Of a stretch of DNA of 64,000 bases, positions 1 to 64,000 are shown one piece after another. The position numbers and the translations under genes are program-made. Below the pieces are notes generated by a model. The model was not told where the DNA came from. It ran no database searches and saw nothing but the letters and a program-made list of their open reading frames with translations. The DNA comes from an uncultured Chlorobiaceae bacterium (lineage in GTDB: Bacteria > Bacteroidota > Chlorobiia > Chlorobiales > Chlorobiaceae), in NCBI GenBank assembly GCA_903869365.1, contig CAIPYV010000114.1, positions 1 to 64,000 on the forward strand, read 5' to 3'. How positions within the stretch are numbered: position 1 is the first letter of the stretch; each line of letters begins with the position of its first letter.

Positions 1-2105
1 AGCTACGGCTGATTACCGATCCAGGTTTGCGAGAGTATATTGAACGGACTTTTGATTTTAACGAAAAAGACTTCGGGCGAAAACTCTACCTGATACAAAA
101 CTGCATTTATGGCGTTGATATTCAGCCAATAGCTGTTCAGATAGCAAAGCTGCGCTTCTTTATTTCGTTGATAGTGGATCAGCGAATACATCCTGACCAG
201 GATAATCTTGGGATTCTTCCGCTGCCCAATATGGAGACCAAGTTCGTTGCCGCCAATACACTGATAGGGCTGGAAGAACCAAAGCAACTTGTTTTTCAAG
301 AACCGGCTATTGAAATCAAGGTAAATGAGCTTGATTCTGTTCGGCGTAAATATTTCACTGCCAATAATCAGATTGCGAAGCAGAAGTGCATTCTTGATGA
401 TGAAAAGCTTCGCAAAGAGATCGGAGAACTGCTAAAGCGTGGCCAATGGAATCCAACTACAGCCGATAAAATTGCCGCATGGAACCCTTACGATACTACG
501 AAGAGTTCTGATTTTTTCAATCCAAAGTGGATGTTTGGTGTGGCGGATGGTTTTGATATTTGCATTGGTAATCCACCATATCTGAGAGTGCAGGGATTGC
601 AGCAAACACAACCCGAATTTATTTCATACTATCGCGAAAAATATAAATCTGCACAGGGCAGTTTTGATATATATGCCCTTTTTGTAGAACAAGGGTATAG
701 TTTGCTTACTGCCCGTGGGCAATTGGTTTACATTCTTCCACATAAATTTTTTCAGGCTTCATTTGGAGTGGGACTTCGGAGATTGCTTACCAGTAGAAAA
801 GCAGTTCGCCAGGTTGTTCGATTCGGCTCAGAGCAGGTATTTGAAGAAGCGACGACCTACACCTGCCTCCTGTTTTTATCCGCAACTCAACAAAAGCAAT
901 TTGATTTGCTTGAAGTCAAAAGCCTCACCAGCGGTTCGGAGGTTCTTGATGCCGCAAGTAATCGTCTATCTCATGTGGACTACTCTATCGAGGTACTTCC
1001 TGCACCAGAGGATACTAATTGGGACTTTGGAATTGGTGATGCGAACAAGGTACTGAAACGATTATATCAACATGATAAAACATTAAATGATATCACTCGG
1101 AAGATTTTTGTTGGTTTACAAACCAGTGCTGATAAAATCTATGTTCTGCCGGTAGTTAATGAGCAATCGGATACTCTAACATGCTATTCCAAACATCTTG
1201 ATGAAGAAATAGAGATTGAGAGGGGTTTAGTAAAACCGTTTCTGATGGGTAAAGATGTTCATCGGTATGAACCGCCAAAACCTGCAAACGTTGTAATATT
1301 TCCATATCACAGTGTAGATGGTCGGATGGTTTTAATGGATCAGCCTGAGATTAAAAAACGTTTTCCTCTTGGTTGGAAGTATCTCAAAAGAAACGAAGAT
1401 GCTCTCGGTGAACGCGAAGGAGGTCGTATGCATGGTGAGAATTTTTATGCATATATCTACCCGAAAAATCTTGCGGAATTTGAGTTCACTAAAATCATGA
1501 CTCCCGAGATAGCTCTTGGCTGCCAGATGTCTCTCGACAAAGAAGGAGTTTATTACCACACGACCAAAGTGTATAGTTTTATTTTTAAACCCGAAGTAAA
1601 AGGGAGTACAAAATATTTCCTTGGACTCCTTAACTCTAAAGTTCTATGGTTTTTCTTGACCCAGACAGGATATGTACTACGTGGAGGCTATTATACCTTT
1701 AAGACAGATTATCTGAAGCCATTCCCTATTCCAGATTCTTCTATCACACAGCAAAAAGTTATCGAGACGTTTGTTGATTATCTTCTTTATTTAAAAGCAT
1801 TACCAGCCGCTAAAATCGTCAATTCAAGCCGTCATCCCCTTATTATCTCTTTCTTCGAGCAATTGATTGATGGGGTCGTTTATGAGTTGTATTTCCCGGA
1901 ATCATTCAAAGATGCTGAAGTCAACCTCAGTGAGCTGCTGATTAAAGAGAATCTACAATCTATCGAACAATGTAATGATGATGTAGTCACGTCAATATGC
2001 AATTTATTTGAACGTATCTACATACCTGAGCATCCAGTCCGAAAAAGCTTGTTTTTCCTTGATACTATTGAAGCCGTTCGAGTGGTAGAGGAGCATGCCA
2101 AATGA
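1..2105 (+). CDS. Eco57I-type DNA methyltransferase (5' end outside window)
   Basis: Probable N6-adenine DNA methylase of a restriction-modification or related defence system. The catalytic motif NPPY is encoded at 570-581 (context IGNPPYLRV). The upstream YGVDIQPIAVQIAKLRFF segment is typical of the SAM-binding fold of Eco57I-class enzymes. The C-terminal part, with an aromatic-rich region near 1600-1740, fits a target-recognition domain. The frame stays open to base 3 of the window, and the first start-like codon (TTG at 27) lies inside the conserved fold, so the gene begins upstream. The stop overlaps the next start in ATGA, which implies translational coupling to the ATPase gene. Whether cleavage activity is fused at the missing N-terminus cannot be seen. 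Class assignment is confident; substrate is unknown. Confidence 0.88.
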   Translation, partial: LRLITDPGLREYIERTFDFNEKDFGRKLYLIQNCIYGVDIQPIAVQIAKLRFFISLIVDQRIHPDQDNLGILPLPNMETKFVAANTLIGLEEPKQLVFQEPAIEIKVNELDSVRRKYFTANNQIAKQKCILDDEKLRKEIGELLKRGQWNPTTADKIAAWNPYDTTKSSDFFNPKWMFGVADGFDICIGNPPYLRVQGLQQTQPEFISYYREKYKSAQGSFDIYALFVEQGYSLLTARGQLVYILPHKFFQASFGVGLRRLLTSRKAVRQVVRFGSEQVFEEATTYTCLLFLSATQQKQFDLLEVKSLTSGSEVLDAASNRLSHVDYSIEVLPAPEDTNWDFGIGDANKVLKRLYQHDKTLNDITRKIFVGLQTSADKIYVLPVVNEQSDTLTCYSKHLDEEIEIERGLVKPFLMGKDVHRYEPPKPANVVIFPYHSVDGRMVLMDQPEIKKRFPLGWKYLKRNEDALGEREGGRMHGENFYAYIYPKNLAEFEFTKIMTPEIALGCQMSLDKEGVYYHTTKVYSFIFKPEVKGSTKYFLGLLNSKVLWFFLTQTGYVLRGGYYTFKTDYLKPFPIPDSSITQQKVIETFVDYLLYLKALPAAKIVNSSRHPLIISFFEQLIDGVVYELYFPESFKDAEVNLSELLIKENLQSIEQCNDDVVTSICNLFERIYIPEHPVRKSLFFLDTIEAVRVVEEHAK

Positions 2106-3094
2106 AAATAAGCAAAATAACAATCAAGGATTTTCGCGGTTTTCCTGGTGAATATGAATTTATATTGGGAGAACCCGGAAAAAACCTGCTTATCTATGGC
2201 GAAAACGGTTCAGGAAAATCTTCATTGTTCCTTGCCATCAAGCATTTCCTCGAAGCCAGCAGGGAAAAACTGGACATCACTCAATTCCAAAACATTTTCG
2301 TGGAAAATGGTGAGCCAACGGTTAAGCTTGATATCATGGCGTTCGATGCTAACGGTGATCGAGTTGAGGGCAGTCAAACCTATGAATGGGTAGCAGATGC
2401 TTCGCCTTATGGGCAATCAATGATTGAAGAAACGGCAAAAACCCGAGGTTGCCTCGATTACAAGGATTTACTTGCAACACATTATGTTCATCTCCATTCT
2501 GGTGAGGTGGACCTTTTCTCCCTTTTGATCAACTCTTTGATCGCGCACTCGCCGAATCCTATTAGCAACAAACCTTTTGATGAGGAGTGGGCCAATATCA
2601 ACAACTCGGTTTCAAACAGACTGACAGTTCGAGAAAAAGAAGACCTGAACCGCCGTATAGAAATATTCAACAACGGCATTGCGGCTCTACTCCCTGATTT
2701 ATGCCTGAAAACAAATGAAATCCTTGACTTTTTCAATCAAACGATCACTGTCGATCTCAAAGTCCAAACTATTGCGGATTTTATCACAAAGCCAAAGCAG
2801 TTGGTTGAACCCAGGATCTACCTGAAAGTCCACTATGCAGGGCAGCCTATCGAAGCCCATCACCGTTTTCTTAATGAAGCCCGTCTCTCAGCAATTGCAC
2901 TCTCAATCTATTTCGCCTCACTATTGATGAATCCGGCCAGCCGGCTCAGGGTAATTGTTCTGGATGATGTCCTGATCGGAATTGATATGTCCAACAGGAT
3001 GCCAGTGCTTGATCTCTTGAAAAAACGCTTTAATGACTGGCAAATAATCATCCTCACTCATGATCGTACATGGTTTGACATAATCATGTTTTAG
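2102..3094 (+). CDS. SMC/RecF-like AAA ATPase, N-terminal part of an interrupted gene
   Basis: P-loop ATPase of the RecF/SMC type. Walker A is GENGSGKS at residues 33-40. An ABC-signature-like segment (NEARLSAIAL) lies near 258, Walker B (VIVLDD) at 284-289 and an H-loop-like LTHD at 318-321. It has no long coiled coil, so it is a compact member. The frame ends at a TAG (3092-3094) just after the H-loop, where related proteins continue. The next 152 codons in the same frame are open and look like the missing C-terminal domain (see 3095-3553). The start overlaps the methylase stop by four bases. Probable role: NTP-driven partner of the methylase in DNA defence. The truncated product keeps all visible ATPase motifs and could still be made. 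Confidence 0.82.
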   Translation: MKISKITIKDFRGFPGEYEFILGEPGKNLLIYGENGSGKSSLFLAIKHFLEASREKLDITQFQNIFVENGEPTVKLDIMAFDANGDRVEGSQTYEWVADASPYGQSMIEETAKTRGCLDYKDLLATHYVHLHSGEVDLFSLLINSLIAHSPNPISNKPFDEEWANINNSVSNRLTVREKEDLNRRIEIFNNGIAALLPDLCLKTNEILDFFNQTITVDLKVQTIADFITKPKQLVEPRIYLKVHYAGQPIEAHHRFLNEARLSAIALSIYFASLLMNPASRLRVIVLDDVLIGIDMSNRMPVLDLLKKRFNDWQIIILTHDRTWFDIIMF

Positions 3095-3553
3095 ACCCAG
3101 GAAGTTGACTGGTGTTATTATGAAGTCTATGCCAACAAAGATAGTGAGCAAGGTTATGACAGACCTGTGCATCGAATGTTGTTGCAAGACGGAAAGTTAG
3201 AATTGCTTACTCGAGCAAAAAATCATCTATCAAATAATGATGAACGAGCTGCAGCAGTTTACTCCCGTGCCGCATTTGAATATTGGGTAAAATCTTTTTG
3301 CCATAAAAAAAACATCCCAGTCCCATTCACACTGGATAATACTCATCCTGAGATCAACGGACTCTGGGAGGCCATCAAAAAACGATTGGTCGAAAAAGGA
3401 ACACTTGTTCAGTACCAAGGGAAAATAGCAGATCTTGAAACCTTCCGAAAAATTGTCCTTAATCCATGGAGTCATGGAGCAGGCGCACATGTCGTGAAAG
3501 CTGAGGTACAAGGTGCAATTGCTGCAGTCGAAGCATTGTTTAGCATGAAATAA
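3095..3553 (+). pseudogene. C-terminal helical domain of the interrupted ATPase gene
   Basis: This is the in-frame continuation of the ATPase gene after the TAG at 3092-3094, with 152 sense codons and a normal stop. The first codons after the TAG (TQEVDWCYYEVYA) read as ordinary coding sequence and precede the first usable starts (GTG at 3167, ATG at 3176). That argues for one original gene of about 483 codons with a single nonsense change, not two genes. The domain is alpha-helical. It contains an ERAAAVYSRAAFEYWVKSFC helix and a NPWSHG segment, loosely like HEPN or DUF4145-type domains; this similarity is by eye only. It could still be expressed from 3167 or 3176 as a separate 120-130 aa polypeptide. 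Confidence 0.7.
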
Positions 3554-3563
3554 AGAAACAGCT

Positions 3564-3968
3564 ATGAACTACTGGCTCATCAAAAACCCGCCAAAGCGCC
3601 TGACGTGGAGCAAGTTTATCGCCACTGGATTCTATCGTTTCTACGGCATTCGCAATCGACAGGCCAGAAATTATCTTATGGCAATGCAACCTGGTGATTT
3701 GGTAATGTACTATCAGAGTCAGGTTGAACAATCCGTGCGGGGTATTGCTCGGGTTATTGCAGAGCCTTACCCTGATCCATCATCTATTGATCTGCAGTGG
3801 ATTGCTGTCGATCTGGAACCGGTATCAACATTTCAGTTACCGATAACGTTGGCTCAACTTCGTAGTGAGCCCTCTTTGTCGGAACTTTTGTTATTTCGTC
3901 AACCAAGACTATCGGTTATGCCTCTTTCTGAACATCAGTACCAGGAAATTACAGGGTTAAATTCATGA
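3564..3968 (+). CDS. EVE domain-containing protein
   Basis: A 134-residue protein consisting of one EVE (PUA-like) domain. The N-terminus MNYWLIKNPPKRLTW, the QARNYLMAMQPGDLVMYYQS segment, the GIARVIAEPYPDP strand and the late RQPRLSVMPLS motif match the family closely. EVE domains bind modified bases in DNA or RNA and often occur beside restriction or modification genes. Here the gene starts 10 bases after the interrupted ATPase gene and runs in the same direction, so it probably belongs to the same operon. A role as a reader of the methylase product or of phage base modifications is inference. Family assignment is strong; ligand is unknown. Confidence 0.88.
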   Translation: MNYWLIKNPPKRLTWSKFIATGFYRFYGIRNRQARNYLMAMQPGDLVMYYQSQVEQSVRGIARVIAEPYPDPSSIDLQWIAVDLEPVSTFQLPITLAQLRSEPSLSELLLFRQPRLSVMPLSEHQYQEITGLNS

Positions 3969-4072
3969 ATAACAGATGATTAACCATGTAAACCCTGTTC
4001 AATATTTGTTGAGAATTGATAAACAACAAAAAGGATCGTCCAATGACGCAGAGCAAAATCAAGGAGAGCGCC

Positions 4073-5032
4073 TTATTGCTGAACTCGATAAAACAGAAGC
4101 CCATTCCCGAAAGATCCATCTTCCTCAACCCTCTCCCTCCACTCAACCCTCAGCCTGTTTCTAAAAAAAGTCATCTGCCGTTTTGCATAATTGCGCGTAT
4201 GCTGCTTAATCAGCTCAACGGCAGTTGCATAGTCGATCAACCCGTCGAAGTATTGAAACAGCTCCTGATATCCCACCGATTGCAGCGCCGCTATCCTGTG
4301 GTGCTGAAGCATTGGCCGATACTTTTCATACAGCATTGCCGCCTCATCGCAAAGACCGGCCTCAAGCATCTCCTCGGTACGCTGGTTGATGCGTTTGTAG
4401 AGCCTTTCGCGGGGCATTGCAAGCCCTGTTGTGATAAAGGAGAGGCCGCTCTGTGCTTTTTTCCCCCGTGCCTGCAGCTCCGTAACGCTCATGCCGGTAA
4501 TCTCAATAATCTCAAGACTCCTGATCAGCCGCTGGCTCTTTGTGGGATCGAGGGTAGCTGCCTGCTGCGGGTCTCTTCGGAGCAGTTTTGCATACAGCCT
4601 TTCCTTTCCCTCCCGTTCAAGCTCCTCAAGCAGCCGTGCCCTTATCGCCTCGTTGGCCGGAGGGAGGTCAGCGAACCCCTCAAGCACTCCTTGAAGGTAG
4701 AGGGTAGAGCCTCCAGCAATGATGGCTTTTTTCCCTCTGCGGTGAATCTCGTGGATCCTCTCTATCGCTTCTACCGCAAAGTCGCCAGCAGTGAAGGGGT
4801 CGCCGATACTCTTTTCATTGATAAAATGGTGCTTCACCTCTCGAAGCGCCTCCTCTGAAGGCTTGGCCGCACCGATAGTGAGTTCACGGTAGATTTGGCG
4901 CGAATCAGCCGATATGATCTCAGCCCCACACTCTTTCGCCACCCTCAGCGCCAGAGCGGATTTGCCTGAAGCCGTCGGGCCCAGAATCACAAGCACCGGT
5001 TGTTCAGCAGATCCCTGATGCACGCTCACCAC
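4073..5032 (-). CDS. miaA: tRNA dimethylallyltransferase MiaA
   Basis: Transfers a dimethylallyl group from DMAPP to N6 of A37 in tRNAs that read UNN codons. The P-loop GPTASGKS is at residues 18-25, followed by the family motif SADSRQIYR near 40-46 and a GGSTLYLQG segment near 110. The length of about 319 aa is normal. The start is uncertain because three GTG codons are close together (5032, 5029, 5023). An AGGAGA at 5033-5038 gives best spacing to the one at 5023. The gene lies 16 bases downstream of maf in the same orientation and is convergent with the EVE gene. No terminator was seen in the 104-base convergent gap. Confidence 0.95.
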   Translation of the reverse strand: MVSVHQGSAEQPVLVILGPTASGKSALALRVAKECGAEIISADSRQIYRELTIGAAKPSEEALREVKHHFINEKSIGDPFTAGDFAVEAIERIHEIHRRGKKAIIAGGSTLYLQGVLEGFADLPPANEAIRARLLEELEREGKERLYAKLLRRDPQQAATLDPTKSQRLIRSLEIIEITGMSVTELQARGKKAQSGLSFITTGLAMPRERLYKRINQRTEEMLEAGLCDEAAMLYEKYRPMLQHHRIAALQSVGYQELFQYFDGLIDYATAVELIKQHTRNYAKRQMTFFRNRLRVEWRERVEEDGSFGNGLLFYRVQQ

Positions 5033-5048
5033 TCTCCTATGTCGGTTA

Positions 5049-5630
5049 TCAGCATAACAAAGGTTTCAATGCCTTGCAGACCCTTGAGAGCGGAAGGCCG
5101 ACAACATTATAGTAGCACCCCTCAATACGTTTGACATAACAGGCCATCAGAGGATCCTGAATGCCATAAGCCCCAGCCTTGTCGTAAGGCTTTACTGAAA
5201 GAAGGTAGCGCTGGATTTCATTGTCGGACATTGGCGTAAACTCAACGGTAGTAGCCACACATTCCGTGTAGGTTTTTTCGCCGAAGAGCAGCACAAAACC
5301 GGTATAGACTCGGTGCGATCGGTTTTGCAGGCTTTTGAGCATCATGAATGCATCATCGAAACCAGCAGGTTTTCCAAGAATCTGGTTTCCTTTTGCCACC
5401 ACGGTATCTGCGGCGAGAATAACAGTTTTTCCCTTGTGGCTTGATATCAGTGCAGCCGTAGCTTCCGCTTTCGCTAAAGCGATTGTGGTGACGTTCTGTT
5501 CAAGAGAGCATGCAGGGTCAAAAATTTCCTCGGTCTCAACAGCTACGGTTTCAAATGGTATCTGCATCAACGAGAGGATATCCTTTCGTCTCGGGGATTG
5601 CGAGGCAAGAATAAGCGTGGGTTTAGCCAT
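5049..5630 (-). CDS. maf: Maf family nucleoside triphosphate pyrophosphatase
   Basis: House-cleaning enzyme that hydrolyses non-canonical or surplus NTPs to NMP and pyrophosphate; family members act on dTTP/UTP or m7GTP. The N-terminal signature LASQSPRRKDIL (residues 8-19), the AADTVV motif near 73 and the ILGKP segment that follows are all present. The length of 193 aa is normal. The gene sits between the symporter gene (gap of 7 bases) and miaA (gap of 16 bases), so the three are likely co-transcribed. Subtype and exact substrate are not assigned from sequence alone. Confidence 0.93.
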   Translation of the reverse strand: MAKPTLILASQSPRRKDILSLMQIPFETVAVETEEIFDPACSLEQNVTTIALAKAEATAALISSHKGKTVILAADTVVAKGNQILGKPAGFDDAFMMLKSLQNRSHRVYTGFVLLFGEKTYTECVATTVEFTPMSDNEIQRYLLSVKPYDKAGAYGIQDPLMACYVKRIEGCYYNVVGLPLSRVCKALKPLLC

Positions 5631-5637
5631 TTTTTTA

Positions 5638-7398
5638 TCAGTTCAGGTTGTTCCAGCCTCTTCTGTTAAGGTCTGCAAAGATCAGTGCTCCGGCAATACA
5701 TCCGGTTCCGAGAAAAAGTAATCCCTGAAGAAGATCACCAAAAATAACTCTTCCGGTACCGAACAGGATGGCATAGATCATAATGATGCCAAGTGCCCAG
5801 TCCACAAACAGCATCGTGAACCCTGTATCGGATTCCACATCCGGCAGGTTTTTTGCAATTTTTTTCCAAAGGACTCCACCGACCCTTGTGGTTCTGTAGA
5901 ATCTTTCCAGTTGAGCCATTTCAGTTGGAGGTGTCAGAAAAGTGACTATAAGGGTGACGGCAATGGTAAAACCGACAATGATAAAAATCGAAAAGGGAAA
6001 GGTAACGGTGGTAAACAATTTCAGCCAGGTAAATGCAGCAAATGGCGCAACCATCGAAGTGATTTCCGACCACGCATTCAATCGCCACCAGAACCATCGG
6101 AGAATAAGGACAAAACCGGTGCCTGCCCCGCACTGGATAATGAATTCCCAGGCGCCGGTGATGGTTTCAAGGACAAAAAAGGTGATGTAGAGGGCAAATG
6201 CTGCGGTCAGGAATGTTGTGATTTTAGAAATGGTGACATAGTGTTTTGCATCACCATCTTTTTTGAGGAAGCGTTTGTAAAAATCGTTGATCAGATAGCT
6301 CGTGCCCCAGTTCAGATGGGTTGAGAGCGTTGACATGTAGGCGGCAAGAAATGCTGCGATGAGGAGACCCTTAAGGCCGGAAGGCAGAACAGCTTTCATC
6401 ACGTAGACGAAACCGTCCTCTTTTTGATTCATTGGAAGATTCGGAAACATCACAAGGCTGACCAGACCGACAATAATCCATGGCCATGGTCTGAGGCAGT
6501 AATGGGCGACGGTAAACCAGAGCGTTGCAAGCAGTGAGTGTTTCTCGTTTTTGGCACTCATCATGCGTTGGGCGATATAGCCTCCGCCCCCAGGCTCAGC
6601 CCCGGGGTACCATGAAGACCACCACTGAACAAAGGCCATGGCGGCAAACGAAGCGAATGGAAGAGCGGCTGCCCCGGTTGCCGAACTGCTTGATTCCGCA
6701 CCGAATGTTGGAAAAAAGTCGAACATCCATGCAGGAAGAGCTTTACTCAGACCACCGGCAGAGACGACGACTGGTGACTGAACGGCAAGAACAGCAAGAA
6801 TGATGCAGCCAGCCATGGCGATCACAAACTGTACCGCATCAGTAATCGAAACACCCCAAAGCCCCGAAAGCCCTGAGTAAAAGGTGGTCAGCAGCACAAG
6901 AGCCACAATGCTCCACACAGGGTTCAGCTCCGGCACCATGATTTTGATGATCTTGAACATGGCCAGATTAACCCAGCCGATAATGACGGCATTGATAAAA
7001 AGGCCAAAATAGACAGCCTTGAACCCCCGAAGAAAACGCGCAGCTCTGCCACTGTATCGCAGTTCAATAAACTCAAGATCGGTAAGAATTTCTGCCCGCC
7101 GCCAGAGTCTTGCAAAAAAGAAGACGGTCAGCATACCTCCAGAAACAAATGTCCACCATACCCAGTTGCCCGCGATACCATTTTTGGCTACAAATCCGGC
7201 AACAGCAAGTGGAGTGTCTGCAGCAAAGGTTGTCGCAACCATTCCGGTACCGGCAATCCACCAGGGAAGTTTGCGTCCGGACAGAAAAAACTCATCGACA
7301 CTTTCTGACGCGCGCGAAGAGAACCACAGTCCAATAACAAGCGTCAGGAGCAGGTATCCGACGATGAAACTATAATCCAGAATGTTGAGCTGATCCAT
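5638..7398 (-). CDS. Sodium:solute symporter family protein
   Basis: Integral membrane transporter of the SSS family, 586 aa, with about 13-14 hydrophobic segments. The N-terminal helix is followed by SGRKLPWWIAGTGMVATTFA, a typical SSS motif. A GYIAQRMMSAKNEKHSLLATLWF stretch lies near residues 270-295 and an AAYMSTLSTHLNWGTSYLINDFY region near 355-375. The solute cannot be named; monocarboxylates, sugars or amino acids are all possible. An AAGGAA lies about 9 bases before the ATG on the - strand. It is the first gene of the apparent symporter-maf-miaA operon and lies 71 bases after the PfkB kinase gene. Confidence 0.9.
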   Translation of the reverse strand: MDQLNILDYSFIVGYLLLTLVIGLWFSSRASESVDEFFLSGRKLPWWIAGTGMVATTFAADTPLAVAGFVAKNGIAGNWVWWTFVSGGMLTVFFFARLWRRAEILTDLEFIELRYSGRAARFLRGFKAVYFGLFINAVIIGWVNLAMFKIIKIMVPELNPVWSIVALVLLTTFYSGLSGLWGVSITDAVQFVIAMAGCIILAVLAVQSPVVVSAGGLSKALPAWMFDFFPTFGAESSSSATGAAALPFASFAAMAFVQWWSSWYPGAEPGGGGYIAQRMMSAKNEKHSLLATLWFTVAHYCLRPWPWIIVGLVSLVMFPNLPMNQKEDGFVYVMKAVLPSGLKGLLIAAFLAAYMSTLSTHLNWGTSYLINDFYKRFLKKDGDAKHYVTISKITTFLTAAFALYITFFVLETITGAWEFIIQCGAGTGFVLILRWFWWRLNAWSEITSMVAPFAAFTWLKLFTTVTFPFSIFIIVGFTIAVTLIVTFLTPPTEMAQLERFYRTTRVGGVLWKKIAKNLPDVESDTGFTMLFVDWALGIIMIYAILFGTGRVIFGDLLQGLLFLGTGCIAGALIFADLNRRGWNNLN

Positions 7399-7469
7399 AT
7401 CGATAGTTCCTTAAATGTTTTTTTTCGGTGCTCCTGACTTTCCTGTGGCTCTCTGGTACCTGCGCTTCT

Positions 7470-8381
7470 TTATTCGTCAATTCGTGAAAGTTCACGGAAG
7501 CTCTGGTAGCGGTCTTCAATTTCAAGCATATTCAGCGAAGCAATTTTTTCTGTACCGAATTTTTCCACACAGAAACTTGCCATAGCGCTGCCATAGAGCA
7601 CTGCTCTGCGCATTTCAAGGTCGTTAATGGTTTCACAACGGGCAAGATGTCCGATAAAGCCTCCGGCAAACGTATCGCCGGCACCCGTCGGGTCAAAAAT
7701 GGATTCCAGGGGAAAAGCTGGAGCGGCAAAAATGCCCTTGTCGGTAAACAGAAGCGCGCCGTGTTCGCCTTTTTTGATGATCAGGGTTTTTGGGCCCATA
7801 TTGCGGATTATCCGGGCTGATTTGACAAGGTTTGGATCCCCGCTTAAAATTCGCGCCTCACTGTCATTAATGATAAAGATATCAACTCGTTCAAGGGTTT
7901 TTTTGAGCTCTTCAGGTTTTCCTTCAATCCAGAAATTCATGGTGTCGCAGATGACCAGCTTCGGTTTCGTGATCTGGTCAAGCACTTTGAGCTGCAGTTC
8001 CGGATCGATATTGCCGAGGCAGACAAATTCGGCATCGCGGTACTGCAATGGTACTTGAGGATCGAAATCCGCAAACACGTTCAATTGCGTATCAAGTGTG
8101 TCTCGGGTATTCATGTCGTAATGATAGCGTCCGGCCCAGCGGAAGGTTTTTCCGTTCTCAACTTTATTGATTCCTTTGGTGTCGATGCTTCGGGAATGAA
8201 GAAGGTCAAAATGTTTATCCTCAAAGTCCGAGCCGACGACGCCGACTAACTTTATAGTATCGTCAAAGTAGCTTGCCGAAAGGGCAATGTAGGTGGATGA
8301 TCCGCCAAGGGTGTTGTCGGAACGTCCAAAAGGGGTTTCGATATCATCAAAGGCCAGGGAGCCGACAATGAGAATGGACAT
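7470..8381 (-). CDS. PfkB family carbohydrate kinase
   Basis: Ribokinase/PfkB-fold sugar or nucleoside kinase. The C-terminal signature DPTGAGDTFAGGF contains the catalytic Asp and the anion-hole glycines. The N-terminal GGSSTYIALSASYF segment matches the substrate-binding region. I chose ATG 8381, which gives the start MSILIVGSLAFDDIETPFG; the frame could extend to 8432, but the extra 17 residues do not resemble the family. No clear Shine-Dalgarno precedes the start. The length of 303 aa is normal. The gene lies next to the GH13-like gene (gap of 62 bases), which suggests a carbohydrate-related role. The exact substrate is unknown. Confidence 0.9.
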   Translation of the reverse strand: MSILIVGSLAFDDIETPFGRSDNTLGGSSTYIALSASYFDDTIKLVGVVGSDFEDKHFDLLHSRSIDTKGINKVENGKTFRWAGRYHYDMNTRDTLDTQLNVFADFDPQVPLQYRDAEFVCLGNIDPELQLKVLDQITKPKLVICDTMNFWIEGKPEELKKTLERVDIFIINDSEARILSGDPNLVKSARIIRNMGPKTLIIKKGEHGALLFTDKGIFAAPAFPLESIFDPTGAGDTFAGGFIGHLARCETINDLEMRRAVLYGSAMASFCVEKFGTEKIASLNMLEIEDRYQSFRELSRIDE

Positions 8382-8443
8382 AATGGAATGATGGTTTAGT
8401 TTATGAAAAATTACGAAAGATAAAGTTTTCACCGGTTATCCTG

Positions 8444-10357
8444 TCAACCCGCCGGTGGAAGTTCAAAGATCATGCATTGTCCCGGACTGCAGGTCACTTC
8501 AAGTTTATGCTCTTTAATTGGCCACGATGCTTCGCTGATCAAGTCGTGCAGCGCAATATTGTTCATGCTGAATTCAAGCATTCCTGTTCTTGTCTGATAG
8601 AGATTGCTGTTCCCGATAAAGAGCAGTGACCGACCGGCGGATGTTCTCATCACGGCAAAAAGTTCAGGTTCGGATACATAAGGGATGGTCATAGATCCCG
8701 TTTCTCCGCAGAGTACCAGGTCGAGATAGTGCTTCCTTATATCAAGAATGCGTCTAATGTAGCTGTTAAGGGGAAGAAGGGCGTTACTGTTTTCCCAATC
8801 ATAGCAGGATGCGCTGAAGAGGGGCAGCTTTTCTGGAGGATAAAGAGCCCTGTCCTCATCGTTGAAATTAAGACCGAGGTTCACCGGATGCCATTCACAG
8901 AGTTCCATGCCCGACTGCAGAAAAGGGATAGCGGGCAGTATGGCGCTGAGCGTGAAGATAAAGATCGAAAAGTTTCTTCCGGCTTCTTCACGCGGGTAAC
9001 GGAAACAGACTCGCGGCGTGTTATGATTTTCACCAGTGCCAAAAAACGGAAGTGCAACCCCTGTTTTGTTCAGGTAGTTCAATAATCCTCGGATAAAGAC
9101 AATATCATGGATGACGAATGGAAGAGAGCCGAACACCGCATTGAACCCTTCCTTGCGTATTTCTGATGTCGGATTGAAATTCTCATCCCAGAACGCAAAT
9201 TCAGGGTTCTTGTCACGGGCCTTACGGACAATACTTTTCTTCAGTTCAGAGGGCATGGCATGGCCCATATCAATCATGGCACCGTCAATATCATACAGAT
9301 TCTGATAACTTGGGATGATATCCAGAATCTCATCCCAAAGTGACGTATTGTTGTTTTCCCGATTGTCAAGCGCGCTGTCGTACATCCTTATGGTATTGTA
9401 GGCAATGTAGTTGAACGCTTCATTGGTATGCATTTTCAGATAGGTCACATCGCTCCATGCCGGTTGCCGGTCATCTGGAGGCCAATCGGAGAACGCACTG
9501 GCGATGCGGCAGAGTGTTCCATCATCGGTACGACCCTGATATCTGCCATCTTTTTCATAAACAGTCACCGGCGGTGAGACAAATTGTTCACGGTACTCGA
9601 AAGAGGGGGCAGGAAGATTGTGCATTTCGTGGCGCTCTACCACCTCATGAATCCATCTCAATGTATCGGGTTCAAAGTGTGGCGCTCCGAAATTTTGTGA
9701 ATGTTCATTGTCCCGTATCCAGTAGAACCACTCAGGGTGCTCTTGTATCCAGCTGCTGTCCATAGCTGCTGTTCTAAAGACAAACTCAAGCACAACGTGA
9801 ATGTCAAGGATATGCGCCGCTTCGACAAATGCTTTGAGCAGGATTTCCGGAGAAAGTCCAAGGACGGGCTCGTCAAGCATCGGATCAAGCCTTCTTGGGT
9901 TTTTAACGGCATAAGGGGAGCCTAATGAGCCTTTTTTGCTCTGAGAACCGATTTCTGTGACAGGGAGAATATAGACCGTATTTGCACCAAGATTTTTTAT
10001 ATACGGCAGGAGTGCTATAGCTTTCAGGAGGGTGCCTGTTTCCCTGAAACCGCATGAGAGTGGTTCAGATGCGATTGTTCCGTCGCCGTTATGGTCAAAA
10101 GCTGTGGTAAGTCGAATAAACAGGTTGTATACTACCGCACCCTCTCTCCAATCCTTCTCTTTTTTTTGGGTATGGTGGCAATCACTACTGTTGAGGATGC
10201 GCTCTATGATACTTGTAAAGTATTCCGCGGGGTTGACCTGTTCGATTCCGTTATTTTGTCCGGTCCAGATTCCGGGAACCCTGTAGGGGCTCGTGGGTAA
10301 CTGCGTATCCAGGCTTTTCAGCGCATGGAGCAGCGATGCCAGGTGAGTTGTCTGCAA
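8444..10357 (-). CDS. GH13 alpha-amylase family-like protein with altered active site
   Basis: A 637-residue protein with the order of a GH13 (beta/alpha)8 enzyme: an N-terminal extension, an [21 protein letters not shown] strand near 120-140, barrel regions I-IV and a C-terminal beta domain. The region II segment is [11 protein letters not shown]. The nucleophile-position Asp363 is present, but the usually invariant Arg two residues earlier is Met361. Region III is WDENF with the acid/base Glu present. Region IV reads GENHNTPR, with Asn446 where the transition-state-stabilising Asp normally sits. Activity is therefore doubtful, or the substrate is unusual. The only start available is TTG at 10357, after an in-frame stop. 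The gene is divergent from truA. Confidence 0.8.
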
Positions 10358-10441
10358 CGTGTGGTGTTATTGTTTATTAAGGAAAAAAACGGCAAGATAA
10401 CTATTATAAAGCAACCAACGTACAAAGATATTAATTCTCTT

Positions 10442-11173
10442 ATGAAGAACATCAGGATTACCGTTGAATATGATGGTACATCTTTTGCCGGATGGCAGAG
10501 GCAGTCAGGCAGGATTACAACCGTGCAGGGTGAGATAGAAGCAGCCCTCGGGATGATTCTTCAGGAAAAAATCTCTCTTGCAGCTGCCGGAAGAACCGAT
10601 AAGGGGGTTCATGCCAAGGCTCAGATGGCAAATTTTTTCAGTGCTTCAACCATGGATCTGTCGCGGATAGTACATTCGCTGAATTCGGTTTTGCCAAGAA
10701 CAATCAGAGTAAGCGATCCGAAGGAAGTCTCTCATGATTTTCATGCACGGCATAGTGCCCGAGAGAGGCAGTACCGATATTTTCTTCTTGAGGAGCCTTC
10801 AGCGATTTATGGGCGATTTGCGGGATGTTCGTTTGGAAAACCCGATATTACAGTCATGCAGCAGATCGCATCTTCTGTGGTGGGCACCCATGATTTTTCT
10901 GCTTTTTCAAAGGAGGACAGAGATAATCCAGGTCGTCTCTGCACTGTTACTGCCAGCGAATGGTACCGATACGATCGCTATCTGGTGTTTCAGATTTCAG
11001 CAAACCGTTTTTTACGGAGTATGGTACGCTATCTTGTTGATGCCATGATCAGTGCCGGCAAGGGGACGCTTGGTGTCGAAGAGTTCAGCATGATGCTTGA
11101 CTCCGGGATTCTGTCGAGTTCACTCAAAACTGCTCAGGCGAATGGACTTTTCCTGTGGAAGGTTACTTACTGA
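10442..11173 (+). CDS. truA: tRNA pseudouridine(38-40) synthase TruA
   Basis: Converts uridines 38-40 of the anticodon arm to pseudouridine. The start MKNIRITVEYDGTSFAGWQRQ is characteristic. The catalytic aspartate lies in GRTDKGVHA near residue 52, and the late HDFSAFSKEDRDNPGR segment is also typical. I place the start at ATG 10442; the frame is open back to 10325, but that stretch is not conserved and overlaps the divergent GH13-like gene. The length of 243 aa is normal. It is a single gene with its promoter in the 84-base divergent region. Confidence 0.95.
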   Translation: MKNIRITVEYDGTSFAGWQRQSGRITTVQGEIEAALGMILQEKISLAAAGRTDKGVHAKAQMANFFSASTMDLSRIVHSLNSVLPRTIRVSDPKEVSHDFHARHSARERQYRYFLLEEPSAIYGRFAGCSFGKPDITVMQQIASSVVGTHDFSAFSKEDRDNPGRLCTVTASEWYRYDRYLVFQISANRFLRSMVRYLVDAMISAGKGTLGVEEFSMMLDSGILSSSLKTAQANGLFLWKVTY

Positions 11174-11386
11174 CACTGGAGTTGTCAGATATTATTTACG
11201 TAAAAGATTATTGTATTAGTCAGGAACGGTTTTTATTGTTACTTTTTCAAGGTTGATTGCTACTGTTTCAGTAGGGATCGTTTACTAATTTCCTCTCTTA
11301 ATGAACGTGCGCTTGTGAAAATAAGGGTTTATAATAGGGCTGTTTCCAATAATCGTTTTGAGCCGATTGATCTTTTTAAAGTTATC

Positions 11387-13024
11387 ATGAATCCCTTGAC
11401 GATGTTCAAGGTGTTGCTATTGGCTCTTGTTTTGCAGGTACCTGCTCTGACGGTTCGTGCTGAAGATCCCGTTTCGATTATCAGAGGATCGCTTCCAAAG
11501 TCTTCGGTTTCAGATATTCTTGATAGTCTCGTTAATGCTACCTACTTTAAGGATGAACACTTTTCAGCCCCTTCAAAAGAGGGTGAAAAGTTTGGATTTC
11601 CAGCTAATTTTGTACCCCAGTACAGTGACTCTGTTTATGCCTCAAGGATCTCCGTGCTTGCTCGCAAAACCCCGTTCAATCTTGTCTATAATGACCATGT
11701 CAGGGGATTTATCAGAATTTATGCTGTCGACAAAAGGAATATGACCGCAAAAATCCTCGGACTTACGAAGATCTATTTTCCGCTGTTTGAGGAAAAACTT
11801 GATGCCTACAACATTCCCCTTGAGATGAAGTATCTCGCTATTGTTGAATCGGCTCTCAATCCAACGGCAGTCTCTCCTGCAGGAGCAAAAGGACTGTGGC
11901 AGTTTATGTATGGCACCGGAAAAATGTACGGCATGCAGTCATCTTCATTTATCGAGGACCGATATAATTCGGAGAAGGCTACTGTGGCGGCATGCCGGTA
12001 TTTAAGGGATCTTTACAATATTTATGGCGACTGGTTCCTGACACTTGCAGCGTATAACGCCGGACCGGGAAATGTCAACAAGGCGATCCGGAGAGCCGGT
12101 GGAGTAAAAAATTACTGGGCGATATGGGATTACCTTCCCGCTGAAACGAGGGGTTATGTTCCTGCATTTATTGCCGTGAACTATATTATGAGCTATTATA
12201 ACGAGCATAATATCCGTCCGGTCGAACCTGGATATTTATATCACGATATCGACACCCTGAGAACCACTCGTCTTTTATCGTTCGAACAGATTAGCGAAAC
12301 GATAGGAGTGCCGATGCGCGATCTCCACTTTCTTAATCCTCAATACAAGCTTGGTATTATTCCGGCTGCAGGGTATACCGGCAACGTCATCAAGCTTCCC
12401 AAACAATATATCGCTCAGTTCCAGAAGCGGGAGCAGGAAATTTATGCGTACAAATCCCCTCAGGCATCTGAACGCGAGCAACTGCTGGCCCGTGTTGAAA
12501 GTCTCAATGCCGGTCAGGGAAGTGAAGGTGCTGCTGGACAGGCAGAGAGGTTCCATATTGTGCAGCAGGGAGAAAATCTTGGTTCCATCGCAAGACTCTA
12601 TCGCACCTATATCAGTCAGCTTATCGTTTGGAACAACTTGAAAGATCCTGATGTCACTCCGGGCCAGAAACTCATTGTTTTCTCCGGAAATGATAACAGC
12701 AATTCCGGACAGGGCGATTCGGGCAGAGAAGGTTCAGTGAAGAAAAAGATAGTGATTCACAGGGTAGGGAAGTCTGAAACACTTTCTTCCATTGCAAGGA
12801 AGTATGGTACCACAGCCCGGCGTCTTGCTGAGTTGAACAATATCAATCAACGGATGACTCTTGCTCGTGGTCAGCGTCTGAAAATTGAAAAAGAGGTAGT
12901 TTCATTTGAAAGATCGCGTTTTTCATCCCGTCACTCCAAGGGAACCAAGGTTGCCAAGGGAGGAAAAAGTCATAAAGAAAAAAAAGGAGGACACTCGCAT
13001 TCGTCACGGAAACGCAGGCGGTAG
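11387..13024 (+). CDS. LysM-containing lytic transglycosylase (MltD-like)
   Basis: Cell-wall enzyme that cleaves peptidoglycan glycan strands. The N-terminus [20 protein letters not shown] is a signal peptide, so I chose ATG 11387 rather than GTG 11315. The SLT domain follows, with catalytic Glu154 in AIVESALNP, then [12 protein letters not shown] and the [10 protein letters not shown] motif. At least two LysM modules for peptidoglycan binding are seen ([17 protein letters not shown] and [18 protein letters not shown]), with a possible divergent one near 300-350. The last 45 residues are very rich in Lys, Arg, Ser and His, possibly for binding anionic polymers. It acts in the periplasm. The gene appears monocistronic. 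Confidence 0.92.
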
Positions 13025-13202
13025 GTCAGTGATATCTGTTCATCCTGTCGATTGTTCAATAAGTAATTGTTTTTTAAGCGTGTTCCATTAAAAGGAAATT
13101 TTATTATCTTAAGCCTTTTCAAGTTACTCAACTGACGGAGAATAGTGGTTGGTAGAAAACAGCTTTATTCAATCATTCTTTAAATAAGAATCATTAAAAC
13201 GT

Positions 13203-14387
13203 ATGCGTAATATCATTTTCACCGGTAAGGGTGGTGTTGGTAAAACTTCTGTTGCTGCAGCCACAGCGCTCAGGGCGGCAGATATGGGGTATAAAACCCT
13301 TATTATGTCTACCGATCCGGCACACAGCCTTGGCGACTCGCTCGATATTCAGTTAGGGCCTTCACCGGTGAAGGTTGCTGAAAATCTTTGGGGTCAGGAA
13401 GTCAGCGTTTTCGGTGACCTCAATCTGAACTGGGATGTAGTAAGAGAGCATTTTGCCCATCTGATGGAATCTCGTGGTATCGAAGGTGTTTATGCTGAAG
13501 AAATGGGTGTGCTGCCAGGTATGGAAGAGCTCTTTTCGCTCTCCTATATCAAGCGTTATAATGAACAGAATGAGTACGATCTTCTTGTTGTTGACTGTGC
13601 TCCAACTGGCGAAACCTTACGCCTTCTCTCCCTCCCTGAAACATTTGGCTGGTTTATCAAGCTTATCCGCAACGTTGAGAAATTCATGGTCAAGCCGGTT
13701 ATCAGGCCTCTTTCAAAGAAAATTAATAAAATAAACGATTTTGTTGCCCCTGTGGAGGTTTATGATAAGGTCGACAATCTCTTCTCTTCAACGGAAGGTA
13801 TTATTGATTTGCTGGCTGACAGCTCCAAAACGACCATGCGTCTTGTCATGAATCCCGAAAAGATGGTTATCAAGGAGTCTATGCGTGCCTTGACCTATCT
13901 TAACCTTTACGGTATCACTGTCGACAGGATTACCATCAACCGTGTTATGCCTGATCAGAGTCCCGATCCGTATTTCCAGAAGTGGCGCGCTATTCAGCAG
14001 AAATATATTGACCAGATCGCGGAAGCTTTTGCTCCGATTCCGATTACCGAAGTACCGTTGTTTGATGATGAGGTTGTCGGTGTAGCAATGCTTCGCAGGG
14101 TAGGTGAAAAAGTCTATGGAGATCTCAATCCGCTCGATATTTTCTTCTCGGAAAATCCGATTGATATCAAGAAGGTTTCTGAAGGGCACTACAAGGTTCG
14201 AGTAAGATTGCCGTTCATGGAAAATATGGGTCTTGAACCAAAAATTCTCAAACTTGGAGATGATCTGACTATCCGTATTGGCGATTACCAGAAAATTGTA
14301 GCTCTACCGATCTTCCTTGCCGGAATGGAGTCAACAGGAGCTTCTTATGAAGACAAGTGGCTCAGTATTGATTTTGCCAAGGCTTAA
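13203..14387 (+). CDS. ArsA-family (Get3-like) anion-transporting ATPase
   Basis: Single-domain member of the ArsA/Get3 deviant P-loop ATPases, 394 aa. The signature [15 protein letters not shown] is at residues 6-20, switch I is [12 protein letters not shown] near 40-51, and switch II is [14 protein letters not shown] near 130-143. The C-terminal 65 residues (from about [10 protein letters not shown]) look like the HSP20-like domain attached to many ArsA homologues. No arsB or arsR is nearby, so a role in arsenite efflux is not supported. A function in protein targeting or chaperoning is possible. A strong bidirectional terminator follows at 14411-14431. Confidence 0.9.
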
Positions 14388-14410
14388 TAAAGATTTCTTG
14401 TTATAAAAAA

Positions 14411-14431
14411 AACCTGCCGGCAAGGCAGGTT
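14411..14431. terminator. Bidirectional intrinsic terminator between arsA-like gene and serA
   Basis: Perfect 8-bp stem AACCTGCC/GGCAGGTT with loop GGCAA, preceded by a run of A and followed by eight further T residues. It can therefore stop transcription from both the + strand ATPase gene and the - strand serA gene, whose stop lies 25 bases away. Confidence 0.92.
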
Positions 14432-14455
14432 TTTTTTTATCTGATTACAAGTTGT

Positions 14456-16036
14456 TCAGAGCGTTACAAGATGAGCGATGTCAACGCCATTAACATTTCT
14501 TATTTCATCAAGCAGTTCAGGCAGCACATTTCCATCGACCACTATTGCTGTCATGGCGACTTTCTTTTCTTCATCCCTTGAGAGAGCAATATAGGCCACA
14601 TTCAAGTTGTGCTGCAGCAGCAGTTGGGTGACATTGGCAATCACACCGGGTTTATCAATGTTGTTGTAGATGATAATGTTGCCTTCCGGCTTGAATTCGA
14701 CAAGAAATTGGTCTATCATAACAATCCGCACATCTTTGTCACTGAAGACGGTACCACCGATCATTCGTTTTTCTTCTCCGTTTTCAAGCTCAATACGGAT
14801 CAGGTTGGTATAGTCGGGATTTTCCTTTTCAAATTTCTGTTCCAGACTGATACCGCACTCCTTTGCCATCGTGAATGCATTGATATAGTTGGTATCTTTT
14901 GACTGACGGATATCGAGAAAACCTTTCAGAGCTGCAGCGGTAATAACCTCATTAAATTTTTGCAGGAATTCACCGGAGGTCCTGACAGTCATTTTGCTGG
15001 CTTGAAGTGGAGCCATCTGGGCCAGTGTTGCTCCGAGTTTTTCGGCAAGAGTAAGATATGACCGCACGCCAGGAGCCTGTGCAAGTGCAACGGCAGATGC
15101 ATTGACGGCACCTTCAAGCTTTCCTGATCGTTTCCAGTCGACAATCTGTTCTGCAATTTGAATGGCGACCTTTTCCTGCGCTTCGTTTGTGGAGGCTGCA
15201 ATATGCGGTGTGGCAATAACCGCATCAAGTTTCAAAAGAGGATTGTCGGGGTTGACCGGTTCAGCCTCGAATACATCAAGCGCTGCTGCCGCAACTTTTC
15301 CGGATTCTATGGCTTCAGCAAGATCAGCTTCGTTAATGATTCCTCCTCTTGCGCAGTTGATGATGACAACACTCGGCTTCATCAGGTCAATCGTCTCTTT
15401 TGAAATCAGATTACGCGTTGATTCGTTAAGCGATGAATGAATGGTGATAACATCAGCACGCATAAAATTTTCATGCAGGGGGAGAAGCTCAATATTGAGA
15501 TGTGTCGCGAATTCATCGGGAATCATGGGGTCATAAGCGATCGTTTTCATGCCGAACGCCTGCATGCGGGACGCTACTTCGCGCCCGATTTTACCAAGGC
15601 CGATAATGGAAAGGGTTTTACCTTCAAGTTCAATACCTGTAAATTTCTTTTTATTCCAGTTTCCGTTTTTCAGATCAGCAGTTGCCTGGGGAATGCGGCG
15701 TGCAGCAGACAGAATCATCGCACAGGTATGTTCCGCTGCAGAAACAGTGTTTCCGCCAGGCGTGTTCATAACGATGATTCCATTGCGAGTTGCCGCCTCG
15801 ATGTCAATGTTGTCTACCCCGGCTCCGGCTCTACCGATAAGTTTAAGGTTTGTGCCGCACTCGATAATTTCTGCAGTAACTTTTGTCGCGCTTCTGACGA
15901 TCAGCTTTTCAAAGCCGCCGATGATCTTTTTGAGTTCTTCCTTACTGATTTTCTGTATTTCGGTCACGTCAAAACCGTTCTGAGAGAGGATTTGACCGCA
16001 TTGCGGATCAACACCGTCAGTGATCAGTACGTTCAT
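14456..16036 (-). CDS. serA: D-3-phosphoglycerate dehydrogenase
   Basis: First enzyme of serine synthesis: oxidises 3-phosphoglycerate to 3-phosphohydroxypyruvate with NAD. The 526-residue length indicates the long form with an intervening domain and a C-terminal ACT domain. The NAD-binding glycine motif GLGKIGREVASRM is near residues 146-158. The CARGGIINEADL and PHIAASTNEAQ segments carry the conserved Arg and His region. The ACT domain (IIYNNIDKPGVIANVTQLL) near 455-475 suggests serine feedback. A purine-rich AAAAAGAAC precedes the ATG. The gene is divergent from the DAHP synthase gene, with a 214-base promoter region between them. Confidence 0.96.
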   Translation of the reverse strand: MNVLITDGVDPQCGQILSQNGFDVTEIQKISKEELKKIIGGFEKLIVRSATKVTAEIIECGTNLKLIGRAGAGVDNIDIEAATRNGIIVMNTPGGNTVSAAEHTCAMILSAARRIPQATADLKNGNWNKKKFTGIELEGKTLSIIGLGKIGREVASRMQAFGMKTIAYDPMIPDEFATHLNIELLPLHENFMRADVITIHSSLNESTRNLISKETIDLMKPSVVIINCARGGIINEADLAEAIESGKVAAAALDVFEAEPVNPDNPLLKLDAVIATPHIAASTNEAQEKVAIQIAEQIVDWKRSGKLEGAVNASAVALAQAPGVRSYLTLAEKLGATLAQMAPLQASKMTVRTSGEFLQKFNEVITAAALKGFLDIRQSKDTNYINAFTMAKECGISLEQKFEKENPDYTNLIRIELENGEEKRMIGGTVFSDKDVRIVMIDQFLVEFKPEGNIIIYNNIDKPGVIANVTQLLLQHNLNVAYIALSRDEEKKVAMTAIVVDGNVLPELLDEIRNVNGVDIAHLVTL

Positions 16037-16250
16037 GTTCTTTTTGATTATTGATTGCCTGTATTGAAAATTACGTTCTTTACTGGTCTAATATATTTCT
16101 TTTTTTTAGGCATTAATATTAAAAAATTTTTCCCTTCAAAGTGGGAAGCCACATTGCAGGAATTTATAGGCTTTGAGCCCGATTATATATTAAGGTTTTT
16201 TTTATCTTGCATCCAGTTAATTTCTATGATGATATTATTGTTGCAAGCGA

Positions 16251-17303
16251 ATGGAAAAGTTATATGATTTAAGAGTATCACGCATCATCCGTCTCTCTTC
16301 CCCAAAGGATCTCAAGGAGAAGCTCCCTGTTGATGAACGGATTGCCGATACCGTTATTACAGGACGTCGTGAAGTTGAAAATATATTGACCGGCAAGGAT
16401 TCCAGACTGCTCGTGATTGTCGGGCCTTGTTCAATACATGATACCGAAGCCGCTCTTGAGTATGCCCTGAAACTTTCGGCATTGCGCACTGAACTGCAGG
16501 ATGATCTGTGTATCATGATGCGGGTCTACTTTGAGAAGCCTCGAACTACTCTTGGCTGGAAAGGATTTATCAATGATCCTCACCTTGATGATACGTATGA
16601 CATTGTCCATGGCCTGTTCTATGCCAGAAAGCTTCTGCTTGAAATCAATGCCATTGGGCTGCCGGCGGCAACAGAATTTCTTGATCCGATAACCCCGCAG
16701 TATGTCGCCGATGTCGTAAGCTGGGCAGCGATTGGGGCAAGGACTATTGAATCGCAGACGCACCGACAGATGGCCAGTGGCCTCTCCATGCCGGTTGGCT
16801 TTAAAAATTCTACTGACGGACGCCTTAACGTGGCTGTCGATGCAATTCGTTCTGCCATGCATCCGCACAGTTTTCTCGGCATCGATCAGGAAGGGCACAG
16901 CAGCGTCATTACTACCAAAGGAAATCCTTTTGGACATCTTGTGCTTCGTGGTGGCGTTAAGCCCAATTACGAGCCTGACAGTATTGCTCTTGCTGAATCC
17001 TGGATTGCAAAGGCAGGTCTGGAACAGTCGCTTCTTGTTGACTGCAGCCATGCTAATTCAGGTAAAAAACATGAACAGCAGCTTAAGGTCTGGGAGAACA
17101 TTCTTCAGCAGAAAACCGAAGGTAATAAAAGCATTGCCGGTGTTATGATCGAGAGCAATATCTGTGGCGGCAATCAACCCTTCCCTGAAGATCCCGATAA
17201 ACTCAGGTACGGAGTTTCCATAACCGATGAGTGTCTTTCATGGGAAGAGACTGAACGCATGCTCCGTGAAGGTGCTGCAGTCATTCATAAGCTTATCAGG
17301 TAA
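16251..17303 (+). CDS. 3-deoxy-7-phosphoheptulonate (DAHP) synthase, type I
   Basis: Condenses phosphoenolpyruvate and erythrose 4-phosphate in the first step of aromatic amino acid synthesis. The 350-residue length and the segments [10 protein letters not shown] (near 60-69), [25 protein letters not shown] (near 162-186) and [12 protein letters not shown] (near 260-271) identify the AroF/G/H class I-alpha. Isozyme specificity (Phe, Tyr or Trp feedback) cannot be read reliably, so no symbol is given. It is followed after 59 bases by the GNAT-like gene and may be co-transcribed with it. Confidence 0.96.
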
Positions 17304-17362
17304 ATACCTTTTCTATCAAGTGATCATCTTTATTACTATAACACAGCAGGGGAGAGAAGAGC

Positions 17363-18496
17363 ATGGCTATAGAGATTCGGCAGGTACGGAACAAAAAGGA
17401 AAGGAAGCAGTTTATCACCTTTGCCTGGCAGATCTATCGCAATGATCCGGAGCTTAATAAATATTGGGTTCCGCCCGTTATTGATGATTATATGAAGACA
17501 CTTGATACAACACTCTTTCCCTTGTATGATCACGCCTCCCTGGCTCTTTTTACCGCATGGAAAGACGGTTCTATGGTTGGTACCATAGCTGCAGTTGAAA
17601 ACCGCCGACACAACGATGTGCATTGCGACAAGGTTGGGTTCTGGGGTTTTTTTGAGTGTGTCAATGATCAGAAGGTAGCCAATGCTCTTTTTGATGCGGC
17701 GGCCGGCTGGTTGAAAGGAAAGGGGCTTAATGCCATGCGAGGTCCTGTCAGTCCATCGATGAACGATCAGTGCGGTATGCTGACAAAAGGGTACGACAGC
17801 CCTCCGGTTTTTCTCATGCTCTACAATCCGCCCTATTATAATAATCTTGTTCTGAACTATGGTCACCATATCGGTCAGGAACTTCTTGCCTGGTATATCG
17901 ATAAAAATACTATTGATCTGGATCGTCTCCATCGAATTGCAGAACATGTCAAGAAAAAAGAGGGGTTGACGGTCAGGATCATGAATATGAAAGATTTTGA
18001 CCGCGAAATTGATCGTATCCGTGAGATTTACAACAAAGCATGGGAAAAAAACTGGGGCTTTGTTCCCATGACCGACAAAGAGTTTAATTTTCTTGCAAAA
18101 AGCCTCAAGCCTCTTGCAAATCCACACTATATTTATTTCGTTGAAGATCGAAACAAGCGTACGGTGGGCTTTTCGCTCTCACTGCCCGATGTCAACCAGG
18201 CATTGAAACATGTTAACGGTAACCCGTTTTCACCGATAGGTCTTCTGAAATATCTATGGTACAGTCGCAACATTACCATGGTCCGTACCATTACCATGGG
18301 CGTGTTGCCGGAATACCGCAACAAGGGGATCGACAGTATCCTCAATACTGAAATTGCCGAGTACGGCGTAAAGCACGGGGTCTTTGCCAGTGAAATGAGC
18401 TGGGTACTTAAAGCAAATGAAGCTATGAGTAAATTGGCAAAGGTTATCGGAGGAATCCCATATAAAGAGTATGTTATCTACGAAGCTGACATTTAA
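17363..18496 (+). CDS. GNAT-fold N-acetyltransferase-like protein
   Basis: A 377-residue conserved protein with two acyltransferase-like halves. The N-terminal half has the GTIAAVENRRHNDVHCDKVGFWGFFECVND segment (in pieces near 70-100). The C-terminal half has a GNAT acetyl-CoA motif near MGVLPEYRNKGIDSIL (about 312-327). This family is widespread and its substrate is not known. A purine-rich GGGGAGAGAAGA lies directly before the ATG, one of the stronger ribosome-binding sites in the window. It follows the DAHP synthase gene and precedes the DUF457-like gene by 66 bases. Confidence 0.82.
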   Translation: MAIEIRQVRNKKERKQFITFAWQIYRNDPELNKYWVPPVIDDYMKTLDTTLFPLYDHASLALFTAWKDGSMVGTIAAVENRRHNDVHCDKVGFWGFFECVNDQKVANALFDAAAGWLKGKGLNAMRGPVSPSMNDQCGMLTKGYDSPPVFLMLYNPPYYNNLVLNYGHHIGQELLAWYIDKNTIDLDRLHRIAEHVKKKEGLTVRIMNMKDFDREIDRIREIYNKAWEKNWGFVPMTDKEFNFLAKSLKPLANPHYIYFVEDRNKRTVGFSLSLPDVNQALKHVNGNPFSPIGLLKYLWYSRNITMVRTITMGVLPEYRNKGIDSILNTEIAEYGVKHGVFASEMSWVLKANEAMSKLAKVIGGIPYKEYVIYEADI

Positions 18497-18562
18497 AATG
18501 TTACAGCCTTAGAGATATTGAAGGACTCTGCCCCCATCAGACAAACCTTTTCAGGAGTACTA

Positions 18563-19075
18563 ATGCACTACGCCCATTTACCGACAGGGTATATTACATC
18601 AAAAATATTGTTCAAAAAGTTTGAAAAAACCTCTGTTGCATACAATGCGTTTATTTCCTGGGGTATGTTCGGCTCAATTGCCCCTGATCTTGATTTTGTT
18701 TATTCTTTTATCGACCAGAATCACTATCACCATCACGATTATTTCACCCATTTTCCCCTTTTCTGGCTCAGCCTTATACTGATCTCATCACTATGGTTAC
18801 GCCTCGATCGTCATCATAGACCAAATGCTGCCCTCGCATTTATTTTTTCACTCAACGGGTTTATCCACATGCTCCTGGATACCATTGCCGGCTATGTCAT
18901 TTGGTTTGCGCCATTTGCTGATATGAATAAGCCGGTTACATGGGCACACTACATACCCTGGGATACTGGCTTTCTTGAATTGTTTATTTTTTTGTGGGCA
19001 CTTTATTTGTGGAAAGAAAATCAGATATTGGAGATATTTTCCCGACTTGGTTCATCCTTGGACCTGATAGAGTGA
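18563..19075 (+). CDS. DUF457/YdjM-like metal-dependent hydrolase family membrane protein
   Basis: A 170-residue membrane protein with about four hydrophobic segments. The conserved N-terminal region has HLPTGYITSK, a PDLDFVYSF motif and a His-rich cluster HYHHHDYFTH, which suits metal binding in the DUF457/YdjM family. I chose ATG 18563 because AGGAG at 18553-18557 lies at ideal spacing; the frame extends to a TTG at 18518. Function is not known; homologues are called membrane-bound metal-dependent hydrolases. It closes the + strand core block before the polysaccharide region. Confidence 0.72.
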   Translation: MHYAHLPTGYITSKILFKKFEKTSVAYNAFISWGMFGSIAPDLDFVYSFIDQNHYHHHDYFTHFPLFWLSLILISSLWLRLDRHHRPNAALAFIFSLNGFIHMLLDTIAGYVIWFAPFADMNKPVTWAHYIPWDTGFLELFIFLWALYLWKENQILEIFSRLGSSLDLIE

Positions 19076-19140
19076 ATGGTAATGTACGGTGCTTCGATAA
19101 GCATAGTATGAAAGTAAATTGATTAAACAATAAATGTACA

Positions 19141-20232
19141 ATGTATCTATCTGAAATATCAAAAGGAAAAGAAAACAATCTCAATTTTATCCGTTTTGTA
19201 GCTGCACTATCAGTACTTGTAAGCCATAGCTTCCCATTAGCTATGGGAGCAGGTACAACCGAACCCCTTTTTATATATACTGGCATGACTCTTGGTGAAA
19301 TCTCTGTTGATATTTTCTTTATTATAAGCGGTTTTTTAGTTACAGGAAGTTTGATTTTACGAAAAAGTAGCGTTGAATTTATAGTTTCAAGATTTCTAAG
19401 AATATACCCTGGACTAATGTTTGTTATTCTTTTTTCAGTGTTTTGCTTGGGTTGCTTCTTCACCAAAATACCACTGCAGTCTTATTTTACTGATAATGTG
19501 ACTGTAAGTTATATAGTAAAGAATGCCTTAATGGTTACAGGAGCGGCTTACTATTTGCCGGGAGTTTTTGAAAAAAATCCTTTTCCAAGTTCCGTTAATG
19601 GATCGCTATGGACTTTAGTTTGGGAATTGAGGATGTATGCAATTCTCATATTTCTTTGGCTTATATTAACACCCCTTAAAAATAATCGGGAAAAATATTT
19701 TAAGATTTTGATAATTTTGTTAGCTGGTTGTGGCTTTTTGTTTTTTCAGATTATAAGTTCTAATGAATGGTTATTAAAATTATCAAGATTTGTATACTAT
19801 TTTTTTATTGGCGGTGCTTTTTATGTCTTGCGGGAGCACGTTAAACTGTATAAATCAGTTGCTATTGTCTTTATAATTCTCATTTTCGTTGCAACTTTTT
19901 TTGATAGATATGTATTTAAAATATTTTTTATGTTAATGATGCCATATGTTCTTTTATATGTATCATATGTACCGCATGGATTTATTAGAAAGTTTAACAA
20001 TTTAGGCGATTATTCTTATGGGATCTATATTTATGCATTTCCAGTACAGCAATCAATAGTAGCTATTATTCCAGGCATATCTGTTTTTAACCTTACCTTT
20101 TCGGCAGTTTGGGTTACTCTTCTTGTTTCTTGGTTTTCTTGCGAATTTATCGAGCAGCCAGCGTTAAGAAAAAAAAATTCTTTAAGCTCTCTCATTAAAA
20201 AATCTTTTCCTATTTTAAAATTGACGGAATGA
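19141..20232 (+). CDS. Acyltransferase 3 family membrane protein
   Basis: Multi-pass membrane O-acyltransferase (363 aa, about ten hydrophobic segments) that probably transfers acetyl or a related acyl group to a surface sugar. The NNLNFIRFVAALSVLVSHSFPL start contains the family R/K-H pair in transmembrane helix 1, and the IFFIISGFLVTGSL segment is characteristic. The gene is clearly AT-richer than the core genes before it and is the only + strand gene at the edge of the polysaccharide locus. It converges with the gene at 20246 with only 13 bases between them and no visible terminator. Likely a transferred accessory gene. Confidence 0.88.
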   Translation: MYLSEISKGKENNLNFIRFVAALSVLVSHSFPLAMGAGTTEPLFIYTGMTLGEISVDIFFIISGFLVTGSLILRKSSVEFIVSRFLRIYPGLMFVILFSVFCLGCFFTKIPLQSYFTDNVTVSYIVKNALMVTGAAYYLPGVFEKNPFPSSVNGSLWTLVWELRMYAILIFLWLILTPLKNNREKYFKILIILLAGCGFLFFQIISSNEWLLKLSRFVYYFFIGGAFYVLREHVKLYKSVAIVFIILIFVATFFDRYVFKIFFMLMMPYVLLYVSYVPHGFIRKFNNLGDYSYGIYIYAFPVQQSIVAIIPGISVFNLTFSAVWVTLLVSWFSCEFIEQPALRKKNSLSSLIKKSFPILKLTE

Positions 20233-20245
20233 ATCATTATTTACA

Positions 20246-21028
20246 TTAGAGCCATATCCATGGTGCGATTTGGCGTGCGACCTGCCGCAATCCATTCTTA
20301 AGACGGTATGAATTACTTTGATAGTCTACGTTGAGGCGACCGCCAAAACCCGCAATATTGGGTTGAATGCGAAATCTCGGAACGATGCCGGCTGACTTAT
20401 CTTCAGCTCTCATTACTTTGTAGAAATACTGCTCAGGACTTCCTGTAACTTCTGGTTTCAATAGTTCATAGCGGTTTCGCAAGTACAGATCATAGCCAAG
20501 GTTAGACCAAGAAAAAACGCGAAGATCCATCCAGTCATTACCGCCGAGCTTATCTCCGATCAAAAGGAGATGACGAAGATCACAATAAATGTTGTAGTCG
20601 ACTGGAGCTGTTTCGATCAATTGTTGCAGATTGAGCAATCGTAGACGACCCGTGACTTTCCATACATAATCTTCAGCGCTAATAATAGTGGAATGTGCCA
20701 TACCGTAGTCAATCAGCTTAAATTCTCCGTATCCCTTCCCGAATTCTGGCGGGTGATCATTTCCCTGGAATTTGATGAACTCTACCTTTTTCCGATGATG
20801 AACTTCACTGGCTATAGCCTCTAATGTAGAAAGATCAGAATTTGAGTTGTCGATGAACAGCAATTTGTGCAGGGTGTGATCAGGTAGATTAAGATAAAAA
20901 CGCAGAGCATCACAGTAATCAGTGAGACGTAAACGTGGATCACTCCGTGCCAATTCTGGAGCCCCATGAGGTGGCGCTATTGTTGCGGTCATCACAAGAG
21001 CGACAGGCCGTATTTGTTTTTTAATCAT
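20246..21028 (-). CDS. Putative glycosyltransferase-like protein
   Basis: A 260-residue soluble protein. The N-terminus VALVMTATIAPP, followed by a strand ending in LLFIDNSNSD and then VWKVTGRLRLLN (near 140-151), resembles small sugar-transferase-like proteins found in capsule loci; the KVTGR motif recurs in that group. No standard GT family could be assigned with confidence. The location at the downstream end of the polysaccharide run supports a role in glycan assembly or modification. Its base composition is higher in GC than the acyltransferase gene next to it. Confidence 0.5.
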   Translation of the reverse strand: MIKKQIRPVALVMTATIAPPHGAPELARSDPRLRLTDYCDALRFYLNLPDHTLHKLLFIDNSNSDLSTLEAIASEVHHRKKVEFIKFQGNDHPPEFGKGYGEFKLIDYGMAHSTIISAEDYVWKVTGRLRLLNLQQLIETAPVDYNIYCDLRHLLLIGDKLGGNDWMDLRVFSWSNLGYDLYLRNRYELLKPEVTGSPEQYFYKVMRAEDKSAGIVPRFRIQPNIAGFGGRLNVDYQSNSYRLKNGLRQVARQIAPWIWL

Positions 21029-21072
21029 CGTAAGTTAATTTATCCGCCATAATAAAGAACCTTTCATTTCCT

Positions 21073-21219
21073 TCACAGCAGTATCAAATGCAGGGGCAAT
21101 AAACATTGACCATAGTGCGATAAGTGATTATCATCTCGCCACAGAAGCTTATTGCCAACAGTTAATAGAGTTTCCTGTTGTTGTCGAATAGCAAAGATTC
21201 TTGAAATATAAGCGTCATA
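21073..21219 (-). pseudogene. Remnant of SGNH-domain acyltransferase (3' end only)
   Basis: The 220-base gap between 21029 and 21248 holds a 48-codon open stretch on the - strand that ends in a TGA at 21073. It encodes ...ETLLTVGNKLLWRDDNHLSHYGQ... The RDDNHLS block is the C-terminal catalytic DxxH motif (block V) of SGNH hydrolase domains, as fused to acyltransferase 3 proteins of the OafA type. The remnant is bounded upstream by an in-frame TAA (21220-21222) and has no credible start. It is best read as the tail of a deleted O-acetyltransferase gene. Confidence 0.6.
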
Positions 21220-21248
21220 TTATTGGTGATCCTTATGAATTATTCGGC

Positions 21249-22295
21249 TTAATAAGAGTTTTCTAATGATGCGGCACGTTCCTCCAGTAAGCATAAATCG
21301 TGGTTTAATGTCTTAGGCAGAGGCAGATTCATCATTTGGCAAAATGTTTTTATCCGGTACCGCCAATCATGGTGAGAGAGCATCTGGAAAATATTGGTGC
21401 GTCGTTGTGCCTCCAGACTATCGTTGTGTGATAATAGAGTGACCAGTTCATTTCCAGCTGTTTCCGGGTCTTCGGAAAGTTCAACTGTTGTATTTGGCCA
21501 GAAAAGCATTTCATCAGCCATGCGTGAAATCGGTCGTCGTCCAGCAACAATACAGCCTGAAACCAGCGACTCCAACCATCTGCTGGTCACCATCATAGAA
21601 CGTGGTCGGTCACCTTGCGGCTCAATATAGAGATTGAATGCAAGCGAAATACTGGTTCGATGCAAAAGTTTAAAAAGCATACCGCGCTCAAGATGTACGT
21701 TAGGGCCTGTTATATTTCCAATGGGCGAATGTAGGTACAGATAGGGTGAGCTTGCAAGATGGAAACGTTGTGTGAAGTGAGCATGATAGCTCGGTGGTGT
21801 ACGCCCAAAACCAATTATATCAATCTCCCGTATGTTCAATTCCTGAGGTGCCCATTTCAGGCCATCAGTCCCTTGATATAACTGGTAAACTTGAATGCCG
21901 AAACGTGATTTTGGATACTCAACATCTTCATGGGCGGTAACCGTTATAGCATCAAATAGAGCCGTTTCTTTACCAAATCCATGTTGAAAGTATGAATCGG
22001 TAACAAACCCATAAATTTTTTCGAATTTCTTGCGGCAATCAGGTATGGTATTAATCATGCTAAGATCTCCAGGGCCTCTTGCTACTACAATAAGAACATC
22101 CCCTCCATTCGTATGTAATTCCTCAAAGCGGACATGCTTGTGGCGGATCAAACGCATAGGCCATCTGCCGGGAACAAGTTTCGGGGACAGTATTTCTGCG
22201 TTAAAGTAGTGCGAGAACAGCTCTGCAAGTTCGTCGATAGCTGTCCAGCCAGCATGAGGTGACGCAAGTCCCGCATAAAGTACTGATGTTTTCAT
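21249..22295 (-). CDS. Putative glycosyltransferase (GT1/GT4-like)
   Basis: A 348-residue protein with a GT-B-like layout. The C-terminal part has a SRWLESLVSGCIVAGRRPISRM segment near 240-261, which resembles the nucleotide-sugar-binding region of family 4/CgeB-like transferases, followed by a helical tail. The N-terminus MKTSVLYAGLASPHAGW looks like the first beta-alpha unit of such folds. Substrates are unknown. It lies in the - strand polysaccharide run, 47 bases after the next upstream gene. Assignment rests on overall pattern and context. Confidence 0.58.
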   Translation of the reverse strand: MKTSVLYAGLASPHAGWTAIDELAELFSHYFNAEILSPKLVPGRWPMRLIRHKHVRFEELHTNGGDVLIVVARGPGDLSMINTIPDCRKKFEKIYGFVTDSYFQHGFGKETALFDAITVTAHEDVEYPKSRFGIQVYQLYQGTDGLKWAPQELNIREIDIIGFGRTPPSYHAHFTQRFHLASSPYLYLHSPIGNITGPNVHLERGMLFKLLHRTSISLAFNLYIEPQGDRPRSMMVTSRWLESLVSGCIVAGRRPISRMADEMLFWPNTTVELSEDPETAGNELVTLLSHNDSLEAQRRTNIFQMLSHHDWRYRIKTFCQMMNLPLPKTLNHDLCLLEERAASLENSY

Positions 22296-22342
22296 AAAGT
22301 AGGGTTTGGTATAGAATAGATACCTGTCAAATGGAAATCACT

Positions 22343-23638
22343 CTAATTGTGCTGTTCTAATAATTGATTATAAATACTCACAATCGCTTCAGCCTTGGCA
22401 CTCCAAGAAAATTCTTTTGCACGCTGAATAGCCTTGAGTGACATGGCGAGGCGCAATGCTTGATTTTGAACCAATTGCCCTATAACTCCTTTCAATTCTT
22501 GAACAACAAAATCTCTTGAAATCGGGTTGATTTTAAATCCAGTCTCATCAGTAACATATTCTGCAATCCCGCCGTTATTAATCACAATGCAAGGCAGTCC
22601 ATTAGCCATTGCCTCTAATACTACAGCCCCCCCAAACTCACGTACAGAAGGAAAGCAGAATATATCGGAAGTGTTATAGTATTTGAGGGTATTCTGTTGC
22701 TCGACCCAACCAGTAAAAATAACTTTTTCTCTTAGACTCAGCTTTTGAACCTGTTGTTCCAGGGCATTTCTTTCGGGCCCATCGCCCACGATAGTGAGTG
22801 AAATTTTATTTTTGAGAGATGGCTCCAATATACTGATTGCTTCAATCAGAATATCCGCACCTTTATAAGGAACTAAGCGACCTACAAAAAGAAGGTTAAT
22901 CTTTTTATTCTCAATATTGTTTCGTTCCAAAATATTATTCTCTTCCTTCAAAAATGAATTATCGATTCCGTTTTCGAAAAACAACTTAATCTTTTCATTA
23001 TTAATATCAAAAAGATCTTTAATAAGGTTCAATGTATACGTAGAGCCAGCAAGAATGTAGTCTGCTTTTTCGTATGTTTCTCTATAGCCCGGAATTATAA
23101 ATCTCCCTATTAATCGAAGAAAATTAAAATAAGAGAACTCTTGACGGGCAACAGCCTGAAATCCTTTAGGAAAGGGAACACCTCCATTGACCGGGCCAAT
23201 CATGAATGGTGTGTTTTTACAGGCCTTGATTGCCTTTACTGGATAGCGGGGAAGGATCGGTGTCAGGGCGTGAACAACATCGTAGTCTCCTCTGAGGATA
23301 AGGTTGTTAAACCTAGTGTAAACCTTTTTATTGAACTCACCATAGACAGGATATGTAAGTGTATTGTATAATGGCCAAATTATTTTCCCCCTAAATTTAC
23401 TTAGCTTGTCAGCTATTTTATAGTATTTATTTATAAAATCACTTTCATTGATATAGACAATATCTCTGTCAGAATGTACTTTTTCCAATGAAGACTTATT
23501 CCTTTCATGCGTGACAAGGGTTGTCTCAACAAGTTGGCTGATGTATTTATAGAATGAGTATCCTACCAATGGAACCGATGGCCATTCAGGATTACATTGC
23601 TCAATAATTAAGAGTACTTTTAACTTATTATTGTTCAT
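22343..23638 (-). CDS. Glycosyltransferase family 4 protein
   Basis: Retaining GT-B glycosyltransferase of 431 aa. The C-terminal half has the family features LLFVGRLVPYKGADILIEA (near 249-267), IVGDGPERNALE and SVREFGGAVVLEAMANGLP (near 335-353), which carries the EX7E-type Glu pair for the nucleotide-sugar donor. The N-terminal half binds the acceptor. Probably cytoplasmic, acting on a lipid-linked oligosaccharide. Codon use is AT-rich compared with the gene at 21249. It is part of the long - strand polysaccharide operon, with 16 bases to the acyltransferase gene upstream. Confidence 0.9.
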   Translation of the reverse strand: MNNNKLKVLLIIEQCNPEWPSVPLVGYSFYKYISQLVETTLVTHERNKSSLEKVHSDRDIVYINESDFINKYYKIADKLSKFRGKIIWPLYNTLTYPVYGEFNKKVYTRFNNLILRGDYDVVHALTPILPRYPVKAIKACKNTPFMIGPVNGGVPFPKGFQAVARQEFSYFNFLRLIGRFIIPGYRETYEKADYILAGSTYTLNLIKDLFDINNEKIKLFFENGIDNSFLKEENNILERNNIENKKINLLFVGRLVPYKGADILIEAISILEPSLKNKISLTIVGDGPERNALEQQVQKLSLREKVIFTGWVEQQNTLKYYNTSDIFCFPSVREFGGAVVLEAMANGLPCIVINNGGIAEYVTDETGFKINPISRDFVVQELKGVIGQLVQNQALRLAMSLKAIQRAKEFSWSAKAEAIVSIYNQLLEQHN

Positions 23639-23654
23639 TGATTCAAGATCTTAT

Positions 23655-24806
23655 TTATTCATGGGTTATATATTTTTTAATAAATTTCTTTCCAAATCGC
23701 TGTCCTGGTATTTCAATATATTTATAAGTAATATTTGATACTAATAGGACGGTGATTACCGTAATAAGTACGCCAAGATTATTTAAAAAAATGCTTCCAA
23801 AATCCACAAACCTGAAACCCTTAATCATTAGTGTCATAGATTTGGTCTTAAGAAATTTCTCTAAAATCATATACAAAGATAAAATCATAAACAATATAGG
23901 TGCGTGAGTCATATAAATCGAATATGATAGCTTCCCAATACCGTTAAAAAGCTGTTTAGAAAACAGACTCGATAATAAACCTTTTTCAAATGCAAAAATA
24001 AATATAGATGCAGAAAATAAAAATAATAATACTATTCCTTTGTTATCAAAATTTGATGAAATAACAAAAAGTATGGATATAAAAAGTGATATCTCAAATA
24101 ATGAAGATCCTATAGTGCCTAGTTTAATTATGTTATGTGTATTTTTATAGAGGAGGTAGGTTAGTGCTCCGGCAAAAAACCCTGAAAGCCCTCTTAGTAC
24201 TGTGATTGAAAGAATGTCGGCAGTTGTTAGATAACTATTAGAAAAAAGCAAAGTTGCAATAGATGCGATAAAAAACCATAAAATATTTCGATAAAGGCCC
24301 TTAACTAATAAAGTAATAAAGAAGATTAGATATATATAAAATTCAATGGAAATGCTCCACGCAGGGTAATTAAAGCTTAGTGCATTTGTATATGTTGTCC
24401 ACGACTGTAATAGTAATAAATTTGGAATGATCTGAGATGGATCATTTTCAGCACTAAAAGGTGGTTTATTAAACGCAATCCCGTACCTGTAAGCGACAAG
24501 TTTACAAAGTTCAAGGAGTATATAAAAAATAAGAGTCGCAATATGTAGAGGGAAAAGCCTGAAAAATCTAGATAGAGTAAATTTTTTAAATGAAATATCT
24601 TTTTTATATGCGTAACTATGAGTTATAACAAATCCACTCAGTACGAAGAAAAAATCTACAAATGAATCACTTCCTCGAAAAAAAGAAGTTTCCGTTATAC
24701 TATTAAAATAATGTGTATGGAAAACAACCACGCAAAGCGCAAAAATTCCACGAAAACTATCAAGTACAGTAAATCTGCTTATCGTACTTGTGGTTAATTT
24801 ATTCAT
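23655..24806 (-). CDS. Acyltransferase 3 family membrane protein
   Basis: Second intact membrane O-acyltransferase of the locus, 383 aa with about ten hydrophobic segments. The family start is visible as LDSFRGIFALCVVVFHTHYF (near 15-34), followed by SFVDFFFVLSGFVITHSY. A later SFNYPAWSISIEFYIYL segment (near 143-159) carries the conserved W-S-x-x-x-E pattern. It is one of the most AT-rich genes in the window, like the + strand acyltransferase at 19141, which suggests separate acquisition. It lacks an SGNH domain. Likely modifies a sugar residue of the exported polysaccharide. Confidence 0.9.
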   Translation of the reverse strand: MNKLTTSTISRFTVLDSFRGIFALCVVVFHTHYFNSITETSFFRGSDSFVDFFFVLSGFVITHSYAYKKDISFKKFTLSRFFRLFPLHIATLIFYILLELCKLVAYRYGIAFNKPPFSAENDPSQIIPNLLLLQSWTTYTNALSFNYPAWSISIEFYIYLIFFITLLVKGLYRNILWFFIASIATLLFSNSYLTTADILSITVLRGLSGFFAGALTYLLYKNTHNIIKLGTIGSSLFEISLFISILFVISSNFDNKGIVLLFLFSASIFIFAFEKGLLSSLFSKQLFNGIGKLSYSIYMTHAPILFMILSLYMILEKFLKTKSMTLMIKGFRFVDFGSIFLNNLGVLITVITVLLVSNITYKYIEIPGQRFGKKFIKKYITHE

Positions 24807-24863
24807 TGATCTTTTATTTGCAAGTATTCAAAATAATTAAGAGAAGGGCGTTTTCTTGTCAAT

Positions 24864-26054
24864 CTATCGTTTGCCAGGTTCCCTTGTGGTTCTGACCCAG
24901 GCAGAGCTTTGATTTTTAAACATCATTCCTGCGTAAAGCGGGATTTTCCATAGAATATAGAGCGGAGCGGCTGCAAGGTAGAGCCAGGTTGATAGAGGTG
25001 CACGTCGCTGAATCTGCCCTGATATGACGTAGAATACAAGAATCAGCCAGAAGGATGTGGCAATCATAAGCCATGCTCCGTTGAGGAGAAGAAATGCGCT
25101 TGCCGTAGCCAAGCTAAATAGTATGACCAGCAGCGAGAGCGGGGGAGTGGCTAGTTCAGCGAGAGCATAAAGGTACTTGGTCTGACCTGTTGCGATAAAA
25201 AGTTTGAGTAGAGGTAGTGTCATCTTCCTCACAAGCATAAAGCGCCCACCTTCCCAGCGGCTTCTCTGACTTGTAGCGCTTTTTCCAGAGGTTACCATTT
25301 CGCTGCGAATAACAGCATCTGGATTATAATTTACCGTGATACCGTCTACAAGGAGGTGCAGCGTGAACTCCATATCTTCGACCACTGAGTGGCAGGGCCA
25401 TCCATAGTGTTTGAGCAGTTCTGTTGTGAAGGCCATACCATTGCCTTTAAGTACTGCTGTGCCTGCCAAGCGGACAGAGCCAGCCATACGCAAATGGCAG
25501 AATATGTTAAAGGCTGCATCGCTGAGCGCTGGACGCCAGCCTGCATCAGGGTTGCTGACGCTGTTAAATGCCTGAACTATCCGAATGTTCGGATTACTGA
25601 GGGATGCGCTGATTTCGCGGAGGTAGTTTCTGTCGGGTGAGACATCAGCGTCGATAATGGTGATTATATCGGTATGACGATAAATATCCAGAGAGTTTTT
25701 CAGGAACCAGTCGAGTGCCTGACCCTTTCCTCTGTTGACGCTGTCGAAGCGCTCAAAAACGAGAGCACCAGCATTACGTGCTTTTTCAGCGGTACGATCG
25801 GTACAGTTGTCGGCAATAACAAAGATATTAAGCCGATTGCTTGGGTAGTCGCACGCAAGGACGCCCTCAATAGTGTGGACAATGCCCTCTTCCTCATTAT
25901 GGGCGGGTATCACTACTCCTATATTGAGAAACATGTTTTGAGCAGCTACCTCTTTTTTGAACAGGTATGCACCAATGGTACAGAGCAGCAGATATCCTGC
26001 AGGTAAGGTCAGTATGATGAGCAGACCTTTCACAATGAGTTCAGCAAAGATCAT
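24864..26054 (-). CDS. Membrane glycosyltransferase family 2
   Basis: A 396-residue GT-A enzyme of the processive or cellulose-synthase-like type. An N-terminal membrane helix is followed by VVIPAHNEEEGI (near 48-59), a DNCTD region, TIIDADVSPD (the DXD-type motif, near 133-142), an EDMEF acceptor-site motif near 222 and a QRSRWEGGR motif near 258 (the Q/RXXRW type). Two or three transmembrane segments follow. These features fit a membrane transferase that elongates a polymer or lipid-linked glycan. It overlaps the next upstream gene by ATGA, so the two are translationally coupled. Confidence 0.9.
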   Translation of the reverse strand: MIFAELIVKGLLIILTLPAGYLLLCTIGAYLFKKEVAAQNMFLNIGVVIPAHNEEEGIVHTIEGVLACDYPSNRLNIFVIADNCTDRTAEKARNAGALVFERFDSVNRGKGQALDWFLKNSLDIYRHTDIITIIDADVSPDRNYLREISASLSNPNIRIVQAFNSVSNPDAGWRPALSDAAFNIFCHLRMAGSVRLAGTAVLKGNGMAFTTELLKHYGWPCHSVVEDMEFTLHLLVDGITVNYNPDAVIRSEMVTSGKSATSQRSRWEGGRFMLVRKMTLPLLKLFIATGQTKYLYALAELATPPLSLLVILFSLATASAFLLLNGAWLMIATSFWLILVFYVISGQIQRRAPLSTWLYLAAAPLYILWKIPLYAGMMFKNQSSAWVRTTREPGKR

Positions 26055-27271
26055 GATGTTTGGCTTTCCATGTGAAAAAGATTAACCATCTTCTGGTTGT
26101 TGATGTGCTGGTTGTAGAGCGAGCTGACTTTTTTTCGCCCTGCCTGTCCAAGTTCACGTCGCAGATCTGGGTTGTCGAGCAATTTTCGTATCTGGAGTGC
26201 TAGATCTTCCCTATCTCCTGGCGTTGCAAGCAGTCCGTCATGATCGTGTTCAATCAATTCTGGTATGCCTGTTATTCTTGTTGAAATAACGGGTATCTCT
26301 TTTGCCATGGCCTCCATCAGCACCACAGGAACTCCTTCAGCAAAACTGGCAAGAACAAAGAGATCAGCGTTGTCATAATAGCTATGTACCTTATCCTGAC
26401 CGAGCGCACCTGTAAATGTTACTGAACCACTGAGACTGCTTGAAACGGCGAACTGTTCAAGGGCATTTTTATCAGGTCCATCACCAACAAAGGTAAGATG
26501 AAACTTAATTCCCCTTTTTTTTAGCAGAATAGAGGCTTCGAGCAGAATCTGCTGCCCTTTTGCAGGTACCAGCCTGCCGACGCAAAGGATGTTTGGAATG
26601 GCGTTGTGGGGTTCAGTTCTTACGGTGTAGAGGTCAGGGTTTACCCCGCAGCGAACGATGTGGAGTTTATGCCACTTTGCAGGTTCGCTGATGCGCATGA
26701 TCTGGCTCAGGCAGTAATGGCTGATGCAGCGGACAAAGGCAGCTTCCTTGATTTTTTCCTCAAGCATTGCGGAGTCCACACGATAAAAGATATCAGGCCC
26801 ATGTACCGAGAGACTGTAGCTTATTCCCCCATAGGTCTTCATAAGCATGGCCACAATGGCGGTAGGGTTTGCGAAATGCTCGTGGATATGAGTAATACCA
26901 AGGCGGTGCAACCATTGTAGGAGAATACCTGCTTCTGCAAAGTAGGCAAGTGCTTTAACCGGGCTTTTTGGTCCTTTTGTTAACAGTTTCAAAGCTCCGG
27001 CTGTCATGCGCAGGTAACCTGCAGGTTTTTTTAATATGCAATGCAGATGTGCGCCGATAATTGATGATATGGATTGGGAGAGCACCATCATAGTATGTTC
27101 TGCTTCGAGCTGTTCAGCAGAGGTCATCATTGAGAGATTAGTGGGCTTGTGAATTGATGCAGTATGGACGATCATTCCTGCTTTACGGAGTGACTCGATC
27201 TCCCTGTATATAAAGGTATGGGAAATAGCAGGGTACTCGCTGCAGAGATAGGCTATCGCTTTTGTTGTCAT
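26051..27271 (-). CDS. Glycosyltransferase family 4 protein
   Basis: GT-B enzyme of 406 aa. The C-terminal half shows ILCVGRLVPAKGQQILLEA (near 229-247), FVGDGPDKNALEQF and SFAEGVPVVLMEAMAKEIPVI (near 311-331) with the EX7E Glu pair. The N-terminal SEYPAISHTFIYREIESL motif is typical of colanic-acid-type (WcaL-like) transferases. It starts within an ATGA overlap with the GT2 gene upstream and ends in another with the GT2 gene downstream. Donor and acceptor are not known. Confidence 0.92.
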   Translation of the reverse strand: MTTKAIAYLCSEYPAISHTFIYREIESLRKAGMIVHTASIHKPTNLSMMTSAEQLEAEHTMMVLSQSISSIIGAHLHCILKKPAGYLRMTAGALKLLTKGPKSPVKALAYFAEAGILLQWLHRLGITHIHEHFANPTAIVAMLMKTYGGISYSLSVHGPDIFYRVDSAMLEEKIKEAAFVRCISHYCLSQIMRISEPAKWHKLHIVRCGVNPDLYTVRTEPHNAIPNILCVGRLVPAKGQQILLEASILLKKRGIKFHLTFVGDGPDKNALEQFAVSSSLSGSVTFTGALGQDKVHSYYDNADLFVLASFAEGVPVVLMEAMAKEIPVISTRITGIPELIEHDHDGLLATPGDREDLALQIRKLLDNPDLRRELGQAGRKKVSSLYNQHINNQKMVNLFHMESQTS

Positions 27272-28326
27272 GTGCCGGGGGTTGAAAGTCCAGTTTTAAG
27301 AGTGCTACGCTTGTTTGTCAGAGGCTTGTTGCAGAGTAGTCCAAAATAAAAGCGCATAATTCCAAAGAGTTGAGGTATAACTACTATTGAACAGTGCCAT
27401 GCGTATTTTTTTGCTTCGGCTTTTTCCAGGTTGTTTTCACGCATGAATTTTCTGACCTTAAATAATCGGGGGTTAAGGAGTATTGTTATTCCGGGTACAA
27501 CTGTCAGACATGCAAGTTCGATTATGGTTTTCGATGGGTAAAGGAGCACCATCAGCAGAGAAAACATGGTACAGGTAATAAACACTCCACCTTTTATGAC
27601 TATTTTCTGAAATTCATATTTCCAGAAGTCACTCCCGGATTTTTTTTCGCGTGTTCTCACTGCAGCAAAGCCATATCCTGAACGGAACGCCCTTACAAGG
27701 TATTGACGCACTGATTTCATGGCCAAGTCATGGTTTGTCATGAGAGCATTGATGCGGATGATTTTCCAACCCGCCCTGATAACTCTCCTGCTGAGTTCTG
27801 GGTCTTCGCCGCCAACCAAAACCTCATCGTAGCCATAGGTTTTTTGCAGAGCCTCACGGCAGATAAGCACATCACCACCAAAACAACTTGACTCACCGAC
27901 TGGCCCGTTCCATTCGATGTCTCCTATCCAGTTATAGATGGAGTGTTCAGGATGCATCTCTTTACGAAACCCAAGCACAGCCCCTACGTTCTCTTTATCC
28001 ATTGCATCAACAGCTTTTTTCAGCCAATCTGGGTCAAGTATAGTGTCAGAATCCAGAAACTGTATCAATGGAGAAGAACCCTGCCTCCATCCATGGTTTC
28101 TACCCAATCCAGGGGTTGGATATTCCGGATTCAGCGCTATCACGGTAACCTCTTTATAATCTTTGGCAAATTCAAGGCTTTTGTCTGTTGATCCACCGTC
28201 AACATAGTAGAGGTGGAGTTTTTCTTTTGGATAATTAGACCTAAAGACTGAGTCAATGCATCTGCCGAGAGTTTTGCTGCAGTTAACACCTATAAGGACG
28301 CAATCAATGTCTGGCAGAATAGTCAT
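27268..28326 (-). CDS. Glycosyltransferase family 2 protein with C-terminal membrane segments
   Basis: GT-A inverting transferase of 352 aa. Motifs in order: VLIGVNCSKTLGRCIDSV near the N-terminus, YVDGGSTDKS (near 38-47), IQFLDSDTILDPDWL (DXD-type, near 89-103) and GGEDPELSRRVIRAG (near 172-186). Two or three hydrophobic segments follow after residue 240. It resembles dolichol-phosphate-mannose or rhamnosyl-type enzymes in layout. Both ends overlap the neighbouring genes by four bases, placing it in a tightly coupled block with the GT4 and WG-repeat genes. Confidence 0.88.
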   Translation of the reverse strand: MTILPDIDCVLIGVNCSKTLGRCIDSVFRSNYPKEKLHLYYVDGGSTDKSLEFAKDYKEVTVIALNPEYPTPGLGRNHGWRQGSSPLIQFLDSDTILDPDWLKKAVDAMDKENVGAVLGFRKEMHPEHSIYNWIGDIEWNGPVGESSCFGGDVLICREALQKTYGYDEVLVGGEDPELSRRVIRAGWKIIRINALMTNHDLAMKSVRQYLVRAFRSGYGFAAVRTREKKSGSDFWKYEFQKIVIKGGVFITCTMFSLLMVLLYPSKTIIELACLTVVPGITILLNPRLFKVRKFMRENNLEKAEAKKYAWHCSIVVIPQLFGIMRFYFGLLCNKPLTNKRSTLKTGLSTPGT

Positions 28327-29537
28327 TCTTTTTTATTTGGTTCTTCGGGTTTTAGTGTGAAAACTAACTTACCCCGTTTGTTGACAAATCCATAAATCGA
28401 GTTACTTCCTTCACTGATCATGACAGGTGCAAGAGCTTCAGAAAAACCTCGCGCCGCACTGAATTGGGGATTGATGACCATTTTTCCATCTCTGTCAATA
28501 AATCCATATCGATTACCCACTTTTACCAAAGCAAGACCTTCTGAAAAATGATCAACTTCATCAAAAAGCATGCTGGTGAGCATCTCTCCATTTTGTTTAA
28601 TAAAACCGAATTGATTGGCGATTTTGACAGTAGCAAGGCCCTCCGAAAAAATACCGACACCGTCGAAAGCCTTGTTAAAGACAGTATTTCCCTGTTTGTT
28701 GATAAAACGATAGTGTCTGCCTGTTTTTGCTGATGCAAGGCCCTCCGAAAAAAAACCGACGGCATCAAAAAACGGGTTGATGACCAATCTGCCATGCCTG
28801 TCGATAACTCCCCATTTACCGGTCAGCTCATTTCCAAATCTGACAGAAGCAAGACCCTCCGAAAATTTATTCACTGCATCAAATTGAAATCCCGTGACTG
28901 CTTCCCCTTTTTTATCAATAAACCCAAACTTCCCGGTGCGTTCATCGCCTATTCTCACAGCGGCAAGCCCTTCAGAACAGTCCTCAGCTTCATCAAATTG
29001 CGGTATAGAGATTAATACTCCTTTTTTATCAATAAACCCGTATTTCCCGGTACTAAACTCTCCAATATCAACCTTGGTCACCTTGGTTAAAAAAGGAGGT
29101 GTGATCCCGAATTGCTGATTGATAAAAATCTTTCCATGTTTACCAATAAATCCGTTGTTTCCAGTATTGTCACTCATCATTATTACAGCCAAACCCTCCG
29201 AAAAGTTATGTGCAGCTACAAATCGCGGTACCAAAACCATTCGTCCTTGTTTGTCAATAAATCCATAGCGACCTCCGATTTTCACTAAAGCAAGTCCATC
29301 AGAAAAGTCCTCTGCATCATCGAATTGCGGAGCGATCACAAACTCCCCATGTTTGTTAATAAACCCGTATTTATTATTTCTCTTCACAGCAGCAACTCCT
29401 TCAGAAAAGTTATGGAGAGCATTAAATAGAAGATTGGTAACGACCTGGTCTCTCTTTTCTTGTGTTATTGCCTCCCCAAAGCAAATGCGTGGTACAAAAA
29501 AAAGGATCACAAAAAAAAAACGTATAAAAAATTTCAT
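28323..29537 (-). CDS. Exported WG-repeat protein
   Basis: A 404-residue protein with a signal peptide (FIRFFFVILFFVPRICFG) and then ten tandem WG-type repeats. Each repeat has a YGFIDKxG core followed by FDxAxxFSEGLAxV, with about 40-55 residues per unit; variants include WGVIDRHG and YRFINKQG. WG repeats form beta-rich modules; their function is largely unknown, though they are often extracellular or periplasmic. The underlying DNA shows matching direct repeats (recurring CCCTCCGAAAA). It overlaps the downstream GT2 gene by ATGA, so it is a genuine member of the polysaccharide operon. Possible roles are binding the glycan or an envelope scaffold. Confidence 0.88.
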   Translation of the reverse strand: MKFFIRFFFVILFFVPRICFGEAITQEKRDQVVTNLLFNALHNFSEGVAAVKRNNKYGFINKHGEFVIAPQFDDAEDFSDGLALVKIGGRYGFIDKQGRMVLVPRFVAAHNFSEGLAVIMMSDNTGNNGFIGKHGKIFINQQFGITPPFLTKVTKVDIGEFSTGKYGFIDKKGVLISIPQFDEAEDCSEGLAAVRIGDERTGKFGFIDKKGEAVTGFQFDAVNKFSEGLASVRFGNELTGKWGVIDRHGRLVINPFFDAVGFFSEGLASAKTGRHYRFINKQGNTVFNKAFDGVGIFSEGLATVKIANQFGFIKQNGEMLTSMLFDEVDHFSEGLALVKVGNRYGFIDRDGKMVINPQFSAARGFSEALAPVMISEGSNSIYGFVNKRGKLVFTLKPEEPNKKE

Positions 29538-29553
29538 AGCTATAGGTGAAAAG

Positions 29554-29919
29554 CTAAATTACAATTTTATTTTGATAATGTATCTTAAGACGTATGATTG
29601 CTGCAACTATAATTCCTATCAAAATCCCAAGATTATTATAGAAAGCATCAAGATTTTGAAAATCAACACCACTGACAATTCCGTGCAGCATCTCAAGAAG
29701 AAAGCTTATCGGAGCTATCGCTATGGTAGCCATAAACGCAATCAGTCGCTTCCGAAAGAGGAGTATAGGAACAAAAGCAAGGATACTGTATATGGAAACA
29801 TGAAAGATAAAATCGAAAAGATTTCCCTGCGCACTCGCTGTATTTTTTGATAAGCTTGAGGTAACAAGGCCTATAAAAACTATAATCCAAATTAGTTTAA
29901 GTTTTGCTGAGACTTGCAT
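29554..29919 (-). CDS. VanZ-like family membrane protein
   Basis: A small membrane protein of 121 aa with four hydrophobic segments. FDFIFHVSIYSILAFVP and FLLEMLHGIVSGVDFQNLDAF carry the features of the VanZ-like family found in many exopolysaccharide loci: an HxxxY-type helix, then an E near the middle and a D before the last helix, with a final N-x-x-G segment. Function in polysaccharide loci is not established. It lies 16 bases before the WG-repeat gene and 22 bases after the ligase-like gene. Confidence 0.78.
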   Translation of the reverse strand: MQVSAKLKLIWIIVFIGLVTSSLSKNTASAQGNLFDFIFHVSIYSILAFVPILLFRKRLIAFMATIAIAPISFLLEMLHGIVSGVDFQNLDAFYNNLGILIGIIVAAIIRLKIHYQNKIVI

Positions 29920-29941
29920 ATTTTAATAGAGTTTGGGGTTA

Positions 29942-31366
29942 TCAGCTAATAAATCGTGCGGGTCGAGAGTCCGGTGTTCCAATAAAACGAGTTCCTTGGG
30001 TAAGTATGTCCTCTATCAAGTCAGATATATTGATTCCTGTAGGATTTAAATAAGTAACAGGATTTTTTATGAGCATCCCGATTAATCCTCCGCCCATAAC
30101 CATATAAATAGGATTGTCCATCGAATTAAGGAGGTTGTCTATCATCGTTAAAGCGATAAATACCGTCATAGCAGCAGGTGCGGACAATGCTTCTGTTTTC
30201 CATATTTCAGGTTTTAATCGTAAAAGAAAAAGGATAGCAGGAAACTGAATCATCATAATAAATACAGATAAGCCGTAGACACCATTCACTCCAAACACTA
30301 TAATCCACTTCCCGTCTGTAACTGATATGTCCTTTCCTTTCTCATCGAATACTCTTGAACGATTCCATCCACCCAATCCAAAAAAAGAGCCCTCATGTGC
30401 TTTATCGATAAGGATTGTTTCATTGTCAAATCGGAATTGCAGAGAGGATGCTCTTGCTGGGCTGAATTTTTCAGCAATATAATCGGTAAAATTTCGTCCA
30501 TCCCAGAATCCGCTAACTCTAGCAAAAATATATAAATATGGACAAATAAGTAATATAAGGATAAGAATAGAAGTCTTAAATCTGCTCGAAAGATAGAGCA
30601 TGGCAAGGCCGATAAAGAAATATGAAAGAGCCCCGGAAGAACGCATCATAACTGATGTGAATATGAGCATCAAAAGCAAGTAGAGTGATGGTATATACAA
30701 TATTTTTGGAGGAAGTGCTTTACAGTAATAAAGCCAGCTGCCAAGAAAAGAAGCGAGCACCATCCACATCGAGGTCATAAGCCCATGGGTCATATAAACC
30801 ATAGGTCGATAACCCCCACCCTCCCGTAAGCTCTGTACAAAGTCATGTTGGTGAAAGCCATAGGTCAGGCGATGCAACTGTGGGCTCATGATCAGTTCAT
30901 ACCAGCAGAATGGTATGTAGATGATTCCGCCAATAAAAATGGTGAGCGCTAGGGTTTTTAAAACATCTGTATCAGTAAAATAGATCCTGCCAATGACGTA
31001 TGGAAGTCCCCATTTAATAGACTCGTATAATATTGTTGAGATACCATCATAAAATCCAAGACCATTCACTATTGATGAAAAAAAATTAGCGGAGCACCAC
31101 AATATGACAGGGATATCCACCGCTTTGAACTTGAAGTTAACAAGTCGTTCACGATCAAAAATATATGTTCCAGCAAGAATACTAAGAGCAATCACCGTAG
31201 ATTTAGTGTTTTTCAGAAGGAAAATGTCATAATTTGCACATGGCAGAAACATCCAGCCGGCTACATATGCTATAACAGAAACAAGTCGAGCATCAAGCTT
31301 TTTGTATAGAAAAAAGACTATGGGAGTCCATATCAAAAATGCAATCGGGACCATAATATTACCCAT
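29942..31366 (-). CDS. O-antigen ligase/polymerase-like membrane protein
   Basis: A 474-residue polytopic membrane protein with about 11-12 hydrophobic segments and one larger hydrophilic loop (roughly residues 290-345, with FSPARASSLQFRF and FGLGGWNRSRVF). This topology is that of the Wzy polymerase/WaaL ligase superfamily. It is the only candidate polymerase in the locus. Sequence conservation in this superfamily is weak, so polymerase versus ligase cannot be decided. The start overlaps the small gene upstream by eight bases. Confidence 0.75.
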   Translation of the reverse strand: MGNIMVPIAFLIWTPIVFFLYKKLDARLVSVIAYVAGWMFLPCANYDIFLLKNTKSTVIALSILAGTYIFDRERLVNFKFKAVDIPVILWCSANFFSSIVNGLGFYDGISTILYESIKWGLPYVIGRIYFTDTDVLKTLALTIFIGGIIYIPFCWYELIMSPQLHRLTYGFHQHDFVQSLREGGGYRPMVYMTHGLMTSMWMVLASFLGSWLYYCKALPPKILYIPSLYLLLMLIFTSVMMRSSGALSYFFIGLAMLYLSSRFKTSILILILLICPYLYIFARVSGFWDGRNFTDYIAEKFSPARASSLQFRFDNETILIDKAHEGSFFGLGGWNRSRVFDEKGKDISVTDGKWIIVFGVNGVYGLSVFIMMIQFPAILFLLRLKPEIWKTEALSAPAAMTVFIALTMIDNLLNSMDNPIYMVMGGGLIGMLIKNPVTYLNPTGINISDLIEDILTQGTRFIGTPDSRPARFIS

Positions 31367-31628
31367 GATGCATCTCCCTGATCACTTGTTCGATAGCTGC
31401 TTGAAATGAAAATGCAGGGTCAAAAACAATTCCCTGCTTATTATGGGTTCTTCCTGATATTTCAAGATAATACTCTTTATTGGGAGCAAGCTGGATTATT
31501 GCTTCAAGATATCCTGAAATATCATCTGGCGCTACCATGCCTTTTTGCCAGAACCAAAAAATCTTAACAATATCACCTGGTCTCGCGTTATAAGCCATAC
31601 ATAGCCTTTTCTTCAGGGGTCTTAACAT
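31359..31628 (-). CDS. Small protein of unknown function in polysaccharide operon
   Basis: An 89-residue soluble protein not recognised. I chose ATG 31628 over TTG 31655. It contains a GDIVKIFWFWQKG segment and a C-terminal FQAAIEQVIREM helix, with no signal peptide or membrane segment. The stop overlaps the start of the ligase-like gene by eight bases, which supports real, coupled expression. The alternating hydrophobic pattern suggests a compact alpha/beta fold, or the C-terminal piece of a former glycosyltransferase. No function is proposed. Confidence 0.5.
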   Translation of the reverse strand: MLRPLKKRLCMAYNARPGDIVKIFWFWQKGMVAPDDISGYLEAIIQLAPNKEYYLEISGRTHNKQGIVFDPAFSFQAAIEQVIREMHHG

Positions 31629-31682
31629 TATTTCAACATCGTTAATACCATTCAAGTGGTTAACAGATTCTCTGTGTAATTG

Positions 31683-32171
31683 TTACAGTACTCTTGCAGG
31701 TATGCCTACTGCTGTGGCATTACTTGGAACATCATCAATGACGACTGCATTTGCACCTATGCGGGCATGAGCGCCAATATGTAAACTGCCAATTATTTTT
31801 GCTCCGGCTCCGATATCGACATGACCATCTATGACAGGGAGGCCTGGCTTTAAACCTGCTCCGATGGTGACTTGTTGAAAAATCAGACAGTTTGGGCCGA
31901 TTTCAGCATCTGGATGGATGACGATTCCGTTTGGATGTGGGATCATCAGTCCACCGCCTATTTTTGAATTAAGCGGAATGTCGGCTCCGCTCACAGCGCT
32001 CCAGAAGCGATATCGCAGAATGATGAAAAGCAATGTTATTTTGGAAATAATTCCACCATTCAATTTTATTTGCTGGTAACGCCGGATAGTTAAAAGAAGA
32101 TATTTACCCGGCTCATAACGCCCATGCACACTTTTCTCTCGTGTCCAGTCTGGCTCTATTGCTGAAATCAC
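31683..32171 (-). CDS. Serine acetyltransferase-like hexapeptide acetyltransferase
   Basis: A left-handed beta-helix O-acetyltransferase of 162 aa. Hexapeptide repeats run from about residue 68 to the end (IGGGLMIPHPNGIVIHPDAEIGPNCLIFQQVTIG in pieces), with the His of the HPNG segment as likely catalytic base. It lacks the N-terminal helical domain of true CysE and therefore probably acetylates a sugar of the surface polysaccharide. The start codon is GTG at 32171. It lies five bases after the Wzc-like gene. A second similar gene occurs at 38625. Confidence 0.85.
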   Translation of the reverse strand: MISAIEPDWTREKSVHGRYEPGKYLLLTIRRYQQIKLNGGIISKITLLFIILRYRFWSAVSGADIPLNSKIGGGLMIPHPNGIVIHPDAEIGPNCLIFQQVTIGAGLKPGLPVIDGHVDIGAGAKIIGSLHIGAHARIGANAVVIDDVPSNATAVGIPARVL

Positions 32172-32176
32172 GTTAA

Positions 32177-34426
32177 TTACTTTTTTTGTTTTTGAATACT
32201 CTTTAATGAGTTGATAAATATATCAATTACATGAAGAGATGGAGATTTGTTGATAAAGTCTATGAGCGGCTGAGGCATAATATTAAGGATGAATTTTGGA
32301 GGGTTGTCAAAAAGTTCTTCAATGGAGAGAGTCTGTTTGATGCCTCCAAAGTTTAGTATGGGAGCAATTCCCGGGACTCCAAGACGGATAAGGAGTTCAG
32401 CAGATTTCCTCAGGTCTTGAAATTTTGAACTCTCGCCCAAACAAACCAGTGCAACAATATCACTATAAATGGCAAATTGTTCAGTAAGGTGACTCTTTAA
32501 TAATGGAACACCGTCTATGCAGATAAAATCGTACTCATTTTTTACGTCAACAAGGAGTTCGCGGATTTTCTGACGTGGTATAGGTTTTGTCGATAAATTT
32601 CCGGTATACATTATATCTAAATTGTCACCTGGGGTTGATATAATGTAATCTTTCCAAGAGACACCATTATAAAGATAATCACAGAGCCCCGGAAGATTTA
32701 ACGAAAAATCAGCAAGATCTTCAATTGGGCTGGCCTCAATATCTCCATCTATCATGAGTACTTTTGGTGCTATTCTCGCAAGCGCTTTTGCGCAACTGAA
32801 AGCTATTGATGATGAGCCAACACCCTTTTCAAGTCCAGTAAAAAGGATTATTCTGGTATTGTCCTTCTCTTTTTCACGACAAAACTTGATGGCGAGGCTC
32901 CCAATCTTATGTGCTTTGAAATCATCCGGAGCAAGACTGAGTTGTTGATCATTATCCTTTTGTTTATCAACATCCATAATAGTCTGTGTTGGAAGGTATC
33001 CAAGTGCTTGCTGAACATCCTGTGGACGACGAATGGTATCGTCAAAAAATTCATAAACCAAAAAAACACCAGCGACAACGCCGAATGCTCCGAGAAAAAG
33101 CGTCGTCATCAGGTTTTTTGTATTTGACTTAAGTGGCGTTTTCGGAGCCCGTGCAAGAGATTCAATGGATATACGTGAGGGGGCCTTATTTTCAACCTCA
33201 ATCTCAGTTATTCTTTTATCGAGTATGTCAAGTATTTCACGCTTGTGTCGTAATAATTCTGAAATAATTTCCCCTTTGTGAATTCCAATAGAGACACGTT
33301 TTGATTCTTTTGAATTTTTTTCAACTTCATGGAGTATGTCCAACTCTGCTTTTTTTGTTTTATCCAACTCTGCTTTTGCTTGAATTAACTCTTTTTTCAT
33401 ATCATGGATTCTTTTGCCGTAAAGAATTGACTTTGATGTATTGCGAACTTCATTATGTTTTGTATTTTCATAATTCTTCATGGCACTCATGCGCTGTTCA
33501 ACATAAATACGGTCTGGATTATTTGCAGTTAATCCATCAGTTGTACTTCTTAATTCCTGAAGCTGTTGGTATGTCCATGAATCCGTAAAATGAAGTGAAT
33601 TGTCGTTTTGAACGAGCTCTTCTACAAAGGGATCTAACGAAAGAGGCAGTATCTCTTTATTTAATGTTTTGATTTTTTCATAATTTCCTTCTGCTTTAAT
33701 CCGATCAGCCAAAGCATTATCGTATATATAGGAAAATGTTTCTCTGTTTTTTGCGGCGAAATTAAAATTTTCTTGATAAGAAGCTGTTGAAATATCTTTT
33801 GTAAGCGTGTCAAGGTCTCGTTCAAAGATAGCTATTTCCTTTTCAATACTCTTTTTTTGATCGTAAAGATATTTTAGCTTGTCCGAATCAGTGCTATTAT
33901 TTTTATTTCGACTTTCTTTTATATAAACATTCATAAGTTTGTTAACTATTTCTGCAAGTCCATCAGGTTTGTTTCCGGAAATTGTAATTTCCAGTAGCTG
34001 TGTGCCAGGAGTCTGCTTAACCGTAATCATTTTATCAAGAATATCAGCACATATTTCAGTCGAGCGGATACCAGGAAAAAATAAATTTCTTTCCCGATAA
34101 CTTAGATGCTCAACAGTAAGTTTAAGAAGATCAAATGATTTAATGGTATGCGCTTGAGTATTTGCATAGTCTTGATAATAGTTAACTATCGATGACTCAT
34201 CCGATGCTGTAATTACTTTTGAAACAATTGGGTCTAACTTTAGAAATGCATGGACTTCATAGTATGGGTTTTTAATGATAAAAATTAACGGTGTCAACAT
34301 TGCAAAAAGGAATGAACCCAACAAGAGAATAAATATACCGTATCGCTTTAAAAAACCGATAATATCAAATGATTTAGAAGATTTTCCGAAAGGAAGAGGA
34401 TCTCTTATGGCATTCTCTTTCAGCAT
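32177..34426 (-). CDS. Wzc-like polysaccharide co-polymerase with degenerate BY-kinase domain
   Basis: A 749-residue inner-membrane protein of the chain-length determinant/tyrosine autokinase type. A transmembrane helix lies near 29-50, then a Wzz domain with long coiled coils (about 180-420), a second transmembrane helix near 440-460 with the preceding Pro-rich segment, and a C-terminal ATPase fold. The P-loop at about 530-537 reads EKGVGSSS, with Ser where the Walker A Lys should be. Walker A' (VLMIDGDIEAS) and a Walker B-like FICIDG are retained. There is no C-terminal tyrosine cluster. It probably still sets chain length and bridges to the outer-membrane exporter, but kinase activity is doubtful. 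The start overlaps the ABC gene stop by one base (TAATG). Confidence 0.87.
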   Translation of the reverse strand: MLKENAIRDPLPFGKSSKSFDIIGFLKRYGIFILLLGSFLFAMLTPLIFIIKNPYYEVHAFLKLDPIVSKVITASDESSIVNYYQDYANTQAHTIKSFDLLKLTVEHLSYRERNLFFPGIRSTEICADILDKMITVKQTPGTQLLEITISGNKPDGLAEIVNKLMNVYIKESRNKNNSTDSDKLKYLYDQKKSIEKEIAIFERDLDTLTKDISTASYQENFNFAAKNRETFSYIYDNALADRIKAEGNYEKIKTLNKEILPLSLDPFVEELVQNDNSLHFTDSWTYQQLQELRSTTDGLTANNPDRIYVEQRMSAMKNYENTKHNEVRNTSKSILYGKRIHDMKKELIQAKAELDKTKKAELDILHEVEKNSKESKRVSIGIHKGEIISELLRHKREILDILDKRITEIEVENKAPSRISIESLARAPKTPLKSNTKNLMTTLFLGAFGVVAGVFLVYEFFDDTIRRPQDVQQALGYLPTQTIMDVDKQKDNDQQLSLAPDDFKAHKIGSLAIKFCREKEKDNTRIILFTGLEKGVGSSSIAFSCAKALARIAPKVLMIDGDIEASPIEDLADFSLNLPGLCDYLYNGVSWKDYIISTPGDNLDIMYTGNLSTKPIPRQKIRELLVDVKNEYDFICIDGVPLLKSHLTEQFAIYSDIVALVCLGESSKFQDLRKSAELLIRLGVPGIAPILNFGGIKQTLSIEELFDNPPKFILNIMPQPLIDFINKSPSLHVIDIFINSLKSIQKQKK

Positions 34427-36222
34427 TAGTGTGGTGTTTTGTTATGGTACTTTAAACGTACCTGTTTGTCTAAGATAAGATTAGGTGATCCATGGGACTC
34501 AATTTCTCCATTTAAAAGATTATATACCTCGTTACATTTTTCTATTGTGCTCAGCCTGTGAGCTACTATAATGATTGTTTTGGAGCCCTGCAATGCATTT
34601 ACAGCCTCCATAACTCCTTTTTCTGTTGCGGTATCAAGCGCACTTGTGGCTTCATCAAGTACCAGTACTGTAGGATTGTGATAGAGTGCCCGGGCTATAC
34701 CGATTCTTTGCCGTTGACCACCGGAAAGACGAACACCCCGCTCGCCAACTATGGTATCCAGTCCTTCCGGAAGGAGGTCTAAAAATTCCGTAAGCTGTGC
34801 ATCAGAAATCGCCTTTGTAACAGCTTCTTCATCAATATCCTCTGCTGGTAACCCAAAAGCAATATTTTTGCGAAGTGTGTCATCAGTCAGATATATTGAT
34901 TGGGAGACGTAACCGATCTGATTCTGCCATCCACGCATGTTCTGCTGGATATCAATACCATCTGAAGCCACAATGCCTGAGTCAGGTGTCAGTAATCCAA
35001 GGAGTATATCTACCAGCGTGCTTTTACCCGATCCACTTTTACCAATAAACCCAACTGAAGTACCTTGCTTAATGGTAAGAGAGATATTTTTAATTGCGGG
35101 TGTTATAGCTGTAGGATAGGTATAGGAAATATTCTTGAGTTCGAGTATATCTTTTAATGATTTCGTAGCAACTGCAGGCTTATTCTCTTCTTCGTATGGC
35201 AGCTCAAGCTCCTTTTGAAGAATATTAATAACGGGCGAGCAGTATTTTAGTATCTGTGTTGTAGCAAGAATCCTGTTAATGGATGGGATTAACCGAAATG
35301 CAGCTACTGCAAAAAGGCCCATTTTCGGGATGATATCTCCTATTGAACCTCCCTGCGCTAAAGTTGTAATGACAAGCAGTACAAAAGTGGCAATAGTCAG
35401 AAGCTCCATCAAGAGACGGGGAAACTGCTGGACGGTGGCGTTTAATTGAACCACTGCCGCACGCGCATTAGCATGAATTTTATATCTATTTAAAAATTCG
35501 GCATCTCTGCCAAGCAGTTTGACATCTTTTGCGCCTCCAAGTCCCTGTTGCAAGTGTTGGAGTCTCAAGCTATCATGCTGTTGACGAATTTCACCCCAAT
35601 GGATCATTCTTTTTTTTGTAAGCCTGCTAAATGCAAAAGCTGTTACGCTAAATATGCTGATGATGATAATGCTTCCTAACGGTTCGATCAAAACTACCAT
35701 AATACATATGGCAACAATAACCAATGATTCCGTAATGAGTTGTAATGTTGGGGTTACAACATTTGTGGTAAAAACCCCAACTTCAGTAAGCACGTTTTGA
35801 ATTAAATTGGCAGAGTTGCGCTGTAGATGGAATGAGTATGGTTGCCGAAGGTAGATGGTGAAAAGGCTGAGTGACAATCTTGCCTCCAAATTAGAGATAA
35901 AACGGTTTTGGCCCCATGCCAGCAATCCTAAAAAAACTGCTTTAATAAGATAGACAAAAAACAGCAGCAGAACGCCTCCAACGAGGAGCGTATGGGTGTT
36001 TGGGTTTCCAAAAAATTGAAGGAGTGGCAGAATCGCGGGATATTTTGCGGCTATATTGTTTTCTGAAAAAATGGCAAGTGTTGGTATAACTAAACCGATA
36101 CCAATGGTTTCAAGACAAACACCGATAAGCATCAAAAAGAGCAAAATCAAGATGTTAGCACGTTCCTTGGGCTGCAGGAATAATTTTGCTTTATTTATAA
36201 ACAATATGGGGAGCAGTTTCAT
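34426..36222 (-). CDS. ABC transporter, fused permease/ATPase (candidate glycan flippase)
   Basis: A 598-residue half-transporter. Six N-terminal transmembrane helices are followed by a nucleotide-binding domain with Walker A GKSGSGKST (near 394-402), Q-loop, signature LSGGQRQRIGIARAL (near 498-512), Walker B VLVLDEATSALD and an H-loop His in VAHRLST. MsbA/PglK-like exporters flip lipid-linked glycans. No Wzx-type flippase was found in the window, so this protein is the best candidate for that step. It lies between the Wza-like gene and the Wzc-like gene in the same operon. Confidence 0.9.
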   Translation of the reverse strand: MKLLPILFINKAKLFLQPKERANILILLFLMLIGVCLETIGIGLVIPTLAIFSENNIAAKYPAILPLLQFFGNPNTHTLLVGGVLLLFFVYLIKAVFLGLLAWGQNRFISNLEARLSLSLFTIYLRQPYSFHLQRNSANLIQNVLTEVGVFTTNVVTPTLQLITESLVIVAICIMVVLIEPLGSIIIISIFSVTAFAFSRLTKKRMIHWGEIRQQHDSLRLQHLQQGLGGAKDVKLLGRDAEFLNRYKIHANARAAVVQLNATVQQFPRLLMELLTIATFVLLVITTLAQGGSIGDIIPKMGLFAVAAFRLIPSINRILATTQILKYCSPVINILQKELELPYEEENKPAVATKSLKDILELKNISYTYPTAITPAIKNISLTIKQGTSVGFIGKSGSGKSTLVDILLGLLTPDSGIVASDGIDIQQNMRGWQNQIGYVSQSIYLTDDTLRKNIAFGLPAEDIDEEAVTKAISDAQLTEFLDLLPEGLDTIVGERGVRLSGGQRQRIGIARALYHNPTVLVLDEATSALDTATEKGVMEAVNALQGSKTIIIVAHRLSTIEKCNEVYNLLNGEIESHGSPNLILDKQVRLKYHNKTPH

Positions 36223-36259
36223 GGCGATTATTTTTACATGATATTATTTCAGTTACCGC

Positions 36260-37402
36260 TTATGGGGCAGCTGTTTTAGTGGAGCCACTACTACTTGTTG
36301 TAGTTGTCGTAGTGCTGCTTCCATTGACAAACCCTGTTTGGTTCCACAAATTCTGCCGAAGCTTTTGCATGATACCGAATGATTCAGCGGTTGATGTGCC
36401 GAGGTTGAGGAACGAGAGCGACGGTGTGAGTTTTTCAAGCGTGTAGTTGAATTTGGCCATTCCTGTTGCACTGATATAGACGATATCATTAGGCAAAAGC
36501 GTGAAGTTCTGGCTGAAGTCTGCATGGGCGATCAGTTTATTAAGATCAACAGTAAGAACATCTCCCTTAACATCCTGCTGTCTGATGATAAATACCTTTT
36601 CAGGGTTAGCCTGTTTGTTCATTCCCCCGGCATGCATGATTGCCTTAAGGACATTCATCCCATCTTTTAACTGAATTGCACCTGGCACATTAACTTCACC
36701 CATCACATACACCACCTCATCATTGATCTCCGGAATGAAAATGACATCGTTGTTCCTGATAGGTGCATTGAGGCTCATATTGCCGTTTTTAAGGAGATCC
36801 TGCAGATCAATCCATATCACACTGTTATTTCCACGGATGATTGAGCACCTTGTCATTTTACCCTGATCCGGCAACCCGCCAGCCAGAGCGAGCCCCTCAA
36901 GCAGCGTACCATTGCCAGGGAAATTGATCACACCCGGTTTTGAAATCCTTCCAAGAACAAAAGCCTTGTTGTTATGGAACTCTCTGACACCTACAGTCAC
37001 TTCAGGTTTTATATAGAAAACCTCAAGTTTTTCAGTGATCAATTTCTGCGCATCATCCAGTGTGCAGTTGATTACATTGAGATTCCCGATTCTTGGTATA
37101 GCGATCAAACCGTCAGGAGAGACGATGATGCTCTCCTGAGAAAGTTCAGGCCTCCGCCACACTTTGATACTGACAATATCACCAGGACCAAAGCGATACT
37201 GATATGTTCCCTTGGGATTTGTTGCTTCTATCTGTTCTTTTGTTGCAAAATTCTGTTTTTTTTTCGGCAGTTCTATACTGAAATCTCTTTCCGGGCTAGT
37301 TGGTACACGTGTTGGCGCAGGGGAAATGCCGCTGCATGAACTCATTATGATCAACAGTAACAAGCAATAGGGAACAATGGTTATGTTGTTTTTTGAAGGC
37401 AT
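36260..37402 (-). CDS. Wza-like polysaccharide export lipoprotein
   Basis: An outer-membrane polysaccharide export channel subunit of 380 aa. The N-terminus ends in LLLLIIMSSCSG, a lipoprotein signal with the modified Cys near residue 22. I therefore chose ATG 37402 rather than the longer frame from 37603. A poly-export domain follows (YRFGPGDIVSIKVWRRPELS), with SLBB repeats (VLGRISKPGVINFPG and VMGEVNVPGAIQLKDG). The last 20 residues are Ser/Thr-rich and low complexity. It should pair with the Wzc-like protein to form the trans-envelope conduit. Seven bases separate it from the upstream GT4 gene. Confidence 0.92.
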   Translation of the reverse strand: MPSKNNITIVPYCLLLLIIMSSCSGISPAPTRVPTSPERDFSIELPKKKQNFATKEQIEATNPKGTYQYRFGPGDIVSIKVWRRPELSQESIIVSPDGLIAIPRIGNLNVINCTLDDAQKLITEKLEVFYIKPEVTVGVREFHNNKAFVLGRISKPGVINFPGNGTLLEGLALAGGLPDQGKMTRCSIIRGNNSVIWIDLQDLLKNGNMSLNAPIRNNDVIFIPEINDEVVYVMGEVNVPGAIQLKDGMNVLKAIMHAGGMNKQANPEKVFIIRQQDVKGDVLTVDLNKLIAHADFSQNFTLLPNDIVYISATGMAKFNYTLEKLTPSLSFLNLGTSTAESFGIMQKLRQNLWNQTGFVNGSSTTTTTTSSSGSTKTAAP

Positions 37403-37409
37403 TGAGTAA

Positions 37410-38582
37410 TTAGTTAAGCAATGAGAGTAAATGGGTAACGCGATTTTGAAACGTAGTCTCAAAATCGTGTGGACGAGCGAATAAAACACTCTTCCTTGAC
37501 CTTGATGCAATATCAGTTCTATTTTTATCCAGATATCCAATAATTCGTGTAACCTCTTGAATGTCTTCCAGTTCAGCACCCCATCCGATTTCTGATATTT
37601 CATTCAAGCCCTCAAAAGCCTTGTTTCTATACCCTACAATGGGTATGCCGCATGATAAGGTCTCCAGATAGGTGCATGAGGGATCGCTCTGTCTGTGAAA
37701 ACAAACAAAGAGATCAACGTTCTTTTTGATGTCAGGGAGAAGCTCCTTATAAAAATCAACAGCCCCCTTCATCGTTACCAAATCTTCTAATTTGTACGTT
37801 TGTATTAACTCTCTCATTTCATTCTCCAATTCCCCGATCCCGTAAATGGTCATGATGAATCTGATATTGCTTTTTTTGAGAGCATGGGCAAGCTGTATCA
37901 GATGGTCTGCACCCTTCATCCTGATCAAACGACCTGAGAAAGCTAACCGCAAAGGATTCCCTTCTGTAAGGTATGCGAGCCTTTTTTCCAGCTCATCATC
38001 ACGAATGCCCTGATCCTTACCAACACGGGTATCGAAATAGAGTATAGTGTTACTGAGTTTCCGGTATTCATAAAATGCAGGTGTGCCGTTTGACTGCAGA
38101 CCATCAGCTATTTTAAAAGCTGCTTTTCTTTTTTGCTCAAACTGCCAAAGGTAAAAATAGCGTCGTAATCTCACTACACTGTTATTCGTACTTAATCTTG
38201 CAATCTGATATCGTGTTTCAGGTATATACTCGATAACATAAACACATTTGATACCGTTATTCTTGCATAATGTGCTTATGTGAAGTTGATCATGCGAGTC
38301 TCCCGATGCCAGAACAATCGAAGCCTCTTTCAACTGTTCAGCAGTTACTTTTTTGTCTTTACCAAGAGTGATGCATTCAAACGGAATCTCGTTTACATTT
38401 TTATTAACAACGCCGAACTCCAGAAGACCTGTATCTGTTATCGACATTATGCATGTTACCTTCCCTGGCCACAATTGAGTATAAAGGAGCATCCCGTCAT
38501 AGAATTTGCGGTCAAACGCTAACGCATCACCATCAAGCCATACCGGTACAGAGGGGATAACAAACAAAGAGGTTTTTTTCAT
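37410..38582 (-). CDS. Glycosyltransferase family 4 protein
   Basis: A GT-B enzyme of 390 aa. The C-terminal half contains LRLAFSGRLIRMKGADHLIQLA (near 210-230), TIYGIGELENEM and CTYLETLSCGIPIVGYRNKAF (near 307-327), with an E in the donor-binding position. The N-terminal half is less conserved. Donor sugar is unknown. It is followed seven bases later by the Wza-like gene and preceded by a serine acetyltransferase-like gene 42 bases away. Assignment to GT4 is good; the role in the locus is inferred from context. Confidence 0.87.
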   Translation of the reverse strand: MKKTSLFVIPSVPVWLDGDALAFDRKFYDGMLLYTQLWPGKVTCIMSITDTGLLEFGVVNKNVNEIPFECITLGKDKKVTAEQLKEASIVLASGDSHDQLHISTLCKNNGIKCVYVIEYIPETRYQIARLSTNNSVVRLRRYFYLWQFEQKRKAAFKIADGLQSNGTPAFYEYRKLSNTILYFDTRVGKDQGIRDDELEKRLAYLTEGNPLRLAFSGRLIRMKGADHLIQLAHALKKSNIRFIMTIYGIGELENEMRELIQTYKLEDLVTMKGAVDFYKELLPDIKKNVDLFVCFHRQSDPSCTYLETLSCGIPIVGYRNKAFEGLNEISEIGWGAELEDIQEVTRIIGYLDKNRTDIASRSRKSVLFARPHDFETTFQNRVTHLLSLLN

Positions 38583-38624
38583 ATCATTTTGATTGTTTCA
38601 TCATGTATGGTGCTTCCTTTTCTA

Positions 38625-39140
38625 TCAGAGGCGCTCTTTACGCGGAATAATCTTAGCCGGAATGCCTACAGCAATCGAGTTATCCGGAACTGAACTGATA
38701 ACTACAGCATTGGCACCGATATCGACATTATTGCCAATAGTGATATTCCCGAGAATTTTTGCACCAGCTCCGATATTGACATTGTTGCCAATACAAGGTG
38801 CCGTTTTTTCCTCAACATTTTTCAGTCCCACAGTCACACCGTTTCTGATAATGCAGTTGTCACCGAAACGGGCATATCCACTGATGATGATATCACCAAA
38901 ATGGTCAATACGGAAATTGCTTCCAACCGGTACTTCACAAGGAAGTTCGACACCGGTAAGCACTTGCACAGATTTATAGAGAAATCTGTAAAGCAGAGAA
39001 AAAGGTTTTCGGATAAAACTGTTTGTTAAGGTGTAACGCCAACGACCGAAACGGTAGACAATCATCACCCAGAATCCCTGAGAACTCCACACACCACTAT
39101 ATGTTGCAAGATCTGCCCGAATGTTGCGAAAGAGTGTCAT
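38625..39140 (-). CDS. Serine acetyltransferase-like hexapeptide acetyltransferase
   Basis: A 171-residue acetyltransferase. A short N-terminal helical part (MTLFRNIRADLATYSG) precedes a left-handed beta-helix with HFGDIIISG, CIIRNGVTVGLKN and IGNNVNIGAGAKILG segments. It resembles CysE-like enzymes of capsule loci. Likely role is O-acetylation of a polysaccharide residue rather than cysteine synthesis. It is related in layout to the protein at 31683. It lies six bases after the GT2 gene at 39147 in the same transcript. Confidence 0.87.
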   Translation of the reverse strand: MTLFRNIRADLATYSGVWSSQGFWVMIVYRFGRWRYTLTNSFIRKPFSLLYRFLYKSVQVLTGVELPCEVPVGSNFRIDHFGDIIISGYARFGDNCIIRNGVTVGLKNVEEKTAPCIGNNVNIGAGAKILGNITIGNNVDIGANAVVISSVPDNSIAVGIPAKIIPRKERL

Positions 39141-39146
39141 AAAAGG

Positions 39147-40118
39147 TCACCAGGGAGTTGGAGGAGATATGGAGCCAAAACGGGTATCCTGTAACGACTG
39201 GACTATTTGATGGCTCACGGCCAAAGTTGACAATCGTTTTTTTTTAGCATCAGCTGTCGGCAGCAGATTTTTTGTATAACGGGCAGCATACCAGAGCAGT
39301 TCAATACCTGCACAGATCAAAAGTGCAAACAACCCCTTGTTTTTTCGATAATAGAGCCACTCACTGCGCATCCTGAACGAGAGTATCTGTGCTGCCTTAT
39401 TGTCAAAAGTCTTTTCTTTTCTTGTCTTGCTGCTCGCCCCACCGATGTGCATCACTTCAGCAAAAGGGATGAAGTAGACCTTCCATCCAGCCTTTTTTGC
39501 CCGAAGACAGAGATCTGTTTCCTCGTAATAGAGATAAAAGCGTTCGTCAAAAAAACCTATGGAGTCAAGCATCTCCTTGCGGACAATGGTGAATGTACCG
39601 GGTACCCAATCAACTTCCATTGGATGGTCATGAGCAAACCCGCCAAATTCATGCCGATTGAGGATAGGTGAGTTCGAGAATTTACCGCTTATGCTCGAAA
39701 GAGTGAGAAGTTTGGAGAGTGCTGAAGGAAAGCGTCTGGCCGAAGGTTCAAGCCTTCCTTCAGGAGAGATTATTTTTCCCCCGCACAGTCCGCATTGTAC
39801 AGTATCATCCATAAAATCAATTCCTTTTCTAATGGATAAAGGCTGCAAATAGGCATCAGGATTAAGCAGAATAATATAACGACCTGACGCAAGTCGAAAA
39901 GCCTGGTTGTTTGCAGCCGCAAATCCAACATTTTTACTGTTGGAAATCAGACGCACAGCAGGAAATTCTTTCTGCACCATACCGCAAGAACCGTCAGCGG
40001 AGTTGTTATCGACAACAAATACCTCCATTTCGATACCTGCACTATGGGTAAAAAGTGCTTGAAGACAATGACGAAGAATATCTTCCGTATTATAACTGAC
40101 GATGACAACTGTGACCAT
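39147..40118 (-). CDS. Glycosyltransferase family 2 (rhamnosyltransferase-like)
   Basis: A GT-A inverting transferase of 323 aa. VTVVIVSYNTEDILRHCL at the N-terminus, VVDNNSADGS (near 35-44), ILLNPDAYLQP (DXD-equivalent, near 83-93) and YYEETDLCLRAKKAGWKVYF (near 195-214) match WbbL-like rhamnosyltransferases. A hydrophobic segment is present near residues 255-270. Donor identity is inferred from family resemblance only. It is the first glycosyltransferase gene after the STAS/RsbW-like genes, separated by 43 bases. Confidence 0.9.
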   Translation of the reverse strand: MVTVVIVSYNTEDILRHCLQALFTHSAGIEMEVFVVDNNSADGSCGMVQKEFPAVRLISNSKNVGFAAANNQAFRLASGRYIILLNPDAYLQPLSIRKGIDFMDDTVQCGLCGGKIISPEGRLEPSARRFPSALSKLLTLSSISGKFSNSPILNRHEFGGFAHDHPMEVDWVPGTFTIVRKEMLDSIGFFDERFYLYYEETDLCLRAKKAGWKVYFIPFAEVMHIGGASSKTRKEKTFDNKAAQILSFRMRSEWLYYRKNKGLFALLICAGIELLWYAARYTKNLLPTADAKKKRLSTLAVSHQIVQSLQDTRFGSISPPTPW

Positions 40119-40161
40119 AGATGGATACTGTTAGGATTGATTATTGTAAGAGAGATCAGTT

Positions 40162-40620
40162 CTAAACTGCATCCAGATGTTTTGAAATTACCAGAATGTT
40201 TTTTCCCTCACTTCTGGAATATGAAACACTATCCATCAGGCGATTAATAATAAAAAGACCATACCCCCCTTCGGGATAAGTCGATATATCCGGTGGCTTT
40301 GTCTGGGGGTTAAACTGCTGATTGGTATCAATCACCGTTGCTGTAAGTTCCCGTTCGTTGGAACTGAAGTTGATAATGACCTGGTGTTCTTCTATCGAAG
40401 AACTTGCATATCGGACAGAATTTGTAAACGATTCACTTACTGATAGCTCGAATGCATGACAGAATTCTGCGATATTACCGGATGCACCGGCACTATTCGC
40501 AAAAATTCCTGCAACGTTGCCAGCGATAAGTGAGGCAATCTGGTTATATATCAAGTCGCTCTGCAGTGTTAGGGAGATTATGTTTTTCATAAAAGTTCTC
40601 AAAGAGTTGTTTCCATTCAT
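40162..40620 (-). CDS. RsbW-like ATP-binding protein (HATPase_c_2), divergent
   Basis: A 152-residue GHKL ATPase-fold protein of the anti-sigma-factor kinase type. The N-box ESFTNSV is at residues 63-69 and a G2-like GGYGLF at 118-123. The G1 box, normally DxGxGF, reads DTNQQF at 98-103, so both glycines are lost and ATP binding may be weak. The gene overlaps the STAS gene at 40620 by one base (TAATG), the classic pairing of a kinase with its STAS antagonist. Probable role: phosphorylate or sequester the STAS protein in a partner-switching circuit inside the polysaccharide operon. An alternative start is ATG 40587. Confidence 0.82.
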   Translation of the reverse strand: MNGNNSLRTFMKNIISLTLQSDLIYNQIASLIAGNVAGIFANSAGASGNIAEFCHAFELSVSESFTNSVRYASSSIEEHQVIINFSSNERELTATVIDTNQQFNPQTKPPDISTYPEGGYGLFIINRLMDSVSYSRSEGKNILVISKHLDAV

Positions 40621-40943
40621 TACTCAATAGCAGCTGCAGTAACGTCATCATAAATATCAAACAACGTATAAGCCTGCGTTATTTCAAATACTTTTTTTAC
40701 GCGGTCGTTCAGATTAGCCAGTTTCAATACAGCACTTGAAGCCTTTTTTTTGCGTGCTATTCCAACCAGTACACCAAGTCCACTGCTATCGATAAATTCA
40801 ACCTTTTCAAGATCGATCACCACTGAGACACCTTCCGGGGATTGCTCAAAATGACTCTTAAGCTTTGGAGCGGAAGATGCATTCAAAATGCCTTGTAGTG
40901 AGATAATGGCGAAATTATTAATATTTTTTTCAGTGATAGTCAT
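40620..40943 (-). CDS. STAS domain protein (anti-sigma factor antagonist-like)
   Basis: A single STAS domain of 107 aa. The phosphorylation-site loop FIDSSGLGVLVG at residues 50-61 keeps the DSSGLG serines found in SpoIIAA/RsbV. In the known systems the dephosphorylated form binds the RsbW-type kinase, and PP2C phosphatases reactivate it. Here an RsbW-like gene follows at once and two REC-PAS-PP2C phosphatase genes lie 5-11 kb upstream, so a full partner-switching set is present. The stop and start overlap neighbours on both sides (ATGA with the gene upstream, TAATG downstream). Confidence 0.92.
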   Translation of the reverse strand: MTITEKNINNFAIISLQGILNASSAPKLKSHFEQSPEGVSVVIDLEKVEFIDSSGLGVLVGIARKKKASSAVLKLANLNDRVKKVFEITQAYTLFDIYDDVTAAAIE

Positions 40944-42334
40944 ATTTTATCCTCGTGATGGATTCTGTTGAAAAGAGCTTTTTGTGTCAGGAATATATCC
41001 TTGATAAGATTGCTGTGCACTGCATAATAATGATCGACAATATCTGAATCAAAAGTATTTTGCGGCCAATCTTCAGCTTCCGAATAGCTGAAAACGCCAG
41101 GTCGATACCCTGCTGTATTGTTATTGATGATCTGTATACCTTGGCTCACACTTACAGGACTGCATCCGATAATGGCAAGATGACCATTCAGCACCCAAAA
41201 AAGCCAAGTGAAGCGGTCAAGAGAGAGAAACACTGCAATAGAAGCTAAAATACTCTGTTTCTCAATGCTTACCCTGTTCAGAGATATCTTTTTTCCATGT
41301 TTCATGGAATGGTAGACGATTTTTTCAGTTTTCCAACAACCTGATAACTTAAGAAAAGGTTTTAAAAGAAGATAAGGCAAGAGCAAGAGCATAATCATCC
41401 ATGCAGCAGTCAACCCGTGTGTAACCCGTTGAAAAGGAGAGCCAGAAATTCCTTTGCTCTTGATACCGCTCAAAAGATGGGGATCCTCCATGGTAAGTGA
41501 ATAACCGCTTTCAGGATCAATAAGGAGATTGCCTGCGGCTATTTTTTTATCAACTTCAAGTTGTTCGCCGATAAATGTATTATCCATGACAATACTTTCC
41601 GAAACCGTACTCTCTCTGTCAACAATCACATTACTGCCGATGATTGCCCCGGGACCAATAACCGAACCCGTAAAGATTTGAACATTATTTCCGATAATGA
41701 TTGGCTTGATAACCGTTACACTTTTTTGAAGAACAACATTTCGTCCAATAAAACATTCAGCTTCATTGCTATATCCCGGCAGTACATAATCAGCCAATCT
41801 ATGATGAAGAATTTCGTTGGAAAGCTCGTAGTATTGACCGATACAATCAAGAACGACCGGAGATAACAGAGGGGGAGTCTCTTGTTTTCCCAATTCCGAT
41901 GGAACCCCTGTCAAACTGAGGTTTCCGTTGCTGCATCCAAAAATCTCTCCAGGCGGAAGAGAAGCAAAAAAAGATCTGTAGTCACTCCTTTTATTGTAAT
42001 GTATAAAAAGAAGACCGCTGATAATCATAATCCTTTCACCCGAGCAAAACCTGCTGTTTTTCTCCAGGACTTTTGACAGGCTTTCCGATGGAAGTATATT
42101 TGCATAACTTATTTCAACACCCCATTGACTTCCATGTTCACAGAAGTTCTCCACATCGCTGATCACTCCGTCACTTATTATCCGTAAACCCGAACTCCCG
42201 ACAAGGATCGAAAAGTCAATCAGATACTCAATAAAAGGCTTATTGCATAATGGAATCAATAATGGGTGCAGCCCGGGAAAAATATCACGCAACCATGTAT
42301 AGTCACTTTTTTTTGTAATAATGATTGTTTTCAT
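40940..42334 (-). CDS. Fused nucleotidyltransferase-like/beta-helix/sugar-transferase-like protein
   Basis: A 464-residue protein with three parts. Residues 1-190 look like a divergent sugar-nucleotidyltransferase fold (PLLIPLCNKPFIEYLIDFSI is like the LxPLxNKPxIEY motif). Residues about 195-265 are hexapeptide-like (NVVLQKSVTVIKPIIIGNNVQIFTG in pieces). After a hydrophobic segment near 305-325, the C-terminus has LNGHLAIIGCSPVS and GYRPGVFSYSE, resembling the end of bacterial sugar transferases ([10 protein letters not shown]...G). The GDP/UDP-sugar-binding GxGxR motif at the N-terminus is not evident. Function is unclear; it may be a regulator or a remodelled biosynthetic enzyme. It is coupled by overlap to the STAS gene downstream. 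Confidence 0.7.
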   Translation of the reverse strand: MKTIIITKKSDYTWLRDIFPGLHPLLIPLCNKPFIEYLIDFSILVGSSGLRIISDGVISDVENFCEHGSQWGVEISYANILPSESLSKVLEKNSRFCSGERIMIISGLLFIHYNKRSDYRSFFASLPPGEIFGCSNGNLSLTGVPSELGKQETPPLLSPVVLDCIGQYYELSNEILHHRLADYVLPGYSNEAECFIGRNVVLQKSVTVIKPIIIGNNVQIFTGSVIGPGAIIGSNVIVDRESTVSESIVMDNTFIGEQLEVDKKIAAGNLLIDPESGYSLTMEDPHLLSGIKSKGISGSPFQRVTHGLTAAWMIMLLLLPYLLLKPFLKLSGCWKTEKIVYHSMKHGKKISLNRVSIEKQSILASIAVFLSLDRFTWLFWVLNGHLAIIGCSPVSVSQGIQIINNNTAGYRPGVFSYSEAEDWPQNTFDSDIVDHYYAVHSNLIKDIFLTQKALFNRIHHEDKI

Positions 42335-42346
42335 AGATCCTGATTG

Positions 42347-42700
42347 TTATACCGACCCGAGCAGACTGAACGATGCAACAGCAGAAGAACTATCCGGATA
42401 CATAGAAAAAAGTTTTTTTGCCTTCGTAATTTCAAAAATCAAAGAGACTTTAGGCCCAAGACCAGACAACCTCAGATCTCCATGAGCCTCAAGCGCTTTT
42501 CGCAAACAGTCTACAATAGCTCCCAACCCGCTGCTGTCAATAAATTCTAATCCGCTGCAATCAAAAACAATATTGGAACTATACTGCAACCATTGAGAAA
42601 AAGATTTTTTAAGGTCATTACAGTTATTTGCATCGATTCTGCCCTGTAACTCAGCAATTCCGATTGCTTTCTCTGAGGACGTGTCGAGATGAAAGATCAT
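42347..42700 (-). CDS. STAS domain protein (second copy)
   Basis: A single STAS domain of 117 aa, related to the protein at 40620. It keeps the phosphorylation loop FIDSSGLGAIVD at residues 53-64. It lies 12 bases before the fusion gene and 15 bases after the initiating sugar transferase gene, inside the operon. Two STAS proteins may answer to two phosphatases or two kinases. In Vibrio fischeri the STAS protein SypA controls polysaccharide-dependent biofilm, which makes a similar role here plausible, though not shown. Confidence 0.9.
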   Translation of the reverse strand: MIFHLDTSSEKAIGIAELQGRIDANNCNDLKKSFSQWLQYSSNIVFDCSGLEFIDSSGLGAIVDCLRKALEAHGDLRLSGLGPKVSLIFEITKAKKLFSMYPDSSSAVASFSLLGSV

Positions 42701-42715
42701 AGTGATTTCCTGTGT

Positions 42716-43435
42716 TTAATATGCACCCTTACCGGTCAGTACGGCAGGAATGGTTTTTAAAAGAAGAAGAATATCATTAACAAAACTTGCACTTTGAATA
42801 TACTGCATATCAAGCATGACCTGTTCATTAAAAGGGATATCGCTTCTGCCGCTTACCTGCCAAAGGCAGGTGATGCCCGGTATGACATGCAGTCTTTTGC
42901 GCTCCTCAAGCGTATATTTTGCCACCTCACTTGGCAACGGAGGTCTCGGCCCTACAAGGCTCATATCCCCCATAAGTACATTAAGCAGTTGCGGAAGCTC
43001 ATCAATACTCAGCTTGCGTATTACTCTTCCTACCCTTGTGATTCTTGGATCTTTTTTCATCTTGAAGATAACTCCAGCTGAAGACTCATTCTTGTGAGCA
43101 AGCTCTGCTTTCAAATGATCAGCATTAATAATCATGGACCGGAATTTATAAAACCTGAAATGCTTGCCGTTTCGCCCCACCCTTGTCTGAAAATAAAGCA
43201 CAGGCCCGGGATTCTCTATCCAGATAGCCAGAGCCGTCAGAAGTAAAAGAGGAAGAAAAAACAACGATGCAGTTATCGATACAGTAATATCAAGAACCCT
43301 TTTCAAAAGATAAGAAAACCTTACGGTTGTCTCCCATGACGTTACCTTCAAAGCTCTTCGGAATCGAATCCTTGGATTGATTGAATCGCTGACTTTTTCT
43401 ATCAACTCTTTTCTGACTGTAGGGTCAAGTTCCAT
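42716..43435 (-). CDS. Initiating bacterial sugar transferase (WcaJ/PglC type)
   Basis: A polyprenyl-phosphate glycosyl-1-phosphate transferase that loads the first sugar of the repeat unit onto undecaprenyl phosphate. The 239-residue protein has one membrane hairpin (near 45-68), then the family block [13 protein letters not shown] (near 95-107), [31 protein letters not shown] in pieces (near 140-170) and [12 protein letters not shown]. The catalytic Asp-Glu pair of IDELPQ is present. It lacks the long N-terminal domain of full WbaP. This is the first committed step of the locus. Confidence 0.93.
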
Positions 43436-43456
43436 AACAAGCTATAAATTTTATGC

Positions 43457-44230
43457 TTATATTTTCGACGAATGAGTGTGAAACAAGGATTTCGAGATCT
43501 CTTTGAGAGCTAATGGTATAAAACGACTATCCCTCACCAGATAGCGTTTCCATAGCCGTCCCGGTTCGCTCGCTAAGCGCCAGAACCATTCAAGGCCTGA
43601 TTTCTGGATCCAGACAGGTGCCCGTTGAATAATTCCTGCAGCAAAATCAAAAGCGGCTCCAACACACAGAATCGGCCCTACCTGTAATCTGTCAAGATGT
43701 TTAGCCGCCCATTTTTCCTGTTTAGGCGCTCCAACACCTATAAAAAGAATATCAACATTCCGTGAATTTATATCATTAATTATAAGTTCGTTTTCCACCG
43801 GATTATTTTCAAACCCAAAAGGTGGACAATAGGTGCCCGATATCTTTAAATTATGAAATTGGTGCTTAAGTTTTGTTGCAGCCTGTTCGGCTATGCCAGG
43901 ATTTCCACCAAGAAAATAGATAGCTAAATTGGTTTTTGCAGCTTTTTCACATATTCCGATTAAAAGGTCAGCTCCAGTAACCCTTTCCGGAAGATGTTTA
44001 TTTTTAAGCATTCTGCTGAGCCAGACAATAGGCATTCCATCGGCAAATCGGAATAAAGCATTTTTATAGATATGTCTCATCTCTGCATCGTCCTGAAGCA
44101 TCACAATATGATCTACATTTGGAGTGACAATTATTCCTTTGTTCTTTTGTATACCTGCATTGATTATCTGAGTAACAGCGGAAGAGAGTGTCGCCTGCTC
44201 AAATAAAACACCTAATAGCTCTGTTGACAT
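43457..44230 (-). CDS. WecG/TagA/CpsF family glycosyltransferase
   Basis: A GT26 transferase of 257 aa that normally adds the second sugar to an undecaprenyl-linked acceptor. The markers VTPNVDHIVMLQDD (near 35-48), FADGMPIVWLSRML, TGADLL and VGVGAPKQEKWAAKH (near 164-178) are all present, and the late GLEWFWRLASEPGRLWKRYL (near 220-239) is nearly diagnostic. It is the second gene of the run, 21 bases before the initiating transferase gene, which fits successive action. Confidence 0.95.
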   Translation of the reverse strand: MSTELLGVLFEQATLSSAVTQIINAGIQKNKGIIVTPNVDHIVMLQDDAEMRHIYKNALFRFADGMPIVWLSRMLKNKHLPERVTGADLLIGICEKAAKTNLAIYFLGGNPGIAEQAATKLKHQFHNLKISGTYCPPFGFENNPVENELIINDINSRNVDILFIGVGAPKQEKWAAKHLDRLQVGPILCVGAAFDFAAGIIQRAPVWIQKSGLEWFWRLASEPGRLWKRYLVRDSRFIPLALKEISKSLFHTHSSKI

Positions 44231-44253
44231 ATAATTATCAGGTTAACGGATAA

Positions 44254-44760
44254 TTAATTTAAAAACAAATTTAAAAAACTTGTTTTGATTCTTTTAACTC
44301 TCAACTTTCGCGTACTCTTATTATTTTTCTTCACCTCTTTGTATTCTCTCTGATCAGGAACGTTAAGAATATGATTGATTATTTTTTCAGCAAACACAGA
44401 AAAACTTTGATAGCTCCCAAAAAAAATCAGGCCCAAAGAACGAAGTGATCGTTCCTTTTCATGATCTTCGCACTTCGAAAGACAGATAATCTTGTCAGCA
44501 TTGATATGTTGTTTAATGGAGCTGAGCAGTCTGGCACCGGGTGTTTCCGAGAAGCTGTCGGTTATTACGACAAGCTTAAACGGCAGCTTTAACGCACTTG
44601 TTATTTCAAGTTCATCGGTGTTTTCAGCAAGAGTAATATGGTAACCGGTACTTACGATCAAAGAGTAAAGATCGTTCACCTCTTCACTTTTACCAAGTAT
44701 CAGTGCATGAACAGTTTCCGTAAGTTTAGATTTCTGGTATGAATGCTCCTCTTTATTCAT
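44254..44760 (-). CDS. Degenerate receiver-domain protein
   Basis: A 168-residue protein whose residues 15-135 follow the beta-alpha pattern of a response-regulator receiver (ALILGKSEEV, LVVITDSFSE, KIICLSKCED). The acidic pocket near the N-terminus is lost and the conserved Lys after beta-5 is replaced (LIFFGSYQSF). One Asp remains at the end of beta-3. The last 35 residues are highly basic. It has no output domain. It is the first gene of the polysaccharide run, about 50 bases after a candidate sigma-54 promoter. It may act as an adaptor for the sigma-54 activator encoded upstream. Confidence 0.6.
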   Translation of the reverse strand: MNKEEHSYQKSKLTETVHALILGKSEEVNDLYSLIVSTGYHITLAENTDELEITSALKLPFKLVVITDSFSETPGARLLSSIKQHINADKIICLSKCEDHEKERSLRSLGLIFFGSYQSFSVFAEKIINHILNVPDQREYKEVKKNNKSTRKLRVKRIKTSFLNLFLN

Positions 44761-44800
44761 CTCTTATTCTGTTTATCTCTACACCTGTTTCTTCTTATTT

Positions 44801-44819
44801 CAAATGTAATTACAATTTG
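44801..44819. promoter_or_regulatory. Imperfect palindrome overlapping the -12 element (possible operator)
   Basis: CAAATGTAATTACAATTTG has a perfect GTAATTAC core flanked by CAAAT and ATTTG, with one extra base on one side. It overlaps the -12 element of the sigma-54 promoter candidate and the expected transcription start of the polysaccharide operon. It could be a repressor site; it is AT-rich and could also arise by chance. Confidence 0.35.
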
Positions 44820-44826
44820 AGTGCCA
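44811..44826 (-). promoter_or_regulatory. Candidate sigma-54 promoter for the polysaccharide operon
   Basis: On the - strand the sequence reads TTGGCAC-TCAAA-TTGTA, against the consensus YTGGCAC-N5-TTGCW. Only the C of the -12 element differs. The GG and the -12 G are separated by exactly 10 bases. It points to the gene at 44760, leaving a leader of about 40 bases, and lies 170 bases beyond the stop of a sigma-54 activator gene. Confidence 0.65.
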
Positions 44827-44995
44827 AAGAATATGTGGCGGCAGCAAACAAGAGCAATCCTCTCTTTGCAGGTCAATATGTATTTAGGGAAGCTGTTTTT
44901 TGACTATCACAATGCGAGACATTTATCATTATCTCTCAGTCATGGAGAGAGGATAACAAAATCAGACCAAGAATGCAGTGAGATCCGAGAACAGC

Positions 44996-46336
44996 TTATA
45001 TGCTGTACATTTTCAAGCGACGGTAAAGTGTTGCTTCGCTGATTCCCAGAAGCTCCGCAGCAGCTCTTCTGTTACCAGTTGTCTGATGAAGGGCTTTACG
45101 GATTGCATCTTTTTCATGAGAAGCAATGCTTGCAGGTTTATCGGTCTCAACGAATTTTTCCTCCTCTGGTGCAGCGTAAAGATTGATCGAGAGGCTCTCC
45201 CTTCCCATAACATCGCCATGAGAGATGGTCAAGGCGCCCCTGACAACGTTTTCCAGTTCACGGATATTCCCTGGCCACTCAAACGCACACAAAGCACTTA
45301 TTGCACTCTCTGAAAACCGTTTGGAAGGATACCCTTCATGGATAAATTTATTGATAAAATAATCACACAAAAGAGGTATATCCGAACGATGCTCTCGTAA
45401 TGGCGGAGCATAAATTGTTATTGCATTAAGCCTATAATAGAGATCCTGGCGAAAAGTCCCTTTTTTGACTGCCTCAGTAAGGTTGCAGTTCGTCGCTGCA
45501 ATAATTCTGATATCGACTGGATATATTTTTGTATCCCCAACGGGTTTTACCGCACGTTCCTGAAGAGTCCGCAGCAATTTTACCTGCATCGACAAGGGAA
45601 GTTCGCCGATTTCATCAAGAAAAAGTGTTCCTTTATCAGCAGAGCGGATCATCCCGAGTGTGTTGCGGTCTGCGCCGGTAAACGCACCCTTTGAGTGGCC
45701 GAACAGTTCACTTTCGATAATACTGTCATTAATTGCAGCACAATCCACAGGGATGAAGACTTCATTGTTTCTTGCACTTTGAGCATGTATTGCACGCGCA
45801 ATCAACTCTTTTCCAGTTCCGCTTTCACCCTGAAGCAGAATAGTTGTCCCTGTAGGCGCTATTTTTAACAACAACTGCTTTAGCTTATATATTTCAGGGG
45901 AATCGCCAACTAATCCCTTAAAGTCAAAGGTGCTTAAAGGTGAGTTGTCGAAAGCAGCTTTTTTATGTTCAACATGTTTATGTACCGGTGATTTTGTAAA
46001 GGATAAAGTCCCTTCAGACGCCAGGATATTGTTCAGATATTCAGCAGGCAGTGTAGTATAAGCTCTTAGGGTTGAGTTTAACTCATCATGATTGCTGAAA
46101 AACATCACCTTTTTGGCCCCATGCTTTTCCATTGCTTGCTGGACAAACGGAAAAATCTCTTGACCTCTCCCATTCAAGACCATCAGGATCATGTCAATTC
46201 GCTCTACAGCTATCAGATATTCTGCCTCGACCGTGCTTTCAGCAAACACAATCTTCAGATGAGGCCACTCCCTGGTAATCAAACCAAAGAGGTCTCTGTT
46301 TTTTTTTTCACTGACAACAAGTATGGTCGAAGACAT
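44996..46336 (-). CDS. Sigma-54-dependent transcriptional activator (NtrC family, Fis HTH)
   Basis: An enhancer-binding AAA+ regulator of about 446 aa. The N-terminal 130 residues resemble a receiver, but beta-3 ends in MVLNGRG, with Asn in place of the phospho-acceptor Asp. The central domain has Walker A GESGTGKE and the sigma-54 contact loop GAFTGA (residues 170-177 and 217-222 from ATG 46336), then TLFLDEIGELP. The C-terminal Fis helix-turn-helix is GNRRAAAELLGISEATLYRRLK. An in-frame TTG at 46345 is an alternative start. It ends the regulatory operon 46.3-51.7 kb and lies just before the candidate sigma-54 promoter it may serve. Confidence 0.93.
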   Translation of the reverse strand: MSSTILVVSEKKNRDLFGLITREWPHLKIVFAESTVEAEYLIAVERIDMILMVLNGRGQEIFPFVQQAMEKHGAKKVMFFSNHDELNSTLRAYTTLPAEYLNNILASEGTLSFTKSPVHKHVEHKKAAFDNSPLSTFDFKGLVGDSPEIYKLKQLLLKIAPTGTTILLQGESGTGKELIARAIHAQSARNNEVFIPVDCAAINDSIIESELFGHSKGAFTGADRNTLGMIRSADKGTLFLDEIGELPLSMQVKLLRTLQERAVKPVGDTKIYPVDIRIIAATNCNLTEAVKKGTFRQDLYYRLNAITIYAPPLREHRSDIPLLCDYFINKFIHEGYPSKRFSESAISALCAFEWPGNIRELENVVRGALTISHGDVMGRESLSINLYAAPEEEKFVETDKPASIASHEKDAIRKALHQTTGNRRAAAELLGISEATLYRRLKMYSI

Positions 46337-46348
46337 TTCCCTCAAACG

Positions 46349-47998
46349 TTACGTAATAATTTCTGTTTTATCCCCAATACGGATAACGATGCAGGTAGCA
46401 TCATCATCCAACATCCCCTTATCGCTTGTCGAAAAAACGGTAGCTCTTATTTTTTCCACCAAAATATCTGGATGCATATGATGATTTTCCAAAATAAGAT
46501 CATGAAGCCGTTCTGTACCGAACAATGAGCCATCGGGCAGGCTGCTTTCTGTGATGCCATCAGAATAAAGTACTATAATATCGTCTTTTTTCACCGAAAA
46601 GGAGAGAGACTCGTAGTTCTGTTTTTTTATCATACCAATCGGCAGGTTTTCTCCTTTGAGGAACGTGCAATTTTCCGTATCGGCATGAAAATGGATAATC
46701 GGGGGGTGTCCGCAGTCGACTATTGAGAGTTGTCCTGATTCAAGGTCGATCCTTACATAGAGCAATGTTGCAAAGGTACCCAGAGCTATCAGCTCCTTGA
46801 TGCAGAGTTCATGAACACCGGCCACGATATCCGACAATGCAGGAAGTGCCCGGTGTAGGTATTTTATCTGCGCAAGTACTTTAAGAAAGAGCGATTTAAT
46901 GCCGGCACCGATCAGAGCAGGTTGCAGGCCGTGCCCCATGACATCACCGATGAGTATGTCTATGTGATGATGGTCGAGAATAATAAAATCAGTAAAATCA
47001 CCGTCAAGATGACCTGAGGTCACCATCATCCGGCTGATGGTGACTCCTTGTATGCTATCCGGAACAGTGCTTTGCAGCAGTTTTTTTTCAATTTCCGACT
47101 CAAACTCTTTCTGCATGTTCTCGAAATGCAATCGACTTTTTTCTGCCTCAACCCTTGCGGTAATATTTCTGGCAACAATGACCGTGCGGGGTATGTCACC
47201 AATTGGAACGCACCCGCTTGTTATCTCAAGAGGTACAGAAGTGCCGTTTTTTTTCAGCCCTTCAATTTGATGCACTGATTGTCCTTCAAAATCAGGAATT
47301 TTTCCGGAAGGCATTTCACACAAGGCATCAATGTCGTATTTCGGAGAGTCTGGTGAAATCAGCTCCATAAAATTCTGTCCGAGATAAGTATCGCGGCTGA
47401 ATCCGAACAAGTTTTCTGCCATAATATTCCGGTACATGATTTTTCCATCATTATTGAGCATAAATACAGCGTCATGTAAGGCATCCGTCATTGAACGGAA
47501 TTCCTCTTCGCTCCGCTGCAATTTTTTTGCCATAATGCTGAGAGTCTCATTTGCTTTGGTCAGCTCCTGGTTTTTTATTGAAAGTTCCTCGACAAGCCTT
47601 TCCCGCTCTGCTTTCAAGCAATAATAATCAATCGTATCATTCAGTATTTTTTTGAAAGAAGTCGGGTCAACAGGCTTTGGAACAAATCGGAACACTTCAC
47701 CTTTATTGATAGATTCGATAATCGAATCGATATCCTGAGAACCGCTTAATATAAGCCGGACGATATCCGGATTGAGCTGTTTTACTTTGCTTATCAGATC
47801 AAGACCGTTCATTTCCGGCATTCGAAGGTCTGAAACAATTATGGAAACAGGATGGGCTGCAATAAGTTCAAGTGCTTTGATCCCATTTTCAGCAAACAGC
47901 TTATTGTAGCTCTCTTTACGCAGAAATCTGTTTATTGAGCTGAGAATGTCTGATTCATCATCAACAAAGAGGATGGTGATCTTACTGTTGTTGATCAT
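46349..47998 (-). CDS. Response regulator with PAS and PP2C (SpoIIE) phosphatase domains
   Basis: A 549-residue three-domain protein. The receiver (residues 7-125) has the DDE pocket and phospho-acceptor Asp57 in VSDLRMPEMNG. A coiled coil follows, then a PAS domain (about 165-280). The C-terminal PP2C phosphatase (about 320-545) has metal-site motifs IGDVMGHG and DDDATCIVIRIG. Such RsbU/SpoIIE-like enzymes dephosphorylate STAS proteins; two STAS genes lie downstream. I chose ATG 47998, which overlaps the histidine kinase stop by ATGA; the frame extends to a TTG at 48058. It is a paralogue of the protein at 50054. Confidence 0.93.
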   Translation of the reverse strand: MINNSKITILFVDDESDILSSINRFLRKESYNKLFAENGIKALELIAAHPVSIIVSDLRMPEMNGLDLISKVKQLNPDIVRLILSGSQDIDSIIESINKGEVFRFVPKPVDPTSFKKILNDTIDYYCLKAERERLVEELSIKNQELTKANETLSIMAKKLQRSEEEFRSMTDALHDAVFMLNNDGKIMYRNIMAENLFGFSRDTYLGQNFMELISPDSPKYDIDALCEMPSGKIPDFEGQSVHQIEGLKKNGTSVPLEITSGCVPIGDIPRTVIVARNITARVEAEKSRLHFENMQKEFESEIEKKLLQSTVPDSIQGVTISRMMVTSGHLDGDFTDFIILDHHHIDILIGDVMGHGLQPALIGAGIKSLFLKVLAQIKYLHRALPALSDIVAGVHELCIKELIALGTFATLLYVRIDLESGQLSIVDCGHPPIIHFHADTENCTFLKGENLPIGMIKKQNYESLSFSVKKDDIIVLYSDGITESSLPDGSLFGTERLHDLILENHHMHPDILVEKIRATVFSTSDKGMLDDDATCIVIRIGDKTEIIT

Positions 47999-50061
47999 TG
48001 TGATTTGTGTTTTATGGGGAGCATGATGGTAAAAGTGGTGCCGCCAACATCCGGGCAATGTACGTCGAGAGTTCCGTTATGTTTATGGACTATAATGTCA
48101 TAGGAGATACTGAGCCCGAGTCCAGTTCCTTTTCCAGGCTCCTTGGTGGTAAAAAAAGGCTCAAAAACGTGTTCCTGAACGGCAGCCGGAATACCCGGTC
48201 CGTCATCGGCAAAGGAGCAGTAGATATTGTTGCCGTCATGCCATGTTTGAATAAGAATTTTACCCTTTGATGCCCTTTTTTGTGACGCAATGGCATGAGC
48301 ACTGTTGATAATCAGGTTGAGAAAAACCTGATTGATCTGTTCCGGATTGCAGAGTATCTGTGGCAGTTCTTCAAATTTTGTTTCAATATTAGCATAGTCG
48401 CGGTATTCGTTTTTTGCAATAATAAGTGTATCCCTGATTCCTTTGTTGATGTCGAAAGGCACTCTTTCATCAGAGGCATGCCTGAATGAAAAGTTTCGCA
48501 TGCTCGCGATTATTTTTGTAATACGCTCAAACCCGCGCTGTGATTCGGTAAAAATAGTTGGAATATCTTTAATAAGCAGATCGATAGCGCATTCCGCTTC
48601 CTGCTGGTGCAGATGATCCAGGTCTTCATCAGAGATGGTTTTCTGCTTAACTTTTTGGATCACATCGCGGTAAGCCTGGAGCAGTATCTGAAGATCGGCT
48701 ACATTATCCTCTAATGTTGCAAAATTAATTTTTACAAAATTGATAGGGTTATTCAGTTCATGGGCGATTCCTGCTGCAAGCTGACCAATTGATGCAAGTT
48801 TTTCCTGCTGGATCATTTGCTGGTGTCTTATTTCAAGATCTCTGGTACGTTCTTCAATTCTCTGCTCCAATGTCCTGTTAAGCTGCTGCAGGTTTGCCTC
48901 GGCCTCTTTGCGTTCGCTGATGTCGAGCACAATGCCTCGGATGCCGACGGGTTTTTCGTTTTCGATAATCCGTGAGGTATAAACAAGTATAGGGAAAGAA
49001 GAGCCATCTTTTTTCCTGCCGGTATATTCATGATGATCAAACGGAATATTGTTTAATCGGAGTTTCATGTTGTTCACGACTTTTTCCCGATCTTCCGGTA
49101 TAAAGAGCATGAGAGCTTTAACACCGTTTTGTAAATCCTCTTTTGTGTATCCGAAAGTTTCAAAACCCATGCTGTTCGTGTAGGTAATCCAGCCATCAAG
49201 GTCCATTTCAAAGATGGTTTGCGGAAGAAGATCAGCCAGATCATGAAACCTCATTTGGCTGGCAGCGAGTTCAGTCAGTTTCTTTCTGTACTCTGTAATA
49301 TCCTGCTTGATGCCGATGAAGTGAGAGATTTTATTGTTGGTGCCAGTGATTGGGCTGATAGTGGCCAGTTCCTGGTAGAGCTCCCCGCTTTTCTTCTTGT
49401 TTACTAATTCTCCTTTCCAAATATTCCCTGATAAAATGGTTGCCCAGAGTTTGTTATAAAAAGTTGCTGAATGTTCTCCAGATTTCAGAATATTCGGTGT
49501 TTTGCCTATAGCTTCTTTTTCAGTATATCCGGAAATTGAAGTAAATGCCGGATTGACATATTTTATAATTCCACGGATGTCAGTTATGATAATGGATAGT
49601 GGATTTTGTGAGATAGCAGAGAAAAAGAGTTTGAAGTTTTTCCGGAGTTCCGATTCGGCTAGAACATTCTTTATCGTGATGGCAAGTTTATCTGGATTGA
49701 GGGGTTTTATTAAAAAGTCGTAAGCCCCCATTTTAAGAGACTCGACAGCCTGCTCAATATCACTTGAACCTGAAATCATGATGACTGGGATAGTAAAATG
49801 ATGATCTCGGAGATAGGAAAGAACTTCTATGCCATTTTTTCCCTCCATATGAAGGTCGAGAAGCAGAAGATCGATCTGATGAGTGTTTATAATCTCTATG
49901 CAGCCATTTCCATCCGAGGCCATCATACAATGTTGGCCCAGCTTTTTGATGATACTGGATAAAAGGGTACGTATAACCTTACTGTCATCAACTACAAGGA
50001 TGGTAGCTTTCTCTTCAGGGTCTTGCATGTTTCCGTGTAGGTTAAGGGTTAAATTACCCAT
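47995..50061 (-). CDS. Hybrid sensor histidine kinase with N-terminal receiver and two PAS domains
   Basis: A 688-residue cytoplasmic kinase with no membrane segment. The receiver (residues 20-135) has Asp69 in LLLLDLHMEG. PAS 1 is near 148-260 and PAS 2 near 275-385. A coiled coil follows (AEANLQQLNRTLEQRIEERTR in pieces). The H-box is IAHELNNPINFV, the N-box NLIINSAHAIA and the G boxes DDGPGIP and GTGLGLSI. It lies between two REC-PAS-PP2C genes and overlaps both (4 and 8 bases). It probably phosphorylates their receivers, giving a sensor-to-phosphatase pathway. The PAS ligand is unknown. Confidence 0.93.
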   Translation of the reverse strand: MGNLTLNLHGNMQDPEEKATILVVDDSKVIRTLLSSIIKKLGQHCMMASDGNGCIEIINTHQIDLLLLDLHMEGKNGIEVLSYLRDHHFTIPVIMISGSSDIEQAVESLKMGAYDFLIKPLNPDKLAITIKNVLAESELRKNFKLFFSAISQNPLSIIITDIRGIIKYVNPAFTSISGYTEKEAIGKTPNILKSGEHSATFYNKLWATILSGNIWKGELVNKKKSGELYQELATISPITGTNNKISHFIGIKQDITEYRKKLTELAASQMRFHDLADLLPQTIFEMDLDGWITYTNSMGFETFGYTKEDLQNGVKALMLFIPEDREKVVNNMKLRLNNIPFDHHEYTGRKKDGSSFPILVYTSRIIENEKPVGIRGIVLDISERKEAEANLQQLNRTLEQRIEERTRDLEIRHQQMIQQEKLASIGQLAAGIAHELNNPINFVKINFATLEDNVADLQILLQAYRDVIQKVKQKTISDEDLDHLHQQEAECAIDLLIKDIPTIFTESQRGFERITKIIASMRNFSFRHASDERVPFDINKGIRDTLIIAKNEYRDYANIETKFEELPQILCNPEQINQVFLNLIINSAHAIASQKRASKGKILIQTWHDGNNIYCSFADDGPGIPAAVQEHVFEPFFTTKEPGKGTGLGLSISYDIIVHKHNGTLDVHCPDVGGTTFTIMLPIKHKSQ

Positions 50062-51721
50062 TTGATTTTCCGATACGAATGACGATGCAGGTCAGATCGT
50101 CTTCGAAGGTATTTTGACCAGTAAAGGCACAGACAGTTTCATGAATTTTTTCAACGATTTCAGATGGTTCTAGCTCATGATACGTCAGAATTAATTCGGA
50201 AAGCCGCTCTATGCCAAATAACGTGTTATCTGGGGAGCGGCTTTCAGTAAGTCCGTCAGAGAAAAGAACAATAAGATCATTCTTTTCTATAGGGAATGAA
50301 ACCGATCGATAGTCGGCCTGTTCAGTCCAGCCAATAGGCAGGTTATACCCCTTGATAAACACCCTGTTTTTTGTCCTCGCATTAAAATGAATGATTGGAT
50401 TATGTCCGCAATCAACAGTGGTAAGCTCTCCTGCGTCAAGATTTATGCGAATAAACGAGGCTGTAGCGTAGGTCTCAAGTTCAATCAGTTCCGCAATGAT
50501 CTCTTCATGGACTCCGGCAACGATATCTTGCAGTAAAGCCAGCTTATTGTATTGAAAGTTCTTTTGCGCCGCGATTTTCATGATAAGGGACCTCAAGCCA
50601 GCCCCGACCAAAGCTGACATTATGCCATGTCCCATGACATCACCAATAACCAGATCAATCAGTTGTTCAGAATAAGTAATCATGACCGTAAAGTCACCAT
50701 CAAGATGACCAGAGGAAATCATAATACGGCTGATTGTAATCTCTTGCAGTATTTTTGAAAATTGGCCCTGCAGCAACTTCTTTTCGATTTGAGCCTCAAG
50801 CTCTTGCTGCAGTCTTATGTACTCCGTTCTGCTTTTTTCTTCTCTGATCCGTGAAGTAATATCTCTTGCAATGATAACAGTCTTGCAGACACCATCGATC
50901 ATGACCGTGCCCGTTGTTGCCTCCATTGGTATTTCGCTCAAGTCTTTTGTTAATGCAGTGAATCGCCGGACCTGATATTGATGATTTTCTCCAGAGCTTT
51001 TAGGAGAAAAATCGCAGATGAAATTAATAAAAGCGACTCCCTCATCCCCCATAGCAATAAGTTCTTCAAACTTGATTGAACGCAACTCATCATCCGTGAA
51101 GCCGAAAAGATTTTTTGCGGCACTATTGGTATAACTGATGAATCCCTGCTCATCAATCATGAAAATTGGGTCAAGAGCGGCATCATTCATGGAACGAAAC
51201 TCGATTTCACGTTCTCGCAACTCCTCTGTCATAGCATTGAGCGATTCATTAGACCAGGAGAGTTGCTTGTTGTTCATCTCAAGTTGAGCTTGCAGATGCC
51301 GGTGTTCAGTTTTCAAAAAATAATACTCGATGCAGTCGTTTATTATTCGTTTAAGCAGTTCCGGGTCAACTGGTTTTGAAATAAATCGAAAAACTTCACC
51401 TGTATTGATGGCATCAATAATCATCGCGATATCTTCTGTTCCGCTGAGAATAACGCGTATAATATCAGGATGTTTAGTTTTTAATTGCTGGATCAGTTCC
51501 AATCCGGTTATTTCCGGCATTCTAAGATCGGTGATAACAATCTGACAGTTGATCAATTCAAGCAGTTCAAGAGCTTGCAGCCCGCTGGAAGCCAGATGTG
51601 TCTTATAGGGCCCCTTGCGCAGAAAGCGTTGTAAAGCAGAGAGAGCATTGTCTTCGTCATCGACAATGAGGATGCTTATATCAGCAATATTTTTTATGAA
51701 CTGATCGTTGTTATTGTGCAT
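50054..51721 (-). CDS. Response regulator with PAS and PP2C (SpoIIE) phosphatase domains
   Basis: A paralogue of the protein at 46349 with the same order: receiver with Asp65 in VITDLRMPEITG, coiled coil, PAS (about 170-290) and PP2C (about 335-550) with IGDVMGHG and DDLTCIVIRIG. The two share long similar stretches such as GEVFRF and KPVDP after the receiver, so a tandem duplication around the kinase gene is likely. I chose ATG 51721; a TTG precedes it. It is the first gene of the regulatory operon, so its promoter should lie in the 377-base gap upstream. The targets are probably one or both STAS proteins. Confidence 0.93.
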   Translation of the reverse strand: MHNNNDQFIKNIADISILIVDDEDNALSALQRFLRKGPYKTHLASSGLQALELLELINCQIVITDLRMPEITGLELIQQLKTKHPDIIRVILSGTEDIAMIIDAINTGEVFRFISKPVDPELLKRIINDCIEYYFLKTEHRHLQAQLEMNNKQLSWSNESLNAMTEELREREIEFRSMNDAALDPIFMIDEQGFISYTNSAAKNLFGFTDDELRSIKFEELIAMGDEGVAFINFICDFSPKSSGENHQYQVRRFTALTKDLSEIPMEATTGTVMIDGVCKTVIIARDITSRIREEKSRTEYIRLQQELEAQIEKKLLQGQFSKILQEITISRIMISSGHLDGDFTVMITYSEQLIDLVIGDVMGHGIMSALVGAGLRSLIMKIAAQKNFQYNKLALLQDIVAGVHEEIIAELIELETYATASFIRINLDAGELTTVDCGHNPIIHFNARTKNRVFIKGYNLPIGWTEQADYRSVSFPIEKNDLIVLFSDGLTESRSPDNTLFGIERLSELILTYHELEPSEIVEKIHETVCAFTGQNTFEDDLTCIVIRIGKSNG

Positions 51722-51724
51722 CAA

Positions 51725-52101
51725 ATTGAGCTATCTGATTAAAATATATTATGTTACTACAGGGTATTCCAAACAGATAATCTCTTCAGAGTGCTCCACG
51801 GGAGCGCCTCAATCTGCATTCATGCTCTATACCTGTTTCATAAATATAAAATGGGCAGGGGAAATATCTCTTTTTTCTTTCAGAATTAATATGCATTCCA
51901 CCATGGAAAATAGATCATATTAGGTTATAAACGCCTCTTTTTGTAACAAGGCTGATCTTGGTTGATAGGAAATTGCCAGAGAATAAAATATGGTAACCTT
52001 TTTTTTGGGTGCTCCCCAGGGCATAAAAAAAAGGAGCCTTACGGCTCCTTTTTCATATTGTAACCTAACGGGAAGAAAGAACAGGGAAGAAAATTTTTTG
52101 T
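51725..52101. other. Non-coding gap with terminator and likely promoter of the regulatory operon
   Basis: A 377-base gap between the divergently placed ends of the regulatory operon (start at 51721) and the TorF-like gene (stop at 52102), both on the - strand. It contains the terminator at 52028-52053. The remainder is AT-rich and presumably holds the promoter of the regulatory operon; no sigma-54 pattern, tRNA or convincing gene was seen. Confidence 0.5.
52028..52053 (-). terminator. Intrinsic terminator after the TorF-like gene
   Basis: A perfect 11-bp stem AAAAAGGAGCC/GGCTCCTTTTT with loop TTAC. On the - strand it ends in a T-run, so it terminates the gene that stops at 52102. Confidence 0.9.
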
Positions 52102-52785
52102 TTAAAACGATGCCATAAAGGCAAAATTAGCTTGCTTGGTGTCAGGGTTGTAGGTGTATGAGCCGGTGTATTTGTCTTTAGAGACTGAAAATCCTACATT
52201 GACGACTTTAAAACCGGTTCCTCCTGTTGATGCAGCATATTCCACTTCGTTACCTGCACCTACTACAACTTTTCCTGTATATCCGTCCTTGTCGTATACC
52301 TTGTAACCCGCCTCGATATACTTGGCATGGTCATAATGATTTCCTGCAAAGTTGTAAGCGGCAAGAAGGCTGAGATTGTCCTGTGCATAGGCCAGGCTGA
52401 CCTCTGCATTGTTTGGCCCATCATTTTTGAAGCTGAAAGCATCACCGTTGGAGGTGAATGGAGATGGGATATAGTAATCAGTAACGGTCACGCTGAAAGG
52501 GCCGGCTGGCAGGGTTACATAAAAGTCGGTTTCCTGATAACGGTAAGAACTCGAATTGCTGGTTATAGCATAAGAACCCCAGGCACCGAGCACAAGGCCG
52601 CTATCTTTGAAGGTATAGCTCAGGGCTGGCTGGATAGCAGGGGAGTTGCCGATATCACTGCCCCTCCAAACATAGCTGCTGACGAGATCTGTACCGATTT
52701 TAAACCCGTCCGCTGCTTGGGCTGTACCGCTTAATCCTGCAAACAATGCTACGGTAAGGCTTAAAAATTTTGCTGTTTTTTTCAT
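52102..52785 (-). CDS. TorF family putative outer-membrane porin
   Basis: A 227-residue outer-membrane beta-barrel-like protein. The signal peptide (KKTAKFLSLTVALFAGLSGTAQA) is followed by amphipathic strands such as IGTDLVSSYVWRGSDIGNSPAIQP, the typical start of the TorF/TIGR02001 family, and ends in an aromatic residue (FMASF). I chose ATG 52785 because AGGAG (52793-52797) lies at good spacing and the signal peptide begins there; the frame extends to 52854. Transport substrate is unknown. It is monocistronic, with a terminator downstream, and divergent from the RsbW-like gene at 53026. Confidence 0.85.
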   Translation of the reverse strand: MKKTAKFLSLTVALFAGLSGTAQAADGFKIGTDLVSSYVWRGSDIGNSPAIQPALSYTFKDSGLVLGAWGSYAITSNSSSYRYQETDFYVTLPAGPFSVTVTDYYIPSPFTSNGDAFSFKNDGPNNAEVSLAYAQDNLSLLAAYNFAGNHYDHAKYIEAGYKVYDKDGYTGKVVVGAGNEVEYAASTGGTGFKVVNVGFSVSKDKYTGSYTYNPDTKQANFAFMASF

Positions 52786-53025
52786 TGCGTTACTCCTGGT
52801 TCTGTTTTTTTTCAGTTGTGTGTTATCATTCGTGGTATTGTTACCGTGATCCATAAAAAATACTTTCGCATTCTTTATATGACCCTCTTAGTAAAATATA
52901 AATTTTTTATAAAAAAATACAAAAAAGTAATAAAATATTAGGTGCATTAGTTTAGTGTGTTAAAAAATGAAGGTTGAAACGATTTTTCTGAGTTTGTTTG
53001 TCCAGCTGTATCATTGTAACTTTAC

Positions 53026-53469
53026 ATGACATCTGATCGCCATCGAAACGCTATCAATGACATGAAACGGTTTGAAATTGAACTATCCGGCAGATATTCG
53101 CAGTATAATACGCTGTATGATTTTATTAAGTCGATCACCGAGAGAGAGGGATATACACAGGCGTTTATAGATGGGCTTCAGCTTTCCATGAAAGAAGCGT
53201 TTGTCAATGCAGTCAAACATGGCAACCGAGAGCGAGACGATCTGAGCGTATTCTGTACCGTTATCGTTACAGAGCACTCGCTTCAGGTCTGCATCAGGGA
53301 CTGCGGTAAAGGGTTTAATCCTTCTTCTCTACCGAACCCCACCGATTCCAGATATCTTTTACATCCAACAGGAAGAGGAGTACATATCATCAGGAGTATC
53401 GCCGAAATAATCACTCTTGAATGTGATAACGATGGTTCTACCTTGCGGTTGCATTATATTCCCTACTGA
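53026..53469 (+). CDS. RsbW-like ATP-binding anti-sigma regulatory protein
   Basis: A 147-residue HATPase_c_2 protein. The N-box EAFVNAVKHGN is at residues 57-67, the G1 box DCGKGF at 92-97 and the G2 box TGRGVHII near 115-122. All are canonical, unlike the divergent paralogue at 40162, so this copy is likely the active serine kinase. It is not in the polysaccharide operon; it lies 40 bases before pgi on the + strand. It may act on the STAS proteins encoded at 40620 and 42347. No sigma factor gene is adjacent, so the final target may be something other than sigma. Confidence 0.88.
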   Translation: MTSDRHRNAINDMKRFEIELSGRYSQYNTLYDFIKSITEREGYTQAFIDGLQLSMKEAFVNAVKHGNRERDDLSVFCTVIVTEHSLQVCIRDCGKGFNPSSLPNPTDSRYLLHPTGRGVHIIRSIAEIITLECDNDGSTLRLHYIPY

Positions 53470-53508
53470 GAATTCAGTTATCCTCACTATTCTGCTTAAT
53501 TATTTTTA

Positions 53509-55209
53509 ATGAAAAATATTATGGATCTATCACGAAGCGCAGCATGGAGCGCCCTTGTGTCCCACAAGCAAGAAATTGATGCATTGCATATCAGGGAGCT
53601 CTTCATTGAAGACGATACACGTTTTAAACGGTTTTCAGTTTCCTGCGGTGATCTTCTGCTTGACTATTCAAAAAACAGGATTACCTCTCAGACCATAGAG
53701 CTGCTTCTGGAACTGGCTCGTTCTGCAGGACTTGAAAAAAAGCGGGCAGAGATGTTTAACGGGGATGCCATCAATTTTACTGAACACCGTTCGGTACTTC
53801 ATACTGCCCTTCGCAGACCACCAGGTTATTCACTTGAAATTGATGGGCTGGAGATTTCGGAGGAAATCGCCGATGTACTTCACCAGATGCAGGCCTGCTG
53901 TGAGCGAGTGATATCGGGCGCATGGAAGGGATACACAGGACATACAATGACTGATATCGTCAATATAGGTATCGGTGGTTCTGATCTTGGGCCCTGTATG
54001 GTTACCGAGGCGCTTCGCCCCTTTGCACATGGAGGGCTTCAGGTACATTTTGTCTCCAATATCGACGGAACCCATATAAGCGAGACACTGAAAAAGCTCA
54101 ATCCAGAAACGACACTTTTCATTATTGCTTCAAAAACATTCACTACCCAGGAAACACTGACCAATGCAATGAGTGCTCGCGAATGGTTTCTGACTCATGC
54201 GGTCGATGAATCACATATCTCCAGTCACTTTATTGCAGTTTCAACCAACCGCGAAAAAGTTGTCGAATTCGGCATTGACGAAGCAAACATGTTCCGTTTC
54301 TGGGATTGGGTTGGTGGACGTTACTCCCTTTGGTCATCCATTGGACTGTCCATAGCACTTTATCTTGGTTTTGACCGTTTTCAAGAGCTGCTCAATGGGG
54401 CTTATGCAATGGACAAACATTTTCAACATGAGCCTTTTGAACGGAATATTCCGGTTTTGCTTGCCTTGCTCGGTATCTGGTACAACAATTTTTTCGGAGT
54501 TTCATCACACGCAGTCATTCCCTACGATCAGTATATGCACCGCTTTCCAGCCTATCTCCAGCAGCTTGATATGGAGAGCAACGGCAAGCGCGTTAACCGT
54601 GAAGGCACTTCAGTGGAGTATGCTACAGGCCCGGTGATATGGGGTGAACCAGGAACCAATTCCCAGCATGCATTTTTTCAGCTTCTGCATCAGGGTGCAA
54701 ATTTTATTCCAGCCGATTTTATCGTACCGCTTAAAACTCAGAACCCGATCGGGGAGCATCACGATATCCTTCTTGCAAACTGTTTTGCACAGACAGAAGC
54801 TCTCATGAAAGGCAAAAACGATCAGGAGGTTCGTCGTGAACTTGAGACCGCAGGCTGTGATCAATCGGAACTCAATGCACTGCTTCCACACAAAGTATTT
54901 CCCGGAAACAGGCCGACGAATACTATTCTTCTCAACGAAGTTAATCCGTTTACTCTCGGAAGCCTCATTGCCATGTATGAACACAAGGTCTTTGTGCAGG
55001 GAATTATCTGGGATGTCAATTCCTTCGACCAATGGGGTGTCGAGCTTGGAAAACAGCTTGCCAAAACTATTTTTCCTGAACTTCAGGGGAATGAAACAGT
55101 TACTGCTCATGATGCTTCAACCAATGCTCTGATCAATACCTATCGAGAGTTCCGTTTGAAGGGAAAAACCTCAGGAAGTCCACAGCTCTCATTTTTTGAT
55201 GAAATTTGA
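53509..55209 (+). CDS. pgi: Glucose-6-phosphate isomerase
   Basis: Interconverts glucose 6-phosphate and fructose 6-phosphate; here it links central carbon flow to sugar-nucleotide supply. The 566-residue length is normal for the long bacterial form. The first SIS domain has [14 protein letters not shown] (near 147-160) and the family signatures [17 protein letters not shown] (near 205-221) and [22 protein letters not shown] (near 377-398) are present. Start ATG 53509 or 53521 are both possible. A strong terminator follows at 55236-55271. Confidence 0.96.
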
Positions 55210-55235
55210 TTAACTTTTCACCAAATTCACCATGT

Positions 55236-55271
55236 AAAAGCAAAAGGAGCCCTGAGGCTCCTTTTGCTTTT
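55236..55271. terminator. Bidirectional terminator between pgi and the P-II gene
   Basis: A perfect 16-bp stem from AAAAGCAAAAGGAGCC with its complement, loop CTGA. The A-rich and T-rich arms allow it to work for both pgi (+) and the convergent P-II gene (-), whose stop lies three bases away. Confidence 0.93.
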
Positions 55272-55273
55272 AA

Positions 55274-55621
55274 CTAATCCTTATTATACATGGAATCGTC
55301 CCCACTCTCCCCGGTACGGATGCGATAGGATTCGTCAATAGTCCATACAAAAATTTTTCCGTCACCAATCTCACCGGTATAGGCTGTTTTCAAAAGGCAT
55401 GCTACTGTTTTTTTGAGATTGATGTCGCGCACAACAATCGATAATGTTAAACGCGAAATATAATCAGTATCATTAGAGCCGCGGAATACATCTTTCTTTT
55501 TCTTTTCATTTCCCACGCCGTATGATTCAGTATAGGAAAAGAAGTCGATATCAATGGCGTGCAGTGCAGCTTTGACTTCCTCAAATTTAGAACGCCTTAT
55601 AATGGCTTCAATTTTTTTCAT
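55274..55621 (-). CDS. P-II family nitrogen regulatory protein
   Basis: A small trimeric signal protein of 115 aa that senses 2-oxoglutarate and ATP/ADP and controls the ammonium transporter. The N-terminus KKIEAIIRRSKFEEVKAAL and the C-terminal signature TGEIGDGKIFV are typical. In the T-loop, the position of the uridylylated Tyr51 of GlnB is Phe46 (VFRG), and the loop is Lys-rich (EKKKKD). Control by uridylylation is therefore unlikely. It follows the amt gene by 80 bases on the same strand, the usual GlnK-AmtB arrangement. Confidence 0.92.
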   Translation of the reverse strand: MKKIEAIIRRSKFEEVKAALHAIDIDFFSYTESYGVGNEKKKKDVFRGSNDTDYISRLTLSIVVRDINLKKTVACLLKTAYTGEIGDGKIFVWTIDESYRIRTGESGDDSMYNKD

Positions 55622-55701
55622 AATTGATATTATTTTAGTAGGTTAAGTGATTGAAAACAGGATGATGAAGGTTTTCCTGTTTTCAATCAGCTTTATTTCT
55701 G

Positions 55702-57186
55702 TTAGTGAGTATATGCTTCAGCACCGTGTTCAAATACATCCAATCCACCAACTCCGGTTTCACCCTCAGGTTCTACGCGTAATTTAAATGGATATGGCAA
55801 TTGATTGATTGCCCACATCACAAAAATGGCAACAACAAAAGTAGCTAAAGTAATAATTCCATTTCCTACAAATTGTGCCAGGAATACATTCCATCCACCT
55901 CCATAAAAGAGGCCAGTTACAGGTGCACTGTTATCAGCTCCTATTGGAGTTGTAGCACCATACTCTCCACTGGCAAAAAGACCGATAGCCCAAGTTCCAA
56001 AGATACCGTTCAGCCCATGAACAGGCACAGCACCAACCGGATCATCAATTCTAAGATATTCAAGCATATAGATACCACCAAAAACAATTGCACCCGCAAT
56101 AAGGCCGATGATGACTGATCCAAACGGTGAAACCCAGTAGCATGGTGCGGTGATGGCAACCAACCCGCCTAACAGGCCGTTCACCGTAAAGCCAACGTCA
56201 AATTTTCCTTTGAAAGCACCGACATAAAAAGCCAGGAACATCGCACTCAAAGCCCCACCGCAAGCTGCCAGTGTGGTATTGGCCGCAACACGCCCGATTC
56301 CAATGGCATCCATAGCGGAAAGAGTACTTCCAGGGTTAAAACCATACCATCCAAACCACAAGAGAAATGCTCCAGTAACAGCAACAGGCAAGTTGTGTGC
56401 AGCTGGCAATCCACCTCTCTCTTTGTCATCCCTCAGAAAGACGCGACCGATACGAGGCCCTAAAATAATGGCACCAGCTAATGAAACCACACCTCCAATA
56501 GTATGCACCACTGATGAACCAGCAAAATCGCGGAATGGATTGCCTAATTCAGGTAAAAAATTCCCTTTACTACCCATAGTCGCCAGAAACCCGTCAGGTC
56601 CCCATGCCCAGTGACCAATGATAGGATAAATAAGCGCTGTGACAACGATACTGTAAAGGATATCGCCGCGGAAACTGGTACGACCGATCATGGCGCCTGA
56701 AGTAATGGTGGAAGCGGTGTCAGCAAACGCAAACTGAAATATCCAATGCGCCAATAATGCTATACCGGTTGTACCATACATGCTTGGGGCTCCTTGCAGG
56801 AAAAACCAGTGCTGTCCGATAAAGCCATTTCCTTCACTGAACATGAAAGCATATCCGATAGCCCAGAATGAGATTCCGCAAATAGCTGTATCCAGAATGC
56901 ACTCGATCAACACGTTAACCGTTTCCTGTTTTCTGGCAAAACCAGCCTCCAGCATAACAAAGCCTGCCTGCATTCCAAAGACGAGAGCTGCTGCTACCAA
57001 CGTCCAGACGGTGTTAATGGAATTAACCAGATTCATTTCCATCGGCGTGTAGGTGGGCGCAGCAGCCATAGCAGGGATTCCAACAATCCCGGTTAACGTC
57101 GACATAGCTAAAAGGACCAAGAAAAGTCCGATCATTTTTCCCGCAAAAATGGTTAACCCAAATTTCCAGTTTTTTTGTTTTGACAT
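55702..57186 (-). CDS. amt: Ammonium transporter
   Basis: A trimeric ammonium channel of the inner membrane. I chose ATG 57186: GGGAG precedes it closely and it opens a signal-like segment; the frame extends to 57246. About 11-12 transmembrane helices are seen. Family markers are NTVWTLVAAALVFGMQAGFVMLEAG, the DFAGSSVVHTIGG segment carrying the first pore His, and a VHGLNGIFGTWAIGLFA segment carrying the second. The 494-residue length is normal for the long Amt form. The P-II gene follows, so transport is probably gated by P-II binding. Confidence 0.95.
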   Translation of the reverse strand: MSKQKNWKFGLTIFAGKMIGLFLVLLAMSTLTGIVGIPAMAAAPTYTPMEMNLVNSINTVWTLVAAALVFGMQAGFVMLEAGFARKQETVNVLIECILDTAICGISFWAIGYAFMFSEGNGFIGQHWFFLQGAPSMYGTTGIALLAHWIFQFAFADTASTITSGAMIGRTSFRGDILYSIVVTALIYPIIGHWAWGPDGFLATMGSKGNFLPELGNPFRDFAGSSVVHTIGGVVSLAGAIILGPRIGRVFLRDDKERGGLPAAHNLPVAVTGAFLLWFGWYGFNPGSTLSAMDAIGIGRVAANTTLAACGGALSAMFLAFYVGAFKGKFDVGFTVNGLLGGLVAITAPCYWVSPFGSVIIGLIAGAIVFGGIYMLEYLRIDDPVGAVPVHGLNGIFGTWAIGLFASGEYGATTPIGADNSAPVTGLFYGGGWNVFLAQFVGNGIITLATFVVAIFVMWAINQLPYPFKLRVEPEGETGVGGLDVFEHGAEAYTH

Positions 57187-57455
57187 GTTCTCCCTGATTC
57201 GGGTGAAATACTCCCCCCTGCCGGGCCTTATAGTTGCAGATTTCATAATTAATAGTGGTTAATAATTTAAGGGACGATTAAAAAGTAAACGTTTTTTTTA
57301 AATAAAAAAATACATTTAAGTAATATTTTTATGTTTTATATCTTTTTCCCAATAAAAAATATACCATTTATGTTGAATATCCGAAAAAAATGAAGTTTTG
57401 ATGCGGTTGTCAGTATTTGAAGCGGGTAACTGGTCTTGGGTTGTGTCACAAATAA

Positions 57456-57486
57456 AAACTCCGCAAATATTCCATTTGCGGAGTTT
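57456..57486 (-). terminator. Intrinsic terminator after purB
   Basis: A perfect 13-bp stem AAACTCCGCAAAT/ATTTGCGGAGTTT with loop ATTCC. It is followed on the - strand by a T-rich tract (AGTTTTTATT includes the stem end). It lies 26 bases after the purB stop. Confidence 0.92.
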
Positions 57487-57511
57487 GAACTTTTCCTGGG
57501 CAGCACTCTCT

Positions 57512-58816
57512 TCAGAGTCCGTTGCGCTTGAAGATGGTGTCGACGCTGGTTTTAAGCTTGTTAAGAATGTTATCAAAGCTGAAAAGGTCGGCGACCTCTT
57601 CAGGGGTGAAGTGTTTCTGCAGCTCTTCATCATTCAGCACCAGTTCGCGCAGGTGGACTTTTGTTGACCAGCTTTCCATGGCGTTGCGTTGTACCAGACG
57701 ATACGCCTCTTCACGTGTCAGGCCTTTTGCCGTAAGAGCAAGAAGAAGGGTTTGCGATGTTGTCAGTCCGTAGGATGAGTTGAAGTTTTCCTCCATTCGT
57801 TCAGGATAGACCAGCAGGGTGTCAAGAGCTTCGCTGAAAGTGCGCAGCATGTAGCAGACAGCTGTGGTTGAGTCGGGCATAATGATGCGCTCGACCGAAG
57901 AGTGGGAGATATCCCTTTCATGCCAGAGTGCAACGTTTTCCATAGCAGCAATGGAGTTCGAGCGAACCACGCGTGCCAGTCCCGTAAGGCGTTCAAAGGT
58001 AATCGGGTTGCGCTTGTGGGGCATGGCGGAACTCCCTTTTTGCCCCTTACTGAAAAACTCTTCAGCCTCACGAACTTCCGTACGCTGCAGATGGCGCAGT
58101 TCGACGGAAAACTTTTCGATAGATGAGGCGATTATGGCAAGAGTGGTGGCAAATTCAGCATGCCGGTCTCGCTGAAGAATCTGGGTCGATATGGAAGATG
58201 GTTTAAGTCCGAGTTTCCGGCACACTACGGCTTCGATATCGGGGGAGAGGTGCTGATAAGTTCCTACTGCTCCAGAGATTTTGCCGACAGAGATGATAGA
58301 AACGGCTTTTTTCATACGATCGAGGTTGCGCAGCATCTCCTGATGCCACAACAGCAGCTTCAGACCGAAGGTGGTTGCTTCAGCATGAATCCCATGGGTT
58401 CTGCCCATTTCAAGCGTGTATTTAAACTCTACAGCTCTTTTTGCCAGCACCGCTATCAGTTGTTCGATATCAGCCACAAGAATTGTTCCCGCATCTCGCA
58501 TCTGCATGGCCAGACAGGTATCAACAACATCTGATGAGGTGAGACCTTCATGAATGTACCGGGAATCAGGGCCTACATAGCCGGCAACATTCGTCAGAAA
58601 GGCAATGACATCATGCTTTGTCTCTTTCTCGATCTCAAGAATTTCTTCAACCTTGAAAGATGCATGTTGTTTGATGGCCGAAAGCGCACTTTCCGGCACA
58701 AGGCCAGCCTCCATACGCGCTTCAACAGCGGCAATTTCAAGCTGAAGCCATCGCTGGAATTTTGCTTCTTCTGTCCAGATTCCCGAAATGTCTTTGGGTG
58801 AATAACGTGGTATCAC
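57512..58816 (-). CDS. purB: Adenylosuccinate lyase
   Basis: Catalyses two fumarate-releasing steps of purine synthesis (SAICAR to AICAR, and adenylosuccinate to AMP). The fumarase/aspartase-superfamily signature [11 protein letters not shown] (near 262-272) contains the catalytic serine loop. The [13 protein letters not shown] segment (near 87-99) and [14 protein letters not shown] with the catalytic His are also present. The 434-residue length is normal. The start is GTG at 58816 ([14 protein letters not shown]). No close operon partner; a terminator follows. Confidence 0.96.
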
Positions 58817-58890
58817 AGGTAGGATGAGTTTAGTTGTGTTGTCATAAGTTTGTTCAATCGAACGGTTATTTCTTTCAGGGATGTTTTATG

Positions 58891-60306
58891 TCATTGAAAT
58901 TGTTCCTGGTAAAGCTTTTTGATATAGTCAAGAGCAGCATCCCTGTCGTAGGGGATGAGTCCGTCAATGACGGCGTTCTCCATCTTTTTCTTGATCATAC
59001 CGACAACTTTGCCTTCCCCGAGCCCAAGAGTCTCCATGATATCCTCGCCGCTGATGGGTGGGCGCCATTTTGCGAGAAGGTCTTTTTCACCAACTTCACT
59101 GATCTTTTTTTCAACATGGTTGAAATTACTCATGATCTGGAGGACTTTTCTCGGATTCTTACTGGTGACATCCGCCCGGCAGAGGTTCATGAGATCCAGA
59201 AGATCTTCACCGGCATCAAACATAAGACGACGTATGGCTGAATCCGATATCTCCTCTTTCGAGAGTGGGATAGGACGGTGATGAAGGCGTACCATTTTCT
59301 GGACATAAATCAGAGGATCAAGCGGCCAGCGCATGTATTTGAAAATTCTGTCAACGATCCTTATCCCTACAGCATCATGTCCGTGAAAACTCCATCCCGC
59401 GCTCTTTGTAAAGCGTTTTGTTGCGGGTTTGCCAATATCGTGCAGCAACGCGGCAACTCTCAGCCAAAGGCTTCCGGATTTTGCCGCAACATTGTCAATA
59501 ACCTGGAAGGTATGGAACAAGGTGTCCTTATGACCAAGTCCATCAAACTGTTCTATGCCTGCCATGGCGGCAACTTCCGGCATGATCTCCTTCAGCACTC
59601 CAGTTTCATGGAGAATAATCAGTCCAGTAGAAGGGCGCGCAGAGAGCATGATTTTAAAAAACTCGTTACTGATTCTCTCCATGGACACAATTTTGATCCT
59701 TTCACGCATGGTTTTGATCGCTTCCACAACGTCAGGAAGCAATTGAAATTCAAGCTGGGAGGCAAATCGTGCTGCCCTCATCATGCGTAACGGGTCATCC
59801 GAAAAGGTTTGTTGAGGGTCAAGAGGTGTTCTCAAGATGCGGGAGTTAAGGTCTTCAACCCCGTGAAAGTGGTCAATAATGCGGTTTCGGCCTTTGCTGT
59901 TCAGGATAAGAGCAAGCGCGTTGATGGTAAAATCCCTGCGTGAAAGATCGTCATCGAGTGTTCCGGTCAGTGTTACCGGTTTTCTTGAGTCCGAGTTATA
60001 CGACTCTTTCCGGGCGCCGACAAGTTCAACCTTGAAAGATCCCTGCTTTTGGTCGTCAAGTTCCAGCTGAGCTGTTCGAAAACGTTCAAAAAGAACAAAA
60101 TTTTTTCCGTGCAGTTTGTCTCGTACTTTTTTAGCAAAAGGGACAGGATCCCCGATGACCATAATATCAATATCAGTACAGGATCTCTGCATGATCATGT
60201 CGCGCACATAGCCACCGACAAGGTAACATTCTATACCGCTTTCATCCGCCAGGTCACCGATACGGTAAAGTATTTCCGGAATGGATGCTTGTGAGAGTGT
60301 TGTCAT
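58891..60306 (-). CDS. CCA tRNA nucleotidyltransferase/poly(A) polymerase family protein with HD domain
   Basis: A class II nucleotidyltransferase of 471 aa. The head has YLVGGYVRDMIM and the catalytic DIDIMV (Asp pair, near 39-44), then RRDFTINALAL (near 124-134) and DPLRMMRAARFASQL (near 166-180). An HD phosphohydrolase domain follows with LLHDIGKP (near 250-257). The combination fits bacterial CCA-adding enzymes or poly(A) polymerases with HD domains. Which activity is present cannot be decided here. It lies 25 bases after the oxidoreductase gene. Confidence 0.92.
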   Translation of the reverse strand: MTTLSQASIPEILYRIGDLADESGIECYLVGGYVRDMIMQRSCTDIDIMVIGDPVPFAKKVRDKLHGKNFVLFERFRTAQLELDDQKQGSFKVELVGARKESYNSDSRKPVTLTGTLDDDLSRRDFTINALALILNSKGRNRIIDHFHGVEDLNSRILRTPLDPQQTFSDDPLRMMRAARFASQLEFQLLPDVVEAIKTMRERIKIVSMERISNEFFKIMLSARPSTGLIILHETGVLKEIMPEVAAMAGIEQFDGLGHKDTLFHTFQVIDNVAAKSGSLWLRVAALLHDIGKPATKRFTKSAGWSFHGHDAVGIRIVDRIFKYMRWPLDPLIYVQKMVRLHHRPIPLSKEEISDSAIRRLMFDAGEDLLDLMNLCRADVTSKNPRKVLQIMSNFNHVEKKISEVGEKDLLAKWRPPISGEDIMETLGLGEGKVVGMIKKKMENAVIDGLIPYDRDAALDYIKKLYQEQFQ

Positions 60307-60331
60307 GAGCTATTTTCTATACAAAGGTCAG

Positions 60332-61366
60332 TCAGTCAGATGCCGCTGCATTGGCTTCGATTTCGGCGCTTATTTTCCCAGCTACCATAATTGCCCTGCG
60401 TCCGTCAGCCGAAGTGACGGCAACAGGTGTGTTGTTTCTAAGGGTGTTGATGAATTGCTCGAGTTCATCGCGAAGCGCATTTATTTTCGGAACTTCCGGG
60501 TGAATATAATCCAGCACCATACCCTGCATGGCATCTTGAATTTCACCGAACTGTTCAAGTATCTTGCGCGCAGCAAAGGACTTAAGTGGGTTTTTAGACG
60601 AAGCCTCTTCTTTATTGACAAGTCTGAACACTTCTGATTTTCCCGTCGTCAGATCAAGCGAGGCATAGCTTTTCGGATTGGTGCCGAAAAACCGGAATTT
60701 GCGGTGGCGGCTGCGGCTGAGCCGGCTTGCAGTCACATTTGCCGTAGCGCCATTGACAAAGTCTATTCTCGCTGTTGCCATGTCAAGTTCATTGGAAAAG
60801 ACCCTGACACCCGATGCGGAAATGTGCTTGATGTCGTATGGTATGAGCGAGAGAACCAGATCAATGTCATGAATCATAAGGTCAAGCACAACTGAGACAT
60901 CGGTAACCCGCCTTGAAAAACTGCTCAATCGTTCCGCCTGGATATACATTGGCCGCCCGATATAAGGTTCAATAGCACGAATGGCCGGATTAAATCGTTC
61001 GATGTGGCCAACCTGTATTCGAACCTGGTTTTCCGTTTCGAGCCTTATGAGTTCATCGGCTTCTTCCACAGAGGTTGTTATGGGCTTTTCAATAAAGAGG
61101 TGCAGGCCTTTTGCAAGCAGTATCCGTGCAATGTTGAAATGGGAGCTTGTTGTGGTTGCAATAATAACGGCATCGCATTGTTCAGCAAGGCTCTCAAGTG
61201 AGCTGAACAAGGACACACCATATTTTTTTGCCATCTCATCGGCCCTGTTGCTGTCCAGGTCATATATCCCAGCGCAATGAATATCCGGCCAATCCCAGGC
61301 GATTTCCGTGAGAAGCTTTGTGTGAAATTCACCCAGTTTTCCTACTCCGATAACCCCGATATTCAT
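60332..61366 (-). CDS. Gfo/Idh/MocA family oxidoreductase
   Basis: An NAD(P)-dependent sugar-type dehydrogenase of 344 aa. The Rossmann motif is GVIGVGKLGEFH at residues 4-15. The family EKP motif (LFIEKPITTS, near 92-101) carries the catalytic-site Lys, and the MIHDIDLVLSL segment near 165 carries the second active-site region. Members reduce or oxidise sugars and sugar nucleotides or biliverdin; the substrate is unknown. It is followed by the tRNA nucleotidyltransferase gene in the same orientation. Confidence 0.9.
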   Translation of the reverse strand: MNIGVIGVGKLGEFHTKLLTEIAWDWPDIHCAGIYDLDSNRADEMAKKYGVSLFSSLESLAEQCDAVIIATTTSSHFNIARILLAKGLHLFIEKPITTSVEEADELIRLETENQVRIQVGHIERFNPAIRAIEPYIGRPMYIQAERLSSFSRRVTDVSVVLDLMIHDIDLVLSLIPYDIKHISASGVRVFSNELDMATARIDFVNGATANVTASRLSRSRHRKFRFFGTNPKSYASLDLTTGKSEVFRLVNKEEASSKNPLKSFAARKILEQFGEIQDAMQGMVLDYIHPEVPKINALRDELEQFINTLRNNTPVAVTSADGRRAIMVAGKISAEIEANAAASD

Positions 61367-61416
61367 AGTATGTTAGCTTATATCAATGCCGTTGCTGTTT
61401 TTTGCTTTTTCCTCCA

Positions 61417-62682
61417 TTACGCGCCTCCATGCGCATGGTCCAGTGCATCAATTTTATACTTGAACATGTTGAACGCAATGATTGCTCCAATGACAGTCAG
61501 AAAACCTGCAAAAATATAGGGTGCGTGAAAATTCATGCCGTAAAGGATACTTCCGCTGAATGGCCCCATAATACGGGCAAAAGAGTTTACAGATTGTGAT
61601 AGACCGAGAATCTGTCCCTGTTTCTCTTTATAGCTGTAGAGCGAAATCATGGAAAGGTTTATCGGCGCAACCAGACTTGTGCCGATGGCAAAAAAGAAAA
61701 GGATGACCAGCCCGACAGAAAAGAGCGAGGCCTGCGGGGCAAATGGAACAAAAAATACACCGATAAAGGTGAAAAGGTGGCCCCACAGAAAAAGCTTATG
61801 TTCCCCCAGTTTTTTAATAAGTTTGCTGATAAGACCGCCTTGCACAACGACTGACCAGATACCAACATAGGCAAAAATGTAGCCTATCTGCTGGTCGGAA
61901 GCTGCAAAATACTCTTTCCAGAGAAGGATGGAGGCCACCTGCATGTTAACAATGGCCAAGGTATAGATGAAGTTTGCAATCATCAGCAGTGCAAGGGGCC
62001 GAGAACTGAAAACCACCTGAAGCCCATCAACATACTCCTTCGTTTTCTGGCCGAAAAAGAGGGAAGCCGAGCGTCGAGGTTCGCTATCAGCAGTTCTTTT
62101 CTTTAGAAAGCCGAATTTCATTTTTTCGGCATTTCTGTTGGACTCCGGAAGTAAAAAGATAGCAAGAATAAAGTCAATGGTGATAAGGGCTGAAGAGACA
62201 TATCCAACCATCTGAATGCCATAATTGTGCTTAAGAAGCCCTCCGATAAGTGGTCCTATGATAAAGCCAATGCCAAACGCAGCACCCATCATTCCCATTG
62301 CCCCAGATCGGTTTTTACTGTCGGTAACATCGGTGATGTAGGCTTGCGCAGCAGCGATGTTTGCTGATCCGATACCGGAAAGTCCCCGTGCAAAAATAAG
62401 CAATGGAATAGTACTTGCCTGCGAAAAAACCAGATAGGAGAGTGCTGTAATAAAAATACTGATCAGCATGACCGGTCGACGGCCTATTTTATCGCTCAGC
62501 TTACCCCAGAGAGGGGAAAAAATAAACTGCATGATGGAGAAAATAGCCGCAATCAGCCCGATCATGAACGGATTAGCTCCGAGATCCTTGGCATACGTCG
62601 GCAGAAGAGGAAGCACAATGCCGAACCCGATCAAATCCAGTAAAACTGTCAGAAGTAGAATAACCAGAGGAGAGCGCTTCAT
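61417..62682 (-). CDS. MFS transporter (TetA/multidrug-like)
   Basis: A 12-helix major facilitator of 421 aa. The motif A-like loop [18 protein letters not shown] lies between helices 2 and 3 (near 56-73), and a motif C-like [16 protein letters not shown] follows in helix 5 (near 133-148). This pattern marks drug:H+ antiporters of the TetA type. The central loop (about residues 190-215) is hydrophilic. The exported compound is unknown. No regulator is adjacent. Confidence 0.9.
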
Positions 62683-62763
62683 GCATGCATATCGTTTTGT
62701 TCCGCCAAAGGCACAAAGATAAAAAAATTAACGCCGAATCTCTGATAGAGAGTGCCTAAAAAT

Positions 62764-63654
62764 TCAAGGTGTCTGCTTCTCTGATGCATGGATCGTTCTG
62801 AATAACTGTTCAATTCCTGCCAGCACCCTCGGACTTGGACGAAGGAAGAGGCTGTTGTCGAACTGGTCGTAAACTCTGTGGTTTTTCACTGCGGCAATAT
62901 TTTTCCATCCCGGACGGTTCATGACATCATCCGAAGCAGACGCTTTTTTTGCCATATACATGCAGGCAATCACATCAGGGTTTTTCTTGATGACCCACTC
63001 CTGTGATATCTCAAAATACTCCTTTTTTACGACGTCGCCAATATTGTTTCCACCGGCATACGCAATAAGCGCAGAGGTATAGCTTCCTTGGCCTCCCGTC
63101 CAGAAAGGGTCATTCCAGATTTCAAGGTATACCGAAGTTTTAATTTTCTCGGCTTCAGCCCTCTTTTTGAATTTCTCAAGACCGGAAGAGATCGAAAGCG
63201 CCAGACTGTCGCCCTCTCTGCTGTGTCCGGTCAATATGCCGAGTTTTCTCATCACGCGAGGGATATCGTCCGGAGTTTTGCAGGCAAAGGTCTCTCTTCG
63301 CATTCCCAATGCTGATATTTTTTTTCCCGACTCTTTATCAGCCAGATCAACGTCAATCACCAGATCAGGGTGAATCGAGGCAAGCAGTTCAAGTGATGGA
63401 CGGCCAAAAGCCCCCACAACCGGTACGCGCTTCGCAGCAGCAGGCCAGTCACAGGCATTGGTTCTTCCGACAAGCTGATCACCGGCTCCAAGAGCAAAAA
63501 TCATCTCGGTAAGGCTTGGTGCCAGACTTACAATACGGAGTTTGCCAGTTGGATGTTCAACGTTTGGATTTTGTTTCTGGGTGCATCCTGATGCGATAAG
63601 CAGGAGCAGGGGATATAATGCAAGAGCAATTGGACGACGCAGGACATTTCGCAT
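62764..63654 (-). CDS. BtuF-like ABC transporter substrate-binding lipoprotein
   Basis: A periplasmic helical-backbone binding protein of 296 aa, the type that captures cobalamin or Fe-siderophores. The N-terminus ALYPLLLLIASGC ends in a lipobox (Cys near residue 24). RIVSLAPSLTEMIFALGAGDQLVGRT in pieces (near 39-64) is the classic BtuF start, and SIHPDLVIDVDL follows. No permease or ATPase gene is next to it within the window, and no cobalamin riboswitch was seen upstream. It is divergent from the SRPBCC gene. Confidence 0.88.
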   Translation of the reverse strand: MRNVLRRPIALALYPLLLLIASGCTQKQNPNVEHPTGKLRIVSLAPSLTEMIFALGAGDQLVGRTNACDWPAAAKRVPVVGAFGRPSLELLASIHPDLVIDVDLADKESGKKISALGMRRETFACKTPDDIPRVMRKLGILTGHSREGDSLALSISSGLEKFKKRAEAEKIKTSVYLEIWNDPFWTGGQGSYTSALIAYAGGNNIGDVVKKEYFEISQEWVIKKNPDVIACMYMAKKASASDDVMNRPGWKNIAAVKNHRVYDQFDNSLFLRPSPRVLAGIEQLFRTIHASEKQTP

Positions 63655-63851
63655 AACAGGTCAAGTATTTTTTCGTATGACGTGACGATCAATGGATGAG
63701 CCAAGGTAAGATAGAGAGCCGTTGAATGCAAAAAAGATGCGAAGGATATTTTTATGCACATTACAGGTTAAATTATACAGGTGAAACCCCGGCTTGATCT
63801 CAGTATTCCGAGGTTAGCGTAGAAAAGAATGTTTCAAGACAACCAAAAACT

Positions 63852-64000
63852 ATGGCTCAGCACAATCTTACCTATGTTCAGGAAATCCCTGTCTCCATTG
63901 ATGCGGCATGGGCTTTTTTCTCATCACCCAGTAACCTTGCGCGAATTACTCCACCTGAAATGATGTTTTCGATAACCAGCGGCGAAGTTGAACAGGGTAT
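63852..64000 (+). CDS. SRPBCC (START-like) family protein, 3' end outside window
   Basis: The first 49 codons of a gene that runs off the window end. The start MAQHNLTYVQEIPVSIDAAW, followed by FFSSPSNLARITPPEM, is the usual beginning of SRPBCC/polyketide-cyclase-like ligand-binding proteins. The frame is open to base 64000. The ATG at 63852 is the only sensible start. Function cannot be given from the fragment. Confidence 0.75.
   Translation, partial: MAQHNLTYVQEIPVSIDAAWAFFSSPSNLARITPPEMMFSITSGEVEQG

Follow-up and report, generated by a model that had tools for sequence, protein, structure and literature searches.

The 64-kb stretch of DNA analysed here (the window) begins with genes for a DNA methylase, an ATPase and an EVE-domain protein, and these raise the question of whether the three form a single defence module. 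The original prediction was that they do, the methylase marking, the ATPase acting and the EVE protein reading. Our best explanation, to which we assign a probability of about 0.58, is that the window starts with the 3' half of an ATP-dependent R-M-like defence operon with a PrrC-like guard, comprising an HKD-nuclease/SNF2 helicase, an N6-methylase with a TRD, and an SMC/RecF-like ATPase joined to a HEPN RNase; the copy here would be partly inactivated, with the EVE gene as local cargo. The relevant features are:

3–2105, + strand: Eco57I-type N6-adenine methylase, C-terminal ~700 aa, with NPPY motif and TaqI_C-like TRD
2102–3094, + strand: SMC/RecF/Rad50-like ATPase head, 330 aa ORF, with Walker A (GENGSGKSS), Walker B (LDD) and D-loop
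3092–3094, + strand: in-frame TAG separating the ATPase head from the C-terminal domain, seen in sequence and translation
3095–3553, + strand: HEPN-like domain remnant in frame with the ATPase, with R-x3-E ... N-P-x-S-H residues
3266 (R), 3278 (E), 3461 (N) and 3473 (H), + strand: key codons in the HEPN-like remnant
3564–3968, + strand: standalone EVE-domain protein, 134 aa
4073–5032, − strand: miaA-like gene flanking the island, from the ORF and synteny comparison in the genus

The operon and its probable upstream half

The three protein families are present as predicted, with Pfam matches far beyond chance: Eco57I at 3e-37 and TaqI_C at 2.7e-11 in the methylase (PF07669 and PF12950), SMC_N at 1.9e-15 in the ATPase, and EVE at 2.8e-34. 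The ATPase start overlaps the methylase stop by four bases (ATGA), and ten bases separate the ATPase frame from the EVE gene (3553 to 3564), also as described. The ATPase had been taken as one unbroken frame from 2102 to 3553, but the TAG ends its ORF after 330 aa. The C-terminal HEPN-like domain, and the fact that the methylase is a C-terminal fragment, had gone unmentioned.

The 5' end of the methylase gene is open because the first base of the window is the first base of its contig (C114). Its missing part very probably lies on contig C126 of the same genome (L058, 2873–4624), which encodes an SNF2 helicase and the N-terminal half of a methylase with a DPACGSGAF motif. Compared with a relative (L045), the helicase is 93% identical, and the methylase identity is continuous across the C126/C114 junction at 46–74%, dropping to about 12–26% in the TRD region only. 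C126 is thus very probably the upstream part of the operon, with a join to C114 that is inferred rather than sequenced; the methylase frame is intact and its motifs are present on both contigs. Where the upstream sequence was to be searched for a BREX, DISARM or type I operon, the upstream gene is a nuclease-helicase, so that the operon is neither BREX nor type I and probably not DISARM. Four other contigs were rejected as the missing half: C98 and C47 have HKD-SNF2-like helicases and no methylase of the right family, and C79 and C94 both carry PglZ.

Helicases of this HKD-SNF2 family have an N-terminal PLD/HKD nuclease, which is seen in relatives of the window operon; among 42 full-length helicases, H121/K123 and GSSN are near-invariant and all SF2 motifs are present. 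The HKD residues are not visible in the window genome because the C126 helicase fragment begins just past them, and a genome search found no match elsewhere for the beginning of this helicase. PADLOC labels the methylase REase_MTase_IIG, a likeness to type IIG restriction-methylases that we reject for lack of a conserved fused nuclease: among 58 aligned methylases no column is 90% conserved before residue 226, so no conserved N-terminal nuclease domain is seen, and a Pfam search of the methylase found no nuclease domain. Matches of the methylase to PglX are far under NCBIfam cut-offs.

Conservation of the operon and the place of the EVE gene

Relatives were found by an alignment-based scan of genome contigs, a single-protein query of contigs having found none. 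Of 64 loci that could be tested, from many phyla, 43 have an HKD-SNF2 helicase followed by an Eco57I-type methylase with a TaqI-like TRD and then the ATPase. A methylase/TRD gene precedes the ATPase gene in 83 loci, and in 47 of these the two overlap by exactly 4 nt. The methylase and ATPase of the proposed three-gene module therefore do co-occur, as a conserved, defence-like operon, and it is the third component that does not hold. Applying a local EVE profile to all ORFs of at least 80 aa in 85 neighbourhoods, we found no EVE gene adjoining the ATPase outside the window (0/85 loci with at least 1.5 kb downstream), and one within 3 kb, in Pseudanabaena, 926 nt away past two opposite-strand ORFs. 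Pfam was also run on 112 downstream genes, with the 25 commonest families read out, so that rarer reader domains may lie below these. On these data we reject EVE as a conserved operon partner; since it does not recur beside the ATPase, the scheme in which it reads what the methylase marks is not conserved logic.

We therefore consider it very unlikely that the locus is a dedicated methylase-ATPase-EVE module in which the EVE protein recognises the methylase's mark, or modified bases of foreign origin, and steers the ATPase accordingly. The close spacing on the same strand speaks for such a module, as do the absence of EVE from the other 64 searched genomes of the genus (it is present in 1/65) and the finding of Bell et al. 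(2020) that standalone EVE genes recur in archaea beside an SNF2-nuclease/COG1743 methylase/DUF499 system (PMC7641849). That arrangement resembles the window in having a standalone EVE adjoining a nuclease-helicase, methylase and ATPase operon, and differs in its ATPase family and in being recurrent, whereas here it is seen once in about 85 relatives. Against it, besides the survey counts, the genes downstream of the ATPase are highly variable among relatives, and the nearest EVE genes (45% identity) are chromosomal genes in other members of the phylum, whose flanks of about 1.5 kb show no match to a methylase or ATPase and no strong one to a helicase.

The EVE gene is thus probably local cargo, an island-specific addition outside the conserved machine, and its absence from the other 64 genomes suggests that it arrived with the island. 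Its frame is intact, and its relatives in the PDB are 2gbs, 2g2x and 1zce. At 16 of 29 sister loci miaA is followed by a different conserved gene. Scanning the window for Rfam families and tRNAs gave no hits.

The ATPase, its HEPN-like domain and the in-frame stop

The ATPase gives PDB profile matches to Rad50/SMC, and an AlphaFold2 model of its head gives Foldseek matches to SMC/RecF heads; in this model the head is compact, with one ~36-residue helix and no long coiled coil. AlphaFold2 models the C-terminal domain as five helices, and when isolated its six best Foldseek matches are all HEPN-family (top 1o3u, 2q00 and 2hsb), with weak E-values (at least 0.2) and a weak Pfam HEPN match (E 0.0038). 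The pattern R-x3-E-x56..70-H is present in 48/48 aligned relatives, with Ser preceding the His in 47. It parallels the RloC motif R-x3-E-x36-52-H, which often has Ser before the His and is confirmed by mutation (PMC2610378). The canonical HEPN motif, Rx4-6H, appears here as N-x3-H. Judging from fold and motif, the domain is probably an RNA-cutting HEPN domain.

Alternatively, the ATPase could serve the core DNA handling of the system, extruding loops or loading clamps as a subunit of the DUF499/BrxC or DndD/CxC kind, and the HEPN-like domain could bind RNA or protein without being catalytic, in which case there would be no guard RNase. The near-constant position of the ATPase right after the methylase, its SMC-like head, the non-canonical HEPN motif, and related architectures in which an HKD-SF2 helicase is combined with a different ATPase as a core subunit (PMC12839542, PMC10853773) are consistent with this. 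We regard it as unlikely, since the R, E and H are invariant and match the catalytic triad mutated in RloC, and since the same ATPase also occurs with methylase-less TPR-TRD proteins, which is unexpected for a pure R-M subunit.

In the window the HEPN-like domain lies beyond the TAG. Of the 43 window frames with at least 250 codons, five end in TAG, so TAG is a working stop codon here and we reject recoding. The RNase arm has therefore probably been lost in this genome, while the methylase and the ATPase head may still be made. The ATPase gene is uninterrupted in all but a few relatives, the exceptions including two sister genomes, one with a stop and an internal deletion (G141, L042) and one with a truncated gene (G197, L039), and a further locus where it is split (L134). 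These broken copies, the TAG and the position of the operon at a contig edge would fit a locus in decay that no longer has a function, the TAG being one step of pseudogenisation. We think this possible but doubtful: the methylase and EVE frames are intact and residues downstream of the TAG are still conserved, so that any decay is recent or partial, and the TAG could be a sequencing error. Such decay is in any case compatible with a PrrC-like guard, which concerns the intact family.

A proposed guard model and its relation to known systems

The textbook example of a restriction enzyme guarded by a suicide tRNA nuclease is PrrC, which is linked to type I systems. By analogy, the ATPase-RNase is best read as guarding an ATP-dependent restriction system in the manner of PrrC, a variant of a known principle. 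Computation gives the order of the operon, the motifs and folds, the stop codon, the missing co-occurrence with EVE and the co-variation of TRD and ATPase; from these we infer all activities and the guard logic as follows. The methylase would mark self DNA at sites chosen by the TRD, and the HKD-SNF2 protein would translocate and cut unmarked DNA. The ATPase would dock on or near the TRD and keep the HEPN domain silent until defence at the DNA level is either engaged or inhibited, whereupon the freed domain would cut RNA; by analogy with PrrC/RloC, tRNA is the natural guess as its target. In the window genome the TAG would remove the HEPN domain, leaving the RNase arm probably dead.

In PrrC an ABC-ATPase and a HEPN nuclease are linked to an R-M system (PMC3710099), namely EcoprrI, of type Ic. 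PrrC/RloC resemble the operon in that an ABC/SMC-type ATPase head precedes a HEPN-type domain bearing the R-x3-E ... H triad, with Ser before the His, and that an R-M system is encoded alongside (PMC2610378, PMC3710099). Here, however, the R-M partner is the HKD-SNF2 helicase with the methylase-TRD rather than HsdMSR, the E–H spacing is longer than in RloC, the ATPase has no zinc-hook coiled coil, and RNA cleavage is predicted. No PrrC/RloC family profile is among the matches listed (PADLOC, NCBIfam and Pfam; the listing of 22 for L045 is complete), so the link is one of fold and motif only.

The type-2 BR systems (BREX-related, DUF499-centred relatives of Hma) likewise have operons in which an HKD-SNF2 helicase is the primary nuclease and is accompanied by an N6-methylase and an ATPase (PMC12839542), the HKD-SNF2 protein being seen in relatives of the window operon. 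The window ATPase is SMC/RecF-like rather than DUF499/CDC6-like; there is no DUF499 at the window locus (the genome's sole match is on C92), and no DUF3780 around a relative, L038, or among the 25 commonest downstream families. PbeABCD/CxC ABC-ATPase-DndE systems also pair an HKD-SF2 helicase with an ABC-type ATPase, and methylases are sometimes present (PMC10853773), whereas the window ATPase ends in a HEPN-like tail and has no long coiled coil with a zinc hook. Its PbeC matches cover the N-terminus only, and no DndE partner or small protein was seen. In MADS (mad2 methylase, mad3 ATPase) the resemblance is to mad3, which PADLOC matches at 9e-14 in the window and at 1e-12 in L038 over nearly the whole model; that model (374 aa) leaves the C-terminal domain uncovered, and other MADS genes were not seen. 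As to BREX, PglZ of the window genome is on C79 and C94 rather than C114 or C126. DISARM DrmB and DrmC have no match in the L038 neighbourhood, and the helicase matches DrmD mainly over the common helicase core.

The window itself carries a modest message, that of a partly broken copy with an EVE gene probably outside the machine. If the ATPase is a PrrC-like guard wired through the TRD to a different and widespread restriction operon, ATPase-gated RNase guarding would be a general strategy, and the operon would offer a simple setting for studying the control of an RNase by a DNA recognition domain. Variation in the ATPases follows that in the TRD: the partial correlation, given helicase and methylase core, is 0.42 (permutation p 0.0005), against 0.00 for the helicase, and the ATPases do not co-vary with helicase or methylase core. 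The same ATPase is also found with a methylase-less TPR-TRD protein in ~28 loci of Poribacteria, Latescibacteria and Gemmatimonadetes. We tentatively suggest, with somewhat less than even confidence, that the TRD and the SMC-like ATPase-HEPN form a portable DNA-sensing unit for differing effectors, namely a methylase and HKD-SNF2 nuclease in most phyla, as in the window, and methylase-less TIR- or FRG-headed TPR proteins in those three. Sequence-specific R-M recognition and RNase- or TIR-type abortive effectors would then share one sensor, and the TIR/FRG-TPR versions would connect the recognition domains of R-M systems with further kinds of effector; several of the TPR-TRD loci are headed by TIR or FRG.

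The helicase-methylase-ATPase operon and its very probable upstream half

The window and contig C114 (103 kb) share their first base, and the following genes lie at this end:

3-2105, forward strand: Eco57I-type methylase lacking its 5' part, with a TaqI_C-type target recognition domain (TRD) at its end (Pfam)
2102-3553, forward strand: SMC/RecF-like ATPase frame with a TAG inside (translation)
3564-3968, forward strand: intact EVE gene (Pfam)
4073-5032, reverse strand: miaA-like gene downstream of EVE (ORF)

The methylase and ATPase frames overlap by 4 nt. In both sequence and translation, ATPase codon 331 is TAG (3092-3094), which leaves an open reading frame of 330 aa and the remainder as a separate in-frame piece; the gene spacing in the original prediction is correct only if this codon is disregarded.

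The window genome comprises 2.93 Mb in 136 contigs, and a search of it with the methylase of a complete relative found a single N-terminal half, on contig C126 (4,624 bp), and a single C-terminal half, on C114. C126 carries an SNF2 helicase and, 4 nt past its stop, the methylase N-half, which breaks off just past the DPACGSGAF motif. Methylase identity to that of sister genome G330 (L045), in 50-aa blocks, is 82, 48 and 46% before the C126/C114 junction and 74, 54, 36 and 42% after it; only the target recognition region drops to 12-26%. Alignment positions shared by 53-58 of the 58 methylases are present on both sides. From these comparisons we regard C126 and C114 as neighbouring contigs, with high but not full confidence. 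The helicase fragment starts just past the HKD residues, which fall outside the available sequence of this genome. Small contigs of this genome also bear several further defence loci of BREX-like or related kinds, with PglZ on C79 and C94, DUF499 on C92, and HKD-SNF2-like helicases on C98 and C47.

Relatives were drawn from 394 phylum genomes, 80 loci from a genome-contig search, plasmids and viral contigs; their neighbourhoods were annotated with local profiles, and counts are from a nearly non-redundant set. A methylase/TRD gene lies upstream of the ATPase in 83 loci, with an overlap of exactly 4 nt in 47, and the helicase is present in the same order and strand in 43 of the 64 loci that have a long partner gene and sufficient upstream sequence. 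Hosts include Nitrosospira, Acidobacteria, Planctomycetes, cyanobacteria, Bacteroidota, Chlorobiaceae and Gammaproteobacteria. The relatives' helicases have a PLD/HKD domain (Pfam PLDc_2) and all SF2 motifs, with HxK and GSSN near-invariant among 42. In three sister genomes a gene of about 1018 aa follows the operon (L038 12879-15935, L039 4459-7515, L042 9046-12102); in L038 it encodes a UvrD-like helicase with ankyrin repeats.

The ATPase and its HEPN-like domain

Residues 1-350 of the ATPase group with SMC, Rad50 and RecF heads, by profile and structural model alike, and the C-terminal ~125 residues are modelled as a five-helix bundle. The best six Foldseek matches of this isolated domain are all HEPN-family structures; the top four have a probability of 1.00, although E-values are 0.2 or higher. 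R389, E393, N454 and H458 are invariant across 48 ATPase sequences; R-x3-E is found in all 48, and Ser precedes His in 47. RloC has the motif R-x3-E-x36-52-H, frequently with Ser before His, and Ala substitution at any of R, E or H abolished its anticodon-nuclease activity (PMC2610378). In the ATPase the E-H spacer is 56-70 residues, longer than that of RloC. In PrrC, an ABC-ATPase is joined to a HEPN nuclease, and a linked type I R-M system holds the protein silent (PMC3710099). By analogy with this motif and architecture the ATPase may be PrrC-like in how it works; no PrrC or RloC profile is among the matches listed for it, and we therefore do not class it as a member of either family.

In the window genome the TAG is predicted to remove the HEPN domain. 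TAG terminates 5 of the 43 long frames in the window and so is a real stop; the one in the ATPase may still be a sequencing error. The ATPase gene is also damaged in sister genomes G141 and G197, and damage in all three genomes would fit a scenario in which a costly arm is being lost. Broken or truncated copies lie at L042 7752-8846 (G141, where helicase and methylase are intact), L039 7688-8305 (G197) and L134 2169-3497 (a gammaproteobacterial MAG).

Two sub-modules and alternative ATPase partners

Across 43 operons, pairwise identities of the helicase and methylase core correlate at 0.83, and the ATPase has its highest correlation, 0.48, with the target recognition region. With helicase and methylase core held, the ATPase-TRD partial correlation is 0.42 (permutation p 0.0005, indicative only, as the permutation keeps no tree structure); that between ATPase and helicase, the others held, is 0.00. 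The window operon is itself a mosaic: the C126 helicase (L058 1-2877) is 93% identical to that of L045 (1491-4817), the adjoining TRD and ATPase are only ~20-30% identical, and the TRD and ATPase head are closest to loci L068, L064 and L078. The contrast between L058 and L045, which come from two species of the genus, points to part of the operon having recombined recently.

The ATPase also occurs with partners that lack a methylase. A TPR-TRD protein without methylase motifs precedes it at about 28 loci from Poribacteria, Latescibacteria and Gemmatimonadetes; Pfam identifies TIR-TPR-TRD in L066 and L072 and FRG-TPR-TRD in L074 (gene pairs at 7308-11422, 7089-11428 and 7347-11446 respectively), and further such proteins have starts resembling TIR or FRG. 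This TPR-TaqI_C and ATPase-HEPN pairing is a candidate undescribed effector system; about 25 similar loci are found among L067-L104 and L119. TRD-only proteins precede the ATPase in Nostoc and Calothrix, and the cyanobacterial pairs L032 8988-11434 and L092 8965-11449 each consist of a standalone TaqI_C protein (~340-360 aa) and the ATPase; neither includes a methylase core.

Gene order and coupling, the motifs and folds, the stop codon and the co-variation are shown by the analysis, whereas the mechanism is inferred: the methylase would mark self DNA and the HKD-SNF2 protein would cut unmarked DNA; the ATPase, acting through the TRD, would sense DNA or the complex's state and gate the HEPN RNase, which would serve as second line. 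Among described kinds, the closest are PrrC/RloC, PbeABCD, Type-2 BR (DUF499) systems and those that Bell et al. found linked to EVE. In the literature consulted none of them has this ATPase with this partner set, although a 2020 ABC-ATPase survey may mention the operon.

The EVE gene and the island

EVE had been proposed as the third member of a candidate defence module, but in the relatives it is not part of the conserved unit: among the 85 with at least 1.5 kb downstream, only Pseudanabaena L116 has EVE within 3 kb of the ATPase, 926 nt away with two opposite-strand ORFs between, and the genes downstream are otherwise mixed. Within the genus, 1 of 65 genomes has EVE, versus 110 of 198 sampled across the phylum, and the gene's nearest relatives (45% identity) are located away from this operon. 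After miaA, 16 of 29 sister loci (L180-L208) share another conserved gene of ~190-225 aa, in whose place the window has the defence island; EVE therefore probably arrived together with the island. Bell et al. 2020 suggest a defence role for EVE in other contexts (PMC7641849), and by analogy the gene may contribute to defence independently of the operon.
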